Shown here piece after piece: positions 1-64,000 of a stretch of 64,000 nt of DNA. Position numbers and translations under genes: made by a program. The first letter of the stretch is position 1; each line of letters opens with the position of its first letter. This stretch comes from Pseudanabaena sp. PCC 7367 (GTDB lineage: Bacteria; Cyanobacteriota; Cyanobacteriia; Pseudanabaenales; Pseudanabaenaceae): the NCBI RefSeq assembly GCF_000317065.1, contig NC_019701.1, positions 3,606,001 to 3,670,000 of the forward strand. The letters run 5' to 3'. A model generated the notes under the pieces. The model saw only the letters and a list, made by a program, of their open reading frames with translations. It was not told where the DNA came from and did not search any database.

Positions 1-789
1 CCTACCCGTGGTGAAGACCTTCGCTATGACCTGAAACTAGAATTCCGTGAAGCGATCTTTGGTGGTGAAAAACAAATTCGCATCTCTCACCTCGAAACCT
101 GCGATACCTGCAAAGGTTCTGGCGCAAAACCTGGCACTAAACCCCGCACTTGTACCACTTGCGGTGGCAGTGGTCAGGTACGCCGCGCTACTCGCACCCC
201 ATTTGGCAGCTTTACCCAGGTTTCAACTTGCCCCACTTGCACTGGCACTGGGCAGATGATCGAGGATAAGTGTGAAACTTGCGGCGGCGTAGGCTTGAAA
301 CAGGTCACCAAGAAATTGAAAATCACAATCCCCAAGGGGGTTGATAGTGGTACGAGGTTGCGGGTTTCCGGCGAAGGTGATGCTGGCCAAAAAGGCGGCC
401 CCCACGGCGATCTCTACGTTTACCTGTTTGTTCAGGCTGACCAGGAATTTGAGCGCGAAGGCATCAATATCCTCTCCACGGTGCGAGTTAGCTATTTGCA
501 GGCAATTCTGGGTGACAAAATTATTATTAATACAGTGGATGGCGAAAAGCCACTTACGATCCCAGCGGGAACCCAGCCAGGCACGGTTCTGACCCTGGAA
601 GGATTAGGGGTGCCAAAATTGGGTAATCCAGTGGCCAGGGGCGATCATTTAGTGACCGTCAAAATAGAAATCCCCACCAAGGTGAGTGGTGAAGAACGGG
701 AGGTGCTCGAAAAGCTGCTGGAAAAGCATCGTAAGGGAGCAGCCAAGGGCGGCATTGAAGGCTTTTTAGGAGGAATCTTCCACCGATGA
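1..789 (+). CDS. dnaJ: Chaperone protein DnaJ (C-terminal part)
   Basis: Hsp40 co-chaperone that stimulates DnaK ATPase and delivers unfolded clients in the cytoplasm. The reading frame is open from base 1, so the J domain and the Gly/Phe region lie outside the window. The visible part holds all four zinc-finger repeats of the CxxCxGxG type ([32 protein letters not shown]), then the two beta-sandwich substrate-binding domains and a basic C-terminus. Four intact repeats make it a type I DnaJ. Its stop codon overlaps the next start (ATGA), so it is probably cotranscribed and translationally coupled with the TusA-like gene. A dnaJ-tusA-rsgA order is familiar from other cyanobacteria (recalled, not checked). 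Confidence 0.97.
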
Positions 790-1064
790 GTGAATCAATC
801 GCCGGATCAGCCCCTGATCCATCGCCTAAGCCATCGCCTGAATCATCCCCATCGATCGACCTGCGGGGTGTTCCCTGTCCGCTGAGTTTTGTGCGAGCAA
901 AGCTGCGTCTGGAAAAAGTGCCCCCTGGTCAAATGGTGGAATTGTGGCTGGATGCTGGTGAAGCGATTGAACAAGTCCCGAACAGTCTGGCCATAGAGGG
1001 ACATAAGATTCATTCCCTGGTTGAGCGCGATCGCTATTATGCGCTTACCGTTGAGCGGGTGTGA
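786..1064 (+). CDS. TusA/SirA-like sulfurtransferase family protein
   Basis: Small 92-residue protein. After a Pro/Ser-rich N-terminal tail of about 23 residues comes the TusA fold signature [16 protein letters not shown]. The cysteine of the CP motif is the residue that carries persulfide sulfur in TusA relatives, which function in sulfur relay (tRNA thiolation, molybdenum cofactor or related pathways). The usual CPxP is CPLS here, so the second proline is missing and activity is inferred. The ATG overlaps the dnaJ stop by 4 bases and its own TGA overlaps the GTG of rsgA, a tight three-gene operon. The exact sulfur acceptor in cyanobacteria is not known to me. Confidence 0.85.
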
Positions 1065-2221
1065 GTAAGCCTAAGACCTCTAAGACCTTAGTTGGTACTG
1101 TGCTGGCGGTGCAGGCGAATTTCTATCGGGTTAGTCTGCTTGGCGAACAAGATAAGGCTACTGGTTTAGATCTTGAATTACTTTGTATTCGTCGCAGTAG
1201 ACTCAAAAAAATTGGCCAGCGGGTTTGTGTGGGCGATCGGGTTGTGGTTGAATCCCCCGATTGGCAGGGACAACGGGGCGCAATTGGCCAGGTTTTAAGC
1301 AGGCGGAATTTGTTGGCGCGTCCACCGATCGCCAATGTCGATCGTGCCCTATTAATGTTTGCGCTCAGCGACCCCGAACCAGATGCCTATCAGCTCAGTC
1401 GTTTTTTGGTCAATATTGAGGCTCAGGGTCTAGAAATTTGCCTAGCCCTCAATAAAAGTGATCTGGTCAGCCCAGAATTTACCCAAACCTGGTGCGATCG
1501 GCTTAAAAGCTGGGGCTATGCTCCAATCGTGATCAGCACATCTCAGCAAACCAATATTGAACAACTGCGTCGATCGCTCACCCAAGGCATCACCGTGGTT
1601 TCGGGTCCCTCTGGGGTGGGTAAATCCAGCTTAATTAATCTACTCATCCCTGATCTAGAGCTGCGTACTGCCCAGGTATCAGCTCGATCGGGGCATGGCC
1701 GCCACACTACCCGCCATGTGGAATTATTCGACTTAAATGATTGCAATCATAATTTGAATTTAAATTTAAATTTAACTCCGGCCAACCCGAACCATTCCCA
1801 TCGTGATCAACCGCTACCCCAACAACCCAGCTTGATCGCCGATACACCGGGTTTTACCCAACCAGCGATTGCCTGTAGCTCCATTCAACTGGCTAATTGT
1901 TTTCCTGAAATTAGGGCAAAACTAGACCATGCGCCCTGCCAATTTAATGATTGTCTGCATCAAGCAGAACCTGGCTGTGTAGTGCGGGGGGATTGGGAAC
2001 GCTATGACCATTATTGTTTATTGCTGGCGGAAATTTTGACCCAGGAAGCCAAGCAACAGGCGATCGCTAATCCGGATCAAAGCATCAAAGAGATGAGTGG
2101 AGTAGGTGGCCAAGCGCAAACAGAGCCACGCCTGCAACAGAAAAAATATCGTCGCACCTCTCGCCGCCGCCAGCAGCAGGAATTAGAAGACCTGTATCAA
2201 GAAGAATTAGAAGAACGGTAG
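1061..2221 (+). CDS. rsgA: Ribosome small-subunit GTPase RsgA
   Basis: Circularly permuted GTPase that acts late in 30S ribosomal subunit maturation. Order seen: N-terminal OB-fold; G4 (NKSD); G1/P-loop GPSGVGKSSL; switch region RHTTRHVELF; G3 DTPGF; then a C-terminal zinc-binding domain with the pattern CxxxxCxHxxxxxC. The start is GTG in the overlap GTGA with the preceding stop. At 386 residues it is longer than usual. The excess comes from an insertion of about 25-30 residues between the RHVELF element and DTPGF (with an Asn-Leu repeat encoded by a hexamer repeat at about 1751-1774) and from a basic Gln/Arg-rich tail. Confidence 0.96.
   Translation: MSKPKTSKTLVGTVLAVQANFYRVSLLGEQDKATGLDLELLCIRRSRLKKIGQRVCVGDRVVVESPDWQGQRGAIGQVLSRRNLLARPPIANVDRALLMFALSDPEPDAYQLSRFLVNIEAQGLEICLALNKSDLVSPEFTQTWCDRLKSWGYAPIVISTSQQTNIEQLRRSLTQGITVVSGPSGVGKSSLINLLIPDLELRTAQVSARSGHGRHTTRHVELFDLNDCNHNLNLNLNLTPANPNHSHRDQPLPQQPSLIADTPGFTQPAIACSSIQLANCFPEIRAKLDHAPCQFNDCLHQAEPGCVVRGDWERYDHYCLLLAEILTQEAKQQAIANPDQSIKEMSGVGGQAQTEPRLQQKKYRRTSRRRQQQELEDLYQEELEER
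1751..1774 (+). repeat. Hexanucleotide repeat inside rsgA
   Basis: One AATTTG unit is followed by three AATTTA units, giving an in-frame Asn-Leu repeat in the loop before the G3 motif of RsgA. The register is a multiple of three, so slippage adds or removes residue pairs without a frameshift. Confidence 0.8.
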
Positions 2222-2401
2222 CCCAAATTAGCTCATAAAAAATGGTGGTATGGAAGTAAGGATTTTTAGCGCAGGATGCTTAATTTAGTATTGCTCCTGC
2301 TAGATATGATCACATCTGGTGGACTACCAAAAATAAAAATAGCAAAGGCGATCGCATTACTTAAGCAAACACACGATCGCCAATTTAGCCTATTAAATTT
2401 T

Positions 2402-2431
2402 AGATTTTTAGATTTTTAGATTTAAATCTAA
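2402..2431. repeat. 8-bp tandem repeat and palindrome in the rsgA/desA convergent spacer
   Basis: Two and three-quarter copies of AGATTTTT lead into a perfect 16-bp palindrome, TTAGATTTAAATCTAA (2416-2431), that covers the desA stop codon. The spacer separates two converging genes, so the palindrome could end transcription, but it is AT-only and weak. Confidence 0.5.
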
Positions 2432-3471
2432 ACTAATGGCTTGATTTCCTTAAAAGTTTGATATGCCTCTTCAGGGTGATAAAGATGGCATTGCGAAATA
2501 ATGTCGTTCATTAAAGCCCAGGAAAAAGTTTGCTCTTGCAAATATTCTCCCCAGTTTTCCCGTAAGCTCTGATGCACTAATCGCAGATTGTAAGATGGAA
2601 TTGCCACCGAAATATGGTGGGGCACATGCACATTAATATCATGACAAAGCAATTCTACCCATTTGGGATAAACGCAATGCACTGTGCCTGATAACTGAGC
2701 GATCGCCTCATTCCAGGTTTCTGCAGGTTCAAATTGAATATTCTTGGCGGTGTGGTGTACCAAGGTAAAGGTACTCATCCAGAAATGATAGATCAACCAG
2801 GGCACCACCCAAAACTTCACCAAGCCCCAAATGCCCACCGTTGCAATCATGGTAGGGAAAAATACAGCGCTGAATAGCAAAACCACCGTAGCCGATAGTT
2901 TAATTTTATCCTGCTCACGTTTGGGCACCATTGATGGATTAAAGTGGTTGACTGCCCAATGCGCGATCGAACCAATCCACCAAAAATACTTGCGAATCGC
3001 CCGATAGAAAAATTGCAATGCACCATTGCCAGCGCTATATGAATCAACCGTCCAGGGCTCCCAGGCATTGTCAACCTCTAGCTTGTTGGTATGTACATGA
3101 TGGCGATCGTGCTGTACCCGCCAACCGTGGAATGGATAAATCAGGGGCAGCATCATAATATGGCCAACCAGGTCATTAACCCAGATTTTTTTGGCAAAGG
3201 AGCGATGGGCGCAATCATGGCCAATCACAAATAAACCAGTGAGTGCTGTGCCCGTAAACAGCCAGGCGATCGGTAACAGGTACCAAGGTGCATAAAAAAT
3301 GCCTAGATAACCCAGGGCAACCGCTGTAAGGGTCAGTGCCACTTGGCTCCAGGCTTTGCGCCTATTCTTCTGGAAATATTCGCGCGGGATCGTGCCAATA
3401 ATATCTTTTAGTTTAATGTTCGCGTTGCCAGCAGATTCAGCAACCGGCTGTGTAATATTAGTGGTGGTCAT
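2428..3471 (-). CDS. desA: Acyl-lipid delta-12 fatty acid desaturase (DesA type)
   Basis: Membrane desaturase that introduces a double bond into acyl chains of membrane glycerolipids using ferredoxin; important for cold tolerance. It shows the three histidine boxes of the di-iron centre: HDCAH (residues 85-89), HDRHH (121-125) and HVPHH near residue 290. Hydrophobic pairs before the first box and around residues 190-230 match the usual four-helix topology. The 347-residue length is normal. The delta-12 (oleate) assignment is based on overall resemblance to DesA; related desaturases share the same boxes, so the position of the double bond is a family inference. It is transcribed alone, with a 455-bp divergent spacer upstream. 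Confidence 0.88.
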
Positions 3472-3926
3472 TAACCAGATTAAATCTCCAAAGGATTGAC
3501 TGTTTAAGCAGAAAATTCTGCATGTAAAAATAGCACTACCAATAGTAGTGAATCGATTATTTAACTAGAAATAAGTAAAATACTTAGCCAGCCCTATTAA
3601 CGCTACATGAAAATCGCAACCTTGCAACCATACTTGTAATAGATTTAATTTGGCTGGGAACAAGATTTTACCTATGGTTAGAGATGATTTATGCCAAATG
3701 CCCTGGATTAAACCTCTGGATTAAGCCCCAGGAGCGATCGAATTTGTCAAATTGTTGATATTCACGTTGGCATTCGGCCAGGGGGACGTAATGCTTAGCA
3801 AATAAAATTTGAACTAATCTTGTTCCGGCTAGACTGGGTTCAGTTATAGTAACTTTGTTGATCGCTAGGTGCTTGGGAAGAGTAAAAAAATAAATAGTTC
3901 GCATTAACCAGAGCTAAATTGAACAC
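3472..3926. other. Divergent spacer between desA and the glycan cluster
   Basis: 455 bp, AT-rich, which must hold the desA promoter (minus strand) and the promoter of the glycosyltransferase cluster (plus strand). A 71-codon minus-strand ORF (3689-3904) lies inside but has no recognisable Shine-Dalgarno sequence or family, so it is not called. No RNA gene or strong terminator is visible. Confidence 0.5.
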
Positions 3927-4790
3927 ATGTTATTTTCCGTTGTAATTCCGACCTGCCACCGTAACGACCTGTTGGCGAATTGTCTCGATCGCCTCGCTCC
4001 TGGCAGTCAAACCACATCAGCTAGCTACGAAGTGATTGTTAGCGATGATGGTAGTGACTCAACCGCTGAGGCAATGATGAAAGAATATTATGCCTGGGCT
4101 AAATGGGTCGCTGGCCCCCGCCAGGGTCCTGCCGCCAATCGCAACAACGGTGCTAGCTATGCCCAGGGAGATTGGTTGGTATTTACCGATGATGATTGCA
4201 TCCCTGAACTAAACTGGCTCGAAGCCTATGCCAATGCGATCGTTGCCAACCCAGAAAGTCAGGCTTTTGAAGGGGCGATCCACCCCTTAGGCGATACAGA
4301 GATAGATATGGCAAATTGTCCTGTAAACTTGGCTGGGGGGAATTTTTGGTCTGCAAATATTGCCGTCAAAACTAAGACATTTCAGCAAATTAATGGGTTC
4401 GATCCAAGTTATCCATTAGCTGCCTATGAAGATCAAGATCTCTATCTGCGTCTGAGTGACTTAACTGCGATCCCGTTCATATCCCCATCAATAGTCGTTC
4501 ATCCGGTGCGGATCACTCCGCTAAGTTACGCTTTAAGCCTCAACCGAATCGTGCAACGTTCTGCTTCCTATGCCTATCATGTCAACAAACATAGCAAAGT
4601 GTTGGGCTATGAGAGCAATTTAAAATTCATGCTAATGTACTGTAAGTATCGAGCTAACAGGGTAATCTACGGTTTACGTGAACGGAAGGCAAAACGCTTC
4701 CTAGTGGCAATTTTTCTAATGCTAGTGAATACACCACTTACTTTGTATTACCTATTTAAATTTAACGATCATCGTCGGGGGCGGAACTAA
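3927..4790 (+). CDS. Glycosyltransferase family 2 protein
   Basis: GT-A fold sugar transferase, probably adding a sugar from a nucleotide donor to a cell-surface glycan on the cytoplasmic side. N-terminal signature VVIPTCHRNDLL, the EVIVSDDGSDST nucleotide-binding element (residues 35-46) and the metal-binding TDDD run at 87-90 are present, followed by the aromatic acceptor region. The C-terminus is basic and ends in a hydrophobic stretch (FLVAIFLMLVNTPLTLYYLF) that could anchor it to the membrane. The stop overlaps the next ATG (TAATG), showing coupling to the sulfotransferase. Donor and acceptor cannot be predicted from sequence. Confidence 0.9.
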   Translation: MLFSVVIPTCHRNDLLANCLDRLAPGSQTTSASYEVIVSDDGSDSTAEAMMKEYYAWAKWVAGPRQGPAANRNNGASYAQGDWLVFTDDDCIPELNWLEAYANAIVANPESQAFEGAIHPLGDTEIDMANCPVNLAGGNFWSANIAVKTKTFQQINGFDPSYPLAAYEDQDLYLRLSDLTAIPFISPSIVVHPVRITPLSYALSLNRIVQRSASYAYHVNKHSKVLGYESNLKFMLMYCKYRANRVIYGLRERKAKRFLVAIFLMLVNTPLTLYYLFKFNDHRRGRN

Positions 4791-5743
4791 TGAAAATGCC
4801 TAACTTCCTGATTATCGGTGCAGCTAAAGCAGGAACTACAGCTTTGTACTTCATGTTGAATCAACACCCTGAGATCTACATGTCGCCGATGAAGGAGACC
4901 AATTTCTTTGCCCTTGAGGGAAAAACACTTAACTTTAAAGGTTTGCATGGTCTTCCTGATGGAGTTAATAACATCTCTGTAACTAAGATCGAAGATTATC
5001 AGGCGCTTTTTGAGTTCGTGCCCGATCGCATCAAAGCGATTGGTGAAGCTTCTCCTTCCTATCTTTACTTGCCGGAGACTCCCAAACGGATTAAACATCA
5101 TATTCCCAATCCCAAACTGATTGTGATCCTGCGCAATCCAGCGGAAAGAGCGTATTCGGCATTTGTGTTTAAATCCTGGAAAGGGGAAGAACCGTTCTTA
5201 GATTTTGCAGAAGCCCTCACACAAGAAGACCAGAGGATCAAAGATAACTGGACTTGGGGATGGCACTACAAGAATATGGGCTTTTATTACGAGCAACTAA
5301 GTAGATATTTTAATGAGTTCGATCGATCGCAAATCATGGTTTGCTTACATGAAGATCTACAAAAACGTCCTCAAGAGACATTGCAATCGATCTATGATTT
5401 TCTTGAAGTCGATCGTAGCTTTGTGGCAGATTCGGACACCAGATACCATTCAACTGGCGGTCTGCCTAAAAATAAATACTTACACAGTCTCGTTACCAAA
5501 TCTATGGAGACTGCTCAATCGATGAAAGTGGTATTAAAACCACTAATTCCTAAAAATTTGCGATTGCCGCTCTTTTATTTGCTTAATGATGTTAGGAGGA
5601 GTAACTCCCAAAAACAGCCTCTGCCGCTAGAAATCCGGAAGCAGTTAATTTCGGCATATCATGACGATATCTTGAACCTACAAGAGCTAATTCAACGTGA
5701 TCTGGAATCATGGCTAAAAATTGAGGAAGCAAGCTTAGTTTAG
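4790..5743 (+). CDS. Sulfotransferase family protein (PAPS-dependent)
   Basis: Transfers sulfate from PAPS to an acceptor, here most likely a sugar hydroxyl given the neighbours. The 5'-phosphosulfate-binding loop is GAAKAGTTALY (residues 10-20) and the 3'-phosphate-binding element is IVILRNPAERAYSAF (about 111-125), with the conserved Arg and Ser. Length (317) suits the heparan-sulfate-type bacterial sulfotransferases. It has no membrane segment. It overlaps the GT2 gene by one base. A sulfotransferase inside a glycosyltransferase cluster points to a sulfated extracellular polysaccharide; the acceptor is an inference. Confidence 0.9.
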   Translation: MKMPNFLIIGAAKAGTTALYFMLNQHPEIYMSPMKETNFFALEGKTLNFKGLHGLPDGVNNISVTKIEDYQALFEFVPDRIKAIGEASPSYLYLPETPKRIKHHIPNPKLIVILRNPAERAYSAFVFKSWKGEEPFLDFAEALTQEDQRIKDNWTWGWHYKNMGFYYEQLSRYFNEFDRSQIMVCLHEDLQKRPQETLQSIYDFLEVDRSFVADSDTRYHSTGGLPKNKYLHSLVTKSMETAQSMKVVLKPLIPKNLRLPLFYLLNDVRRSNSQKQPLPLEIRKQLISAYHDDILNLQELIQRDLESWLKIEEASLV

Positions 5744-5867
5744 CTTTTGCCTTATTAAAGTAGGTATCTATCTATCCTGGTTAACTGCTTGATCCTGATA
5801 CATCCCAAATCAGAAAAGAGTGATTCCCCTCACAATTATTGTGTTCAAGTAGTAGCAACAGCCCAAA

Positions 5868-6776
5868 ATGAATATCTCCAAAATCATCTATGCATTGCCG
5901 CGCTTTTTTAGAAGGCATAGTACAGTCAGGCTTTTACTTGGTTTATTTCCCAACTCACAAATTCAACTGGTTCGCTTTAATCAAGATTCCGCTCAGTTGT
6001 TTGCCAATATTACCGATCCACGGATTAGAAATTACTTTGTTAAAAGTGAATTTGATCAGGCGCACTTTTTTGATGTGGCGATTCCTTTCCTAGCTAAAGG
6101 TGGCGTTTTCTTTGATGTTGGTGCAAATTTTGGCTTCTGTAGTTTTGGGGTAATGGGAGCGTTACCACAGGTAGAGATTAAGTATCATCTATTTGAGGCT
6201 AATGCCGATATATATAGTGCCTTGGGACAATCGGCTAGTTTATATACCGATTATACCGATCGCCAAATTGTTATTAATCATTGCTGTGTAAGCGATCATG
6301 AAGGTGTTTCTAAATTAAATATAGTTGAAGATCATTTGGGAGCATCGTTTATCTCTGAGCAGGGTAATTACCAAATCAAAAATCTGGTGATTGATAACTA
6401 TGTGGAAAATTCTAGCATCAACAAAATCAATTTCATGAAGCTGGATATTGAAGGGTGGGAACCGCTGGCGATCAAAGGGGCAATGCGCACAATTCAAAAT
6501 GGCACGATCGATGCCATCTACACTGAAGTCATCGATCAAAACCTGAGTAGATCTGGCTACACAAGCGCAGCATTTATTGACATGCTTAAAGCCGGGGGGT
6601 TTGAATTGTTTTACTTCAAGCAATCTGACCTTAACCACTTATCAGACTCTTATTTGGGCGATCGTTTTAGCCTGGATATCAATGGCTACCCAGTTGCGCT
6701 AGCAAAATTAAAAGGCTTCCCAGCAGAGCATCATAGCGACATATTAGCAATCCACAAAAATTCTGGATTTATTTAG
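5868..6776 (+). CDS. FkbM family methyltransferase
   Basis: SAM-dependent methyltransferase of the FkbM family, which commonly O-methylates sugars of surface glycans or glycolipids. SAM motif I is FFDVGANFGF (81-90). The hallmark FkbM motif is MKLDIEGWEPLAIKGA, about residues 190-205. Length (302) is normal. There is no clear ribosome-binding site before the ATG. It lies between a sulfotransferase and a glycosyltransferase, so a role decorating the same glycan is likely. A second, unlinked FkbM gene is at 55553-56365. Confidence 0.87.
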   Translation: MNISKIIYALPRFFRRHSTVRLLLGLFPNSQIQLVRFNQDSAQLFANITDPRIRNYFVKSEFDQAHFFDVAIPFLAKGGVFFDVGANFGFCSFGVMGALPQVEIKYHLFEANADIYSALGQSASLYTDYTDRQIVINHCCVSDHEGVSKLNIVEDHLGASFISEQGNYQIKNLVIDNYVENSSINKINFMKLDIEGWEPLAIKGAMRTIQNGTIDAIYTEVIDQNLSRSGYTSAAFIDMLKAGGFELFYFKQSDLNHLSDSYLGDRFSLDINGYPVALAKLKGFPAEHHSDILAIHKNSGFI

Positions 6777-6826
6777 TTAGACTAAATTCTAAAATCATTG
6801 CCAAGGAATCTACTCAAAAGCATGCC

Positions 6827-7843
6827 ATGGTCACTATGCAGCAAGATGATAATAATCTCGATTGGGGGCAAGACATTTGCATCATTTCCTATACCGACTT
6901 TAATTTCATGCCTGGGGTTTATGCCCTGTTTAATAGTGCAATTTCCAATCGTTTCAAAGGCGAGTTCAAGATTTTAACTAATGATGAGGTCGTAGTTAAA
7001 ACTACCCCCAAACATCCGCAACTGTCTGTACTACAATTCGATCGATTTGATGGCACCTATTCTTCCAGCATCCATAGACTAAATGCTCTGCCGCTGTTAA
7101 CCGATGGCAATTATCTCTTTTTGGATGCGGATATTGTGTTTGAAAGACCATGCGGTCATTTGTTCGCGCCCCTGAAGGAAGGGATTATTGTTAGTACCGA
7201 ACCCGAACCTAAATATGATAACTACGATGTGCGTGTTTACAATCAATGTGAACAGTTAGGCCTGTCGATCGACGATCTACGCCCCTATGACTACATCAAT
7301 TGTGGCCTGTTAGGATTTTCATTGCCCAGGGATAGAGAGGTGGTCAATCGCTGGACAGAACTGTCCTGTACCCATCTCACTGGTATGCTGAAGACTTGCT
7401 GCGATCCCTATGCCGTTTTCCACTTTCAACAGGATATTCTGAATATTATTTTGCGTGAGCAGGGTCGCAAATTATATTCAATTCCCAGTCGGGTGCTGGA
7501 CTTAGCTAATTTCTCCACCATATTTTTCGATCGCCCTTTCCCCTATCCCCGTCAAGGCGATTTAAGACCTGCGGATCAGGTTAAATTCATTATTCATGGT
7601 GCATCCCTGCGCCGCCCCTGGCTTAAGCCCAAAATCCTTGGTTCCCTCAAGCAAAAGCTGGTCAATGCGCTTGAGCCTTATGGGGTGGGTGCATGGTATC
7701 GCGGTGCAACCCCCTATGAAAGAGCCTGGGCATATTATGCTTGCTCAGAAGATATGCCGATTCCGCTCTCGGCCTGGGCTTCACAACATGGTTTTACTGC
7801 CCATAAAAACTGGCTCTGGCGCAAAGCCCATGGACTTGCTTAG
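6827..7843 (+). CDS. Putative DxD glycosyltransferase (GT8-like, GT-A fold)
   Basis: 338 residues resembling nucleotide-diphospho-sugar transferases. Seen: an N-terminal strand with DICIISYTDFNF, the metal-binding LFLDADIVFERP (Asp100 and Asp102), a YINCGLLGF element, a QQDILN acidic motif, and a C-terminal FIIHGASLRRPWL that resembles the H-x-G-x-x-(K)PW motif of GT8 enzymes. It probably retains substrate anomeric configuration like GT8, but that is family inference. No signal peptide or membrane helix. It belongs to the run of glycan genes between the FkbM and GT9 genes. Sugar specificity is unknown. Confidence 0.72.
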   Translation: MVTMQQDDNNLDWGQDICIISYTDFNFMPGVYALFNSAISNRFKGEFKILTNDEVVVKTTPKHPQLSVLQFDRFDGTYSSSIHRLNALPLLTDGNYLFLDADIVFERPCGHLFAPLKEGIIVSTEPEPKYDNYDVRVYNQCEQLGLSIDDLRPYDYINCGLLGFSLPRDREVVNRWTELSCTHLTGMLKTCCDPYAVFHFQQDILNIILREQGRKLYSIPSRVLDLANFSTIFFDRPFPYPRQGDLRPADQVKFIIHGASLRRPWLKPKILGSLKQKLVNALEPYGVGAWYRGATPYERAWAYYACSEDMPIPLSAWASQHGFTAHKNWLWRKAHGLA

Positions 7844-7875
7844 GTAAGTAAAAAGCTAAACAGCTAAAAAACTAG

Positions 7876-9066
7876 ATGAATTGGAAAAGAAGGCTGCTCG
7901 AAACGATCGTCTGGTCGATCGCCCAGGCTACACCTCGATTAACCACGGTGCCAGCTCAACCGGAGTCAATTCTGGTGTTGCGCAATAATGATCTCGGTGA
8001 TGTGTTAGTTATTACGCCATTGTTTGCAGCCCTGCGTCAGCGTTTTCCCAATGCTCAGATCGTGGCGGCGGTGGGTAAATGGAGCAAAGATATTTTGCAG
8101 GGCAATCCCCATATCGATCGGGTTATGCCAGTAACTGCCCCCTGGTATAACAAATTTACTGCCGATCAGAGTCTGGCTGCAATTTGGCGCTATTTATTTA
8201 CTGATCATGAGTTGAAGCAAATCAAACAGCAAAACTTTACGATCGGCATTGATATTTTTGGCAGTCAATTTGGCTCCCTGTTTATGCTCCGGGCTGGTAT
8301 TCCCTATCGCTTGGGGGTAAAGGGGTTTGCCGGAGGCCACACGGCTACGCAGCAATCGGTAAACTATAATCCCTGGGAGCAGGTGGGGCGATCGGCGTTG
8401 CGATTTGCCGAACTCCTGGGAGCCAGCGAAATCCCTGAAGCCAGACCCCAGCTTTTTTTGACTAGTTCAGAACAGCAAGCGGGGCAACAAATATGGGCTG
8501 ATCTAGAGGCTAAATTTAATCAGGGGGGCGATCGCAATGATCCCTTGCCATCATCAGCATCAGACCAGGTATCTCAATCCAAAATTAAACGAATTGTGAT
8601 TAGTCCCGGTGCTGGGTTTGTAGAAAAAGCCTGGCCATTAAACCATTATGTTGAATTAGTTAAAATTCTATCTGCCTCAAATCAAACTCAGGAACAAGCT
8701 CAAGCACTCCAGATTTTGATAGTAGGTGGCAAGGGCGATCGCATCGCGGGCGATCAAATCGCAGCAGTAGCCGATCAGGTGGTTAATCTAGCCGGAGATT
8801 TGGCCTTGCGGGAAACCTTTGCCCTGGTTAGTCACAGCGATCTGGTGGTTTGTAATTCCAGTATGCTAATGCATGTGGCCGCAGCTTTTTCGATTGCCAA
8901 TGTGGTGCTGTTGGGCGATTTCTTTCCGTCGGCTAAACAACATGCAGCCCAGTGGGGCTATGCAAAAACTTGCTGGGTCTATGGCAAAGAAACCGACGAT
9001 CGCAATGATATTTATAATCCAGTTGAGGTGGCAGCGATCGTAACTGGTTTACTAGAAGTTTGCTAG
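7876..9066 (+). CDS. Glycosyltransferase family 9 (heptosyltransferase-like)
   Basis: GT-B fold enzyme related to the ADP-heptose:LPS heptosyltransferases (WaaF/WaaC/WaaQ). Recognisable parts are ILVLRNNDLGDVLVITPLFAALRQRFPNAQI at the N-terminus (acceptor side), GIDIFGSQFGSLFMLRAGIPYRLG in the middle, and the donor-site segment VVCNSSMLMHVAAAF with VVLLGDFFPS near the C-terminus. Two hydrophilic insertions (around residues 213-235 and 265-275) are rich in Gln and Ser and fall at GCGATCGC-containing or low-complexity DNA. It lies 32 bp after the DxD transferase, so probably in the same transcript. The acceptor could be LPS core or another glycan. Confidence 0.88.
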   Translation: MNWKRRLLETIVWSIAQATPRLTTVPAQPESILVLRNNDLGDVLVITPLFAALRQRFPNAQIVAAVGKWSKDILQGNPHIDRVMPVTAPWYNKFTADQSLAAIWRYLFTDHELKQIKQQNFTIGIDIFGSQFGSLFMLRAGIPYRLGVKGFAGGHTATQQSVNYNPWEQVGRSALRFAELLGASEIPEARPQLFLTSSEQQAGQQIWADLEAKFNQGGDRNDPLPSSASDQVSQSKIKRIVISPGAGFVEKAWPLNHYVELVKILSASNQTQEQAQALQILIVGGKGDRIAGDQIAAVADQVVNLAGDLALRETFALVSHSDLVVCNSSMLMHVAAAFSIANVVLLGDFFPSAKQHAAQWGYAKTCWVYGKETDDRNDIYNPVEVAAIVTGLLEVC

Positions 9067-9182
9067 ATTGAATGCGATCGCAACAGATGCCAAGCTACTT
9101 TCAAAACTAATCTCAATACTTAACTTAAGTTCAAAGCCAAATTCAAATCTAGTTCAACTGTGATTGAGGGGGAAAGCAAAGG

Positions 9183-10163
9183 ATGAAAAGAGCGCTAATT
9201 TGTGGCATTTCTGGACAAGACGGGGCTTATCTGGCCAAGCTACTCCTTGATAAGGACTATGAGGTGTGGGGCACTTCGCGGGATGCGCAAATGTCATCAT
9301 TTCGCAATTTGACTAAGTTGGGAATCCGCGATCGCACCAAACTTGAATCAGCCGCCCTCAATGACTTTCGCAGTGTGCTGCAAGTGCTCAAAAAGTCACA
9401 GCCCGATGAAATCTATAATCTGGCGGGGCAAAGCTCGGTGGGGCTCTCGTTCGAGCAGCCAGTCGAAACGCTGGAAAGTATCGCGGTGGGATCGCTGAAT
9501 TTACTGGAGGCAATCCGGTTTATGGAGCAGCCAATCAAGTTTTACAATGCTTCTTCCAGTGAATGCTTTGGGGATGTGGGGCAAAATAGCGCCTCGGAAA
9601 CTACTCCATTCAAACCACGCAGCCCCTATGCCGTGGCCAAATCTGCCGCTTTCTGGGAAGTGGCCAACTACCGCGAAGCCTATGGCATTTTTGCCTGTTC
9701 CGGCATTTTGTTTAACCATGAATCGCCTTTGCGTCCGGAACGATTTGTGACCCAAAAGATCGTGACCGCTGCTTGCCGGATTGCTGCTGGTCAGCAGGAT
9801 AAGCTGAATCTGGGCAATATTTCTGTGCAACGGGATTGGGGTTGGGCGCCAGAATTCATTGAAGCAATGTATGCAATGCTGCAACAGGAACAGCCCGATG
9901 ATTATGTGATCGCCACGGGCGAAAGCAGTAGCCTCCAGGATTTTGTTGCCGCCGCCTTTGGGGCAGTGGGTTTGGATTGGCAAAAATATGTGATTAGCGA
10001 TCCCACGTTGTTGCGCCCAACTGATATTGCATTTGGTAAAGGAAATCCAAAGAAAGCGCTAGAAAAGCTAGGTTGGCAGGCACAATACAAGATGAGGGAT
10101 GTGGTGAGGATGATGGTAGCAGCTAAGCAAAAGGAATTAAGTAGCGATGGACATCACAGTTAG
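9183..10163 (+). CDS. gmd: GDP-mannose 4,6-dehydratase
   Basis: Short-chain dehydrogenase that converts GDP-mannose to GDP-4-keto-6-deoxymannose, the precursor of GDP-fucose, GDP-rhamnose and related sugars. It shows the NADP-binding GISGQDG (8-14), NLAGQSSVGLSFEQP, the catalytic SSSECFG (124-130) and YAVAK (Tyr149, Lys153), and an N-NHESPLRPERFVTQKI substrate loop. At 326 residues it is on the short side of the family. The start is supported by the purine-rich GGGGGAAAGCAAAGG just upstream. No GDP-fucose synthase or Rmd reductase is adjacent. Its last 17 bases overlap the start of sdhB. Confidence 0.93.
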   Translation: MKRALICGISGQDGAYLAKLLLDKDYEVWGTSRDAQMSSFRNLTKLGIRDRTKLESAALNDFRSVLQVLKKSQPDEIYNLAGQSSVGLSFEQPVETLESIAVGSLNLLEAIRFMEQPIKFYNASSSECFGDVGQNSASETTPFKPRSPYAVAKSAAFWEVANYREAYGIFACSGILFNHESPLRPERFVTQKIVTAACRIAAGQQDKLNLGNISVQRDWGWAPEFIEAMYAMLQQEQPDDYVIATGESSSLQDFVAAAFGAVGLDWQKYVISDPTLLRPTDIAFGKGNPKKALEKLGWQAQYKMRDVVRMMVAAKQKELSSDGHHS

Positions 10164-11202
10164 AGTTAAACGACAGGCTGGCCGCGATCGCGCCCCTAGT
10201 TTTCAGGACTATCAGCTTTCAGTTGATCCCGATAAGAATACAGTGCTGGATGCGTTGAATTTGATCCAATGGCAACAGGATGGTTCGCTGGTGTTTCGGC
10301 GTAATTGCCGCAATGCGATTTGTGGCTCCTGCGCCATGCATATTAACGGTCGCGCGGGCTTAGCTTGTCAGCAAAAAGTGGGTGAGGCGATCGGCATAGG
10401 CCGGATTGATCCAATTAGCAATGAACCGATTGAAGTTGAGCCAGTGCTGACGATCGCACCGATGCAAAATCTGCCGGTGATTAAGGATCTGGTGGTGGAT
10501 ATGAGTAAGTTCTGGCAAAATCTGGAGCGGGTCGATCCCTATGTGTCCAGTGCTGCGCGGAAGTTAGACGATCGGGAGTTTTTGCAAACGCCTGCCCAGC
10601 GCCAAAAACTAGAAGAAGCCGCTAATTGTATTTTGTGTGGTTCTTGCTATTCCGATTGCAATGCGCTGATGGTGAATGAAGATTTTGTCGGGCCCCATGC
10701 CCTCGCCAAAGCCTATCGGGTGATGGCGGACAATCGGGACGAGCAATATGACGATCGGGTGAGTAAATATAACCAGCCGGATTTTGTGTGGGGCTGCACC
10801 CGTTGCTACAACTGCAATGAAGTTTGCCCAGTGGGTGTGCAACCGCTCGATCGGATCTCTCAGGTCAAGCACGAAATTTTGCAAGATGAAAGTCTGCCCG
10901 AAACCAGGCCGCAACGCCATCGCCATGTAATGGTATCGCTGGTGAAACGGGAAGGCTGGATTGATGAGAGCAAATTTGGCCTGGAGGTGGTGGGTAATAA
11001 TTTCAAGGATGTGGGCGGCCTATTTAGTCTGGTGCCCCTGGGATTGCGGATGGTATTCAGCGGCAAAATGCCCTGGCCGTGGTTGTTTAAGCCTTCGGCT
11101 GGTACTAAGCAGGTACGATCGCTGATCGAAGCAGTGCAAAAGCAAGAAAAGGCTAATCCAACTAAGCCAGACCAGTCAAAAACCAATCAATCAAAAAACT
11201 AG
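10147..11202 (+). CDS. sdhB: Succinate dehydrogenase/fumarate reductase iron-sulfur subunit
   Basis: Electron-transfer subunit of respiratory complex II. The N-terminal ferredoxin domain holds the [2Fe-2S] ligands Cys54, Cys59, Cys62 and Cys74 (CRNAICGSC...C). The C-terminal domain holds Cys161, 164, 167 and 171 (CILCGSCYSDC) and Cys217, 220, 223 and 227 (CTRCYNCNEVCP). The classical enzyme lacks a cysteine at the 220 position and binds [3Fe-4S] there; the extra Cys suggests a second [4Fe-4S] cluster, as described for type E enzymes. The protein is extended by about 100 residues at the C-terminus. The ATG lies inside gmd, with AAGGAATT upstream as a plausible ribosome-binding site. No sdhA is in the window. 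Confidence 0.93.
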   Translation: MDITVRVKRQAGRDRAPSFQDYQLSVDPDKNTVLDALNLIQWQQDGSLVFRRNCRNAICGSCAMHINGRAGLACQQKVGEAIGIGRIDPISNEPIEVEPVLTIAPMQNLPVIKDLVVDMSKFWQNLERVDPYVSSAARKLDDREFLQTPAQRQKLEEAANCILCGSCYSDCNALMVNEDFVGPHALAKAYRVMADNRDEQYDDRVSKYNQPDFVWGCTRCYNCNEVCPVGVQPLDRISQVKHEILQDESLPETRPQRHRHVMVSLVKREGWIDESKFGLEVVGNNFKDVGGLFSLVPLGLRMVFSGKMPWPWLFKPSAGTKQVRSLIEAVQKQEKANPTKPDQSKTNQSKN

Positions 11203-11491
11203 ATTAGATTCCCTGTAAAAGTCAAAGATTGCAACGAGGCAACTAAGATCCTAGAGCCGTTTTCGACATTTGTTCACCACAAGATCTATTCACAGCATAT
11301 AGCGTATTGGAGATATTGGTTTGAATAGGGATATCAATAGCACCAAAATCTAATTGATCACTCATTACTTGCTTTACCAATAGATATATAGATAGAAGAT
11401 TTGCTTAACTTGCTAACGGTAGTTTTTCGCCAAATATAAAGTTAGTTAATCAGGCGATCGCCCATCCAGAGATACAAAGGAAATAGAGTTA

Positions 11492-12436
11492 ATGACCAGC
11501 ACGCAAATACCCAAAGACCAATCAGCCAAACAATTCAGCAATGGTGAGCCGAGTTTTCGCTATGCCTACTATCCTGGTTGCGTGGCCAAGGGAGCCTGTC
11601 AGGAGTTGCACAATTCCACCCTGGCGATCGCTAGAACCCTGGGGATTGAGCTAGTCGAGCTGGAGCAGGCTACCTGTTGTGGTTCCGGCACTTTTAAGGA
11701 AACCTCCGAGTTAATGGAAGACACCGTTAATGCCCGTAATATTGCCTTGGCGGAAGCGATCGATCTACCGCTAATGACCCAATGCAGCACTTGTCAGGGG
11801 GTGATTGGTCGGGTGAATGACAAGCTTAAATTTAGTGATCCCGATCGACGCGAGCAAGTAAATGAACTATTAGCGGCCGAAGGACAGCACTTTAAAGGAT
11901 CGACCGAGGTTTTACATCTGCTGTGGGTAATCCTGCGTGACTATGGCCTGGAGCGATTGCAGACTAAATTGCAGCGATCGCTAAAAAACCTCAACTGTGC
12001 CGCTTTCTATGGTTGCTATTTGTTGCGTGCCCAAACCGTAACCCGCTTTGATGACCCCTATCAACCGGAATCACTGGAAAAAGTATTTCGCACCCTGGGC
12101 GCAACACCCGTTTACTATCAAGGTCGGGTGCAATGCTGTGGTTGGCCGATTTCTAGTTATGCTACCAATGCGTCTTTTTCGTTGGCGGGTAGGCATTTAA
12201 CCGAAGCGATCGATGCGGGTGCAGATTGCATTGTCACGCCCTGTCCCCTCTGTCACCTTAATTTAGACTCGCGCCAACCGGAAGTAGAAAAGGTGATCGA
12301 TCGTAAGTTGGATATCCCGATTTTGCACTTGCCTCAGTTAATCGGTCTGGCGCTAGGGCTCGACCCTAAGGTGTTGGGGCTGAATCAGCATGTGGTTTCA
12401 ACCCAAAAGGTTTTAACTAAGCTGGGACTGGCCTGA
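11492..12436 (+). CDS. HdrB-like CCG-domain protein, candidate type E succinate dehydrogenase subunit
   Basis: 314-residue protein with two cysteine-rich CCG domains. Domain 1 has Cys30, Cys62-Cys63, Cys98 and Cys101; domain 2 has Cys175, Cys215-Cys216, Cys251 and Cys254, both following C-x31/39-CC-x34-CxxC. Such domains bind an unusual [4Fe-4S] cluster in heterodisulfide reductase HdrB and occur as SdhE in non-classical succinate:quinone reductases, where they replace the haem-bearing membrane anchor. It follows sdhB by 289 bp in the same direction, which supports that role. It has no transmembrane helix. A different HdrB-like function (for example lactate or glycolate oxidation) cannot be excluded. 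Confidence 0.8.
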   Translation: MTSTQIPKDQSAKQFSNGEPSFRYAYYPGCVAKGACQELHNSTLAIARTLGIELVELEQATCCGSGTFKETSELMEDTVNARNIALAEAIDLPLMTQCSTCQGVIGRVNDKLKFSDPDRREQVNELLAAEGQHFKGSTEVLHLLWVILRDYGLERLQTKLQRSLKNLNCAAFYGCYLLRAQTVTRFDDPYQPESLEKVFRTLGATPVYYQGRVQCCGWPISSYATNASFSLAGRHLTEAIDAGADCIVTPCPLCHLNLDSRQPEVEKVIDRKLDIPILHLPQLIGLALGLDPKVLGLNQHVVSTQKVLTKLGLA

Positions 12437-12574
12437 GCGATCAAAGAGATTTAATCTTATTCCAACCCTACTACCTGATATCTTGGTTATTCTAGTTAAT
12501 GGCTAAAATAGTTGGCTACTTTGTATATCGAGCTAGCCTGAGTTTAGGGCAACTTCTATGGTTCTAGTTAGTTA

Positions 12575-13111
12575 ATGTTTTTTGAGCAAGAGCAAGATTC
12601 AACCAGTGTTAATCTCGATCGCCATGATGATCCGCATCTGGAACGCCAGATTGATCGCCTCTTTCAGTTGCAAATCCGGCGGCGTTGGTGGGGGATTTTG
12701 ATCCTGTGGTTAACTTTGGGATTGTTTTGTCTCTGGCTATTGCGCAGTGATATTGCCCTTTGGCTAGAACACTTTACCTGGGCAGCGGTCAGGATTAGTA
12801 TCAGGTATAATCGCCCTGCTTTTATTGGCCTGGGGCTGTGTGTTGGCATCACCCTGTCTACGCTGTTGCGCCAGAGTGCCTATATTTTGAATCTCAGTGA
12901 AGGGCTGCATCAAGAACTGGTTAAAGAAGTATCAGAGATTCGCCGCCGAGGCCCCAAGCATCCTCTCTGGCAGAAAGTATGTGCTCTGAATGATGATTCA
13001 GCCGAGCCGGTAACAGATATCACGATCGATCTGAGTGATCCTGATCAAGCCTCTACTGACAGCGATCGGCAATCCTCTCATGAAGCGCAGAATGAGAGCG
13101 ACATGAAGTAA
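12575..13111 (+). CDS. Conserved small membrane protein of unknown function
   Basis: 178 residues. Seen: an acidic N-terminal 30 residues; a helix-rich basic segment (RQIDRLFQLQIRRRWW); two hydrophobic helices (about 39-60, GILILWLTLGLFCLWLL, and 83-103, FIGLGLCVGITLSTLL); then a cytoplasmic amphipathic segment SEGLHQELVKEVSEIRRRGPKHPLWQKV and an acidic Ser/Asp-rich tail. I do not recognise a named family; similar two-helix proteins occur in cyanobacteria. It converges with priA, leaving only 9 bp between the stop codons. Confidence 0.75.
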   Translation: MFFEQEQDSTSVNLDRHDDPHLERQIDRLFQLQIRRRWWGILILWLTLGLFCLWLLRSDIALWLEHFTWAAVRISIRYNRPAFIGLGLCVGITLSTLLRQSAYILNLSEGLHQELVKEVSEIRRRGPKHPLWQKVCALNDDSAEPVTDITIDLSDPDQASTDSDRQSSHEAQNESDMK

Positions 13112-13120
13112 ATAAAACCC

Positions 13121-15730
13121 TTAAAGAATATCCAATGGGTCAACATCAAGCGTAACCCGTACCTGCCGATCGCCCACCAGCATTCTTAGTTCCTCCAAAC
13201 TCGGCAAGGTATGGTGCAAGTCGGGACTGAATTTAAGCAAAATCTGCCAGCGGAACCGATTTTTTAGCCGCGCGATCGCCGCCGGAGCAGGCCCTAGGAT
13301 CTCCCATCTCGGTTCAAATTGCTCTAAGTTGCTAGCCAGTTGTTTCGCCGCTTCAGTTACTGCGATCGCCGAGGTACTGCTAAGGTGAATCAAGGCCATT
13401 TGCCCCAAGGGGGGATAATTAAAAGCCTGTCGCTGCTTGATCTCGGTCGTAATAAACTGCGTGAAACGATAATTTTTAACCGCTTCGATCGTGGCATGTT
13501 CCGGTGTATAGGTTTGCATAATCACCTGGCCTGGTTCCTGACCCCGTCCGGCTCGACCCGCCACCTGGGTGAGCACCTGAAACGCCCGTTCACTAGCCCG
13601 ATAATCGGAGAAATTTAATAGCCCATCGGCGGAAACCACACCCACCAGTGTCACCTGGGGAATATCTAAGCCCTTACTCAACATTTGCGTGCCCACCAGT
13701 AAGTCTGCCTCGCCCGCCTGGAATTGCTCAATTAGTTGGCGGTGTTGGTTCTTATTGCGCGTAGTGTCACTATCAAACCGGATCGATCGCACCTGGGGGA
13801 AAAGTTTTTTTAGCTCCGATTCAACCCGCTGCGTCCCACTGCCAAAATGCTTGAAGTAGGGCGAATCACAGGCCGGACATTGACGCGGCTTAATCTGACG
13901 ATGACCGCAATAGTGGCAGAGCAAACTACCCTCATTTTTTTCCTGCTTGGCGTAGGGTGAAGCGGAATAGGTTGGTGGCTCTTTTCGATCGGCACTCGTG
14001 GCAAAAGGCGTATTGTGATAGGAAAGCGACACATCACAATGGGGGCACTTCATCACAAACCCGCAGCTCCGGCAAGACACAAAGGTGTTATAGCCGCGTC
14101 GATGAATAAACAAAATGCCCTGTTGCTTTTGGTCTAATAAATTGGCGATCGCCCCTTGCAGCTTGCGGCTAAAGATCGAATAGTTGGCATTTTCCAATTC
14201 CAAGCGCATATCCACCACCGAGATCGGCGGCATTGGTTTAGCGCCAATCCGTTGCGGCAAGACTAAATACTGGGGATTATCAATGCTGGTTTCATTTGAA
14301 CCTAATGTAATCGCCGTCTCTAAATCTTCAAGCGCGCCTACCTGATCGAGAATTTCCGCCGAAGGCGTGGCCGAGCCCAGAATCAATGGACAATGAGAGC
14401 TTTGCGATCGCCATTGGGCAACGGTGCGGGCATGGTAACAGGGTTGGGGTTGGCTTTGTTTAAAACTGCTGTCGTGTTCTTCATCCAGCACAATCAAACC
14501 CAGATCTGGCAGGGGCGCAAACACCGCCGATCGCGTGCCGATCACCACCTGGGCATTGCCGCTGAGCATCTGCCGCCAGGTATCAAACCGCTCCCCATCG
14601 GAAAGCTGGGAGTGATAGACATTTACCCGCGCATCACCAAACCTGGCTCGAAATCGATCGGTAAGTTGGGGGGTGAGCCCAATTTCTGGCACTAATACCA
14701 GCGCTGATTTGCCAGCCTCAAGCACTGGCGCGATCGCCTGTAAGTAAACCTCCGTCTTGCCCGAACCAGTCACGCCATGCAACAAAACCGTTTGATCGGC
14801 TTCGGGATTCTTTGCTAATTCTTCGATCGCTTGCAATGCCTTACTTTGCGCCTCGGTTAACTCTTTGGGTACATCGGCGGCCACCAGATGCTCCTTATCG
14901 CCCAATCGCAACGACTCACGCGGTTCGATCGCAATGTAGCCCTTTTCTGCCAGCTTTTTAACCGTGCTAGAAGTGGTTTTGGCAGCGCGAATTAATTCCG
15001 CTCGGACACATTCCCCACCCATCCGTTGCAAGATGGTTAAAATCTCTTTTTGGCGATCGGTGACCTCGGCGGCAGGGAATTGCAGCAGGATCACCACATC
15101 TTCATACTTTGGCTGGGGTCGGTGGGGGGGCTCCAGATAGAGCGAAACCAGGCCAAGCTGTTGCAGTTGCTTCAGGCCAGCGCTGGCATGGCGGGGTACT
15201 TTTTGATGCAGATAGCGACGGGAGATGCCTTTTTTAGCGTTTTTACTAGAAGCATGATTTTGCAAAAATTCCAGCACCGATCGCGCCGGGGTGGAAAGAC
15301 TATCCAGGTCGATCGCCTCTTTTTCTAACTGATCTACCAGGCGCACCCGATAACTGGAGCGATCGAGCAACTTGGGCGGCAGCGCGGCTCTGGCGGTTTG
15401 AATCAGGGGGGTGCGGTAATAGTCGGCGGTTTTGGCGATCAATTCCCAGAAGGATGCTGGCAGCACGCCGGAACTGACCACGCCATAGACGGGCTTGATT
15501 GCGATCGCTTGGTCTTGATTGGGCTCGATCGTGTCGATAAACTCCAGCGCCACTGCACCAACGTAGCGATTGCCGAGGGGGACGGTGAGGATGTCGCCCA
15601 GGTGGATCGTCATGCCCGGTGCGATCGCGTAGGTGAGCAGGCCATCAATGCCAACGCAATCGGCTAGCACCTTGACATAGCGGCTGGTGGCGGTTTCTGG
15701 GGCTTGAATTGCCTGGGGGGGGGTGGACAT
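13121..15730 (-). CDS. priA: Primosomal protein N' (replication restart helicase PriA)
   Basis: 3'-to-5' DNA helicase that reloads the replisome at stalled forks and D-loops. Helicase motifs seen: Walker A LLHGVTGSGKTEVYL, DEEH in IVLDEEHDSSFKQ, GSATPS, and the C-terminal VGTQMLSKGLDIPQVTLVG and QVAGRAGRG. Zinc ligands are CRSCGFVMKCPHCDVSL, then LLCHYCGHRQIKPRQCPACDS. An insertion of roughly 30 residues (Ser/Pro/Lys-rich) separates the first two from the last two zinc pairs. I place the start at the ATG at 15730 because the longer frame would begin with TTG at 15754. A NACHT gene lies 71 bp upstream on the same strand and may share its transcript. Confidence 0.95.
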   Translation of the reverse strand: MSTPPQAIQAPETATSRYVKVLADCVGIDGLLTYAIAPGMTIHLGDILTVPLGNRYVGAVALEFIDTIEPNQDQAIAIKPVYGVVSSGVLPASFWELIAKTADYYRTPLIQTARAALPPKLLDRSSYRVRLVDQLEKEAIDLDSLSTPARSVLEFLQNHASSKNAKKGISRRYLHQKVPRHASAGLKQLQQLGLVSLYLEPPHRPQPKYEDVVILLQFPAAEVTDRQKEILTILQRMGGECVRAELIRAAKTTSSTVKKLAEKGYIAIEPRESLRLGDKEHLVAADVPKELTEAQSKALQAIEELAKNPEADQTVLLHGVTGSGKTEVYLQAIAPVLEAGKSALVLVPEIGLTPQLTDRFRARFGDARVNVYHSQLSDGERFDTWRQMLSGNAQVVIGTRSAVFAPLPDLGLIVLDEEHDSSFKQSQPQPCYHARTVAQWRSQSSHCPLILGSATPSAEILDQVGALEDLETAITLGSNETSIDNPQYLVLPQRIGAKPMPPISVVDMRLELENANYSIFSRKLQGAIANLLDQKQQGILFIHRRGYNTFVSCRSCGFVMKCPHCDVSLSYHNTPFATSADRKEPPTYSASPYAKQEKNEGSLLCHYCGHRQIKPRQCPACDSPYFKHFGSGTQRVESELKKLFPQVRSIRFDSDTTRNKNQHRQLIEQFQAGEADLLVGTQMLSKGLDIPQVTLVGVVSADGLLNFSDYRASERAFQVLTQVAGRAGRGQEPGQVIMQTYTPEHATIEAVKNYRFTQFITTEIKQRQAFNYPPLGQMALIHLSSTSAIAVTEAAKQLASNLEQFEPRWEILGPAPAAIARLKNRFRWQILLKFSPDLHHTLPSLEELRMLVGDRQVRVTLDVDPLDIL

Positions 15731-15801
15731 GGCTATGACTTTAGCATATGCCAAGAATATCTGTACGTTTTTCTATTATAGCGCGTTTTTCTGGGTTTGG
15801 G

Positions 15802-17943
15802 TTAGTCGGGTGGCAAAAGCATCCGGTCTTCGATCTGCTTCCAGGCATCAGTAGAGAGATAAATCGCAGAGTCTTTGCATTCAATCATTAGCTGATTAGC
15901 GTACAGATATCCCGCCAAAGCTTCTCTCTCTTCTTCAGAAAATTCTGATACTACTGTTGTAAGATGCAAAACTTTCTTTATTGTTTCATGAAGTTCATCA
16001 AGAAAGGAAGTTGCATTCTCGCTAATCCCATAAGTTTCTTGTAAATCAATTTGTTTTTCTAGTAGGTTAATGAAAGCGTATAGATTTATGCTTTCATTAA
16101 ATATATTGATCGATTCATATATTTTTGAAAGATCTTGAGCTGCTTTCAACGCTTCTGTTGCCCAACCGATCTTTATTGCAGTTGCAAGGTCATAAGAGTT
16201 TCTTGTATGCAGCTCAAGATCTGTTCCAAGGCCACACATGCTTGCAAGGAGGCTGGCACTCATAATGTCTATTAGGGTAGTCTGAGTATGACCTGGATTG
16301 ATTATATTAACTCGTGAAAGATCAGTATGAAGTGCAAAAAGGATAGCAGCAGATCTTTTAGCATTAGCATTGCATTTTCCTCGAGATCCCCTAGTGACCT
16401 TTTCCGACCAGACGAGTAGCTTTTGTAGTTTTGGCATATCTTGAGCAAACTTTTGTATTTGCTTTTCCATTGCTAGCAATAGTAAATCTGCTCCCTCCTC
16501 CATTAATCCTGCAACTAGTAAAAAAATTTCTCGCCATTTCCTATCGACAAAATGTTCGGTCAAAAGAATCTCTATCAAACGATGTGATTCAACATATTTT
16601 GCAACTAGATATTCCTGAAAGGTTAAATGAGAGAAAGAATAAGCATTACGCGCTCTCTCAACTAAAATTCCTTGCTGTACTTCAATTGCTTTTAACGCGC
16701 TTTCCCCATCAAGATCTTGGGGAGCATTTAAGTTACCAGCAAGAAAATGCTCGATTTGCTCAACAACCCAATTCTTGCTGAAAAATAACTCGTCAACACT
16801 AAAACTTTCGTAAGCTATCTTAGATAGCAAAATAAGCTCTTGCTTAGCAGTAAAATGCTTATAAACACTGAGCTTTAAACGTTTTCCAGCAGCCCACTCA
16901 CGTAATAAAACGTCAAGCGCCTCTCCATAAAGCTCAGCTCTTTGTTTAGGCAGTTCTGTATATTTGCCATAGACCACACATAGCAGAGTTAATAAAAGAG
17001 GAGTTTGAGCAAGATCAAGGGTAGATTTGTATGAATCTTGTTTTAGTAATTTCCAGCAATCTTCTCCTACTTCTGGCTCGGACTTAAACCAATTCCCAAT
17101 AAAATCCCTTATTTGTGGCTCATCGAACTCAGCCATTACCACATCAGTGAATCGCTCAAAGCCACCTTTATATGCAGCAATTCGACAAGAAGCAATAAAT
17201 CGATTCTGGTCATAGGCAATAATTAGATCTTGAATCTGCTGAATCACGAAATCTTCATTCTCTTTCGGGACTTCATCTAGCCCATCTAATAAAACTAACA
17301 ACTTGCCAGCCTCTAATGCATACTTAGTAATAATTTCTGGATTTGGAAAGCCACAAATTCTAAATTCATTAGCAATAAAATCCTCAATGCTTTTATCCTG
17401 GGTTTTAAACTGCTTCAACTCCAGAAAAACTGGGATTAAAATATGTTCATAGCTACCCTGCTCTTGTTTAAGTGCCTCAAGCCCAACCTTGCGTAAAAAA
17501 GTAGATTTACCAATTCCAGGCGCACCAAGAACTAATAAGCGTTGCTGCTCGTTTGCAACTTCGAGCCCTGGTCTGGTTTCTGTCTCTTCAAACCGAAATT
17601 GACGCTTACCACTCTCTCGAAATAGCTTTTGCAAACCATCCGGTGATTCAAAATAATTTTGTAAGTCCGATCTCCTTAGTAGCCTTACCCCTGTATATAC
17701 CTCATCCAGAGAGATGGGCTGATCCATCCGCACACAGGCAACCTTCAATGAACCGTGGCGATCATCATATTTACGAATGTAAGTTTCAAATTGCCTTGCA
17801 AAAACCTTGTCAGGACTATCCGTAAGATCTATATTGAAGCGCTTTAAAGCTTCTTCACCATAATTTGCAATTACATTTGTGATCAACTTGGACAAACCAC
17901 CTACGGCAGCCGTAGTAAGGATAGCGGTAGAAATCGGTTCCAT
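15802..17943 (-). CDS. NACHT-domain NTPase (STAND family), possible anti-phage or signalling protein
   Basis: About 713 residues. The N-terminal 120 residues are a helical region with a hydrophobic start (MEPISTAILTTAAVGGLSKLI) and the element RHGSLKVACVRMDQPISLDEVYTGV, typical of cyanobacterial NACHT proteins. The NTPase has Walker A GAPGIGKST and Walker B LVLLDGLDEV, followed by the helical HLTFQEYLVAKYV element. The C-terminal 250 residues are helical, without WD40, TPR or LRR repeats I can see. Bacterial NACHT proteins can act in phage defence; that role is inference. ATG 17943 is preferred over GTG 17958. Base composition is AT-rich and the gene lacks GCGATCGC, unlike priA and the kinase beside it, which suggests transfer. 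Confidence 0.88.
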   Translation of the reverse strand: MEPISTAILTTAAVGGLSKLITNVIANYGEEALKRFNIDLTDSPDKVFARQFETYIRKYDDRHGSLKVACVRMDQPISLDEVYTGVRLLRRSDLQNYFESPDGLQKLFRESGKRQFRFEETETRPGLEVANEQQRLLVLGAPGIGKSTFLRKVGLEALKQEQGSYEHILIPVFLELKQFKTQDKSIEDFIANEFRICGFPNPEIITKYALEAGKLLVLLDGLDEVPKENEDFVIQQIQDLIIAYDQNRFIASCRIAAYKGGFERFTDVVMAEFDEPQIRDFIGNWFKSEPEVGEDCWKLLKQDSYKSTLDLAQTPLLLTLLCVVYGKYTELPKQRAELYGEALDVLLREWAAGKRLKLSVYKHFTAKQELILLSKIAYESFSVDELFFSKNWVVEQIEHFLAGNLNAPQDLDGESALKAIEVQQGILVERARNAYSFSHLTFQEYLVAKYVESHRLIEILLTEHFVDRKWREIFLLVAGLMEEGADLLLLAMEKQIQKFAQDMPKLQKLLVWSEKVTRGSRGKCNANAKRSAAILFALHTDLSRVNIINPGHTQTTLIDIMSASLLASMCGLGTDLELHTRNSYDLATAIKIGWATEALKAAQDLSKIYESINIFNESINLYAFINLLEKQIDLQETYGISENATSFLDELHETIKKVLHLTTVVSEFSEEEREALAGYLYANQLMIECKDSAIYLSTDAWKQIEDRMLLPPD

Positions 17944-18015
17944 AAATAAACCCAGCACAAATACAGATAACTACCAGAATAAAGCCAAAACCCATCCCGA
18001 AACCAAAAAACAACC

Positions 18016-19296
18016 TTAAACCCCAGCGCCCTGCAACGCCAAAATCGCCGCCCCATACGCCGCCCCAAAAGAAAATTCAGTTTGCGCCGCCACCACGATC
18101 GGCAACCCCAATTTCCTCGCCCTGATCCGCCGCCAGGTTTGATTTTGTGCCCCGCCCCCCGCCGTATAAACCAGCGTCGCCTGCGCCCCCAACTCCGCCA
18201 GCACGTTGTACCCCAGCGCCTCGATCGCCGCGATCCCCTCCAGCAAACCATTCAAAAACGCCGCCGGATCAGTCGGCCTTGGTTCCAGGCGCGGTTCCAG
18301 CAGTGGATCATTGATCGGAAAGCGATCGCCCTGCGCAGGTAGTGGATAATAATCCAGCGGACTGGGGATGTCGGGGTTAATCCGATCGCTATAGGCTTGC
18401 AACTCCGCATCGCTGAAAAACTGCCGCAACACCGCCCCACCAGTATTCGACGCACCCCCCACCAGCCACAGATCGCCCAACCGATGACTATAGATGCCAG
18501 ATGCCAAATTAGCGATCGGTCTGTTTGCCAGCACCTTGATCGTCAGCGTCGAACCCAACGAAGTTACCGCGATTCCTGCCTTTGGTGGTTCATTCCCCAG
18601 GCAAGCCAGAAACGCCGCCGTGCTATCGGTTGTCCCCGCGCAAACAAGGCAATCGCGGTTGAGGTCTAGTTTTGCCGCGACTTCTGGCAGGATTTTACCG
18701 ATCGCCTTACCCGGTGCGACAACTTTGGGCAAGTAGATCCTGGGGGCATGTTGCGATCGCCAATCTTCAAGCCAATCGGGATATTGCAGCCGTTCCGCGT
18801 CATATCCCAGCTTCAGCGTATTGTTATAGTCACTCACTCCCAACCGCCCATGCAGCCAATATGCCAGCCAATCGGCCTGATGCATTAAATAAGCTTCAGG
18901 TTGGGATTGAGAATTATGCGCCAACCACCAGACTAATTTGGCCAGACTCGAAGTCGCGCTGAGCACCAGATGTTCTCGATCGGGCACAATCTGCCGCAAT
19001 TTTTCAAGCGATGATGCGCCACGTGGATCGTGATATAAAATTGGCTCACCGATCGGCTTGCCATCTCGATCGCCGATCAGCACCGTCGCAGAGGTGGCAT
19101 CAATGGCGATCGCGTTAATATTTTGCCTGATCTCGATCGGCAGTGCCACGATCAAGGCATAGAGACTATCCCGCCAGGAGATCGCGGCGTTAATGTTGTA
19201 GTTGAGTTTTTGGGTAGCGCGAATTTTGCCAGCTTGATCAATGGCGATCGCTCTGGCTCCCGATGTGCCAAAGTCAATGCCCAGGTAGAGATCCAT
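18016..19296 (-). CDS. FGGY-family carbohydrate kinase (probable D-ribulose/xylulose kinase)
   Basis: ASKHA-fold sugar kinase. N-terminal phosphate-binding LYLGIDFGTSGARAIAID, a DATSATVLIGD element, the sugar-binding MHQADWLAYWLHGRLGVSDYNNTLKLGYD segment, VCAGTTDSTAAFLA and VTSLGSTLTIKVL, and the C-terminal adenosine motif YTAGGGAQNQTWRRIRA are all present. Length is 426. Plant and cyanobacterial members of this subgroup phosphorylate D-ribulose; that specificity is a family inference. The intergenic DNA before the start is almost wholly occupied by a repeat element (19315-19427), which leaves 18 bp before the ATG and no good Shine-Dalgarno sequence. Confidence 0.88.
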   Translation of the reverse strand: MDLYLGIDFGTSGARAIAIDQAGKIRATQKLNYNINAAISWRDSLYALIVALPIEIRQNINAIAIDATSATVLIGDRDGKPIGEPILYHDPRGASSLEKLRQIVPDREHLVLSATSSLAKLVWWLAHNSQSQPEAYLMHQADWLAYWLHGRLGVSDYNNTLKLGYDAERLQYPDWLEDWRSQHAPRIYLPKVVAPGKAIGKILPEVAAKLDLNRDCLVCAGTTDSTAAFLACLGNEPPKAGIAVTSLGSTLTIKVLANRPIANLASGIYSHRLGDLWLVGGASNTGGAVLRQFFSDAELQAYSDRINPDIPSPLDYYPLPAQGDRFPINDPLLEPRLEPRPTDPAAFLNGLLEGIAAIEALGYNVLAELGAQATLVYTAGGGAQNQTWRRIRARKLGLPIVVAAQTEFSFGAAYGAAILALQGAGV

Positions 19297-19306
19297 AATG
19301 CAAACA

Positions 19307-19435
19307 GATTAATAGGTGGTCATGCAGTAGTAAGGATAATTAGCAATCGATTTGAAATTCGGAGCTTAGCTTGTTTGGGTTATAAATATTCAACTATCTC
19401 CTAAATCCTTACTTGTTCAGCACTACCGATTAATA
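19307..19435. repeat. 8-bp direct repeat (GATTAATA) flanking repeat element copy 1
   Basis: GATTAATA occurs at 19307-19314 and 19428-19435, bracketing the element at 19315-19427. It reads as a target-site duplication. Copy 2 is bracketed by a different 8-mer, as expected for independent insertions. Confidence 0.7.
19315..19427 (+). mobile_element. MITE-like non-coding element, copy 1
   Basis: A 113-bp element, of which bases 19326-19427 (102 bp) match 50030-50131 with only three mismatches that I count. The right end reads, on the minus strand, GGTAGTGCTGAACAAGTAAG and continues GAT; the left end starts GGTGGTCATGCAGTAGTAAG and continues GAT, so about 17 of 23 terminal positions are inverted repeats, with AGTAAGGAT/ATCCTTACT perfect. 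No ORF. It lies 10 bp beyond the DUF3119 stop codon and 18 bp before the kinase start, so it probably forms most of the kinase leader. No transposase is nearby, so mobilisation in trans is inferred. Confidence 0.75.
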
Positions 19436-19437
19436 AT

Positions 19438-19836
19438 CTATTCTTGCTTCAGGCAATGCTTTTCCAGGCAAGCTTCGAGGGCTTTGGGATCGAACAAGAT
19501 CGGCAAAAAGTGAATGCTTTTGGTTTCGCGGAAATAGAACAAAATTGGCACTGGGGCAAAGAAAATGCGCCAGTTCAACCATTCTTTGTAGGGAAAGCGG
19601 CGGATTAGTTTTTCACCGCGAAAGATATCTAAATCGGTTTCGGTAAAAATCAATCGCAACGTGGCCGCCTGGATCGTCAGGAACAAGCTAAAAATGGCGA
19701 TCGCTACGCCCACCCACACATTCAAGAAAGAAAGACCGATCGCGGCTGTGGTTAGCACAATCGGGATATTAAAACTAGATTTGAGTTCGGTGTTTTGCAA
19801 CGAAAACGACTCATTGGCATCATTGGCGATCGTCAT
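19438..19836 (-). CDS. DUF3119 family membrane protein
   Basis: 132 residues. After about 24 polar residues come two hydrophobic helices close together (IVLTTAAIGLSFLNVWVGVAIAIF and LFLTIQAATL), then a soluble domain with LRLIFTETDLDIFRGEKLIRRFPYKEWLNWRIFFAPVPILFYFRE, which matches the DUF3119 family as I remember it. The family is found in cyanobacteria and plastids and has no established function. It appears to be transcribed alone; a repeat element starts 10 bp after its stop and may act as its 3' end. Confidence 0.8.
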   Translation of the reverse strand: MTIANDANESFSLQNTELKSSFNIPIVLTTAAIGLSFLNVWVGVAIAIFSLFLTIQAATLRLIFTETDLDIFRGEKLIRRFPYKEWLNWRIFFAPVPILFYFRETKSIHFLPILFDPKALEACLEKHCLKQE

Positions 19837-20079
19837 AAATTCTCTCCTGCTATCTGGGGGCTGTCTATCTAGGTGCTGTTTGGGGCAAAATCCACGCGCC
19901 TGATTTCGAATCTAGCTTAAAATCAGGCCTTAATATTCAAGATTAGCAAAGCAACCTGCATCTGACATGAATACCAGGACTGATTGCGATCGCATTTTTA
20001 AATAGGCATCTTCAAGGTTTATCTTAAAGCCACAAATCGATCGCCTTGCGGTCATGTACATAGACCCAAAATACTAAAG

Positions 20080-21603
20080 CTAAACGGTCTCCCAGATATC
20101 GTTGGCAAACTGATCCAGGGTCAGGCTCGGCGAACTTTCCTCATCATCCGAATCATCCGAATCATTCGACTCAGAGCCATTTGCCAATTTTTCCTTAACC
20201 GTATCAGCACCCCGATCGATTTGACTCGCTGAATCATGCTCAAGCGGTGGTAAGTCACCCAGCATTGCTTCTAGTTGATCAAGATTGTCTAAATCTGAAT
20301 CATCTTGATCTGGCTGATTAGTGCTTGAGGCAGAGCGATCGCTAGTTTGATTACCCTCTTGCCCAAATTCATCAAATAGCGATTCTACGGTGGGATAGTC
20401 TATATAATTGTTGCTTGTTACCGTGCCATCATTTTTGGCAGCGGACTGATTGGCTGGATCTGTCGATGTTGTAGCTTCGGCAGGACTGTCTGAAGTGGTT
20501 GTGTCATCAATATCAATGAGTGAGCGACTAACCTGATTAAGATTAGAAGCTGCTGTCACACCTACCTGAGCAGTTCCCGAAACTGGATTAACCGGATCTA
20601 AGGATTTAGGGGCTGAAGATTTGGTTGCACTTGGTTCGGCCTCAGCGGCCTGATCTGGGTCTAATACATCTAAGGTGATGACTTCGTCTGCATCATATTG
20701 ATCAGCATAATCATCGGTATAGTCATTAACATAATCATCGGCGTAATCATTGTCATAGCGGCCATAGGTTTGGCGATCGGTTTGTGGCTCCATCACTGGT
20801 TCAAAAATGACGCGATTGATCAGCCGAATTCGCGCATTTTGCCAATTTTGGCCAGGTTGCAAAATAGACACATTCTCAATTACATGACTGCCATCCCGAT
20901 CGGTGATGCTGTTGTCGGCGATCGTATCGATTAAATTACGCAGGTTGGGATTGCCAGCCATATCCGCAAAGGAAAAATGGCTCCGACTGATTACCTGCAC
21001 AAATTCCTTGAGCGTAGTCATACATCGCACCGTGTCGTAACGCTGATCCATAAACCGGATCACCACATCCTGATAAGCTTTACCAGTGCGCTGCATCTCG
21101 GCCATGCTGTCCAACAACACCAGTCCTTCACTGGCTTTGGTTTGGCGTGTTGCCAGGTTGGTCGATCGCGCCTCTGGAGTTGAGCCTTCACTTTGGCTGG
21201 GTTGGGCAGAATCAGTATTATTTGCAGTGGTTTCAGTAGCGGTGTTTATAGGGCTTGGAGTTGTAGAGGAGGTCTGGGATGCAGTTTGTCTAGAGCCCAG
21301 TGTAAATTCACTTTCCCAGAACAGGCTGGCATTTTCGATCTGACGGGCATAGACTCGCACCAGGGAGATCGATCGCACTTGCAACGATGCCATCCCCTTT
21401 TTGATGATGCTGAGCAGGGCAGTACGACTGGGCAGTTGAGCAGAGAGCAGCGTGATTTCTAGCTCCTGCATTTCTTGCTCTTGACCAAAGCTCTCGGCCG
21501 TGGCAGTGATGCCCTTTGGCTGCAAGGAACGATTGATCAAACTGGCGATCGCATCGGCATCCCCTTGCTTGGCTAGTTCTAAAATATTTTGCCCTACCGC
21601 CAT
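20080..21603 (-). CDS. Conserved cyanobacterial protein with acidic low-complexity C-terminal half
   Basis: 507 residues, unknown function. Residues 1-108 form a globular domain (AVGQNILELAKQGDADAIASL...LQPKGITATA...LLSIIKKGMASLQVRSISLVRVYARQ...FWESEFTL) that I remember at the start of many cyanobacterial proteins. A linker rich in Ser/Thr follows, then a second globular part (about 165-275, GLVLLDSMAEMQRTGKAYQDVVIRFMDQRYDTVRCM...). Residues beyond 280 are disordered and acidic: a run of D-Y repeats (DNDYADDYVNDYTDDYADQY) encoded by an imperfect 12-bp DNA repeat near 20700-20760, and an Asp/Glu/Ser tail ending NDIWETV. No catalytic motif is visible. Confidence 0.8.
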   Translation of the reverse strand: MAVGQNILELAKQGDADAIASLINRSLQPKGITATAESFGQEQEMQELEITLLSAQLPSRTALLSIIKKGMASLQVRSISLVRVYARQIENASLFWESEFTLGSRQTASQTSSTTPSPINTATETTANNTDSAQPSQSEGSTPEARSTNLATRQTKASEGLVLLDSMAEMQRTGKAYQDVVIRFMDQRYDTVRCMTTLKEFVQVISRSHFSFADMAGNPNLRNLIDTIADNSITDRDGSHVIENVSILQPGQNWQNARIRLINRVIFEPVMEPQTDRQTYGRYDNDYADDYVNDYTDDYADQYDADEVITLDVLDPDQAAEAEPSATKSSAPKSLDPVNPVSGTAQVGVTAASNLNQVSRSLIDIDDTTTSDSPAEATTSTDPANQSAAKNDGTVTSNNYIDYPTVESLFDEFGQEGNQTSDRSASSTNQPDQDDSDLDNLDQLEAMLGDLPPLEHDSASQIDRGADTVKEKLANGSESNDSDDSDDEESSPSLTLDQFANDIWETV

Positions 21604-22610
21604 ATCGCTATCCTTTTCTAAGCCCTACCCGCACCTTAACCGATCAAATCAATTTAGTTTGCTAAATCATTTCCTCTGCGATCAATGAGCCATATCATTG
21701 AATCCAGGTAACAAGTCTACAAGTCTAGTTGATCAATGTTGATAAATTTAAGTGTAATTGCCCTACAAATTAATTGCCCAATCAAACAAAACCGTTCATA
21801 ACAATTAACTTTGCATTGCATAGGTCAAGGATGGAAATATTGACATCTTAAATATCACATCTTAAATATCAAAAGCATGTCTGGTATTAATTCGCCCAAT
21901 CGCTAAATAGCCAAACTATTCCACCTATGTGCAACGTCATTAATTTAGTTAATTTGTGCCCACCCTAAGTTAATTTTAATCTGCCCCCATTAGTTAAGCA
22001 TAATTAAAACCTAGGTTAGATCAAATCCGGTTAAATACCCTTGATCAAAAAATGTGTAACTATTACTCTTGCTAGTTTGGCTGTATGGATAATCCAGGGA
22101 ACTTGATCTTAGCGATCGCCAACTTACTACAAAAAACTAACTTAGCTCTGACTGGCTAAATCATGTTGGCTCTTTTCTATAATTAACCAATTGCTGGCAA
22201 TTAACCAAGGTCAATTATGCTGAAACAAAACAATTACTTAGCGATCGCCATCATAGTTACACAGACTTAACAGACATGGCAAATAACTAATCCAATCAAG
22301 TCCAATCAAGCATTGAAACCCATAATTTCAATGGATAATCCTTGCATCAGCTTACTATTCCACCTGATTGTTTTGTTGCAAATTAGAGGCACTTGACCAT
22401 CCTGCCAGCCTAATAATTGCAGGCATATCGATTTGAGAGAGGTAAGCAAACTATTCATAAATTTAGACACATTGCATCGACCAGTTATAAAAATGCCGGC
22501 ATCTGGCATCATAAATGACAAATATATGCCCAGTGTCCATTGGCCAGATCGCTAAATAGTTAAGCTATCCCACAATTTACAATGCTAAATTACTTGCCAG
22601 GCTAGTAGGA
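21604..22610. other. 1.0-kb gene-poor spacer with short repeats
   Basis: No convincing gene; a 71-codon minus-strand ORF at 22306-22521 has no recognisable features. It contains a perfect 14-bp tandem duplication (CATCTTAAATATCA at 21844-21857 and 21858-21871), a 10-bp one (TCCAATCAAG, 22292-22311), and two related degenerate blocks of about 50 bp (21866-21915 and 22501-22555, both on the minus strand) that resemble a third at 46485-46530. The promoter of the minus-strand gene at 21603 must lie here. Confidence 0.55.
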
Positions 22611-23069
22611 TCAATGATGATGATTATTTTCTGAAGTAACTAGATCGCCAATTTGATGATAATCTCGCTCGCCAAAGATCGCCGACTCCGATCGATAATG
22701 CTTGAATTCTAATAAATTTCCCGATGGGTCTTGCAAAAAGAAAGTGCGATGCTCCAGGGGAGTATCAGGAAAACGCACCTTGGGTTGTTGATAAAACTCA
22801 AGCTGTTTATATTGAATCCGCTCTAGCAGAGCCAGCCAATTGCTTTCTGAATAAAACACCAAACCAAAATGACGCGGATAGATGCCAGCCTGCGGTTCGA
22901 ACTGCTCATGCACCACATGGGCAACTAGCTGGTGGCCATAGAGACTAAGAATTAGTGAAATTTCGGATTCACGCCCTGGTAAGCATCCCAGGCCATCAAC
23001 ATAAAACTTTTTGGTACTAGGGATATCTAAAACCGGAAAGGAAAGGTGAAAGAGGATCTGATTACTCAT
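22611..23069 (-). CDS. VOC family (glyoxalase/bleomycin-resistance fold) protein
   Basis: 152 residues with the paired beta-alpha-beta-beta-beta modules of the vicinal oxygen chelate superfamily: LFHLSFPVLDIPSTKKFYVDGLGC at the N-terminus and RTFFLQDPSGNLLEFKHY near the end. Metal-ligand candidates are His8, a mid-protein His (PRHFGLVF) and Glu in LLEFKHY. The substrate is unknown. The C-terminus has three His residues. The ATG lies inside the end of purF, overlapping by 8 bp, so it is probably translated from the purF transcript. Confidence 0.88.
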   Translation of the reverse strand: MSNQILFHLSFPVLDIPSTKKFYVDGLGCLPGRESEISLILSLYGHQLVAHVVHEQFEPQAGIYPRHFGLVFYSESNWLALLERIQYKQLEFYQQPKVRFPDTPLEHRTFFLQDPSGNLLEFKHYRSESAIFGERDYHQIGDLVTSENNHHH

Positions 23070-24732
23070 GGTGTTGCAGTTCTAGGACAAGTTTGGCGCG
23101 CTTGAGTTTATCGGGCACGGGGATGGGATATTCCCCCGAAAAACAAGCCGAGCAGAAATGCTGGGGATTTGATTTAGTTGCCTCTAACATTGCTTCACTG
23201 CTCAAGTAGGCAAGGGAATCAACTTCTATGATTTTAGCGATCGATTCGACCGATTTGGTCGCGGCAATCAAATGATCTTGTGAATCAGTATCAATGCCAT
23301 AGAAACAAGGATGGGTGACTGGCGGCGATGAGATCCGCATATGTACTTCTTTTGCGCCTGCCTCACGCAATGCCCGCACAATTTTGCGGCTGGTGGTACC
23401 CCGTACGATCGAATCATCAATCACCACTACCCGCTTACCTTCCAGCACATCCTTGAGCGGGTTGAGCTTCATCCGGATCCCAGTTTCTCGCATTGCCTGG
23501 GTAGGTTGAATAAAAGTACGCCCCACATAGCGATTTTTAATTAAGCCCTCTGAGTAGGAAATACCTGATGCCTGGGAATAGCCGATCGCGGCTGGGATAC
23601 CGGAGTCGGGCACACCAAATACTAAATCCGCTTCGATCGGATGCTCGCGGGCTAGATAGCGACCCAGCTCCAGCCGATAGGTATAGAGGCTTTCCCCTTG
23701 CATATAGGTATCGGGGCGAGCAAAATAAATCATTTCAAAAATACACAGCTTGGGCGATCGCTCCTCTGTCCAAAACTGACTATTCAAGCCATTATGATCA
23801 AGCCAAACCAGCTCACCAGGAGCCACATCGCGCAAATATTCCGCCCCAATAATATCCAGGCCGCAAGTTTCGGAGGCAAATACATAACTAGGTGGGCTGT
23901 CAGGGCTACAGTTAGGGCGATCGGGGCTGCACTTAGAGATCATACCGATCACCAATGGCCGCACCCCGTTGGCATCTCTGGCGGCAATTACCGCCTCTGG
24001 TGTACCAATTACCAGGCTAAACGCCCCCTGACATTGATGCAAAGTCTCGGTAATCCCTTCCCGCCAGTCTTTACCAGCGTCTACTGCCTCTTTGATCAAA
24101 TAGGCGATCGCCTCGGAATCTGAGCTACTCTCGAGGGTATAACCACGTGCTACCAGGCCGGTGCGTAACTCCAAGGCATTGACCAGATTGCCATTGTGAG
24201 CCAGGGCTAGATCGCCTAAGCGCGTGCTTAACACGATCGGCTGGGCATTGGCAATTTTACTAGAACCAGTGGTGGAATAGCGATTATGGCCAACCGCAAT
24301 AATCCCCGGTAGATCGCCCAGATTATGCTCATTGAACACCTGGGAAACCAACCCCATATCCTTGCGGGTAAAAGTACCCGATGGATCAAAGGTGGTGATC
24401 CCGGCTGATTCTTGGCCGCGATGCTGCAACGCATAGAGGGCAAAATAGGCCAGTTTGGCCACATCTTCGGTATCTGAGAAAATGCCAAACACACCACATG
24501 CTTCCTTGGGTGAATCATCAAGATCGGCCAAAGAATTTAATTGGTCTAATTGGTCTAATTGGTCTAATTGGTCAAACTGATTGAAGTGAGCGATCGCATC
24601 TGGAACACTTGACTTCATTTGCAAAGAATTTGATGGAATTGCATGATCCTGGTTAGCGATCGGCTGAGCCAGACCACTGTGATGATCAATATTGCCTGAT
24701 TCGTCAAAATTTGAGCCCATATCTTGCGTCAT
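23062..24732 (-). CDS. purF: Amidophosphoribosyltransferase
   Basis: First committed enzyme of purine synthesis: it transfers the glutamine amide to PRPP. The Ntn glutaminase domain starts at the catalytic Cys of EACGVFGIFSDTED, exposed by propeptide removal. RGQESAGI, HNRYSTTGSS, and the PRPP-binding VVVIDDSIVRGTTSRKI are present. C-terminal cysteines (HFCSACFSGEYP) with others upstream fit the [4Fe-4S] type. ATG 24732 is preferred over TTG 24759. Even so, the propeptide is about 78 residues, much longer than the few tens I expect, and contains a DQLDQLDQLDQL run from a 9-bp DNA repeat. The VOC gene overlaps its stop codon. Confidence 0.95.
   Translation of the reverse strand: MTQDMGSNFDESGNIDHHSGLAQPIANQDHAIPSNSLQMKSSVPDAIAHFNQFDQLDQLDQLDQLNSLADLDDSPKEACGVFGIFSDTEDVAKLAYFALYALQHRGQESAGITTFDPSGTFTRKDMGLVSQVFNEHNLGDLPGIIAVGHNRYSTTGSSKIANAQPIVLSTRLGDLALAHNGNLVNALELRTGLVARGYTLESSSDSEAIAYLIKEAVDAGKDWREGITETLHQCQGAFSLVIGTPEAVIAARDANGVRPLVIGMISKCSPDRPNCSPDSPPSYVFASETCGLDIIGAEYLRDVAPGELVWLDHNGLNSQFWTEERSPKLCIFEMIYFARPDTYMQGESLYTYRLELGRYLAREHPIEADLVFGVPDSGIPAAIGYSQASGISYSEGLIKNRYVGRTFIQPTQAMRETGIRMKLNPLKDVLEGKRVVVIDDSIVRGTTSRKIVRALREAGAKEVHMRISSPPVTHPCFYGIDTDSQDHLIAATKSVESIAKIIEVDSLAYLSSEAMLEATKSNPQHFCSACFSGEYPIPVPDKLKRAKLVLELQHHE
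24541..24576 (-). repeat. 9-bp tandem repeat in the purF propeptide
   Basis: Three exact copies of TTGGTCTAA (24541-24567) and a fourth diverged copy (24568-24576). On the coding strand it encodes Asp-Gln-Leu units in frame, so copy-number change alters the propeptide only. Confidence 0.9.
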
Positions 24733-24759
24733 AGCGATCGCCAATAATTTTTTATTCAA

Positions 24760-25430
24760 GTAAACAAAAGGTTAAGCCCTCTGTCTATCCTAACCTTGCT
24801 TAACCCCCACAATCAAAAATTAACACCGATAGAGCAAGATTAGTTGAGTCAGAGTGTCAATCGGGCTTGTAAACTAATAGATGGCTACGCAGCCAGAATT
24901 GGAGTAAAAGTGATTTAAATCCGATCAACAAGACCCTTTCCCAAATATTCAGTATTTGTTTTAAATGTCATAAATTCCAGATATTGACCGCATATCCGCT
25001 TGATTTCGATCAAGATATCAAGATAAATATCGCTCAAGCCCTGAATCCAAGAATATTGACATTTATGAGCCAATAATTACATTACTTGTTTGGGAGCATT
25101 GGAGAGACTCGACTTGCCAGACTTAGAACATCCCTATTCTCTCAGTTTAATTGGCAGTGGCTCTGGATTGATCGATATACCTTTAGCTTAACTTTTCTGT
25201 GAGCTGGTGGCGATTAAGAAAATAATTAATCTGCTCGATGAAATTAGGTTGAGCGAGCCTATTTTAATGATCCAGTTAGTGGGATGAACTTTAATCTAAA
25301 TCCCAAAGTTTAGAGCCCACACTGACCATAATTTGGCTCAGGCTCTAATTGGTTTCGCAAGCCTTGATTGATTTGAACAACAGCTATAAAACGCAAAATC
25401 TAGGAATAAATTTAGGAGAGTACGCTACGC
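24760..25430. other. Divergent spacer between purF and glpX
   Basis: About 670 bp with no gene seen. It holds both promoters. An inverted repeat TAGAGCC (25311-25317) / GGCTCTA (25341-25347) lies in the glpX leader, 84 bp before its start, and AGGAG at 25414-25418 is the ribosome-binding site for glpX. Confidence 0.5.
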
Positions 25431-26471
25431 ATGGACAACACAATCAGCCTTGAAATTATTGAAGTTGTTGAACAGGCTGCGATCGCCTCAGCAAAATGGA
25501 TGGGCAAGGGCGAGAAAGACACCGCCGATGAAGTGGCTGTAGAAGCTATGCGCGAGCGCATGAATCAAATTCACATGCGGGGTCGGATCGTAATTGGTGA
25601 AGGTGAGCGTGATGATGCGCCGATGCTCTACATTGGTGAAGAGGTTGGTATTTGCACCCAGGAGAATGCCGCTGAAGTTTGTACGATCGAAGAATTAGCC
25701 GAAATTGATATTGCCGTAGATCCTTGTGAAGGTACTAATCTGGTCGCCTATGGCCAAAATGGTTCAATGGCGGTGCTGGCAATTTCCGAAAAGGGTGGCC
25801 TCTTTGCAGCTCCTGACTTCTATATGAAAAAGCTGGCGGCTCCAGCCGTAGCTCGCAATCATGTGGATATCCGCAAATCTGCCACCGAAAACCTCAAGAT
25901 CTTATCCGATTGTATGGATCGGGACGTGGCTGAACTGGTAGTGGTAGTGATGGATCGTCCCCGCCACAAAGATCTAATTGCGGAGATTCGTGAAGCGGGA
26001 GCCAGAGTGCGCCTGATTAGTGATGGTGATGTTTCGGCGGCCATTTCTTGCGCCTTCAGCGGTACTAACATCCATGCTTTGATGGGGATTGGTGCTGCAC
26101 CGGAAGGGGTGATTTCGGCGGCGGCAATGCGCTGCTTGGGTGGCCATTTCCAAGGACAGTTGATCTATGACCCAGAGGTGGTCAAAACCGGCCTGATTGG
26201 TGAAAGCCGCGAGGGTAACCTGGAACGTCTGCGATCGATGGGGATTGAAGATCCCGATCGGGTCTATGGTGCTGAGGAACTAGCTTCTGGCCGCGAAGTG
26301 TTGTTTGCTGCTTGTGGGATTACCACTGGCACCCTAATGGAAGGAGTAAGATTCTTCTCTGGCGGTTGCCGTACTGAATCATTGGTAATTTCGAGCAAGT
26401 CTAGGACCGCTAGATTTGTAGACACCATTCATGTTACTAGCGACAAGCCGAAGGTGTTGAGCCTCTATTAG
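25431..26471 (+). CDS. glpX: Class II fructose-1,6-bisphosphatase / sedoheptulose-1,7-bisphosphatase
   Basis: Bifunctional Calvin-cycle phosphatase of cyanobacteria, acting on fructose-1,6- and sedoheptulose-1,7-bisphosphate. The N-terminus [37 protein letters not shown], the [18 protein letters not shown] metal site, [18 protein letters not shown], and [20 protein letters not shown] are all intact. Length 346 is standard. It is preceded by AGGAG and a long leader. The bifunctional assignment follows the known cyanobacterial family rather than anything decided here. Confidence 0.96.
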
Positions 26472-26601
26472 AACTTTGAGCCTAGCCTCTAATTTAGGCA
26501 CGATCGAGTTAATCAAACCGATCAGTGGTTAACCACCCAGTTTCAATCATAGCCAGCTAGCTTACTGATGTTGTTTTTATTAGTAAATGGATTAGTAAAT
26601 G

Positions 26602-26625
26602 GCTGGCTTTGCTTTGCCAGCTTTC
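26602..26625 (+). terminator. Possible glpX terminator
   Basis: Stem GCTGGC (26602-26607) pairs with GCCAGC (26616-26621) around an 8-nt loop TTTGCTTT, followed by a short T-rich TTTCT. It lies 130 bp after the glpX stop. The short stem and interrupted T tract make it weak. Confidence 0.35.
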
Positions 26626-26843
26626 TAGCAAAAAATAAAAAATGTAAACAGTTGCGCGATTTTGATAAATAACCCCTGGTTATGGTTTAGCTTTGTAATA
26701 ATTAGCAGACAATTGATAATTGATCATCTTTAACCACGGTGATTTAATTTTTAGGGCTTTAACTTTTATTTGATCGGGCTATTAATTACCACAGGCCGAT
26801 CGCTAGGTTTGTATTAATGGCTGAGAATCTTGTATCTCATCGA

Positions 26844-26876
26844 GGTTTAACTGGGGTTTAACTGGGGTTTAACTGG
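26844..26876. repeat. Three exact 11-bp direct repeats upstream of hemA
   Basis: GGTTTAACTGG occurs at 26844-26854, 26855-26865 and 26866-26876, about 145 bp before the hemA start. The 11-bp period is close to one DNA helical turn, so tandem factor binding is possible, but slippage alone would also explain it. Confidence 0.85.
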
Positions 26877-27021
26877 GGACGATGCCTTTCATTAATTAAT
26901 TAGAAACATGACTTCTGTAAACAAATATAAATAAATTTAAACTTGTGGCCTAAACATTCTGTATATCTTCGATATTTAAGTTTTGAGCATATAAATATAA
27001 ATAGATAAGAAACGATTAGAT

Positions 27022-28326
27022 ATGAATATTGCTGTCATTGGCTTGAGTCACAAAACGGCGACCGTGGAAGTGCGCGAAAAGCTGAGCATTCCTGAAGCCA
27101 GAGTAGAAAGCGCCCTCAATCAACTAACTAGCTACCCGAATATCGATGAAGCGGCGGTTTTAAGCACCTGCAATCGCCTGGAATTATATGTAGTAATGCG
27201 CGAAACCGAGGGTGGCATTAGGGAGACAGCTCAATTTCTGTCTGAGTTTAGTGAATTACCATTGCATATGCTGCGGCGCTATTTGTTTATTCTGTTACGC
27301 CAGGATGCGGTGATGCACCTGATGCGGGTGGCAGCGGGTTTAGATAGTCTGGTGCTGGGGGAAGGTCAAATTCTGGCTCAGGTTAAGCAAACCCATCGCC
27401 TGGCTCAGCAGCACAAGGGTGCAGGACGGATTTTAAATCAACTCTTTAAGCATTCAGTTTCTTCGGGTAAGCGGGTACGCACCGAAACCGACATTGGTAC
27501 TGGCGCAGTTTCGATCAGCTCGGCGGCGGTGGAGCTAGCTCAAATGAAACTACAAGACCTAAGTGATAAGCATGTGGCGATCGCTGGGGCGGGTAAGATG
27601 TCGCGCCTGTTGGTTAAGCATTTACTCTCGAAGGGAGCCAAGAAAATCACAATCGTCAATCGCTCTGCCAAACGAGCCGAGGATTTAATTGCTCAATTTA
27701 GCTGTGAAGCTGAGGGGGCTGAGTTCCAAATCCAGCCGATCGATAATCTCTGTGATTGTGTAGCGGTTTCTGATCTGGTGTTTACCAGCACGGGTGCCAC
27801 CAATGTATTGCTATCCAAATCAAACCTAGCGCCTGTTGTGAGCGATCACAGTGGCTTGATGATTGTGGATATTTCGGTGCCCCGTAATGTTCATGCTGAC
27901 GTGAAAGAATTAGCAAATGTCAATTGCTATAACGTTGATGACCTGGAAGCAGTGGTGGCCGAGAACCAGGAAAGCCGGCGGCAAATGGCCATGCAGGCGG
28001 AAATTTTGCTAGAGGGCTGCGCCGAAGAGTTTGAAACCTGGTGGCGATCGCTAGAGACAGTGCCTACGATCAGCAAACTCCGCCAGAAAATGGAAGTAAT
28101 CCGTGAGCAAGAGCTAGAAAAGGCGCTATCCAGGCTGGGTAATGAGTTTGCGGAAAAGCATCAAGATATTATTGAGAACTTGACCCGTGGCATCATCAAT
28201 AAAATTTTGCATGATCCAATGGTGCAGTTGCGGGCTCAGCAGGATATTGAAGCCAGAAGGCGGACTATGCATACGCTGCATGAGTTGTTTAATCTAGAAA
28301 CCCACCTTAAGGATCAATCGACTTAA
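27022..28326 (+). CDS. hemA: Glutamyl-tRNA reductase
   Basis: First enzyme of the C5 tetrapyrrole pathway (haem, chlorophyll, bilins): reduces glutamyl-tRNA(Glu) to glutamate-1-semialdehyde with NADPH. The N-terminus [23 protein letters not shown], catalytic Cys in [25 protein letters not shown], the NADPH-binding [13 protein letters not shown], and a C-terminal dimerisation helix region are present. Length 434 is typical. The leader is long and AT-rich with repeats. In cyanobacteria glpX and hemA are often neighbours (recalled). Confidence 0.97.
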
Positions 28327-28703
28327 TTTTGATTAAATCTGATTAGTTAAATCTGAGGTCGATCGATCTTTTGCCCCCTAATCTGTCATTATGCTGGTTG
28401 GCTTGAAAATCCTATTGCGACATTAGCGATCGTTTCTCATCGATTTGAGGTTAGTTAAGCTAGATGTGGCTTTGAGGCATTTGGTGGTGTCGTAGATATG
28501 TTGATGCGATCTTAGTAATGCTTGCTATTGCTTTGTTTTTCACTAGATCTCCCCATGTCTAGACCAATACCAGCCAGTCATATATCGACTTACAACTTAG
28601 TCTTTAATACTGTTTCAATTGAGATGTTGTGCAAGTTATGACTTAAACACCTCATCCTGCGGGTATCTATGTCAAAGAAGTCCCTTGAAAATGCATTAAG
28701 AAG
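28327..28703. other. Spacer between hemA and a terminator; possible small RNA region
   Basis: 377 bp with no ORF worth calling. It ends at a strong intrinsic terminator (28704-28747) that is far from the hemA stop, so either hemA has a long 3' UTR or an independent small RNA starts in this stretch. A stretch around 28620-28670 has a weak likeness to 6S RNA ends, which I do not accept. Confidence 0.4.
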
Positions 28704-28747
28704 AGGATTCCTGCAGGAGTAATTCAACCTGTAGGAGTTCTTTTTTT
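28704..28747 (+). terminator. Strong Rho-independent terminator upstream of glucokinase
   Basis: Left arm AGGATTCCTGCAGG pairs with right arm CCTGTAGGAGTTC around a roughly 10-nt loop AGTAATTCAA. The core CCTGCAGG/CCTGTAGG has one G-U pair, and the outer pairs extend the stem with some wobbles. Seven or more T residues follow (28741-28747). It ends 70 bp before the glk start, so glk must use its own promoter; TATACT at 28761-28766 is a candidate -10 box. Confidence 0.75.
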
Positions 28748-28816
28748 AGTTAGCAATGCTTATACTTAATACTTGGAACAGGAACGCTACATCAGTTGGG
28801 AACTAAAGGGCTAGGC

Positions 28817-29863
28817 ATGACAACTATTTTGGCGGGGGACATTGGCGGCACTAAAACGCTATTGCGGCTAGCAGAGGTGGAGCCAGAGGCGATCGCCCTC
28901 AATCCTCTGTTTGAGCGTCGCTATGTAAGCGCTGAATTTGATAGTCTAGCGGCGATCGTCAAGGTCTTTCTGACTGCTGCTACTAAGATTGGCCAGATTG
29001 ATCTAACTGGTGCAAATCACCCCCAGGTAGCTTGCTTTGGCATTGCTGGGCCAACGGTTGACAATCGCTGTGCCCTAACCAATCTCAGTTGGCAACTGGA
29101 TGGCGATCGCATGGCCGCTGAATTAGAGGTGGCGCATATAGCGCTGATCAATGATTTTGCGGCGATCGGTCATGGCGTGCTGGGTTTAGCGCCGAAAGAG
29201 CTTTATATCCTTCAAAAGGGCAAAAAAGATCCGCAAGCGCCGATCGGTGTGATTGGGGCTGGTTCTGGCCTGGGGATGGGTTATCTGACCTGGGATGGCG
29301 ATGCCTATAAGGTTCATGCCTCCGAGGGCGGTCATGTGGAATTTGCGCCCCGCGATCAGCTTGAAATGGATCTGCTTACCTATCTATGGCAGCGATCGAC
29401 CCATATTTCAATTGAACGGCTTGTCTCTGGCCAGGGGATCGTCACGCTCTATCAGTTTTTGCGCGATCGTGGTTTTGGCAGCGATCAGGTGGGGCTAGAG
29501 AAAAAATTAAAAGACTGGGAAACCGGAGCCACGATCACTTCGCCAGCGGCAGCGATCTCCGAGGCGGGGTTGCGTGGTAGCGATCGCCGTGCTGAAAAAA
29601 CCATGCAGATGTTTGCCGATGCCTACGCAGCGGTGATTGGTAATCTGGCGCTGACTTTGATTCCCCGTGGTGGTTTGTATATTGCGGGGGGAATTGCGCC
29701 GAAAGTTTTACCTCTTCTGCAATCGCCTAGATTTATGCAGGTGCTCAAAGATAAAGGGCGATTGAGCCGGGTGCTAGATCAAGTGCCGATTCAAATAGTT
29801 TTAAATCAGGAGGTGGGGTTATTGGGGGCGACACTCCATGCAGCTAGTTTGCTTAAAAGCTAG
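28817..29863 (+). CDS. glk: Glucokinase
   Basis: Phosphorylates glucose to glucose-6-phosphate with ATP. ATP-binding LAGDIGGTKTLLRL at the start, INDFAAIGHGV, GAGSGLGMGYL, SEGGHVEFAPRDQLEMDLLTYL and the C-terminal GGLYIAGGIAPKVLPLL match the bacterial Glk (non-ROK) family. I use ATG 28817; a longer frame would begin with TTG 28796. That gives 348 residues, standard for the family. It is isolated from hemA by a terminator. Confidence 0.94.
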   Translation: MTTILAGDIGGTKTLLRLAEVEPEAIALNPLFERRYVSAEFDSLAAIVKVFLTAATKIGQIDLTGANHPQVACFGIAGPTVDNRCALTNLSWQLDGDRMAAELEVAHIALINDFAAIGHGVLGLAPKELYILQKGKKDPQAPIGVIGAGSGLGMGYLTWDGDAYKVHASEGGHVEFAPRDQLEMDLLTYLWQRSTHISIERLVSGQGIVTLYQFLRDRGFGSDQVGLEKKLKDWETGATITSPAAAISEAGLRGSDRRAEKTMQMFADAYAAVIGNLALTLIPRGGLYIAGGIAPKVLPLLQSPRFMQVLKDKGRLSRVLDQVPIQIVLNQEVGLLGATLHAASLLKS

Positions 29864-30045
29864 TCGGTGAGCATAGCGATCGCTGAGTTGTAATCAATAG
29901 GCGCTGGCTCGATTTTGCATAATATCTTTCTAGAAAAAGAACTAGTTCAAAATTGCTGCACCTCTATCGATCGGGGTTAGTAACACCTCTATAAGTTATG
30001 AGATATTGAAATCCTTGCCAATAATTTAGGAGCGACTGGATAGAT

Positions 30046-31041
30046 ATGGCGATCGACTTGAACCTGTACCTTGATTTAGGAATTTTGCTGGCATTGCTGG
30101 CGATCGGTCTGGTGATTTATCTGGTTTCGGCACGTACCTATCAATCCGCTACAACGGTGGCCGATTCCTATGATGACTGGACAGAAGATGGCATCCTGGA
30201 GTTTTACTGGGGTGAGCATATTCACTTGGGTTATTATGGCGCACCACCGCAACGGCGCGATTTCCTAACCGCAAAGGCCGACTTTGTGGATGAAATGGTG
30301 CGTTGGGGTGGACTGGATAAGTTACCCCAGGGTACGACGGTGCTGGATGTGGGTTGTGGTATTGGTGGCAGCAGTCGGATTCTGGCCAAGGATTATGGGT
30401 TTGATGTGACGGGGATTACGATCAGTCCGCAGCAGGTGAAGCGGGCGCAAGAGTTAACGCCATCGGACGTAAGCGCTAAATTTCAGGTTGATGATGCAAT
30501 GGCGCTGTCATTTCCTGACAAGAGCTTTGATGTGGTCTGGTCGATCGAGGCGGGGCCCCACATGCCCGACAAGGAAGTTTTTGCCAGGGAATTACTGCGG
30601 GTAATCAAACCAGGCGGAGTTCTGGTGGTGGCGGATTGGAATCAACGGGACGATCGCCAGGTTCCCCTCAACTTCTGGGAAAAACCCGTGATGCGGCAGT
30701 TGCTCGATCAATGGGCACATCCGGCCTTTGCTAGTATTGAAGGATTTGCGGAGCAGTTGGCGGCAACGGGGATGGTCGAGGGCGAGGTGATTACTGATGA
30801 TTGGACTCAGCAAACGCTGCCTTCCTGGATCGATTCGATCTGGCAGGGTGTGATCAGGCCACAGGGCTTTTTGCGCTTAGGTTTACCTGGCTTCTTGAAG
30901 TCAGTGCGGGAAGTCCCCACGATCCTATTGATGCGGTTAGCGTTCGGCGCTGGCTTATGTCGGTTTGGCATGTTTAAGGCGAAGCGATCGCCCAATTCAC
31001 CATCCCCCGCAGCGGCGCAAACGGCTGAATTGGCTGCTTAA
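30046..31041 (+). CDS. 2-methyl-6-phytyl(solanyl)benzoquinone methyltransferase
   Basis: SAM-dependent methyltransferase for plastoquinone and tocopherol head-group synthesis. A single N-terminal membrane helix (about 10-28) anchors it to the membrane. The conserved SYDDWTEDGILEFYWGEHIHLGYYG, SAM motif I TVLDVGCGIGGSSRILAKDYG, ISPQQVKRAQELTP, and the C-terminal WQGVIRPQGFLR and SVREVPTILLMRLAFGAGLCRFGMFKA closely resemble Synechocystis Sll0418 as I remember it. Start ATG is preceded by TTTAGGAGCG. Length 331 includes a Ser/Pro/Ala tail. Confidence 0.92.
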   Translation: MAIDLNLYLDLGILLALLAIGLVIYLVSARTYQSATTVADSYDDWTEDGILEFYWGEHIHLGYYGAPPQRRDFLTAKADFVDEMVRWGGLDKLPQGTTVLDVGCGIGGSSRILAKDYGFDVTGITISPQQVKRAQELTPSDVSAKFQVDDAMALSFPDKSFDVVWSIEAGPHMPDKEVFARELLRVIKPGGVLVVADWNQRDDRQVPLNFWEKPVMRQLLDQWAHPAFASIEGFAEQLAATGMVEGEVITDDWTQQTLPSWIDSIWQGVIRPQGFLRLGLPGFLKSVREVPTILLMRLAFGAGLCRFGMFKAKRSPNSPSPAAAQTAELAA

Positions 31042-31215
31042 TTCCAAGCGTTAGATAGCCCCCACAATCGGGAATAATTCAACTTGTAACCCTCTATGCT
31101 GTGACTGCTTAATCGATCGCGGGCTATTTGGGGCTGAGTGCGATCGATGGGTTTGGGTGTAGGATAAAGGGCATAGTTTGAATATATTCCTGATACCTGA
31201 TCTAAAAATTACGGG

Positions 31216-31965
31216 ATGGCACAAGAACTATTTGTTATCGTTGCGATCCTGCCCACGGTCTTTTGGGTGTGGATGATCTATGAATGTATGCGTAATGATC
31301 CAGAGAAAAGCACCTGGATCTGGATTCTGATTATCCTTAACTACGTTGGTGCGGCAATTTATTTCTTTGCGCGGTGGTTGCCGAGTTCTTCTGCGTCGAT
31401 CCCGTTGCCCAATTATGTCAATCGCTGGTTGAAGCGGGAGCGCCTGTGGAATTTGGAGGCGGAGGCCAGGAATATTGGTAATGCTTATCAGTTTGTGAAT
31501 CTGGGTAATTTGCAGACGGAGTTGGGGCTGTATATCGAGGCGGAGGAGTCTTTTGCAAAGGCGCTGGCGAAAGACCCGCAGGATGTGCATGGGATCTGGG
31601 GGGCGGCGTTTCTGGATATGCACAACGAAAATTATGCGAGTGCAAAGGATCGCCTGGAGAAGTTATTGGCCATAGATCCAGAATATAAGTTTGGGGATGC
31701 GTCGTTGGCCTATGGCAAGGCTTTGGTGTCGCTGCAAGACATCGAGGCGGCGGAGGCGCACCTGTATAAGCATGTGAAGAGTTGGGCGAAGCCGGAGGCT
31801 TATTATATGCTGGCGAAAATCAAGGCGGACAAGGGGGAGAAGGAGGAGGCACGCAGTTTGATCGATACGATGCTGCATAACCTGAAGGGCAGTCCTTCTT
31901 ATTATTACCGCCGGAATCAGTATTTGGTGCGGAAGGCGAATAAGTTGTTGGGTGGGTTGAAGTAG
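31216..31965 (+). CDS. Membrane TPR protein with PLDc_N-like N-terminus
   Basis: 249 residues. Two hydrophobic helices (about 5-24 and 33-53, with the motif WMIYECMRNDPEKSTWIWILIILNYVGAAIYFFARW) resemble the PLDc_N membrane domain. Residues 85-249 are helical repeats of TPR type (NLGNLQTELGLYIEAEESFAKALAKDPQD, ASAKDRLEKLLAIDPEYK, and others). It probably scaffolds a complex at the membrane; no enzyme motif is seen. The pentapeptide-repeat gene starts 30 bp downstream in the same direction, so they are probably cotranscribed. Confidence 0.85.
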   Translation: MAQELFVIVAILPTVFWVWMIYECMRNDPEKSTWIWILIILNYVGAAIYFFARWLPSSSASIPLPNYVNRWLKRERLWNLEAEARNIGNAYQFVNLGNLQTELGLYIEAEESFAKALAKDPQDVHGIWGAAFLDMHNENYASAKDRLEKLLAIDPEYKFGDASLAYGKALVSLQDIEAAEAHLYKHVKSWAKPEAYYMLAKIKADKGEKEEARSLIDTMLHNLKGSPSYYYRRNQYLVRKANKLLGGLK

Positions 31966-31995
31966 GATTGGGTTGCTGAGTGGGATAGATGGGTG

Positions 31996-34092
31996 ATGGA
32001 TCTTCGGGAAAAGCTTAAGCAACATAGGTTATGGTTGGAGTCGGATAGGAAAAGGGGTGAGCGATTTAATGCGGAGAATGTTAACCTTAGCTATACCAAT
32101 CTTAATGAAGCCAACCTCAGTGAAGCCTACGTCAAAAGAGCTTACCTCAGAGGAGCCGACCTCAGAGGAGCCGATCTCACTGGAGCTAACCTCACTGGAG
32201 CTAACCTCACTGGAGCCAATCTCACTGGAGCCAACCTCACTGGAGCCAATTTCAGCAAAGCCAATCTCAGAGGAGCCAATCTCAGAGGAGTCAATCTCAG
32301 TGGAGTCAATCTCAGTGGAGCCAATCTCAGTGGAGCCAATCTCAGTGGAGCCAATCTCAGTGGAGCCAATCTCAGTGGAGTCAATCTCAGTAGAGTCAAT
32401 CTTAGTGGAGCAAACTTCAGTAATGCCAACCTCAATAATTTTGACCTAAGCGGATTTGATCTCACTGGAGCCAACCTCACTGGAGCCAATTTCAGTGGAG
32501 TCAATCTCAGTGGAGTCAATCTCAGTAGAGCCAATCTTAGTGGAGCAAACTTCAGTAATGCCAACCTCAATAATTTTGACCTAAGCGGATTTGATCTCAG
32601 TGGAGTCAACCTCAGTGGAGCCAATCTTAGTGGAGCAAACTTCAGTAATGCCAACCTCAATAATTTTGACCTAAGCGGATTTGATCTCAGTGGAGTCAAC
32701 CTCAGTGGAGCCAATCTCAGTGGAGCCAATCTTAGCGGTGCCAACCTCAGCGAAGCCAACTTAAGTGAAGTTGACCTATATCAAATCAACTTGAGTGGGG
32801 CCAACCTCAGTAGAATCGACCTCACCGGAGCTAACCTCAGTGGAGCCAATTTCAGTGGAGCCAATCTTAGTGGAGCAAACTTCAGTAATGCCAACCTCAA
32901 TAATTTTGACCTAAGCGGATTTGATCTCAGTGGAGTCAACCTCAGTGGAGCCAATCTCAGTGGAGCCAATCTCAGTGGAGCCAACCTCAATAATTTTGAC
33001 CTAAGCGGATTTGATCTTAGAGGTATCAATCTTAGTGGAGCTGATCTCGGTGGAACCAATCTTAGCGGTGCCAACCTCAGCGAAGCCAACTTAAGTGAAG
33101 TTGACCTATATCAAATCAACTTGAGTGGGGCCAACCTCAGTAGAATCGACCTCACCGGAGCTAACCTCACTGGAGCCAACCTTAGCGAAGCCAACTTAAA
33201 TGAAGTTGACCTATATCAAATCAACTTGAGTGGAGCTAACCTCAGTAAGGTCAATTTCCAAGGTTTCGACTTAGGTGGATTTGACCTGAAAAATGTAAAT
33301 CTCACTGGAGCAAACCTCCGTGAAGTAAAAGCACTAAAGACTGATTTTACAGGAGCAATCCTAACTGATGCTTGCATTCAAGATTGGCATATTAATGCTG
33401 AAACCAAACTCGATAATGTTGAATGTGAAGCTATTCATCTAAAATATGACTCTGAATCGGGGGGATTTACCGATCGCCGCCCCAGCAATGAGAATAAATT
33501 TCTTGAACCTGGCGATTTCGCCTTATTAGTCTACAAATCTATAGAAACGGTAGATTTAATTTTCCATAATGGTATTGATTGGAAGGCTTTACAGGTATCA
33601 ATCGATAAGTTTAAGGTAGAAAATAATGGAGTAGGTCTCGAAATTCAATCAATCGAACATAGAAATGGTGATTTTGTGGTTAAGGTTGCAGTACCTCCTA
33701 ATTCTAAAAAAGGAGCAATCGAAACTAATTTGAAACATGGATATGAGGAAGCCCGCAAGATTTTGGAAGGTCGGTACAGAGAATTGTTAAATGCTAAAGA
33801 TCAGCAAATAGCAAATTATAGAGAACAAAATACTAGCCTAAATACGATTCTTGAACTGATGGCATCCCGACCAGTCATCATCAATAACAGCAATCAAAAC
33901 ACCAACATCGGGCGAGACAGCAACATCAACGCCGACAATAACTCAACTGTAGCTATGGGCAACGTCAACACCGAAAATAACGACAACTCCACCACCAACT
34001 ACGATATGCACAACGCAAACATTGGTAATGTCGCCAACACCGTTCAAGACAACGCCCAGCAACAGACCAATCAACCCAACCACGACGATTGA
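31996..34092 (+). CDS. Large pentapeptide-repeat protein with conserved C-terminal domain
   Basis: About 698 residues. After a short N-terminus, residues about 25-455 are nearly uninterrupted A(D/N)LxX pentapeptides, predicted to form a right-handed quadrilateral beta-helix some 85 units long. Residues about 460-610 form a globular domain (DWHINAETKLDNVECEAIHL, then FALLVYKSIETVDLIFHNGIDWKAL, then VKVAVPPNSK...) that I remember on other cyanobacterial pentapeptide proteins. A short coiled coil and an Asn-rich tail with NxN repeats end the protein. The repeat DNA contains long near-identical blocks (see the repeat entries). ATG 31996 is used; GTG 31993 is equally possible. No GCGATCGC occurs in the gene. 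Function unknown. Confidence 0.9.
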   Translation: MDLREKLKQHRLWLESDRKRGERFNAENVNLSYTNLNEANLSEAYVKRAYLRGADLRGADLTGANLTGANLTGANLTGANLTGANFSKANLRGANLRGVNLSGVNLSGANLSGANLSGANLSGANLSGVNLSRVNLSGANFSNANLNNFDLSGFDLTGANLTGANFSGVNLSGVNLSRANLSGANFSNANLNNFDLSGFDLSGVNLSGANLSGANFSNANLNNFDLSGFDLSGVNLSGANLSGANLSGANLSEANLSEVDLYQINLSGANLSRIDLTGANLSGANFSGANLSGANFSNANLNNFDLSGFDLSGVNLSGANLSGANLSGANLNNFDLSGFDLRGINLSGADLGGTNLSGANLSEANLSEVDLYQINLSGANLSRIDLTGANLTGANLSEANLNEVDLYQINLSGANLSKVNFQGFDLGGFDLKNVNLTGANLREVKALKTDFTGAILTDACIQDWHINAETKLDNVECEAIHLKYDSESGGFTDRRPSNENKFLEPGDFALLVYKSIETVDLIFHNGIDWKALQVSIDKFKVENNGVGLEIQSIEHRNGDFVVKVAVPPNSKKGAIETNLKHGYEEARKILEGRYRELLNAKDQQIANYREQNTSLNTILELMASRPVIINNSNQNTNIGRDSNINADNNSTVAMGNVNTENNDNSTTNYDMHNANIGNVANTVQDNAQQQTNQPNHDD
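32401..32925 (+). repeat. Repeated 60-bp block in the pentapeptide gene
   Basis: The same 60-bp block starting CTTAGTGGAGCAAACTTCAG occurs at 32401-32460, 32536-32595, 32626-32685 and 32866-32925, with a partial copy near 32971-33015. Offsets of 135, 90 and 240 bp are all multiples of 15, which keeps the five-residue register. Confidence 0.9.
32731..33169 (+). repeat. Second repeated block (about 109 bp) in the pentapeptide gene
   Basis: Bases 32731-32839 and 33061-33169 appear identical by eye, 330 bp (22 pentapeptides) apart, and encode the unusual EVDLYQINLSGANLSRIDLTGANL segment twice. A third shorter version begins at about 33181. Confidence 0.88.
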
Positions 34093-34242
34093 TTAAATCC
34101 CAGCGCGATCGATCCAGCGGGCGAAAATCGGGCGATTTTCGATTAATTTTGCTTATAAGCTTGCATCAACAATAACTTGCATGGTAACAATGCATCTGCA
34201 GACAATGCCAGTCTCAGGAATCCCACCTTCCATGCAACCACC

Positions 34243-35532
34243 ATGCCATCTCAACACCTAGAATTATCCGCAATCGCAAACCTGTTCACGCCATCGATCG
34301 CGCAGCTTTCGGCTCCCAGCGGATCGCTGATCTGGCTGATCTGGTTTGGTTATGGTCTGGTATTTTTGATCGCCTTGCTGATTCTGTTCTTTGTCCTGTT
34401 TGAGTGGCAATACCTGAGCAGGCAGGGCAATCTGCTGGAGGTGAGCAACATCAACTGGCAGATCGACGAATATAAACCCAAGTTCTATCAACTGCGCGGT
34501 GAATATGCCGCCACCAACTACACCAAAAACCTGGATGTATTTTTGATCGAAGCCAGAGCCGAAGTAACGCTAATGTCGAAAGACAATCTGGCGGAAGTAA
34601 AGCAAGATGTGGTAATTCGATCGCGTCATGAGGGCGTAGAAAGCCGCAATGATGGCTATTGGGAGGCATATATTGTTAAAGCAGGCTACACCACCGCCTT
34701 TGATATATTGATTAATCTGGAAGGGCGAAACCTGCGCACGTTGGACTGTGCCTGGGTGCGATTGCACTATGTAATCTATGGCCCCGAAGGGCGATTGCAG
34801 CGGGTCGATCATAGCTTTGTGCCATTGAAATTCCCCGATGCCAATGAACCAGAACGCTGGCATCCTACCCAGAGCGCCGATGTGATGGCAGTCAGAACCC
34901 ATCTACTCTCCCCCCTCGATACGCCGGTGGAGGTGATCAGGCGTTATGTGCTCGATCATGCCCAACCCGGCGACATTGTTACGATCGGCGAGACTCCTTT
35001 GGCGATCATGCAAAACCGATTGCGTCATCCCAGCGATGTACGGCCGGGGGCATTGGCAAAACGGCTTTGTTATTACTTTCTGCCCACTTCTTCTTTGGCT
35101 ACTGCTTGCGGGTTACAGGTGCTGGTTGATGAGGTGGGAGCATGGCGGGTCGCGTTTGCCTTTGTCCTGGGGGCGATCGCCAGGATTCTGCTCCGGATTC
35201 GCGGCGGCTTTTATATGCTGGCCGGAAAGCAAGCCAAGCTGATCGATGATGTGACGGGTACATTGCCCCCTTACGATCAATTCATTGTGATGGGTCCCGA
35301 TGACCCGCAGGCGATCGTGAATGAGATTCTAGAAGAAACTGGCCTGGAGGCAGCGATCGTGGATGTGAATGATCTACGCGCGGTGGCGATTCTGGCGGCC
35401 ACCCCAGGCGTGTCGCAGGAGTTGCTGAATCAAGCGCTGTTGCATAATCCGGCTGGGAATGCAGCGGAGCAGACCCCCGTGGTATTAATTCGGCCAAATT
35501 ATGATTATGGTTCCGGTGAATTAAATGAGTAG
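34243..35532 (+). CDS. CofE-like (F420-0:gamma-glutamyl ligase family) membrane protein
   Basis: About 429 residues. N-terminal membrane helix (IWLIWFGYGLVFLIALLILFFVLF), then a beta-rich domain of about 150 residues without a family I can name. Residues from VRTHLLSPLDTPVEVIRRYVLDHAQPGDIVTIGETPLAIMQNR onwards resemble CofE-like proteins annotated in cyanobacteria, with LLRIRGGFYMLAGKQAKLIDD and a second hydrophobic stretch (WRVAFAFVLGAIARILL). F420 biosynthesis is otherwise not visible here and is doubtful in most cyanobacteria, so the ligase substrate is unknown. I choose ATG 34243 rather than TTG 34177. Confidence 0.75.
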   Translation: MPSQHLELSAIANLFTPSIAQLSAPSGSLIWLIWFGYGLVFLIALLILFFVLFEWQYLSRQGNLLEVSNINWQIDEYKPKFYQLRGEYAATNYTKNLDVFLIEARAEVTLMSKDNLAEVKQDVVIRSRHEGVESRNDGYWEAYIVKAGYTTAFDILINLEGRNLRTLDCAWVRLHYVIYGPEGRLQRVDHSFVPLKFPDANEPERWHPTQSADVMAVRTHLLSPLDTPVEVIRRYVLDHAQPGDIVTIGETPLAIMQNRLRHPSDVRPGALAKRLCYYFLPTSSLATACGLQVLVDEVGAWRVAFAFVLGAIARILLRIRGGFYMLAGKQAKLIDDVTGTLPPYDQFIVMGPDDPQAIVNEILEETGLEAAIVDVNDLRAVAILAATPGVSQELLNQALLHNPAGNAAEQTPVVLIRPNYDYGSGELNE

Positions 35533-35575
35533 CTGCGATCGCCCAGCTTGATTGCAATTGATTCTAAGCAAGAAA

Positions 35576-36214
35576 TTATTTAGGACGAACTGACCAGGTG
35601 AGTTTATTCTTGGTGGCAGCAGTACAGTCCACCACAAAATCACCGATCGCTAAAGGCAATTGCTCATTTTTCCTGGCACGGCGCAACTTGGCCGCCGAAC
35701 AACCTAAAAACTTGGCTAATTCCTTGGTGCTCCAGGCACGGGTAAACAGGTCATCGGGCAGGCTGGTGAGGCGATCGGCAATTTCACCCCAGCTTTTCAC
35801 ATAGGCGGCAGTGGCATCATCATGGGCGATCGTTTGTAATTCCGCTTCGATCTCGCTGAGCTGCACCACTGGTCGCTTACCAGTACCCTGGGCGGGCGTA
35901 TAGTTGGGGTCAAGCTTGCCATAGATATCTGAATCTACATAAACCTGCAGATCGATAATGTCTTGCCAGCTTTTAAGAAAATCATCTTGCTCGACTTCTA
36001 CTTTTGGCTCTGGCGATCGCATCACCTCTTCGTTTCTTAGCTCTGCCAGGTAGCTTGTCAGCGCATTTAGCAAAATATCCTGATTGCCTTTTGCTTGATA
36101 TAGTTCAAAAAGTTCGCTAATTTCTGCCACAATCTGCGCAATCTCGGCCGGGAAAGGTGGCTTAGCGCCTGATTGCTGCTGCTGCTCGGATCGATCGACT
36201 TGATAGTCTGCCAC
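35576..36214 (-). CDS. Hypothetical protein with C-terminal helix-turn-helix-like segment
   Basis: 212 residues, GTG start. The N-terminus is Gln-rich (EQQQQSGAK), followed by a helical segment (EIAQIVAEISELFELYQAKGNQDILLNALTSYLAEL). The last 50 residues, TRAWSTKELAKFLGCSAAKLRRARKNEQLPLAIGDFVVDC, resemble a small DNA-binding helix-turn-helix with a short beta strand. It may be a regulator or adaptor, but I recognise no family. It converges with the CofE-like gene 43 bp away. Confidence 0.6.
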   Translation of the reverse strand: MADYQVDRSEQQQQSGAKPPFPAEIAQIVAEISELFELYQAKGNQDILLNALTSYLAELRNEEVMRSPEPKVEVEQDDFLKSWQDIIDLQVYVDSDIYGKLDPNYTPAQGTGKRPVVQLSEIEAELQTIAHDDATAAYVKSWGEIADRLTSLPDDLFTRAWSTKELAKFLGCSAAKLRRARKNEQLPLAIGDFVVDCTAATKNKLTWSVRPK

Positions 36215-36549
36215 GGATTGTGTTGGTTAAGCGAACAATTCAAATTAATATTTGGGATCTAATCTAGGCAGGGGAGCGGCTGCCAGCATTGATGCATTTT
36301 GCATTTGCCCCTACTTTAAACTAAATATTGCCTGATCAGACTAAGTATAATTAAGCAAAATCATGCAGGCGATTAAGAATTTCTAGAGTTTTATACTTTA
36401 TAAATTATTACTCAGAATGGAAAAGGAACTACCGATCGTGTACTGATTCAACTAATTATTCAACTTCAACGCCCAAATATAACGATCAAATATATTGACG
36501 GCAATTGACGTGGCAAAGGATCTCGCCCACAAAAAACGGGGTAAGCATT
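36215..36549. other. Spacer between the HTH-like gene and the YqgF-like gene
   Basis: 335 bp, AT-rich, no gene seen. A short inverted repeat AATGCA/TGCATT near 36290-36305 is the only structure noticed. It should carry the promoter for the minus-strand gene at 36214. Confidence 0.4.
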
Positions 36550-36948
36550 CTAACTAATCAAACGATTTAAATAGCGTTCAATCAAAATTACAGCCACAAT
36601 ATCATCCACTGGGCGAGGTGGAACGCGCATCCCCTTAGGCATCAGCTTTTGCAAGCCCCTGGGCGGGTGGATTTGCCAATAGCGTTCACGGGCCTCTTGG
36701 GAGCTATAGCGCTCATCGATCGAAATGATTCTGAGCTTGGGAAATTCCTGACTCAGATCATCTTTCCATTGTTTGGCGGTGGTTTGATTGCCAATAATAA
36801 TCGAAGCGATCGGATAGAGTTGGCGCAGTTCAGAAATTTTGGCGATCGCCTCGCCACTTGCCACCACCTCCTGGAAATGCAACTTGCGATCCAGTCCCAT
36901 TATTGCCACCCCACATTTATCTCGTCCCGGATCAAAACCTAATAGCAC
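36550..36948 (-). CDS. YqgF/RuvX-like RNase H-fold nuclease
   Basis: 132 residues with the YqgF pattern: first catalytic Asp in LLGFDPGRDKCGVAI, a conserved Glu in IISIDERYSSQEARERYW, and C-terminal Asp pair in RPVDDIVAVILIERYL. The family processes pre-16S rRNA ends or resolves Holliday junctions; which one applies is not decided by sequence. The start is GTG (36948), as no ATG fits before the catalytic motif. It is short but complete. Confidence 0.82.
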   Translation of the reverse strand: MLLGFDPGRDKCGVAIMGLDRKLHFQEVVASGEAIAKISELRQLYPIASIIIGNQTTAKQWKDDLSQEFPKLRIISIDERYSSQEARERYWQIHPPRGLQKLMPKGMRVPPRPVDDIVAVILIERYLNRLIS

Positions 36949-37008
36949 AGCCTGTTTAGCCCAAATTAGATGATTGATTGTAATCAGTTCTAACTTAAAT
37001 AATAAAGT

Positions 37009-37878
37009 CTAGCGCGTTTCTTCCATATACTCGCGCACAAACTGATCGATCGCCTGGGTGTAGGTTGGGGCAGAATCTAAAAAGCCAGCATTATGATCGC
37101 CACTGATTTCGGTGAATTCTTTGGGCTCATTGGCGGCGGCATACAAAGCCTGGCCATGATGAAAAGGGATAACGCGATCGTCTGAGCTATGGATCACCAG
37201 CACTGGGCTATCTATTTCCGGTAGGCGATCGATGTTGTTATAAGAAAACTTGGATAGCAGCCGGATCGGGATAAAGGGATAGAGTTCGGCAGCACGATCG
37301 TTGAGCCTAGTAAACGTAGAGGCAAGAATTAGCCCCCCTGGCCGATATTTTTTAGCAATGTGGCTAGCTACGCCACCACCAAGGGATTCACCATAAACCA
37401 GAATTCGTTCGGGTGGGATCAAACGTTCTTCGGTTAAATATTTCCAAGCTGTTTCCATATCCATGTAAGTGCCTTCTTCTGACGGCTTGCCATCACTTTC
37501 GCCATAGCCGCGATAGTTGACCATCAAAGTTGAGAATCCCAGCCGATTGAAGATCGCAATATAATCCAGCCGATTACTAATGTTGCCGCCGTTGCCATGA
37601 CAAAAAAGCACCACGGCTCTGCCCATAAAGTCATTTGCGTTGGCAGGAATATACCAACCGCTTAGTTTTACCTCATCCTCGGTCACCAACTCCACCTGTT
37701 GATAGCCCAAACCGAGTGATTCAGGTGAATCGCTTTGTTCTTCGCGGGGAAAATAGACCATCCGCGATTGATTGAAATACAGCAGTACGGACAAACCTAC
37801 ATATGCCAGTACAATTACCCGTAATGCGGGGAAGATCAGCTTGCTGAAAATGTTCATCTTGGTGGCTGGCTTTTTCAT
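37009..37878 (-). CDS. Alpha/beta hydrolase (BEM46/ABHD13-like), membrane-anchored
   Basis: 289 residues. An N-terminal membrane helix (IFPALRVIVLAYVGLSVLLYF) precedes a serine hydrolase domain. The oxyanion-side VVLFCHGNGGNISNR, nucleophile elbow GESLGG, Asp in LVIHSSDDRVIPF and His in ISGDHNAGFL complete the triad. The layout matches the BEM46/ABHD13-type family of lipid or acyl-ester hydrolases; the substrate is unknown. It lies 60 bp upstream of the YqgF-like gene on the same strand. Confidence 0.87.
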   Translation of the reverse strand: MKKPATKMNIFSKLIFPALRVIVLAYVGLSVLLYFNQSRMVYFPREEQSDSPESLGLGYQQVELVTEDEVKLSGWYIPANANDFMGRAVVLFCHGNGGNISNRLDYIAIFNRLGFSTLMVNYRGYGESDGKPSEEGTYMDMETAWKYLTEERLIPPERILVYGESLGGGVASHIAKKYRPGGLILASTFTRLNDRAAELYPFIPIRLLSKFSYNNIDRLPEIDSPVLVIHSSDDRVIPFHHGQALYAAANEPKEFTEISGDHNAGFLDSAPTYTQAIDQFVREYMEETR

Positions 37879-38287
37879 TGTGATTTAGGCTGAGGGGAAT
37901 TAGGGACAGGAATGAGGCGATCGCATTTTAGTTTAGAGCAACCGCAGTCTAGTGGTTTATCAATATGTGGTTTATCAATATGTGGTTTATCAATATATAG
38001 ATATAGTGATAATGAATAGCCTGTTTTTAGATTACCCATCACCTGTACGACAAACAATCAATTCGGGCTATTACTGCTTATTACCAGTTTGACAGAGGAC
38101 TAGCGCTATAGTTGCTAATTGCTTGGTTGAATTTGCTTGGCATGAGAGAATAAATCACCACCATTATGTTAGTTGCACCCTGGTTTTTGAGTGGTACACC
38201 AATAGCCAGAATTAAAATTGGCACAATCGCGGCAGCCCTCAATCAACCTCGAATTTTGAATCAAGCCAAGTACCCCAAAACAAAAAT
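37879..38287. other. Divergent spacer between the hydrolase and hisH
   Basis: 409 bp. It holds three exact 15-bp repeats at 37952-37996 and a 41-codon plus-strand ORF (38166-38291) whose TGA overlaps the hisH ATG. That small ORF lacks a ribosome-binding site, so I do not call it a gene. Confidence 0.5.
37952..37996. repeat. Three exact 15-bp tandem repeats
   Basis: GTGGTTTATCAATAT occurs at 37952-37966, 37967-37981 and 37982-37996. It lies about 75 bp upstream of the alpha/beta hydrolase start, in its probable promoter region. There are no spacers, so it is not a CRISPR. Confidence 0.95.
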
Positions 38288-38956
38288 ATGACTACTATTG
38301 CGGTAATCGATTATGACATGGGTAATCTGCACTCCGCCTGTAAGGGATTGGCGATGGCAGGTGCAGAAACGATCGTCACCGATCAAGCCCATGAACTCGA
38401 AACAGCCGATGCGATCGTGCTGCCTGGGGTGGGGGCGTTTGATCCGGCCATGCAACATATCCGCGATCGCCACCTGGAACAACCAATCAAAGCCGCGATC
38501 GATTCTGGTAAGCCATTTCTGGGTATTTGTTTGGGAATGCAAATCCTATTTGAATATTCCACTGAAGGGAAAGAACCTGGCCTGGGGGTTGTGGCTGGTG
38601 GGGTGGAGCGTTTTAGGCCAGAACCTGGGATCACGATCCCGCATATGGGCTGGAATCAGCTAGAATTAGCGCAGCCAAATTGTCGATTGTGGCAAGAGTT
38701 GGGCGCAAATCCCTGGGCTTATTTTGTGCATTCCTACTATTGTGTACCCCAGGATCAATCAATTATTGCGGCCACCACTACCCACGGCAGCCAAAGGGCT
38801 ACGGTGGCGATCGCCAGAGCGAATTTAATGGCGGTGCAATTTCATCCAGAAAAATCTGCCAGTGATGGGCTCAAAATCCTCACTAATTTCGTCACTATGG
38901 TGCGGGAAGGTATGGGATCGCAATCCTACCCCGCGATCGCCATTCCCACGAAATAA
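38288..38956 (+). CDS. hisH: Imidazole glycerol phosphate synthase subunit HisH
   Basis: Glutaminase subunit that feeds ammonia to HisF in histidine synthesis. Class I amidotransferase signature: IAVIDYDMGNLHS, LPGVGAFDPAMQHI, nucleophile Cys81 in GICLGMQILFE, and the His/Glu of VQFHPEKSASDGLKIL. Length 222 has about 10 extra residues at the C-terminus. No hisF is adjacent. Confidence 0.96.
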   Translation: MTTIAVIDYDMGNLHSACKGLAMAGAETIVTDQAHELETADAIVLPGVGAFDPAMQHIRDRHLEQPIKAAIDSGKPFLGICLGMQILFEYSTEGKEPGLGVVAGGVERFRPEPGITIPHMGWNQLELAQPNCRLWQELGANPWAYFVHSYYCVPQDQSIIAATTTHGSQRATVAIARANLMAVQFHPEKSASDGLKILTNFVTMVREGMGSQSYPAIAIPTK

Positions 38957-39008
38957 TCTGTAAGTTACTTGAGAGTTATTCCTAGCCGGTGTAGAGGAAA
39001 ATATAATT

Positions 39009-39617
39009 ATGTTGATTATGTCTAGATTTAAAAGCCAACTTAAACATCAACTCAAAATTTTACATCAATTCAAACTTTTGACCGCCAATACTAAGAGGGC
39101 AGCTATTCTTGGCAGTGCCTTGCTGCTGGGTGGTTTGGGCAGCTATGCGATCGCCCCACGGCCAGTTAAAGCGCAATCAGCCGGTGGGATCGTGCTATTT
39201 GGCAACATCAAAGACCAGGCGCTAGATTATTACCTGGATTCAGGCATTGCCAATGACTGGGATCGCTACTATTTGACGGTGCCATCCCAGGACTTCCAGA
39301 TCGATAAGCTGATTGTGCAATATCCCGAAACCTACGCCAAAAACAAAGGTAAATTCGACCAGGATCGGATTCAATTGCGTCGTAATGTAGATGATAAGGA
39401 TATTCCGATCGAATCAGCAATCTGGGACCCAGATAACCGCACGATCGAAATTTCGCCAGTGGAGCCGATCCCCCCTGATATCACCACCAAAATTGTTTTG
39501 TCTAACGTGAGAAATCCCAGATTTGGTGGTATCTATCAATTTGATGCTTCGGTTTCCAGTGTCGATGACTTGCCGGTAATTCGGTATGTGGGCTCTTGGG
39601 TAATTGACTTTGATTAA
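39009..39617 (+). CDS. DUF2808 family exported protein
   Basis: 202 residues. The long basic N-terminus and hydrophobic segment AAILGSALLLGGLGSYAIAP end before VKAQSAGG, which looks like a signal peptidase site (VKA-QS). The mature part (IVLFGNIKDQALDYYLDSGIANDWDRYYLTVP..., ISPVEPIPPDITTKIVLSNVRNPRFGGIYQFDASV) matches DUF2808, a cyanobacterial periplasmic or surface family of unknown function. Its stop codon begins a TAAC repeat. Confidence 0.87.
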   Translation: MLIMSRFKSQLKHQLKILHQFKLLTANTKRAAILGSALLLGGLGSYAIAPRPVKAQSAGGIVLFGNIKDQALDYYLDSGIANDWDRYYLTVPSQDFQIDKLIVQYPETYAKNKGKFDQDRIQLRRNVDDKDIPIESAIWDPDNRTIEISPVEPIPPDITTKIVLSNVRNPRFGGIYQFDASVSSVDDLPVIRYVGSWVIDFD

Positions 39618-39637
39618 CTAACTAACTAACTAACTAA
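39615..39637. repeat. TAAC tetranucleotide repeat at the DUF2808 stop codon
   Basis: Five full TAAC units and a partial sixth. The first TAA is the stop codon, so slippage here does not alter the protein. Confidence 0.9.
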
Positions 39638-40076
39638 TTGCTGGTTAGGCATTGCCTGGTTGGGGCGATCAGAGAACATCAGGGAACAGGTTGAAAATAT
39701 CGATCGCCCAGCAGTTGCGATTTAATCATATTGGCGCTAATATCTCACTCGAAGCTACAAAGTTAGTCAAACAAATAGCTTTTTACGCATTACTTATCTA
39801 GCTTGCTCAAGGGGATAAAACAGCATTGGCTAGGTCAGCCAGATCAAGTAAAGCTGTTATTAAATTAATAGATTGGCTTTTACTACATAGATAGACCTCT
39901 CACGGAGTCAGCGATCTGTTTACCTGCGTGATGTCTAGCGATCGCTGCTCCTGAAGTGCCTGAGCTTAACATATAGTTACATACATGCCTAGCCAACTCA
40001 CCTTTTTGGGGTGTATTGTTAGAGTCATGCATTCATACTTTTAGTTTTTTAGTTTTTGAAAAAAAGGAGTTACTAT
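39618..40076. other. Spacer upstream of psaM
   Basis: 459 bp with no gene found. It should carry the psaM promoter. AAGGAG at 40064-40069, 7 bases before the ATG, is a strong Shine-Dalgarno match that fixes the psaM start. Confidence 0.5.
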
Positions 40077-40175
40077 ATGGGTCTTTCAGACGCTCAGGTA
40101 CTAACCGCTCTAGCGATCGCTATTTTTCCCGCAGCCATGGCTATGATGCTCGGTTCTGCTTTATATAACTCATAG
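40077..40175 (+). CDS. psaM: Photosystem I reaction centre subunit XII (PsaM)
   Basis: 32-residue single-helix membrane protein at the photosystem I trimer interface. The sequence begins MGLSDAQVLTALAIAIFPAA, which follows the PsaM pattern (M-x-LSD-x-Q-x-x-x-AL), and ends with MAMMLGSALYNS. The ...LYx ending is retained, but the Arg of the usual FRLSxELYK is replaced. The ribosome-binding site AAGGAG is well placed. It is too short for standard ORF thresholds. A neighbouring gene starts 28 bp downstream. Confidence 0.85.
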   Translation: MGLSDAQVLTALAIAIFPAAMAMMLGSALYNS

Positions 40176-40203
40176 TAATCCAAACACGATTTAGGGGCTT
40201 TTG

Positions 40204-40848
40204 ATGGTTGCCAAACGTAACTTTTTGCCTACGCCAACTCAGCCCAGAACCAGATCCAGGCGATCTGATCCTGCTGCGGTGGGTCGCGCTCGCCCAAATG
40301 GCGGTGCGAAGGCTAGGGCTGCGTCTGGTAAATCATCTCCCCCTAAATTGAATTCAAGATCTAATCACCACGATCGCTATGATCCTGCTACCTCTGCGCC
40401 GACATTAGCTTTTCCCCACGTTAAAGACCAGGTGCAAGCCACAGTGAGTGCAAAGGTGCGGCGACAGAAAGCCCATCGCCATCGCGCCAGAGGCGTTGAA
40501 GCGGTTGGTGTGATTACAGTAAATATTTTGCTTTCGGCGATCGCTTTTACGGCGCTAACCAAGCTCATCCCCTATCAAGTTGAGCATAGAGCCCGACTGG
40601 AAGAAATCACCAGTGAAGTGCAAATGGCAGAGGAGCGCGTAAATCTGCTGCGCGATGAACTCACTGCTACCTTTGATTCGGGCAAGTCCCAGGAAAAGTT
40701 ATTGCGTGAGAATGGCTGGCAAAAACGCAACCAACTCACAATTAAAATTATTGATGATCCGGAGGCTAGCCAGAATACGGCGAGTGAATCGGATGAAACT
40801 GCTCTACCTGAAGCGCAGCCTAATTCTAATAATACTGCCAGCAGATAG
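40204..40848 (+). CDS. Hypothetical single-helix protein with coiled coil
   Basis: About 214 residues. The first 95 are basic and disordered (Arg, Pro and Ser rich, ending KVRRQKAHRHRARG). One membrane helix follows (VEAVGVITVNILLSAIAFTALTKLI), then a coiled-coil segment (RARLEEITSEVQMAEERVNLLRDELTATF) and an acidic Asn/Ser tail. The topology recalls small cell-division or photosystem-biogenesis proteins of the FtsB/FtsL type, but I recognise no family. It lies close behind psaM in the same direction. ATG 40204 is used. Confidence 0.7.
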   Translation: MVAKRNFLPTPTQPRTRSRRSDPAAVGRARPNGGAKARAASGKSSPPKLNSRSNHHDRYDPATSAPTLAFPHVKDQVQATVSAKVRRQKAHRHRARGVEAVGVITVNILLSAIAFTALTKLIPYQVEHRARLEEITSEVQMAEERVNLLRDELTATFDSGKSQEKLLRENGWQKRNQLTIKIIDDPEASQNTASESDETALPEAQPNSNNTASR

Positions 40849-41082
40849 CTAGTTTAATAGACGACTAATAAAGTTACTGTTCTTGCCAAGAGAGTTGGTA
40901 CATACAGAGCTGGTCTGACAATTTGCAGATCAGTAGTTGTAAGCGATCGCCTCCGTGATTGGCTTGAGAAGTAATGGTGTTAGGATCAGCAAAGTTAATT
41001 CTGCCTATCCCTAAGAAAGCTGAATATACTTAATTAATATACTTAAGTCTATCTTTCCATTGCCCCACAACCACCGCCATTT

Positions 41083-41565
41083 ATGTACGTCGAAGAACTA
41101 TTTAATCTCAGCAATTTATTTGTATTGCCATTCTGGGTATTGTTCATTTTCCTGCCCAACTGGCAATTTACCCGCAAGGTAGCACAATCGCCCCTGCCCT
41201 TTGTGGCGCTGGCTGGGTTATATATTTATTTTTTGGTGAATACGCTCAATGCCGAAAATGCGGCGGCGATGGCGAATCCAGACTTGATGGCGATCGCTGG
41301 CTTTTTTGCTGATCCTGCCGCAGCGGCCACGGGCTGGACGCATTTTTTGGTGATGGATTTGTTTGTGGGAAGGTGGGTCTATCTGGAAGGTCAGCGCACT
41401 GGTGTGTTTACGGCTCATTCGATCGCCCTGTGTTTGTTTGCTGGGCCGATCGGTTTGCTTTCGCACTTGACCACGGACGCGATTGTACAAAAATTCTTTG
41501 CTAAAGAGGCAACTTCCGCAGGCGAACAGGATGGCGATGATTCAAGCCTGGAGCCGAGTACATAG
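41083..41565 (+). CDS. ABA4-like (DUF4281) membrane protein
   Basis: 160 residues with about four membrane helices. The pattern LFNLSNLFVLPFWVLFIFLPNWQFTRKV, GWTHFLVMDLFVGRWVYLEGQR and LFAGPIGLLSHL matches the ABA4-like family; plant ABA4 is needed for neoxanthin formation. Cyanobacteria do not make neoxanthin, so the carotenoid-related role is uncertain. The acidic tail is not conserved in the family as I recall it. Confidence 0.83.
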   Translation: MYVEELFNLSNLFVLPFWVLFIFLPNWQFTRKVAQSPLPFVALAGLYIYFLVNTLNAENAAAMANPDLMAIAGFFADPAAAATGWTHFLVMDLFVGRWVYLEGQRTGVFTAHSIALCLFAGPIGLLSHLTTDAIVQKFFAKEATSAGEQDGDDSSLEPST

Positions 41566-41744
41566 CTCGCATAGGCAGAAACTTGCCAGAGATTTGCAAA
41601 TTGCAGCAGATCCTGGCTAATTTGGTACAGAAATAACCAAAATATTAAGAGCAGGCAAAAACCTTGATTCTATAGGGATCTGAGGTATAGTTGGTCAGTA
41701 GTTGTTTTCGATTACTGCATGAGTTTGCAAGTTAATTTCTAGCC

Positions 41745-42788
41745 ATGCCTTCTTCATTGCTGCCCAATTTGCAAAAATATCTGCGCGATCGCCCTAGTTC
41801 CGATCGGCGCATGAGTCGAGCCACTGCGCCAGAGGAGCAAAGAGGTTTTGATCAGGTAATTAAACCTAGCAATAAAATTCCCAAGGCAGAATTACTTGAG
41901 AGCGAGATGAAAGCCCATGATGTGGGTCAATGTGCGATCGCTGATAATCAATTTAGTCATTTTCTAGATGGCATTCAACGGAGCTGGCTGCTATATCACC
42001 ACCGCTATGTACCGGTTTATTATGGTTATGTGGCAGGAGTCATCCGTGAACGCAAGCAGGCGGTGATGTCTACCAGCAGTCATCAGGTCAAAGAGGCTTT
42101 ATATTTGCCTTTCCGCTATTTTGACCCTGATGAACGAGAAAAACTAAAAAGCACGAATCTAGACATAATTGATACCGAAGCGATCGATGAAGGTGATAGT
42201 CTGTCACAGGATCAAGCAGATGAAGACCCACAGGCTACCATGCAGCCGATGCTATTGCGCGGAGTGGCGGTAGAGGCGGTTACTAATCAACGAGCCAACC
42301 TTGAAAAAGAGCTTACCAAGGAGTGGTTGAGAAATAAAGCTAAGCATCCTGGTTGGTTAGTGATGGATGGCTCGATCAAAATTTCGAAGAATGCGATCGC
42401 CGAGCCGCGTGCAGTTGGCATTATCAAAAGCCATAATACGCAATTTTTTAATCTCGAAGATCAAGCAACTATATTTGAATTAAAAGCTGGTCAACGCAGT
42501 TCGACTTTTAATCCTTACCCTGATAACCCCAAGCAGTCATTGTGCAGTTGGTATCTCAGATTGAGAGAAGCAAACAACGAAGATATGTATTTTGGGCTGG
42601 TGCGGGTCGAGGTTTCGCTGAAGCATCAAAATCGCGTTAATGAAATTAGCCAGTGGATCATGACCGAGCGCCGACCGCTCTCGCTGCCAGATTCCCGTTG
42701 GGATCGGATGATTTATCCGATCAGAGATTGTGAGCAATATCTACGCAGTAAGGAACCCTCCAAGGCTTCATTTGGTTGGCTAGGTTAG
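41745..42788 (+). CDS. Unrecognised conserved-looking protein, possible NurA-like nuclease
   Basis: 347 residues without a family I can name. Seen: HFLDGIQRSWLLYHHRYVPVYYGYVAGVIRER (about 79-110), an acidic stretch (EAIDEGDSLSQDQADEDPQ), WLVMDGSIKIS (about 211), a central KSHNTQFF segment, and a C-terminal WYLRLREANNEDMYFGLVRVEVSL and PDSRWDRMIYPIRDCEQYLRS. The paired DG elements, with one DGS, remind me of the acidic sites in NurA-type RNase H-fold nucleases, but this is weak. It converges with the REC-GGDEF-EAL gene. Confidence 0.6.
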   Translation: MPSSLLPNLQKYLRDRPSSDRRMSRATAPEEQRGFDQVIKPSNKIPKAELLESEMKAHDVGQCAIADNQFSHFLDGIQRSWLLYHHRYVPVYYGYVAGVIRERKQAVMSTSSHQVKEALYLPFRYFDPDEREKLKSTNLDIIDTEAIDEGDSLSQDQADEDPQATMQPMLLRGVAVEAVTNQRANLEKELTKEWLRNKAKHPGWLVMDGSIKISKNAIAEPRAVGIIKSHNTQFFNLEDQATIFELKAGQRSSTFNPYPDNPKQSLCSWYLRLREANNEDMYFGLVRVEVSLKHQNRVNEISQWIMTERRPLSLPDSRWDRMIYPIRDCEQYLRSKEPSKASFGWLG

Positions 42789-42832
42789 AAATTGCAATAT
42801 TAAGTAAGTAAGCTAAGTAATAAGTAATCAGG

Positions 42833-44596
42833 CTAAACCTCCATACATTTACCCGCATGGAGCAATCGTCTAAATTCTTCGGCTGGCACAGGGCGACTGA
42901 AGATATAGCCTTGAATCGCGTTGCAGCTATTCTGTTTGAGGATATTTAACTCTGGCATGGTTTCTACCCCTTCCGCGATCACATGTAGGTTAAGGCTATG
43001 CGCCATTTGAATAATCGCCTTAGCGATCGCCCTATTTTCTTGATCATGGGCCAGATCATGAATAAAACAACGATCGATTTTAAGCGTATCAAACGGAAAC
43101 TGTTTTAGATAACTCAATGAAGAATAGCCCGTACCAAAGTCGTCAATCGAGATCTGAATGCCGATCGACTTAAGTTCATGCATTTTGGCAATGCTACCGC
43201 TAATGTCATCAATCAAACTACTTTCGGTAACCTCGATCTCCAAGAGACTAGGTTCTAATTCACATTCTTCAACAATGCGAACAATGCGGGAGCTGAGGTC
43301 TTCTTGCTTAAACTGCCGCGCCGAGAGGTTAACAGAAATCTGGGGACGATAGAATGCCTCAGGTGAGAAAGGGCTATAGGTTGAATTAGGAATTGAGATT
43401 TTCTGCCAGGTTTTGGCCTGTCGGCAAGCTTCACGAATCACCCATTCACCGATCGTCTCGATCGCCCCACTCTCTTCAGCAAGCGGAATAAATTTAGCCG
43501 GAGAGATAATTCCATACTTGGGGTGGTACCAGCGCAAGAGTGCTTCAGCACCAATAATTTGCCCCGTTACTAAGCTGATTTGGGGTTGAAAATAAAGCTG
43601 GAACTCATCCCGATCGAGGGCATGAAACAAGTGTGACTGTAGTTCCAGTTGCTCCGTAAGCCCTTCGCCTAGCTTAGGATTATAGAAATAATAGAGACTG
43701 TCATCTTTCTGTTTGACATTATTCTGAGCGGTGGCGGCATTACGAATCAAAGTATCCATATCAACACCATGCTGAGGATGGAAAGCAACGCCAATGCTAG
43801 CAGTAATGCGGACTTCATGATTGTCAACACAGAAGGGTTTAGCGATCTCTTTGGCTATGCATTGAGCCACATTATGGGTCTCGGCTTTAGCATCAACGGC
43901 GGCCAGAATAACTACAAAGTCATCTTTATCAAGCTTGGCTACGACATCATGATCATCAACGCAATCGAGAATCCGCTCGGTAACCTCTTTTAAAATACGA
44001 TCGCTGTGATCCTGGCCAAAATTTTCGCTAATGCGTCTGAAGCGATCGAGGCTAACCATCAAAATGGGCACGATTGTTGCATTGGGCTCCGATTCATCTA
44101 GAACCAAAGCCAGCTTTTCCCTGAGCATCAGGCGATTGGGTAAGCCAGTAATATTGTCGTAATAGAGTACATAATCAAGCTGCTCCTTAATTCTGCGCAG
44201 ATCGCTGGCATAAATTGCCGCCATCGCTAATTTTCGATCGAGGCGGGTACGCACCGCTCGCAGTAGATCATTACTTCTGACTGGCTTAGCCAGATAATCA
44301 TCAGCACCACCATCCATGCCCTGGCGCACATCTTTGGTCGTTGATTTAGCCGTGAGGAAAATAAAAGGAGTTAAGGCCAGGTCGGGCACCTTGCGCAGTC
44401 GCGCCAACACCTCATGGCCATCCAATCCGGGCATCATCACATCACAAAGAATTAGATCTGGCTGGAAAGCTTGAGCTAATTTCAAGCCCTGGATACCATC
44501 ACCTGCACCTACTACCTCATAATCCTCAAACTCTAATATTTCTACAATGCCTTCACGGATAAGCTCATCATCTTCGATCACTAGTATTTTATGCAT
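42833..44596 (-). CDS. Response regulator with degenerate GGDEF and intact EAL domains
   Basis: 587 residues. REC domain: acidic pocket IEDDE, phospho-acceptor Asp52 in ILCDVMMPG, Lys in LAKPVRS. GGDEF domain (about 140-300): the signature is KLDKDDF, so the diguanylate cyclase motif is lost. EAL domain (about 320-580): AEALLRW, NLSARQF, EVTESSLID, DDFGTGYSSLSYLKQFPFDTLKID and AEGVET are intact, which predicts c-di-GMP phosphodiesterase activity controlled by phosphorylation. The partner kinase is not adjacent; a hybrid-photoreceptor kinase lies 7 kb away. The gene has a long divergent spacer upstream. Confidence 0.93.
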   Translation of the reverse strand: MHKILVIEDDELIREGIVEILEFEDYEVVGAGDGIQGLKLAQAFQPDLILCDVMMPGLDGHEVLARLRKVPDLALTPFIFLTAKSTTKDVRQGMDGGADDYLAKPVRSNDLLRAVRTRLDRKLAMAAIYASDLRRIKEQLDYVLYYDNITGLPNRLMLREKLALVLDESEPNATIVPILMVSLDRFRRISENFGQDHSDRILKEVTERILDCVDDHDVVAKLDKDDFVVILAAVDAKAETHNVAQCIAKEIAKPFCVDNHEVRITASIGVAFHPQHGVDMDTLIRNAATAQNNVKQKDDSLYYFYNPKLGEGLTEQLELQSHLFHALDRDEFQLYFQPQISLVTGQIIGAEALLRWYHPKYGIISPAKFIPLAEESGAIETIGEWVIREACRQAKTWQKISIPNSTYSPFSPEAFYRPQISVNLSARQFKQEDLSSRIVRIVEECELEPSLLEIEVTESSLIDDISGSIAKMHELKSIGIQISIDDFGTGYSSLSYLKQFPFDTLKIDRCFIHDLAHDQENRAIAKAIIQMAHSLNLHVIAEGVETMPELNILKQNSCNAIQGYIFSRPVPAEEFRRLLHAGKCMEV

Positions 44597-45140
44597 GGAA
44601 TCTTCACAGTTTGTAGGGACAGGATTGATATAAGATTATTCATGGCCACTACCCGGTAAAACTAAAGCTATAATTACGCTAGCCTGGGGAATTAGGCTTA
44701 ATGTAATGTTGCTTTAGCTAATCATTACTTGATTGCATTTTTCTTTTTGATGCGATTAATTGCAAACTTGGGCATGAGCAACTATTTCCCCCGTTTACTT
44801 CAAATAAATTAACTTTACTAGCATCGCTTGTAGACTTCACTCAAGCAAGTAAAGACCGGATACGGCGAGATTAAACCAGATTCCGTATAAGTGTCTGCTG
44901 GATCTTGCTGATATTATAGCTTCCTTTTGCTGACAGAAGCCTATCTGAATAAGTCTTGTTGCTGATTCTTGGAGTGCGATCGCATCGATGCAAGTGCTAG
45001 TGGCCATACCGCGCTCAAAAATCTTTGGGCTTAGCAAAGCGGTAGGATTGGATTAAATAATCTCCTGCTCCTTTGGCCATAGATCGATCTGTAGATACGA
45101 TCGATTTACCTGATTACCTGATCGTAGTCTGCTCTAATCA

Positions 45141-45166
45141 AATTTCAGGAGCTAATTTCAGGAGCT
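45141..45166. repeat. 13-bp tandem duplication
   Basis: AATTTCAGGAGCT is present twice without a gap (45141-45153, 45154-45166), followed by AATTT, in the long spacer. Confidence 0.95.
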
Positions 45167-45382
45167 AATTTAGATTGGCTATGGCTTATTTTGCCCAAGG
45201 GTTAACGCTAAAATAAACTTGGGTGGTCATGATGCTATAGCTTAGACTTAACATTAAGTATTAAGTATTAATTTATTGCAAACAGGCATAGAGACTTAAT
45301 AATTTGGCGATCGGTTGTTTGGAGCTGCTTACCGCCGATTGGGTTTTAATTTTAAATTAGCGATCGCTTGCTGCACATCTAT

Positions 45383-45414
45383 TTAATTTATTTGCATCTT
45401 AATTTATTTGCATC
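45383..45414. repeat. 16-bp tandem duplication
   Basis: TTAATTTATTTGCATC is present twice without a gap (45383-45398, 45399-45414) in the long spacer. Confidence 0.95.
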
Positions 45415-45841
45415 GATGGATTGATATTGGCCTATTGATGTATTAACTAAATGCCTATAACTTAACCTTTCTTGCGCAACGAATCTTGCTCAAAGAACTA
45501 TAGCTAGGCTTGGATCATATTTTTGATCTGTTTGTTTTGATATATTTGGATCGATAATTCGGCTAAGTCTATAATCCTTATATTGGTATAGCTATGACAA
45601 CAGCTATTTGAGTATTGTAGTTATGTTGGCGATCGCCATAGTTTATGGTCAATCAGCTAAACCTTTGGCAATTAATTCCGATCGTTGAGATCTCATTAAT
45701 TTGCCCATGATCCGGCCATATCTTTACTAGACCAAGCTCCTGATTTGAATCCCGAATTGCTCCTAAATATCCCCTAAGTATTGAGTTAAGTATTTAATTA
45801 TTCTGTAATTATTCTGGTTAGATCGTACCCCTAGCTAACAA

Positions 45842-46453
45842 ATGAGTGAGACAACTCCCTACGAAAAACTTGGCATAAATGAGGATGCCTCCTTTGAAGA
45901 GGTGCGTGATGCGAGAGATCGCCTTATGAATACCCTCAAAGGTGATGAACAGCAACAGGAAGCAATCGAGGCTGCCTATGATGCTGTGTTAATGGATCGA
46001 TTACGAGCCAGACAGGCGGGAACGCTCAAGGTGCCCGATCGAATTCGGTTCCCAGAGAAAGTGGCGACCGAAACCCTGAGTAAACCGACTGTGGCGCAAA
46101 CTACGGCCAGTGCTCCAAATTGGTTGGTCAATTCCCTCGACACACCTAATAATCAAGAAATTCTGACTTGTTCCGGTGTATTTGCGGGGCTAGGCATCCT
46201 GAGCATCTGGCGACCAGATGTGGCTCCCACTTGGCTAGCTTTGGCTTGGATGGCCAGCATTTTCTTCTTGACCCGCAAGGAGCGTAAGTTCTGGCGATCG
46301 GTAACCATCTCTTTTATTGCTATTTGTGTGGCAACTTTGCTTGGCTTGCTAATTGAGCAAATGCCAGCTTTCATGTCCGAGACTTTTCCAGGCCCGATCG
46401 CAATGGCGTTTATGCTGGTGGTAATTTGGCTGGTTAGCTGTTTTGTGCGCTAA
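45842..46453 (+). CDS. CPP1-like protein (J-like N-terminus, membrane C-terminus)
   Basis: 203 residues. The N-terminus MSETTPYEKLGINEDASFEEVRDARDRLM resembles a degenerate J domain lacking the HPD motif. Four hydrophobic segments follow (about 105-125, 130-143, 154-171 and 180-202). This matches the CPP1-like family; the plant member is a chaperone for protochlorophyllide oxidoreductase. Roles in pigment-enzyme stability in cyanobacteria are inferred. Confidence 0.84.
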   Translation: MSETTPYEKLGINEDASFEEVRDARDRLMNTLKGDEQQQEAIEAAYDAVLMDRLRARQAGTLKVPDRIRFPEKVATETLSKPTVAQTTASAPNWLVNSLDTPNNQEILTCSGVFAGLGILSIWRPDVAPTWLALAWMASIFFLTRKERKFWRSVTISFIAICVATLLGLLIEQMPAFMSETFPGPIAMAFMLVVIWLVSCFVR

Positions 46454-46484
46454 TTTTTGAAAATTCAATCATTCATGATCTAGC

Positions 46485-46530
46485 GATCGGTCAAACTGAT
46501 ACCAGACATATGCTTGATATTTTTATGAGC
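46485..46530 (+). repeat. Degenerate dispersed repeat, third copy
   Basis: The segment TAGCGATCGGTCAAACTGAT followed by ACCAGACATATGCTTGATAT resembles the minus strand of 21866-21915 and, less closely, 22501-22555. Shared parts are TAGCGAT, ATACCAGACAT, GCTT and GATATTT. By eye about 35 of 45 positions match the best copy. It may be a remnant of a mobile element. Confidence 0.4.
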
Positions 46531-46698
46531 GGCATTCTCAGCCCTGGCTTAGGCAGTGCCGAATTTATAAACCTTAGCCAGGTAAATCTTAGTTAGGCGG
46601 AGAGAGGTTACGGAATCCTGAGGAGTGGGATCGCCTCAAGTGGCGCTTTTGTAAAATGTTTCTACGCTCCCTGTTTAATGCTGGGTAGTGCTGAAATA

Positions 46699-47115
46699 TT
46701 AGGCTAGTGTAGTGGTGCTAAAGGCCGACTCAATATAGCTATAAAGCCTGAACTGGTCATTTTGATTTTTATGCACCAGTGCCACATCAAAGCGTAATAT
46801 ATAGTCGCCTAGCTCCTGATTTTGGGCGATGAACTCAAGCGCCGCCTGATAGAGACGCTTTTGTTTGGGTAAGGTGATCGCCAAGGAGCCATTGTGGTCC
46901 AAATTCCGATCGCTACGGGTTTTGACTTCCACAAAAATGATGGTTTGGCGATCGCGGGCAATAAGATCAATTTCGCCAGATTTACATCGCCATCGCTGTC
47001 CCAGAATTTGCCAGCCGTTTTGGGTTAGTAATTTCTCAACAAACGCTTCGCCCTGCCAGCCAGTCTTATATTGCTTTGACAAGTGCGATCGTGATTGGGA
47101 TAGTGATCTAGCCAT
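46699..47115 (-). CDS. YraN family (UPF0102) endonuclease-like protein
   Basis: 138 residues from ATG 47115; a longer frame to 47166 exists but its extra 17 residues do not look conserved. Core motifs: GWQGEAFVEKLLTQNGWQIL, RCKSGEIDLIARD and IIFVEVKTRSD, which supply the restriction-endonuclease-like Glu/Asp/Glu-x-Lys site. Function in the family is poorly known. It converges with the CPP1-like gene. Confidence 0.87.
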   Translation of the reverse strand: MARSLSQSRSHLSKQYKTGWQGEAFVEKLLTQNGWQILGQRWRCKSGEIDLIARDRQTIIFVEVKTRSDRNLDHNGSLAITLPKQKRLYQAALEFIAQNQELGDYILRFDVALVHKNQNDQFRLYSYIESAFSTTTLA

Positions 47116-47566
47116 ATTACCGCCCAGGAAAGTTCGTTTACCATAATAGCCTGTATAATCCACCAAATAAACATTAATCAGTCATTTCATCATATGTATT
47201 CACTCCCAAGCCTAATGTATAAAAATCGTGCATCTGAGTAGAGTGTGAAATGTGTAATGATACTTCAAAATTTGTAGGAGGGCAACTGGGTCTGGGATTA
47301 TTGCTTTAGGGCTGTTGGACTATCGCAGTATCAAGCTTTGGCAAGATTAGAGTAAACAAGATTAGAGTAAAAAACAGTAATAAAACCAACTCTCTTCAGG
47401 TCAGGTAAAACTTTGACAAGAGAACTACTACCTAAAATGCGAGCCTGGTAATTTAACTTAAGTTGCGAATAGTATCAATTAGTGTCAAAAACTGGCTAAA
47501 CCACCATGTTAATCAGCAAATTTTTTATACTGCAAAGGGTAATTTAAGTTTCTTTTGTCAACTGCG
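47116..47566. other. Spacer between yraN and the exported pentapeptide gene
   Basis: About 450 bp holding two divergent promoters. It includes a perfect 15-bp duplication (CAAGATTAGAGTAAA at 47342-47356 and 47357-47371). No gene or RNA recognised. Confidence 0.5.
47342..47371. repeat. 15-bp tandem duplication
   Basis: CAAGATTAGAGTAAA is present twice without a gap, about 200 bp upstream of the exported pentapeptide gene. Confidence 0.95.
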
Positions 47567-48106
47567 ATGAAATCTGCCCTCGGCCAGCTTTTTAATCAGG
47601 CCACGATCGCAACTTTTGCAATCAGGATTGTGGCTATCTGTCTTTGTTTGGTTACTGTAACTACATTGGTAACCACTTCATTCAACGTCAACATGGCGAT
47701 CGCAGCTAAATACGATCGGCGTGTTTTAGAAGGAGCTGACTTCTCCGGCAAAGACCTGCGCGATGCTCAGTTTAATAAGGCAGTGTTACGCAGTGTCAAC
47801 TTTGCCAATGCCAACCTCAGCGGGGTGAGTTTATTTGGTTCTGATTTAACCAATGCCAACCTTAGTGGTGCTAATTTGCGCTACTCATCTTTAGATACAT
47901 CGCGGATGGTGGGCACCGACTTGAGCAATGCGATCCTGGAAGGGGCGTTTGTGTATGGTGCTAAGTTCAAGAACCTCAAGATCGCTGGCGCTGACTTTAC
48001 TGATGTTGATCTGCGTGAAACTATCCGTGAGGAATTATGTGAAGTAGCAACAGGAACCAACCCAACCACAGGGCGCGACACTAGAGAAACGCTGGGTTGT
48101 GATTAA
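47567..48106 (+). CDS. Exported pentapeptide-repeat protein (thylakoid-lumen-like)
   Basis: 179 residues from ATG 47567 (a longer frame starts with TTG). An N-terminal hydrophobic signal (IRIVAICLCLVTVTTLVTTSF) ends near NMAIAA-KYDRR. The mature part has about 12 pentapeptides (ADFSG KDLRD AQFNK AVLRS VNFAN ANLSG ...), then a C-terminal helix with REELCEVATGTNPTTGRDTRETLGCD carrying two Cys. This resembles plant thylakoid-lumen pentapeptide proteins; the Cys pair could form a disulfide. Role unknown. Confidence 0.87.
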   Translation: MKSALGQLFNQATIATFAIRIVAICLCLVTVTTLVTTSFNVNMAIAAKYDRRVLEGADFSGKDLRDAQFNKAVLRSVNFANANLSGVSLFGSDLTNANLSGANLRYSSLDTSRMVGTDLSNAILEGAFVYGAKFKNLKIAGADFTDVDLRETIREELCEVATGTNPTTGRDTRETLGCD

Positions 48107-48182
48107 TTGTAATTAATTGTAATTACACTGTAATGAGCGATCGAGCATAGATTGTAATGACTTAGTAGATTTAGGAGTAAAT

Positions 48183-48674
48183 TTAGTAACTGACGCGAGA
48201 TTCATGGGCTAGCCAGGTTTGGAATGCCTTTAAAGATGGCTGTCGCATCATTTGTTGGATTGGCAGGCTACGGTTTTCGATCGGCAATTTGAGCTGTTCA
48301 TAAATAAATGAATCGTCAAAATCAACCGCCGCTGCATCGTGATGGCCACTGGCAAAGAAAAGTCGATCGCAATGGGACCAATAGATGGCCGCTAGACACA
48401 TGGGGCAGGGTTCGCAGGAAGAATATATTTCGCAACCGGCCAGAGTAAAAGAATTTAGTTCCTGGCAGGCGGCACGAATTGCCATGATTTCAGCGTGGGC
48501 AGTGGGATCATTATTGTGGGTAACTTGATTTACGCCCTTGGCGATCACAGTTCCGGCTTTGACAATCACCGCCCCAAATGGCCCACCACCATTGCCGACA
48601 TTTGCGATCGCCAAATCGATCGCCATTTGCATAAATGCCTGCTGCTGCGGTGTCTCTGTCTCACTATTGGTCAT
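48183..48674 (-). CDS. Nucleoside/guanine deaminase family protein
   Basis: 163 residues of the cytidine deaminase fold. Zinc site: HAE in DPTAHAEIMAIR and PCPMC in SSCEPCPMCLAAIYWS. The NGGGPFGAVIVKAG start and the C-terminal FDDSFIYEQLKLP resemble Bacillus-type guanine deaminase (GuaD) more than TadA. Guanine to xanthine is therefore the likely reaction, but TadA-like activity is not excluded. Confidence 0.84.
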   Translation of the reverse strand: MTNSETETPQQQAFMQMAIDLAIANVGNGGGPFGAVIVKAGTVIAKGVNQVTHNNDPTAHAEIMAIRAACQELNSFTLAGCEIYSSCEPCPMCLAAIYWSHCDRLFFASGHHDAAAVDFDDSFIYEQLKLPIENRSLPIQQMMRQPSLKAFQTWLAHESRVSY

Positions 48675-48835
48675 ATTTGCTTTTTTCGATCCATCGATCT
48701 AACTGTAGTACCAATTGTCACCATCAGCAGACATAGTTATACACATATCTTTCAAGCGCAGCTTAATTTTAAATGTCATCACAAAATGCAAATTAGGACA
48801 TGCTTAAACATTTAAGTTAATCAAAATTTTTAAGC

Positions 48836-49765
48836 TTATGTTTCAGCATCAACCGTAGCAACTTGACGATAGGTAATTGTTTCAGAAACGATCGCCAATT
48901 TTGCATCCACCCAAATGATTTTGGCCTGCACCACCTGACCCGATCGCAGCGTAACCAGGGTAAAGTTACGGGCTCGACCAGTGCTTAACTCTTTAATTCT
49001 GGGGACAGATGCCGCGTTTACATATACAGTGCCATATTCATCAATGGCGGTGATTTGACGTTGTTGATTACTCAGGCGCAAATTATGGTGCATGTGGCCA
49101 AAGGTCACCAGTGGGATTTGTTTGCCTAAGCTACGGGTTTGGGCGATCGCTGCGGTTAGGTCTGGATCGCCAAAATCGCCACCCTCCGGTCGCCAATCCT
49201 TGCCACAGGGGGAATCAACGCGATCGCCCAGGCCAAACGGGCCATTGTGGCCGAGTAAAATAATTGTCTTGCGGTTAGTTGCAGCGGCAGCGGCGGTAAT
49301 TCGGGCCGCAGATTCTGCAAATCCACCCACACCATAGCGCTGTTGATAAAAATCCTGGTTGCGCCATTCTGAACTCCCCCAACTAAATGGGCGCGCGCCT
49401 ACTACGGCCAAGCCTAAAGCAGGAAAATCCAAATAGCCATAGCCCACATGGGCATTTCCCAACAGATCAAGTTGCTGCTGGACGCGATCTTCCTGGCTAT
49501 GATCATAGGGGCTTTGTTTTCTGCCCCATTCAGAGGCGCTATACCAGGCATCATGATTACCTAAAATTACTGCTTTGGGTTTATTCAGCTTGGCGATCGC
49601 TTCGACCACCCACACCGACTCATTGCCAAAATCACCCACAAATAAAGCCAAGTCGATCGGCAAATTTTCCAGGGCATGATTATCGGCTGCTTCCCATTGA
49701 TCATGCACATCACCAATAATGGCGATCGTAATTTCGGTGGATTGTGAGTCACCCAGATTTACCAT
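48836..49765 (-). CDS. Metallophosphoesterase, TIGR04168-like
   Basis: 309 residues with the calcineurin-like metal site: IIGDVHD, FVGDFGNES, ILGNHDAWY, LLGHNGP and FGHMHHNLR in order. Overall likeness suggests the cyanobacterial/plant TIGR04168 group, whose substrate is not established. It lies on the minus strand with a 395-bp spacer that contains the second repeat element. Confidence 0.87.
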   Translation of the reverse strand: MVNLGDSQSTEITIAIIGDVHDQWEAADNHALENLPIDLALFVGDFGNESVWVVEAIAKLNKPKAVILGNHDAWYSASEWGRKQSPYDHSQEDRVQQQLDLLGNAHVGYGYLDFPALGLAVVGARPFSWGSSEWRNQDFYQQRYGVGGFAESAARITAAAAATNRKTIILLGHNGPFGLGDRVDSPCGKDWRPEGGDFGDPDLTAAIAQTRSLGKQIPLVTFGHMHHNLRLSNQQRQITAIDEYGTVYVNAASVPRIKELSTGRARNFTLVTLRSGQVVQAKIIWVDAKLAIVSETITYRQVATVDAET

Positions 49766-50021
49766 GATGCGATTACGCTGCTCCTTAAAATCATCGCTGC
49801 GATTGCTCTACGCCATCTACCAGCATAAACGATCTCTCTGCTTAGGAAAGTTATGCGGGTTAGTTCAGTGCTACCTGCTTTAAGAGAATTGATTGGTTAT
49901 TCCGAAAATTAAAATTTGCGTTATTTTCAAATGCGATACAAGTTCATCCATAGCTGAGATTTGGATGTTTCAGTAAATGTTTCAATAACAGTCTCAGCTT
50001 TGCTTGTATCTTTTGCTACTA

Positions 50022-50139
50022 CTATCTTTAGTAGTAAGGATAATTAGCAATCGATTTGAAATTCGGAGCTTAGCTTGTTTGGATTATAGATATTCAACTA
50101 TCGCCTAAATCCTTACTTGTTCAGCACTACCCTATCTTT
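50022..50139. repeat. 8-bp direct repeat (CTATCTTT) flanking repeat element copy 2
   Basis: CTATCTTT occurs at 50022-50029 and 50132-50139, directly abutting both ends of the element at 50030-50131. This is the cleaner of the two target-site duplications. Confidence 0.8.
50030..50131 (+). mobile_element. MITE-like non-coding element, copy 2
   Basis: 102 bp, matching 19326-19427 with three mismatches. It begins AGTAGTAAGGATAATTAGCA and ends TTACTTGTTCAGCACTACC. The right boundary is the same base as in copy 1. The left end is 11 bp shorter than copy 1. AGTAAGGAT near one end pairs with ATCCTTACT near the other. It starts 30 bp beyond the LivF-type stop codon, oriented as copy 1, so it could terminate that minus-strand transcript. 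Confidence 0.78.
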
Positions 50140-50160
50140 TTCTACTACTTCAAACCCACG

Positions 50161-50928
50161 TTAACCAAGATATGCCTGTTTGATTCGATCGCTGGTTAGT
50201 AGATCTTTGGCATTGCCCTCAAAAGTAATTGTGCCCGCTTCCAAAACATAACCGCGATCGGCGGCCTGCAGCGCCAAATTAGCATTTTGTTCCACCAGCA
50301 GGATCGTCACCCCTTGTTGATGCAGCTCTTCAATAATTTCAAAAATATTCCGCACAATCTGGGGGGCTAGCCCCAGGCTTGGTTCATCCAGAAGCAGCAA
50401 TTGAGGCCGACTCATCATCGCCCTGGCGATCGCCAGCATTTGTTGTTCGCCACCGCTGAGAGTGCCAGCCAATTGTTGTCTGCGTTCAGCTAAGCGAGGG
50501 AAAAGCGAGAACTGCCATTCTAGATCTGCTTTGATCGCCTGGGCATCATTGCGGGTATATGCCCCCAGTTCTAAATTCGCTAATACGGTTTGCCTTGCCA
50601 AAACTCTGCGCCCCTCTGGACTCTGGGCGATCCCCATTTTGACAACCCGCGCGGCCGAGTAGCGAGTAATGTCGCGCCCCTGATAGAGGATCTGGCCAGA
50701 GCTAGGATTAACTAATCTAGAGATAGTGCGCAGGGTGGTGGTTTTGCCAGCGCCATTGGCTCCAATCAGGGTCACAATCTCACCGGGGGCGATCGACAGG
50801 TTGATCGATTGCAACGCCTGAATACCACCATAGTTAACGCTGAGGTGGTTGATTTCCAGCAGCTTAGATGGTTTGGGCTTGTCGGCTAATCTAACTTTAG
50901 AGCTGGCTTCTGGCTCAGGCTGTGGCAT
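50161..50928 (-). CDS. ABC transporter ATP-binding protein, LivF/NatE type
   Basis: 255 residues. Walker A GANGAGKTTT, Q-loop IAQSPEGRRV, signature LSGGEQQMLAIARAM, Walker B LLLLDEPSLGLAP, and H-loop ILLVEQNA are intact. The PEGRRVLARQTVLANLELGAY element is typical of branched-chain/neutral amino acid uptake ATPases (LivF, NatE) and urea UrtE. The N-terminal 25 residues are an unusual charged extension. No permease or binding protein is adjacent, so the partner must be encoded elsewhere. Confidence 0.9.
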   Translation of the reverse strand: MPQPEPEASSKVRLADKPKPSKLLEINHLSVNYGGIQALQSINLSIAPGEIVTLIGANGAGKTTTLRTISRLVNPSSGQILYQGRDITRYSAARVVKMGIAQSPEGRRVLARQTVLANLELGAYTRNDAQAIKADLEWQFSLFPRLAERRQQLAGTLSGGEQQMLAIARAMMSRPQLLLLDEPSLGLAPQIVRNIFEIIEELHQQGVTILLVEQNANLALQAADRGYVLEAGTITFEGNAKDLLTSDRIKQAYLG

Positions 50929-51198
50929 GTTTTCATAACTCGATCTTTCTCATGGTTTAAATCATCGGTGAAATTATGATTTATCAACTTTGGCAAAGTT
51001 GCTCCCAGGCTAAGCATATTACAACATTGCCACCAATGGCTGAGGCAGGCAGCAATCAGTATAATGATCTTCACCTTGCCCAGTCAGCAAAGATTTGTTA
51101 TGGATAGTTGCAGGATCGAGACAGGTTTAAATGGGTTGGCGCTAAGCATACTGAGAATCTATAACCATTGATCAAACGCTAAAACGCTTAGTCTTTAT

Positions 51199-53325
51199 TT
51201 AGTCTTCGCTTAGTGTTGCTGGATCTTCTGGTTGGATTGGCAACTGGCATGGCAGCTTGACCTGGAAAAAGCCCTTCTTGCCTGGTTCGCTGATGTAGTG
51301 AATCTCGCCACAATGGCTATTTACAACAATGTCATGGCAAATTGAGAGCCCCAGTCCGCGACCAGAACCGACTGGTTTGGTGGTGAAAAATGGGTCAAAG
51401 ATGCGATCGCGGAGATCTGCCGGTACACCAGCGCCAGAGTCCTTGATTTTGATTAATACATGCTCGCGTAGATGCTCATTCAGCCCAGAATTAGTTTCTG
51501 TTGGGTCTTCCTGCACCGCTTTGGTTTCGATCGTGATTGAGCCAAAACTGCCGATCGCATCAAAGGCATTTTCCAGCAGGTTATAAAACACTTGATTTAG
51601 TTGGGCGGGGTAGCCTTCCACCTGGGCGGATTTGCCATATTTCTTGACAATCACCATATCGGGCAATAATCGACTATTCAGGATCGCCAGACTACTATCC
51701 AGACTGGCATTAAGCTCAACCTGGCAAAATTCAGCGCGATTCAAGTTGGCAAAGGTGCGGAAAGTGCCGACAATCTCTCTGATTCTGGTGCTTCCCTCCT
51801 GCATTGATTTCAGGATTTTGGGAAAGTCCCGGCAAACATAGTTAAGATCGACAGCTTCGTTAATCCTGGCCACAACTTGCGGCACATCATCATAGGACGT
51901 GGTGTAGGCATCTAGTGCCTGGGTGAGGTTCGCCACATAGTTTTGGGCATAGGGAATATTGGCATAGACAAAGTTATTGGCATTATTGATCTCATGGGCT
52001 AGGCCAGCCGCCATTTGTCCCAGGCTTTGCATTTTTTCCCGTTGGATAATTTGCATTTGGGTGTTGCGCAACTGCGCGATCGCTAGCTTTAATTGCTCTG
52101 CCTGGTCTTGATATCGCTGTGCTGAAGCCTGTACCTCGCCATATAGCTCCGCCTGCTGGATGGCGATCGCCACTTGATCTCCCAATTGCTGTAGGGTTTC
52201 GATTTCGGTATTCAGCCATTCTCTGGGGCTACTGCATTCGTGGGCAATCAACAACCCCCAGAGCCGATCGCCAATATTGATCGGTACGACTAGATTGGCC
52301 TTAACTTGCAGGTCTGCCAGAAAATCAATGTGACATTGATCAAGCTCTGAAGTATGAATATCATTAATTGCCTTAATCCGGCCTTTTTGATATTGCTGGG
52401 CGCGCTCCGGTGTAAAGCAAGTATCTGAGACATATTTGTCCATTACCGATTGCCAGGGCGATCGCACATCTTCAACCACCACCTTGCCATCCCACTCCGT
52501 CTGGAATTGATAGATCACGACCCGATCGGTGTCCAGCAATTTGCGGATCTCACGGACTACGGTTTTTTGAATTTCACTGAGGTTCAATGAGCTGCGGATT
52601 TGATTACTAACCAGGCGCAAAATTGATTCTCGTTCAGCGGTATGCCTGACCGTGGCAAACAATTCTGCCTGTTGAATGGCGATCGCCATCTGGTCAGCCA
52701 GTTGCACCAGTAATTTTTGCTCCCATTCCTGCCAAACCCGCTCATCTCGACATTCATGGGCGAGCAGCAATCCCCATAATTGATCTTTAATAATAATTGG
52801 CACTACCAGATTGGCTCTGACTTGCAGCGCCTTCAGGAAATTGGCATGACATTCATCTAAGCCAGGATCGGTTTGAATATCTGCGATCGCCCTGACTCGA
52901 CCTTCTACATATAACTGCCCATATTCTCCGGCAAAGCAATTGTCTGCACCCATCTCACCCAAGATCGAAGACCAGGGCTCGATCACCTCTTCGACTACTA
53001 CCTGGCCACGCCAACCTTCAACGAAGTGATAGATCACCACTCGATCGGTGTCAAGCAGTTCCCGCACCTCCCGCACTGCGGTTTGCAAAATCGAGTCCAG
53101 GTTCAATGAGCTACGAATCTGGTTGCCCACCAATCGCAATAATGACTCTCGCTCTGCCTGTCGTTGGGTTTTTTCGTAGAGATTGGCCTGTTTACGAGCC
53201 GCCTCGATCAGGGCTTGCTGTTCTTCGATCGATAATGAGCCTCGTGATGGTGCAGTTGGTGTGGTTTCAGCAGCGAGAGATGCGGTATTTTGATCGCGGT
53301 TTCTGGTATTCATTGGCAGTTGCAA
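51199..53325 (-). CDS. Histidine kinase with two tandem DXCF-type cyanobacteriochrome GAF domains
   Basis: 708 residues. An N-terminal helical linker leads to GAF1 (about 60-225) and GAF2 (about 233-395), then a helical linker, dimerisation helices with His444 in GLAHEINNANNF, and the ATPase domain (NLLENAFDAIG, GAGVPADLRDRIFDPFFTTK, GRGLGLS). Both GAFs have a DXCF motif (DNCF, Cys130; DTCF, Cys303) and a CH motif 28-29 residues later (Cys159, Cys331; ECHANFLKALQVRANLVVPI-type context). These are the two chromophore-linking cysteines of blue/green-type cyanobacteriochromes. Bilin binding is inferred. It has no adjacent response regulator. Confidence 0.9.
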   Translation of the reverse strand: MQLPMNTRNRDQNTASLAAETTPTAPSRGSLSIEEQQALIEAARKQANLYEKTQRQAERESLLRLVGNQIRSSLNLDSILQTAVREVRELLDTDRVVIYHFVEGWRGQVVVEEVIEPWSSILGEMGADNCFAGEYGQLYVEGRVRAIADIQTDPGLDECHANFLKALQVRANLVVPIIIKDQLWGLLLAHECRDERVWQEWEQKLLVQLADQMAIAIQQAELFATVRHTAERESILRLVSNQIRSSLNLSEIQKTVVREIRKLLDTDRVVIYQFQTEWDGKVVVEDVRSPWQSVMDKYVSDTCFTPERAQQYQKGRIKAINDIHTSELDQCHIDFLADLQVKANLVVPINIGDRLWGLLIAHECSSPREWLNTEIETLQQLGDQVAIAIQQAELYGEVQASAQRYQDQAEQLKLAIAQLRNTQMQIIQREKMQSLGQMAAGLAHEINNANNFVYANIPYAQNYVANLTQALDAYTTSYDDVPQVVARINEAVDLNYVCRDFPKILKSMQEGSTRIREIVGTFRTFANLNRAEFCQVELNASLDSSLAILNSRLLPDMVIVKKYGKSAQVEGYPAQLNQVFYNLLENAFDAIGSFGSITIETKAVQEDPTETNSGLNEHLREHVLIKIKDSGAGVPADLRDRIFDPFFTTKPVGSGRGLGLSICHDIVVNSHCGEIHYISEPGKKGFFQVKLPCQLPIQPEDPATLSED

Positions 53326-54097
53326 ATTAGAATTATTAAAAAATGCCCAGTTTTATGCTTAGCTATATGCCCAGTCAAACTGTCATAGCCAGAACCCAAA
53401 CTAGTTCTGGTTTAGCCAAGTAAAGGCTCAGCAAATCGAATATTAGTATTTTAGGGAGATGTGAATGCTTAGTAAGCAATCACCTAGTTAAGTCTATCCA
53501 TCTTCATTTCCCCCACTTGCCAGCCTAATATTTAGGCTTAGACAATTTCCTGCGTGATCTGACGTATTTAATCCAAACCTCGACTTTGATTTAATCTGGT
53601 GCAGTCTGAATTAAGTAGTAATCAGGAGCAGAATTATTGATCTTTTTATTGATCTTTTAGGTCAGGATGTTTCGATCGCAAATCCACATATTCTATGCGG
53701 CCAGTATGAAGCAATAGTTAGAATTTGATTAGGCTGTAAACATACAAATATCTCTTATCTCTCTAGGGAGAAAGCATTACTAAGCTTTTTCGATATCTGA
53801 TCAACACATGCTTACCAGCACCCACAATTCCTAAGCTGCCGACTTGTCATTTAATTAACTAAATGCCCCGCTTATCCACATTTACTCACATTTACTAAAG
53901 CCTAGCCAGCCCATCTAGCCCAGCCAAATAAGGCGCTTACAATCATCCTAGCACTAACTTTATGGGGTAATTCTTAGCAATAAATTAAAATAGCGATCGC
54001 TTAATTCTGGCTGCACTCTAACCCAAAAACTGGCATCCAAAAAAAGTGCTTATTTTATTTTGATTGTAATCGCGTCTATGGCTTAGAATTAACAATT
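53326..54097. other. Spacer between the photoreceptor kinase and tRNA-Ser
   Basis: 772 bp with no protein gene. It contains 12-bp (53634-53657) and 10-bp (CACATTTACT, 53878-53897) tandem duplications. Both the kinase and tRNA promoters lie here. Confidence 0.5.
53634..53657. repeat. 12-bp tandem duplication
   Basis: TTATTGATCTTT occurs at 53634-53645 and 53646-53657, about 310 bp upstream of the photoreceptor kinase start. Confidence 0.9.
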
Positions 54098-54182
54098 GGA
54101 GAGATGGCAGAGTGGTCGATTGCGTTCGACTTGAAATCGAATGTTGTGAAAGCAACCGGGGGTTCGAATCCCCCTCTCTCCG
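54098..54182 (+). tRNA. tRNA-Ser (anticodon TGA)
   Basis: Acceptor stem GGAGAGA pairs with TCTCTCC. A long variable arm (typical of class II Ser tRNA) sits between the anticodon stem TTCGA/TCGAA and the T arm GGGGGTTCGAATCCCCC. The anticodon loop CTTGAAA places TGA at 54132-54134. The discriminator is G at 54182. CCA is not encoded. Confidence 0.97.
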
Positions 54183-54223
54183 TTCTAAGGGGCAAGACAT
54201 TGCAAAGTAGGGGTTCTAGGGTT

Positions 54224-54955
54224 CTAGACTTCTACTTCACTCGCTTCATTGCCCAATTCTTCTGCCACTACATTTTCCGGCTGGTTGGGTTGATCTAAGT
54301 TGGTTGGTTCTAAATTAGGCTCCGAACTAGACGATGCCCCAGAGCGCAGCTTCCACCATTCGATCGCCGGCGGGATGGCAAACCAGGCCAACACGATCGC
54401 CAATGCCGACAGCCCGAACTTGAGCACATAGTTCACCAACCTTTCGAGCGGGATAAAACTCCCGGCAAAGTAGGCCAGGCTGGTCATGGTTGTGCCCCAG
54501 GCGATCGCCCCTGCCGCATTAAAAAACAAAAAGCGCGGATAGGACATGCCCGATAGTCCGGCCAAGGGGCCAGCAAAGATCCGCAGCAGGGCAATAAAGC
54601 GACCAAAAAATACGGCTCGATCGCTATTGCCACTGAATCGATCCTTAGCCTTATCGATTTCGGCCGGGTCAAGCTTGAATAACTTACCCACCCACTCTAG
54701 AAAACCATCGCCACCCCAGCGCCCCAGCCAATAGCCAAAATTGTCCCCCACCACCGCGCCACCGATCGCCGCGACTAAAACATTGGCAAACAATAATTCC
54801 CCACTTCCGGCCAGAAAGCCACCCACCAGGGTGATCGTTTCACCGGGGAGGGGAATGCCGGCATTTTCCAGCATGATGCCAAAGAAAACTACCCAATAAC
54901 CATATTGTTGAGCTAAGTCTTTTATTTCAGCGAGGGTGAAAAGCTCTAGGGACAT
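54224..54955 (-). CDS. DedA family membrane protein
   Basis: 243 residues with the DedA/VTT pattern: GYWVVFFGIMLENAGIPLPGETITLVGGFLAG, the GDNFGYWLGRWGG loop, and the FGRFIALLRIFAGPLAGLSGM re-entrant segment, plus further helices. Family members are linked to lipid carrier recycling and envelope homeostasis. It sits 41 bp from tRNA-Ser on the opposite strand. A hydrophilic tail with Ser and Glu is appended. Confidence 0.92.
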   Translation of the reverse strand: MSLELFTLAEIKDLAQQYGYWVVFFGIMLENAGIPLPGETITLVGGFLAGSGELLFANVLVAAIGGAVVGDNFGYWLGRWGGDGFLEWVGKLFKLDPAEIDKAKDRFSGNSDRAVFFGRFIALLRIFAGPLAGLSGMSYPRFLFFNAAGAIAWGTTMTSLAYFAGSFIPLERLVNYVLKFGLSALAIVLAWFAIPPAIEWWKLRSGASSSSEPNLEPTNLDQPNQPENVVAEELGNEASEVEV

Positions 54956-55552
54956 AAAAATCTGTGACAGTATTTTTGATTAGAGAATGACGATTATTGG
55001 ATCTAATTAATTACAAATTAGTAGTCCACCACAAAGAATTTGATGCTTAATTTGCGATTGTGATAACTCTTTTGCAAGAGTGCAACCAATCATAATTAAC
55101 GTGATCGAGTAGTAGTTTGCAGATCAAACGCAGGCAAACTAGTTAAGTTCTATTAGTCCTAACTAGATATACAAGGATACGCAACTATATCTGCACTTGT
55201 TTAAGTTGAATTTTGCTTGATCAGCACCAAAAACTTAATCAATTATAGGTGTTAAGCCCAAACCCCAAATTAAGCTCTGGTTAGAGTTTTGCTTGTAAAT
55301 GCTTAAAATGCTTGTTTTCTTGGCTCAGATCTGCAATTTGCTAGTGCAATTTCAATAGTCCCCTGGAGCAAGAGGAGCGATCGCTTCGCTATAGCTTTGA
55401 GCCAAATATTGCTGATTAAGATCAACTTTTCACAGTATTTTGCTGGAAACAGCCCTAAACAGAATTAATCTCGATCGAATTTTAATTCTCAGCTCAATCC
55501 AGCTAACATATGAAAATTCGAACACCATGAATCCAGGTATAAGTGCGATCGC
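54956..55552. other. Divergent spacer between dedA and the second FkbM gene
   Basis: About 597 bp with promoters in both directions; I see no gene or RNA. GCGATCGC overlaps the start region of the downstream gene (ATG at 55553). Confidence 0.45.
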
Positions 55553-56365
55553 ATGAGATCTAAATTCCATCAACTAGCTAAACAGTTCAAGTATCTCTTG
55601 AGACAGCCAGATCAGCTCGCCGCAACGAACCTACAACAACTAGAAGCCGGCACGATCGACAAGAACACCTTCTATGACAATCTTACTTTTGAAATCATTA
55701 AGCGGGTGCTACGGCCAAAGTCAATCTGCGTGGATGTGGGTTGCAACTATGGTGAGATCTTGAAGGTAATGATCGAGGCTGCACCACAGGGCAAGTTTTA
55801 TGCATTTGAGCCCCTGCCTGATCTCTACAAATGGCTAACCGAACACTTTGAGCATCATTATCCAGGACAAAATATTCATATATATGATGTCGGATTAAGC
55901 GATCAACCGGGCAAAAAAAGCTTTAACTATGTGATCGATGATCCAGCGCTGAGTGGCTTTACTAAACGCGATTATTTTGGTGTTGCCCATCAAGATCAGC
56001 AAATCACGGTTAAAATAGCGCGACTTGATCAAATTGTGTCGATCGCAGAAAAAATTGACTTAATCAAGATCGACGTGGAAGGAGCCGAGCTAGAGGTTTT
56101 GCGGGGTAGTGTGAATATCATCAAGCGCTGGCAGCCGGTGATTGTGTTTGAGCATGGCTGGGGGGCGGCGAATGTCTATGGTACGGAACCAGAAGATATT
56201 TATGATTTGCTTTGTGGCGATTGCGGCCTGGGTATATCCACCCTGGAAAACTGGCTATCGAACCGTAATCCTATGTCCCGCCAGGATTTTCATCACCAAT
56301 TTCACCACGGCAAAAATTATTTCTTCATTGCCCATCCAGCGCGTAAATTTGGCCTGTGGTATTGA
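55553..56365 (+). CDS. FkbM family methyltransferase (second copy)
   Basis: 270 residues with SAM motif I SICVDVGCNYGEILKVM, YAFEPLPDLYKWL, and the FkbM signature DLIKIDVEGAELEVLRGS. The C-terminus HHQFHHGKNYFFIAHP and the middle HGWGAANVYGTEPEDIYDLLC resemble cyanobacterial FkbM proteins. It is not in an obvious glycan cluster. Probable O-methylation of a sugar or lipid; substrate unknown. Confidence 0.87.
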   Translation: MRSKFHQLAKQFKYLLRQPDQLAATNLQQLEAGTIDKNTFYDNLTFEIIKRVLRPKSICVDVGCNYGEILKVMIEAAPQGKFYAFEPLPDLYKWLTEHFEHHYPGQNIHIYDVGLSDQPGKKSFNYVIDDPALSGFTKRDYFGVAHQDQQITVKIARLDQIVSIAEKIDLIKIDVEGAELEVLRGSVNIIKRWQPVIVFEHGWGAANVYGTEPEDIYDLLCGDCGLGISTLENWLSNRNPMSRQDFHHQFHHGKNYFFIAHPARKFGLWY

Positions 56366-56403
56366 GGCTAATAGTGCTAATAGTTAAGAGGAGGGTTATC
56401 CAG

Positions 56404-57315
56404 CTACCTTCTGGGCAAAAGGCTTTTAATTTCCTGCCACAAAGGCGATGAACCACTATCGGTATGCGGATTAGTTAGTACACCCTGGCTGGGGCTGAAC
56501 AGTAGCGCCAAGATAAACAAGCCAAAGGCAAACAGCACGATCGCCGGGCCAGAGGGAATATTCGTGAAATAGCTCACATAAATACCACTGAGACTGGCGA
56601 TCACCCCAAATCCAGCCGCCAGAAGCATCACCTGATGAAAGCGTGGCACCAGCAAATAGGCCGTGGCTCCAGGGGCAATTAGCAAGGCTAACACCAGCAC
56701 TACACCCACAATCTTGAGGCTGGCCACGATCGTCAGGGCGATCAATACCATCAGACCCAGGTTAAGTAAATTGATCGGTAAGCCATTGGCCTGCGCCCCC
56801 AATGGGTCAAAGGAATAAAACAATAATTCCTTGTAGAGCAAAATAATCACCGCGATCACCGCCACCGCAATGATTGCCGTATCGCGCAGGTCATTAAAGG
56901 TCACCGCCAGGATATTGCCAAATAGAAAATGATTGAGATCGATCGGCTCGTTTTTCTGGATTATAGTGATCAAAATAATCCCCAGGGCAAAAAAGGCTGA
57001 GAATACAATCCCCATCGCCGCGTCTTCTTTGATGTCCGATCGCGCCCTGATCCAGTTGATCACGATCGTGCTGAGGATGCCGGCAATGAATGCGCCAATT
57101 ACAATACTGGCCTCGAGGGCATAGGCGATCGCCATGCCTGGTAGCACCGAATGGGAGATCGCATCCCCCAGCAAAGCCAAGCGTTGCACCATCAGGTAAG
57201 TACCAACTACGGCACAAATTAGCCCTACCATCACGCCCACACTGAGCGATCGCTGCATAAAAGGGGCGCTGAACGGTTCGATTAATTTACTGAATAATAT
57301 ACTGGGCAATAACAT
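56404..57315 (-). CDS. Metal ABC transporter permease (ZnuB/MntB type)
   Basis: 303 residues with about eight to nine membrane helices. Conserved: MQRSLSVGVMVGLICAVVGTYLMVQRLALLGDAISHSVLPG, SDIKEDAAMGIVFSAFFALGIIL, and KIVGVVLVLALLIAPGATAYLL. This is the permease family of zinc and manganese uptake systems; the metal cannot be told from sequence. The ATPase and binding protein that normally flank it are not in the adjacent DNA here. Confidence 0.87.
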   Translation of the reverse strand: MLLPSILFSKLIEPFSAPFMQRSLSVGVMVGLICAVVGTYLMVQRLALLGDAISHSVLPGMAIAYALEASIVIGAFIAGILSTIVINWIRARSDIKEDAAMGIVFSAFFALGIILITIIQKNEPIDLNHFLFGNILAVTFNDLRDTAIIAVAVIAVIILLYKELLFYSFDPLGAQANGLPINLLNLGLMVLIALTIVASLKIVGVVLVLALLIAPGATAYLLVPRFHQVMLLAAGFGVIASLSGIYVSYFTNIPSGPAIVLFAFGLFILALLFSPSQGVLTNPHTDSGSSPLWQEIKSLLPRR

Positions 57316-57621
57316 GAATGATTAAAGGGTTGAATATTAAGCAGGGCGATCGCTCTTACTCATACTGGGTTAGACAGATCAGAGCAAGAACACCAGGCAT
57401 AATTTTTAAAATTAGCCCAGGATTCTACGTGCCATAACCAAGCCTAGCACCTAATCATAATCACTTCATAATTCCCCGGCAGTTGATTTGATTCTTAACC
57501 TAGGAGCTGCATATCTGATCGCAATGTCTGACATTTATGCCTATTACATATAAAGAGATTTTTATACATAAAAAGATTTAATTATGAGAGCTGGTCTAGC
57601 TCCGTTTGCTGAAACCCGCTC
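57316..57621. other. Spacer between the TPR-like gene and the permease gene
   Basis: 306 bp, AT-rich, no gene or clear structure recognised. It carries the permease promoter. Confidence 0.4.
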
Positions 57622-58425
57622 TTAATTAAGCTGCTCTTGATTAGTAGCATTACCAGCCGTATTAACAGGCGCAATTCGAACCGCAACTCTAGATGGAATC
57701 AATGATTCATAGCCATTTTCAATCATCAACGATCGATAGGTCTTATAGTGGCCGACCGCTAATTCCTGCTGGCTTGTCTCCCACAACGAATCAGCCAGAT
57801 TAATATGGGCGGCGGTGCGTTGGGGATTTTCTACCACCACAGCACTCAGTACCTTAACTGCATCAACATGATTGCCAGCCTTTTGGAGAAAATAGCCATA
57901 GTCATTCAGTTCCAGAATGTAGTAGGGGAAATCCAGGCCGATTCTGTTCCAGGCCGAGATCCACCGATCCGGCATTTCTACCTCTTGGCCAGGTTCAATT
58001 AAACCTACTAGATCACTGGTGAGATCAAACATTAATGCCAAGCGATCGGCGGCCTTTTGATACTGTTTGGTGCGGTAATACACCAGGGCGGCAGCATGAC
58101 CCTGGATCAGGGCTTCAGAAATCTGAAACTGGCAGATATGCGTTGCTGGGTCGGTAATCCGCCAGGGCTTGGCGGCAACGATCGCCCGCGATTGCCCCCT
58201 TGCTGCCATTGTGACCAGCCGTTTAATTTCCTGTGCCGATTTTTGGGCAGCCTGTTTGGTTCGGCGATCGCTAATCGTCGAAATCTGTTTAAGCAATTGC
58301 CCAGACCGATTAGCTACTTTTTGAGCAGCGCGATCGTCGATCGTGGCTTTGGTTGGCTTTGAGGGAGAGGTTAACAGGGAAATGAATAATGCGATCGAAA
58401 AAATCAGAATATGACCTTTAGCCAT
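57622..58425 (-). CDS. Exported TPR-like protein of unknown function
   Basis: 267 residues. The N-terminus GHILIFSIALFISLLTSPSKPTKA looks like a signal peptide. Two short helical sections follow: a Lys/Arg/Gln-rich stretch (VANRSGQLLKQISTISDRRTKQAAQKSAQEIKRLV) and TPR-like repeats (ALVYYRTKQYQKAADRLALMFDLTS, AGNHVDAVKVLSAVVVENPQRTAAHINLADSLWE). It is probably periplasmic, but no function is recognised. Confidence 0.7.
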   Translation of the reverse strand: MAKGHILIFSIALFISLLTSPSKPTKATIDDRAAQKVANRSGQLLKQISTISDRRTKQAAQKSAQEIKRLVTMAARGQSRAIVAAKPWRITDPATHICQFQISEALIQGHAAALVYYRTKQYQKAADRLALMFDLTSDLVGLIEPGQEVEMPDRWISAWNRIGLDFPYYILELNDYGYFLQKAGNHVDAVKVLSAVVVENPQRTAAHINLADSLWETSQQELAVGHYKTYRSLMIENGYESLIPSRVAVRIAPVNTAGNATNQEQLN

Positions 58426-59133
58426 CTTTCAATGCCTTATCTAGAGTTGGGCTGGCAGTATATAAATACCTAAATCCAGCGCACCCATAGATGCGATCGC
58501 ACTGTCCGGTTATGTGACCGAGTTATGGCGATGATGTTTTAATTCGTTAGCGCCCTGATACTTAACTAATGCTTTAAATAGTCAAGCTTGAATATAGTAC
58601 AATAACTTAATTAGCTCGACAATTGATCGTTAAGTATTACTTAATTACAATACTAATCACTATTAAAACCAACAATTGTAAAATTCCTGGGTAGCTATGC
58701 CAGTTTTTGTGATTGCCACAGGCTAGATGGCCGAAACCTTCGCTGGTCTCGCCTAAGCCGATCGGCTGCTTTGCATTTTTAGTAACATCTGGCTCAGTGT
58801 TCCCTATTAATCCATTTTACTTAACTAATTGGGATGCGATCGACTGCAATTTATCCACATTCTTCATCAAACCGCTGCGATCGTGATTATTTCGCTTCGA
58901 ACCTGTTTTTCTACCAGAATTCTACTTGAGCTGATGATTCAAATGATAAATTTTTAGCCATAGCAATCTCATACCTATTCCATTCTTTGCATAAATTTGG
59001 TGTAAAAAGCTCAAACCCGCCAAAGCCATCTAACACGATCGGGTTATTGACTTTGCCAGATAGATTGCGGTCTAATAGCGTGAGTTTATTGACGCTGATT
59101 AGCACAGAAGTAGATTAAGGGTGGACGGTCATT
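58426..59133. other. Divergent spacer upstream of glmS
   Basis: 708 bp without a gene I can support. A 64-codon minus-strand ORF (58911-59105, GTG start) is unconvincing. A palindrome GCCGATCGGC sits at about 58757-58766. It should carry the glmS promoter. Confidence 0.45.
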
Positions 59134-60972
59134 ATGTGCGGCATAGTTGGATATATTGGCGATCGCAATGCAAACGAGATCCTGATCGCAGGACTCAGAA
59201 AACTGGAATATCGCGGTTATGATTCCGCTGGCGTAGCCACAATTGCACCGGGTACCAATCAACTGCAACGGGTCAGAGCCAAAGGGAAGCTAAACAACCT
59301 AGCCCAAAAGCTAGAACAACAGGATGCCCATGCAAAGCCTGCCTCGATCGGCATTGGCCATACCCGCTGGGCCACCCACGGCAAGCCAGAGGAACACAAT
59401 GCCCATCCCCACATCAATACGATCGGCTCCCTGGCAGTGGTGCAAAATGGCATTATCGAGAATTACCATGTTTTGCGCGAAGAACTAAAAGGGCGCGGCC
59501 ATAGGTTTGTGACTGAAACAGACACCGAAGTAATCCCCCATTTGATCTCGGAATTCTTATCCCAAAACACCCTCTTAGAGGCAGTCCGGATCGCGGTGAG
59601 CAAGCTAGAAGGAGCCTTTGCGATCGCTGTACTTTGTGCCGACTTCGCCGATGAATTAATTGTGGTGCGTCAGCAAGCGCCCCTGGTGATTGGTTTGGGT
59701 GAGCATGAAAATTTCTTTGCGTCCGATACTCCCGCGCTGGTGGCCTACACCCGGAAAATTTTGGCGCTAGATAATGGCGAGATCGCTCGATTGACCAGTA
59801 GCGGCGTAGAAATTTATAACTTTGAAGGCGATCGCCAGCGACGCAGTCCCCAGACCCTGAACTGGAATCCAGTGCTAGTAGAAAAGCAGGGCTTCCGGCA
59901 TTATATGCTCAAGGAAATCCATGAACAGCCAGGGGTAGTGCGCGCAGGATTAGCCAGTTTTGTGAATGAGGCCGATCGAATTAACTTAAAACTGCCCGAT
60001 CGGATCCTTGATCAGATTCAGAACGTGCAAATTTTGGCCTGTGGCACCAGTTGGCATGCTGCTTTGGTGGGTAAATATTTACTAGAACAATTGGTGCATA
60101 TTCCCACCAGCGTGCAATATGCCTCCGAATATCGCTATGCACCGCCGCCAAACCTGCCAAATACGCTGGTGATTGGGGTGACTCAATCGGGCGAAACCGC
60201 TGACACGCTGGCTGCCTTGGATCTGGCTAAGTCCCGTGGCGATCGCTGTCTGGGAATTACCAATCGCCCCGAAAGTTCGATCGGGCGGATTGCCGATAGT
60301 ATTCTCGATACCCAGGCTGGGATTGAAATTGGCGTGGCGGCAACTAAAACATTTATGGCGCAATTGTTAATGTTTTACCTGCTAGCGCTGGATCTGGCCG
60401 ATCGTCACCAGACCATGCCACCGGATGCAATCAAAGATATGGTGATCGGGTTGCGCCAATTGCCTGCCCACATGGAGCGCATTCTGGAAAGCCAGGAGCG
60501 TTATATCGAGCAGCTTGCCCATAGTTTTACCCATACCAGGGATTTTATTTATCTGGGGCGGGGTGTGAATTTCCCGATCGCCCTGGAAGGTGCATTAAAA
60601 CTCAAAGAAATCAGCTATATCCATGCGGAGGGTTATCCGGCGGGTGAGATGAAGCATGGCCCGATCGCTTTGCTGGATGAGGATGTCCCCGTAGTGGCGA
60701 TCGCTACTCCCGGCAAGGTATATGAGAAGGTGCTTTCTAATGCCCAGGAAGCCAAGGCCAGGGATGCCCAACTAATTGGGGTCGCGCCCCTGGAAGATCC
60801 GGTGGCCAATGAAACCTTTGATCATCTCTTGCCCGTGCCGATCGTGGATGAAATTCTTTCGCCGATGCTCACGGTAATTCCGTTGCAGCTCATGGCCTAT
60901 CAGATCGCCGCCCATCGCGGTTTGGACGTGGATCAGCCACGCAATCTGGCCAAATCGGTCACCGTGGAATAA
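59134..60972 (+). CDS. glmS: Glutamine-fructose-6-phosphate aminotransferase (isomerising)
   Basis: Makes glucosamine-6-phosphate for peptidoglycan and glycan synthesis. MCGIVGYIGDRNANEILIAGL gives the N-terminal nucleophile Cys2; GHTRWATHGKPEEHNAHPH and the two SIS domains (ILACGTSWHAALVGKYLLE, GVTQSGETADTLAAL, YLGRGVNFPIALEGALKLKEISYIHAEGYPAGEMKHGPIALL) are intact. Length 612 and the C-terminus DQPRNLAKSVTVE are standard. Confidence 0.97.
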   Translation: MCGIVGYIGDRNANEILIAGLRKLEYRGYDSAGVATIAPGTNQLQRVRAKGKLNNLAQKLEQQDAHAKPASIGIGHTRWATHGKPEEHNAHPHINTIGSLAVVQNGIIENYHVLREELKGRGHRFVTETDTEVIPHLISEFLSQNTLLEAVRIAVSKLEGAFAIAVLCADFADELIVVRQQAPLVIGLGEHENFFASDTPALVAYTRKILALDNGEIARLTSSGVEIYNFEGDRQRRSPQTLNWNPVLVEKQGFRHYMLKEIHEQPGVVRAGLASFVNEADRINLKLPDRILDQIQNVQILACGTSWHAALVGKYLLEQLVHIPTSVQYASEYRYAPPPNLPNTLVIGVTQSGETADTLAALDLAKSRGDRCLGITNRPESSIGRIADSILDTQAGIEIGVAATKTFMAQLLMFYLLALDLADRHQTMPPDAIKDMVIGLRQLPAHMERILESQERYIEQLAHSFTHTRDFIYLGRGVNFPIALEGALKLKEISYIHAEGYPAGEMKHGPIALLDEDVPVVAIATPGKVYEKVLSNAQEAKARDAQLIGVAPLEDPVANETFDHLLPVPIVDEILSPMLTVIPLQLMAYQIAAHRGLDVDQPRNLAKSVTVE

Positions 60973-61055
60973 CCAGATGAATAGCTAGAGCATGCCTGCT
61001 TCAGGTTATATTGCAAAAGCAATAATTATTTTTAGATCTTCTACTTCAAGCAAAT

Positions 61056-61685
61056 ATGCCGCCGATTCGTCGCCCTGCGCCCGCCCTGCCAATGGTGGAG
61101 AGTGCTTTTCTGGCCAGTGCCACCGCCCTGATTTTTTTTATTAACTTTTATTTTCCGCTTGGCCCCCTGCTGCGGATGTTCTTTCCGATTCCGATCGCAC
61201 TGGCCTATTTACGCTGGGATCGCAGAGCGGCAATCATGACTATGATCGTGACGTTTTTGCTCCTGACCGTATTAATGGGGCCAACCCGTAGTATTCAGTT
61301 TTTGATTCCCCACGGTTTCATTGGTTTATTTCTGGGGGCATTGTGGCGGCGGCGATCGCCCTGGCTGGCTTCAATTTTTACGGGCACCGTACTTGGCACC
61401 CTCGGTTCAATTTTTCAACTTTATCTGGTGTCGCTGTTGCTGGGTGAAAATGTGTGGATCTACCTAACCTCCCAGGCGGCAAAGTTTGTGGGCTGGATTA
61501 TGGGATTATTGGGCTCCCTTGATGAACCGCAATTATTAATCGTGCAGATTGTAACCGCTGGCGGCATTGTATTTAGTAGCTTGATGTATATGATTCTGGT
61601 GCATCTGGTGGCATGGGTGTTGCTGGAGCGCTTAGGTAATCCGATCTCTCCGGCACCACAGTGGGTTGAAAATCTTCTTGATTAA
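61056..61685 (+). CDS. DUF2232 family membrane protein
   Basis: 209 residues with about six membrane helices. The segments VESAFLASATALIFFINFYFPLGPLLRMFFPIPIALAYLRWDRRAAIM and GPTRSIQFLIPHGFIGLFLGALWRRR are those of cyanobacterial DUF2232 proteins. Function is unknown; the family has been compared to S-component-like or YybS membrane proteins. It is 83 bp after glmS. Confidence 0.85.
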   Translation: MPPIRRPAPALPMVESAFLASATALIFFINFYFPLGPLLRMFFPIPIALAYLRWDRRAAIMTMIVTFLLLTVLMGPTRSIQFLIPHGFIGLFLGALWRRRSPWLASIFTGTVLGTLGSIFQLYLVSLLLGENVWIYLTSQAAKFVGWIMGLLGSLDEPQLLIVQIVTAGGIVFSSLMYMILVHLVAWVLLERLGNPISPAPQWVENLLD

Positions 61686-62259
61686 CTTCAAGATTGAGTC
61701 AAGCTTGACTTTATTAAAATAAGAGCAATACGAGTGATGATTAGGTCATTTATGCAAGCAGTTTGTTAATAGGTAGACTCTAATTTCGCGGACATTAGCT
61801 TTCGTCTTTTTCATATTGATATTGTCAAATTAGGGACTGAGAAAACGTATACTTCGAGTTTTGCGCCAGAGATTTGAGGACATATTGAGGACATATATAG
61901 TCCCCTGATTTAGATCATTGGAATAGCAGAAAGTATCAGCTTAATTTTGGGGAAGCAGGAATAATCTTGGCCAGGAATTATGAATTTTAACAACGTCATA
62001 GTTGAGCAGACATTCTTGCATTATTAAATTTTTGTTTTGTTTAATGCCTAAAAAAAATTTTTTGGCCAATATGGTTAGTAGGTAAATGTGCTTGTAAGCA
62101 AGTCGTAGCAATAAAGACAAGTATGATGCATAAGCTGAGTGCGATCGGAAAAACTCTATTTTGCTAAAAAACACTTGCAAACTAGCTTTCCAGCCAATCC
62201 GATCTATTGCTACGATATAGTTGTAGTGTTAACTAGTTGCTAAGGAAACGATACCCACC
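61686..62259. other. Spacer upstream of the PedR-like gene
   Basis: 574 bp. It contains an 11-bp tandem duplication TTGAGGACATA (61874-61884 and 61885-61895) followed by ATATATAG. A 79-codon minus-strand ORF (61941-62180) is rich in Phe, Leu and Lys and not accepted. The AAGGAAACG before 62260 may serve ribosome binding. Confidence 0.5.
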
Positions 62260-62562
62260 ATGATCAATGCAGCACAACTCAATCAAGCCCATTCAGGTAA
62301 TCCAATTAACCTATCCGAACGCGAACTTCAAGTGATTGAGCTAGTTGCCTCCGGATTGACTAACCAGGAAATTGCTGCTCGCCTGGAAATTAGTAAACGC
62401 ACGGTTGACAACCATATCAGCAATATTTTGACTAAGACTCATACAGATAACCGTGTGGCGCTGTTGCGATGGGCATTGCAATGGGGCAAAGTATGTATTG
62501 ATCAGGTCAATTGCTGCACCTTGAATATTCCTGCTGCACCAGAAGGATTACAGAGTGTTTAA
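62260..62562 (+). CDS. PedR-like LuxR-type transcription regulator
   Basis: 100-residue protein that is essentially one LuxR-type helix-turn-helix (LSERELQVIELVASGLTNQEIAARLEISKRTVDNHISNILTKTHTDNRVALLRWAL), with no receiver domain. This matches the size and layout of the redox regulator PedR, which in Synechocystis uses a single Cys near position 80 to sense thioredoxin. Here Cys79 sits in the same place, and Cys85-Cys86 follow. The redox role is inferred. A small gene overlaps its end. Confidence 0.82.
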   Translation: MINAAQLNQAHSGNPINLSERELQVIELVASGLTNQEIAARLEISKRTVDNHISNILTKTHTDNRVALLRWALQWGKVCIDQVNCCTLNIPAAPEGLQSV

Positions 62563-62896
62563 GCAGTTAGTTAGTAATACTCAGCAGAAATTTCGAGTGG
62601 AGTATGCTCCCAAACAATTGCCATTGGCAGTTTATCGGGAGCTTGCTGCCCACTTGGATCAGGTTGAGTCGATCGCCACTGAGTTAATCTGGGCCGATCG
62701 CCAGGAATTTGACTATGCTGATAGTCAGATCGCTGGGATCGAGATTAAGTTTATGCAGGTGGGAAGCGATCGCCAATATGCTTTGGTGGAGTCGATTTTG
62801 AACTATTACGGTAGCTGGCATCTAGTTAATGCCAATGTCTCCTTAGAACAGGCTGAAGCCCATGCCGCATCACGAGTGGGCACCATAAACCCATAG
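62555..62896 (+). CDS. Hypothetical protein translated with the PedR-like regulator
   Basis: 113 residues from GTG 62555, overlapping the regulator gene by 8 bases in another frame. The text VYRELAAHLDQVESIATELIWADRQEFDYADSQIAGIEIKFMQVGSDRQYALVESILNYYGSWHLVNA looks globular, with several conserved-looking polar residues, but I know no family. The overlap suggests translational coupling, hence a linked role with the regulator. Confidence 0.68.
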   Translation: MFKQLVSNTQQKFRVEYAPKQLPLAVYRELAAHLDQVESIATELIWADRQEFDYADSQIAGIEIKFMQVGSDRQYALVESILNYYGSWHLVNANVSLEQAEAHAASRVGTINP

Positions 62897-63008
62897 GTAA
62901 ACCCATAGTTATAGTTAGGTTATTGAGCTGTAGATGCTTAACTTAGAGCGTTTCGTTTATAGCTTTCTATTGATATTAATATTGACTTGCCAGGTGCCAA
63001 ATCGTTAT

Positions 63009-63050
63009 GGTTAGTGCTGCCAAGTAATGATTTAGCAATCGAGTTAAGGA
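63009..63050 (-). repeat. Possible diverged end of the MITE-like element upstream of hisS
   Basis: The plus strand reads GGTTAGTGCTGCCAAGTAAT then GATTTAGCAATCGAGTTAAG. It resembles the minus strand of the right end of the MITE-like element (GGTAGTGCTGAACAAGTAAG, GATTTAGGCGATAGTTGAAT) with small gaps. The likeness fades after about 42 bp. It is weaker than the two full copies and could be chance. Confidence 0.35.
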
Positions 63051-63098
63051 TATATTTGCTGGCAGTGGCGACAGGCTGAGGCTGCAAAAGTAGTAAAA

Positions 63099-64000
63099 AT
63101 GAGTAAAAAATTTCAAGCTCCTAGGGGTACCCGTGATATTTGGGCACCGGAGGTTACCTATTGGCAAAAGTTTGAGACCACAGCGCGACAAATTCTGGGT
63201 CGAGCAGTTTATCGAGAAATTCGCACGCCAGCATTTGAGTTCACGGAGCTATTTGCCCGTGGGATTGGTGAGGCGACCGATATTGTCGGTAAGGAGATGT
63301 ATAGCTTTACTGACAAAAAAGGGCGATCGCTGACGCTGCGGCCAGAGGGTACGGCTGGAGTAGTGCGGGCATATATTGAAAATCGGTTGTTTGCCCAGGG
63401 TAATATCCAGCGGCTGTGGTATATCGGCTCTATGTTCCGGTATGAGAACCCCCAGGCGGGGCGGCAACGCCAATTTCACCAGCTAGGGGTTGAGGTGTTG
63501 GGGAGTGATGACCCGCGTGCTGATGTGGAAGTGATTGCGATCGCTGCTGACCTGTTGCGAGAACTGGGCTTAAGCGATCTAGTAGTGGACTTAAATTCCG
63601 TGGGTAACAGCGAAGATCGCCAGAATTACCGGGATGCCCTGGTGGAATATTTCACGCCCTTCATTAACGAGCTAGATCAAGATTCGCGCGATCGCCTCGA
63701 TCGTAATCCCTTACGGATTCTAGATAGTAAAGTACCGCGTACCCAGGAGATCGCCACCGAAGCGCCGAGCATTTTAGATTATCTTGGCGCTGCCTCCCAG
63801 AAACATTTTGACAGCGTCCAGACATTGCTGAATGATCTGGGCATTGCCTACAAAATCAACCCTCGTTTGGTGCGGGGGCTGGATTACTATACCCATACTG
63901 CCTTTGAGATTCAGTCGGCTGATCTGGGGGCACAATCGGCGGTTTGTGGTGGTGGTCGCTACGATCGCCTGGTGGCTGAATTGGGCGGCCCTGATACCCC
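63099..64000 (+). CDS. hisS: Histidyl-tRNA synthetase (N-terminal part)
   Basis: Class II aminoacyl-tRNA synthetase; the gene runs off the window end. MSKKFQAPRGTRDIWAPEV, motif 1 region (REIRTPAFEFTELFARGIGEATDIVGKEMYSFTD), TLRPEGTAGVVRAYIEN, motif 2 (MFRYENPQAGRQRQFHQLGVE), and the histidine-specific LVRGLDYYTHTAFEIQ are all present. ATG 63099 is chosen from alignment with the family start; the 301 codons visible are uninterrupted. Confidence 0.96.
   Translation, partial: MSKKFQAPRGTRDIWAPEVTYWQKFETTARQILGRAVYREIRTPAFEFTELFARGIGEATDIVGKEMYSFTDKKGRSLTLRPEGTAGVVRAYIENRLFAQGNIQRLWYIGSMFRYENPQAGRQRQFHQLGVEVLGSDDPRADVEVIAIAADLLRELGLSDLVVDLNSVGNSEDRQNYRDALVEYFTPFINELDQDSRDRLDRNPLRILDSKVPRTQEIATEAPSILDYLGAASQKHFDSVQTLLNDLGIAYKINPRLVRGLDYYTHTAFEIQSADLGAQSAVCGGGRYDRLVAELGGPDT

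Follow-up and report, generated by a model that had tools for sequence, protein, structure and literature searches.

A single open reading frame, 51199-53325 (-), within the 64-kb window (the whole stretch of DNA analysed here) encodes a protein that is, as judged from its sequence and structural models, a DXCF cyanobacteriochrome kinase. Two tandem GAF domains, g1 and g2, each carry both cysteine motifs, as an earlier sequence-only reading had claimed and as Pfam, alignment with TePixJ and the pocket residues now indicate. The two-GAF DXCF kinase is genuine and probably functional. Our preferred explanation, to which we assign a probability of roughly 0.7, is that of a cytosolic kinase in which two PCB/PVB blue/green GAFs in series control His440.

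The likelier start of the gene is an in-frame ATG at 53313, which yields a 704-aa protein ending at the stop codon 51199-51201; the listed TTG start lies four codons upstream. The four cysteines previously given as Cys130, Cys159, Cys303 and Cys331 were the right residues, but with the ATG start their numbers shift by -4, to Cys126, Cys155, Cys299 and Cys327. Promoter and terminator scans gave no signal above shuffles. The features are collected in Table 1.

Table 1. Features of the two-GAF kinase gene, and the nearest receiver gene, in window coordinates
Feature	Position	Strand	Basis
704-aa soluble cyanobacteriochrome histidine kinase gene	51199..53313	-	ORF, numbering, Pfam (GAF x2 + HATPase_c)
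GAF domain g1, aa 50-222; D124-N-C126-F, C155-H156, Y135, R139, N168	52648..53166	-	alignments, AF2 model
GAF domain g2, aa 223-396; D297-T-C299-F, C327-H328, Y308, R312, N340, Arg304	52126..52647	-	alignments, full-length model
Cys126 codon, DXCF second Cys of g1, equivalent to TePixJ C494	52936..52938	-	alignment
Cys155 codon, canonical Cys of g1, equivalent to TePixJ C522	52849..52851	-	alignment
Cys299 codon, DXCF second Cys of g2	52417..52419	-	alignment
Cys327 codon, canonical Cys of g2	52333..52335	-	alignment
Coiled linker and dimerisation/phosphoacceptor helices, aa 397-525	51739..52125	-	kinase alignment, model
HATPase_c catalytic domain, N box NLLENA, G boxes DSGAG and GRGLGL	51247..51609	-	Pfam, motifs
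REC-GGDEF-EAL response regulator, nearest receiver gene in window, candidate partner by proximity only	42833..44596	-	Pfam

Pfam analysis of the kinase protein returned two GAF domains and one HATPase_c domain, and otherwise only related GAF models; no PAS domain was found, and no HisKA match was reported. Pfam also detected no MCPsignal domain, which sets the protein apart from PixJ-type phototaxis receptors with their C-terminal MCP domain. No membrane segment was found in the kinase, the top 19-residue hydrophobic stretch (mean Kyte-Doolittle 1.43) being a GAF beta-strand region. Pfam and hydropathy thus agree with the earlier description of a soluble histidine kinase lacking PAS domains and membrane segments. 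The HATPase_c domain has the N and G boxes of a sensor histidine kinase. His440-Glu441 is invariant across 36 aligned kinases, and His440, which sits in GLAHEINN within helices of the model that correspond to the dimerisation helices, is the expected phosphoacceptor. In the full-length model, helices span residues 368-473 and 490-524, and long helices (196-241 and 368-473) connect GAF to GAF to kinase.

We then compared the two GAFs with the GAF domain of Thermosynechococcus TePixJ (3vv4, 4fof, 4glq). In phmmer alignments against PDB sequences, DNCF/ECH of g1 and DTCF/QCH of g2 fall on DPCF/C494 and CH/C522 of TePixJ. C494 and C522 are the two sites of thioether linkage to the bilin (PMC6955287), indicating that all four cysteines lie at chromophore-binding positions, which is what the proposed PixJ alignment had been meant to check. 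The match of the cysteines goes beyond chance, because the GAF chain of TePixJ (3vv4) was matched at 1.4e-32 by g1 and 1.6e-33 by g2, and because the homology spans the whole domain. Equivalents of TePixJ D492, H523 and N535, as well as Tyr/Arg at 503/507, are retained in both g1 and g2. By contrast, TePixJ Trp499 is replaced by Tyr131 in g1 and Arg304 in g2, Gln526 is replaced by Phe in both, and PixJ ends in an MCP domain where the present protein ends in a histidine kinase.

Structural modelling was consistent with these alignments. The AF2 model of g1, built from DXCF GAFs only, had a pLDDT of 89 and recovered CBCR/phytochrome GAF structures at Z 23-25, including 6oaq (Z 25.1) and AnPixJ (3w2z, Z 23.7); g2 in the full-length model matched TePixJ (4glq/3vv4) at Z 23. 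Each GAF has a predicted CBCR-type fold and a canonical Cys-His, with DXCF 29 residues before it in g1 and 28 in g2. In the phylogeny, both domains belong to a supported clade together with the DXCF GAFs of other kinases. The alignment has no insert before the motif and DXCF is intact, which speaks against an insert-Cys cyanobacteriochrome.

Bilin-synthesis genes are present in the genome: one for heme oxygenase and three for ferredoxin-dependent bilin reductases. Of the latter, two are adjacent (C1:305934-307447) on a smaller contig, a probable plasmid, and are perhaps pebA and pebB; the third is on the chromosome. Searches of plasmids found no near relative of the C1 bilin-reductase region, and only distant CBCR proteins. 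These genes also bear on whether the cysteines might serve redox or thiol sensing instead of light sensing. Second-Cys adducts of CBCRs are thiol-sensitive, and no light-linked operon partner was found for the kinase; against this, the bilin-pocket residues are complete, both GAFs are placed in the CBCR clade and the genome provides for bilin synthesis, making a thiol sensor very improbable.

Typical DXCF GAFs take up PCB and isomerise it to PVB, and they cycle between a blue dark state, in which the second Cys is attached to C10, and a green photoproduct without that adduct (PMC11284453). Given this chemistry and the bilin-synthesis genes, both GAFs would be expected to be blue/green or blue/teal and to act via a helical spine on His440. 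Alternatively, one or both may keep PCB and not be blue/green, g2 for example being red/blue or shifted, so that the kinase would compare two colour pairs. The dual-Cys GAF AM1_1186g2 is a precedent, as it retains PCB (red 641 nm / blue 416 nm) (PMC6628166); moreover, g1 and g2 are only 47-48% identical around the DXCF helix, and g2 carries Arg304. Since typical DXCF GAFs are PVB-bound and blue/green (PMC11284453), we consider retention of PCB possible but doubtful.

Arg304 occupies the position of TePixJ Trp499, which hydrogen-bonds the B-ring propionate of the bilin (PMC6955287). Among the 58 DXCF GAFs compared, this position was Tyr in 43, His in 9 and Arg in g2 alone; the set was picked by motif and similarity, and the rarity of Arg304 is stated for that set. 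The residue is a good target for mutation. It is conceivable, but quite unlikely in our estimate, that Arg304 confers a shifted or differently gated photocycle on g2, in which case the kinase would compare two distinct dual-Cys photocycles instead of receiving one blue/green signal twice. The same replacement of an aromatic residue, unique to g2, would fit an arrangement in which one GAF only is the photosensor and the other is structural or serves dimerisation with its motif residues kept. Synechocystis PixJ1 has two GAFs and carries a chromophore on the second only (PMC5812497), so two intact motifs need not equal two photosensors, and in the usual relative of the present kinase a single DXCF GAF comes after a degenerate one. 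However, all of D, C, F, Y, R, C, H and N are present at the pocket positions of both g1 and g2, while degenerate GAFs in the relatives lack the two cysteines altogether; a single photosensor is therefore unlikely.

Under our preferred explanation, with two blue/green photosensors, PCB would be attached in each GAF via the canonical Cys (C155, C327) and would probably be isomerised, largely to PVB. The DXCF Cys (C126, C299) would add reversibly to bilin C10, and this adduct cycle would switch each GAF between a 15Z dark state that absorbs blue and a 15E photoproduct at longer wavelength, green or teal. In a dimer, the sensors would lie in series along a helical spine, and both GAFs may alter the geometry of the His440-bearing helices, so that the kinase/phosphatase balance would track the blue-versus-green light ratio. 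If the sensors had slightly different colours or dark-reversion rates, the response could be broader or sharper. The phosphoryl group would pass to an unlinked response regulator.

The sequence-only reading had also suggested that the GAF pair could have arisen by internal duplication. Over the trimmed domain, g1 and g2 share 59% identity, and domains of other proteins reach up to 68% identity to g1 and up to 64% to g2. In a tree of 55 GAFs, in which the branches near g1 and g2 are weakly supported, g1 grouped with kinases of families f11 and f2, whereas g2 grouped with L144, L151, L153 and L158. A sister relation of g1 and g2 was rejected in this tree (AU p 0.0056); an earlier tree of 33 domains, with L008 as one very long branch (3.3), did not reject it (p 0.305). 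No segment clearly stood out as a recent conversion tract between the two domains. Because outside domains are closer to g1 and g2 and the sister relation fails in the larger tree, a recent internal duplication is unlikely, and the pair may have arisen either by an old duplication or by the joining of two domains. A tandem ancestor shared with the f2 proteins, pairing g1 with their GAF2 and g2 with their GAF3, was neither favoured nor rejected (AU p 0.218 and 0.153).

To place the kinase among its relatives, we searched overlapping samples of genomes, 38 from the same order, 386 from the phylum and 388 from the class, and read the best loci for domain layout. The commonest relative has a cysteine-less GAF, then one DXCF GAF, then the same kind of kinase. 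Two dual-Cys GAFs on one kinase, which had been thought unusual, proved not to be: the fetched loci held at least 11 other distinct kinases with 2-3 dual-Cys DXCF GAFs (L109-L112 of f2, L114 of f5, L144 and L145 of f55, and L073, L074, L077 and L078 of f7). This count was made after removal of duplicate loci, and Pfam was used to check HATPase_c in L073, L109, L114 and L144; since it relies on a motif pattern and on loci picked for similarity, it sets a minimum and gives no frequency. The nearest tandem proteins, L109 and L110, share 55-56% identity with the present kinase over both GAFs and keep all four cysteines; L109-L112, which come from another family, all have tandem GAFs with both cysteines, though full-length identity is only about 40%. 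In the Pseudanabaenaceae, the window's own family, we saw no kinase of the same layout, the best match (L127, 45%) having a single DXCF GAF. A scan of genome contigs with the whole protein returned only unrelated kinases. Two other GAF genes of the same genome were observed: L119:2065-2604 (+), which lies at C2:26064-26603, encodes a 180-aa lone DXCF GAF (DDCF/DCH) with no output domain and 48% identity to g1, and L118:1797-3863 (-) encodes a second two-GAF kinase with HisKA, in which a DHCF/NCH GAF is followed by an ECH GAF without DXCF.

The kinases with a degenerate GAF and a DXCF GAF (L100-L106, L136-L141) and the tandem L109-L112 share with the present protein the kind of kinase, the linkers and a DXCF GAF that adjoins the kinase; identity over the whole protein is about 43-46% for the single-DXCF forms. 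Both groups differ in their N-terminus, where a GAF without cysteines is either added or stands in its place. Multi-GAF PixJ-type proteins (for example L076, L082, L094) are frequent and similarly have 2 to 6 DXCF GAFs in a row, with two to five in those checked, but they carry an MCP signalling domain and, in L082 and L094, also Cache and HAMP. The dual-sensor histidine kinase represented by 6oap, 6oaq and 6ob8 also joins two sensors to one kinase, and no other structure matched g1 and g2 as well (Z 25-26); its CBCR GAF, however, reads DQYF in the alignment, not DXCF, and both its sensor arrangement and its light cycle differ from those of the present kinase.

Gene neighbourhood differs as well. 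In L100-L106, L109-L112 and L115 (families f2 and f11), coaX, which encodes a type III pantothenate kinase, nearly always lies divergent from the cyanobacteriochrome kinase gene; this held in 4/5 f2 and 8/8 f11 relatives examined. The window gene does not share this arrangement: coaX is at C2:742882-743697, away from it and with no kinase beside it. Elsewhere in the window, 15802-17958 (-) encodes a 718-aa NACHT + NCH2 STAND ATPase adjoining priA, possibly a defence protein.

No response regulator adjoins the kinase gene, in agreement with the earlier observation; the nearest receiver gene in the window, which encodes the REC-GGDEF-EAL protein, is 6.6 kb away on the same strand. There are about 90 receiver-type matches in the genome, too many to single out one partner. 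An output in c-di-GMP turnover, via a REC-GGDEF-EAL regulator such as this one, nevertheless has some parallels among relatives. Four genomes from the window's own family have a receiver protein directly after a DXCF-GAF kinase; Pfam was run on one of these proteins, L161, and showed REC-GGDEF-EAL. Six relatives have the kinase gene divergent from a neighbour that contains a GAF, and Pfam, applied to L138, showed this neighbour to be GAF-GGDEF. Yet the kinases paired with those family regulators are of another subtype, the regulators themselves are matched better by a gene at C2:3183855 (43%) than by the window gene (36%), and the many other receivers in the genome compete as partners. A c-di-GMP output is thus improbable, and 42833-44596 was set aside as the partner: nothing beyond proximity favours it, and the family regulators have a better counterpart elsewhere in the genome.

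Taken together with the relatives described above, the kinase is a common, already described sort of cyanobacterial photoreceptor and opens no new class. Being compact and soluble and having two dual-Cys GAFs, it could serve the study of serial photosensors on one kinase, and it may be of use as a blue/green optogenetic kinase.
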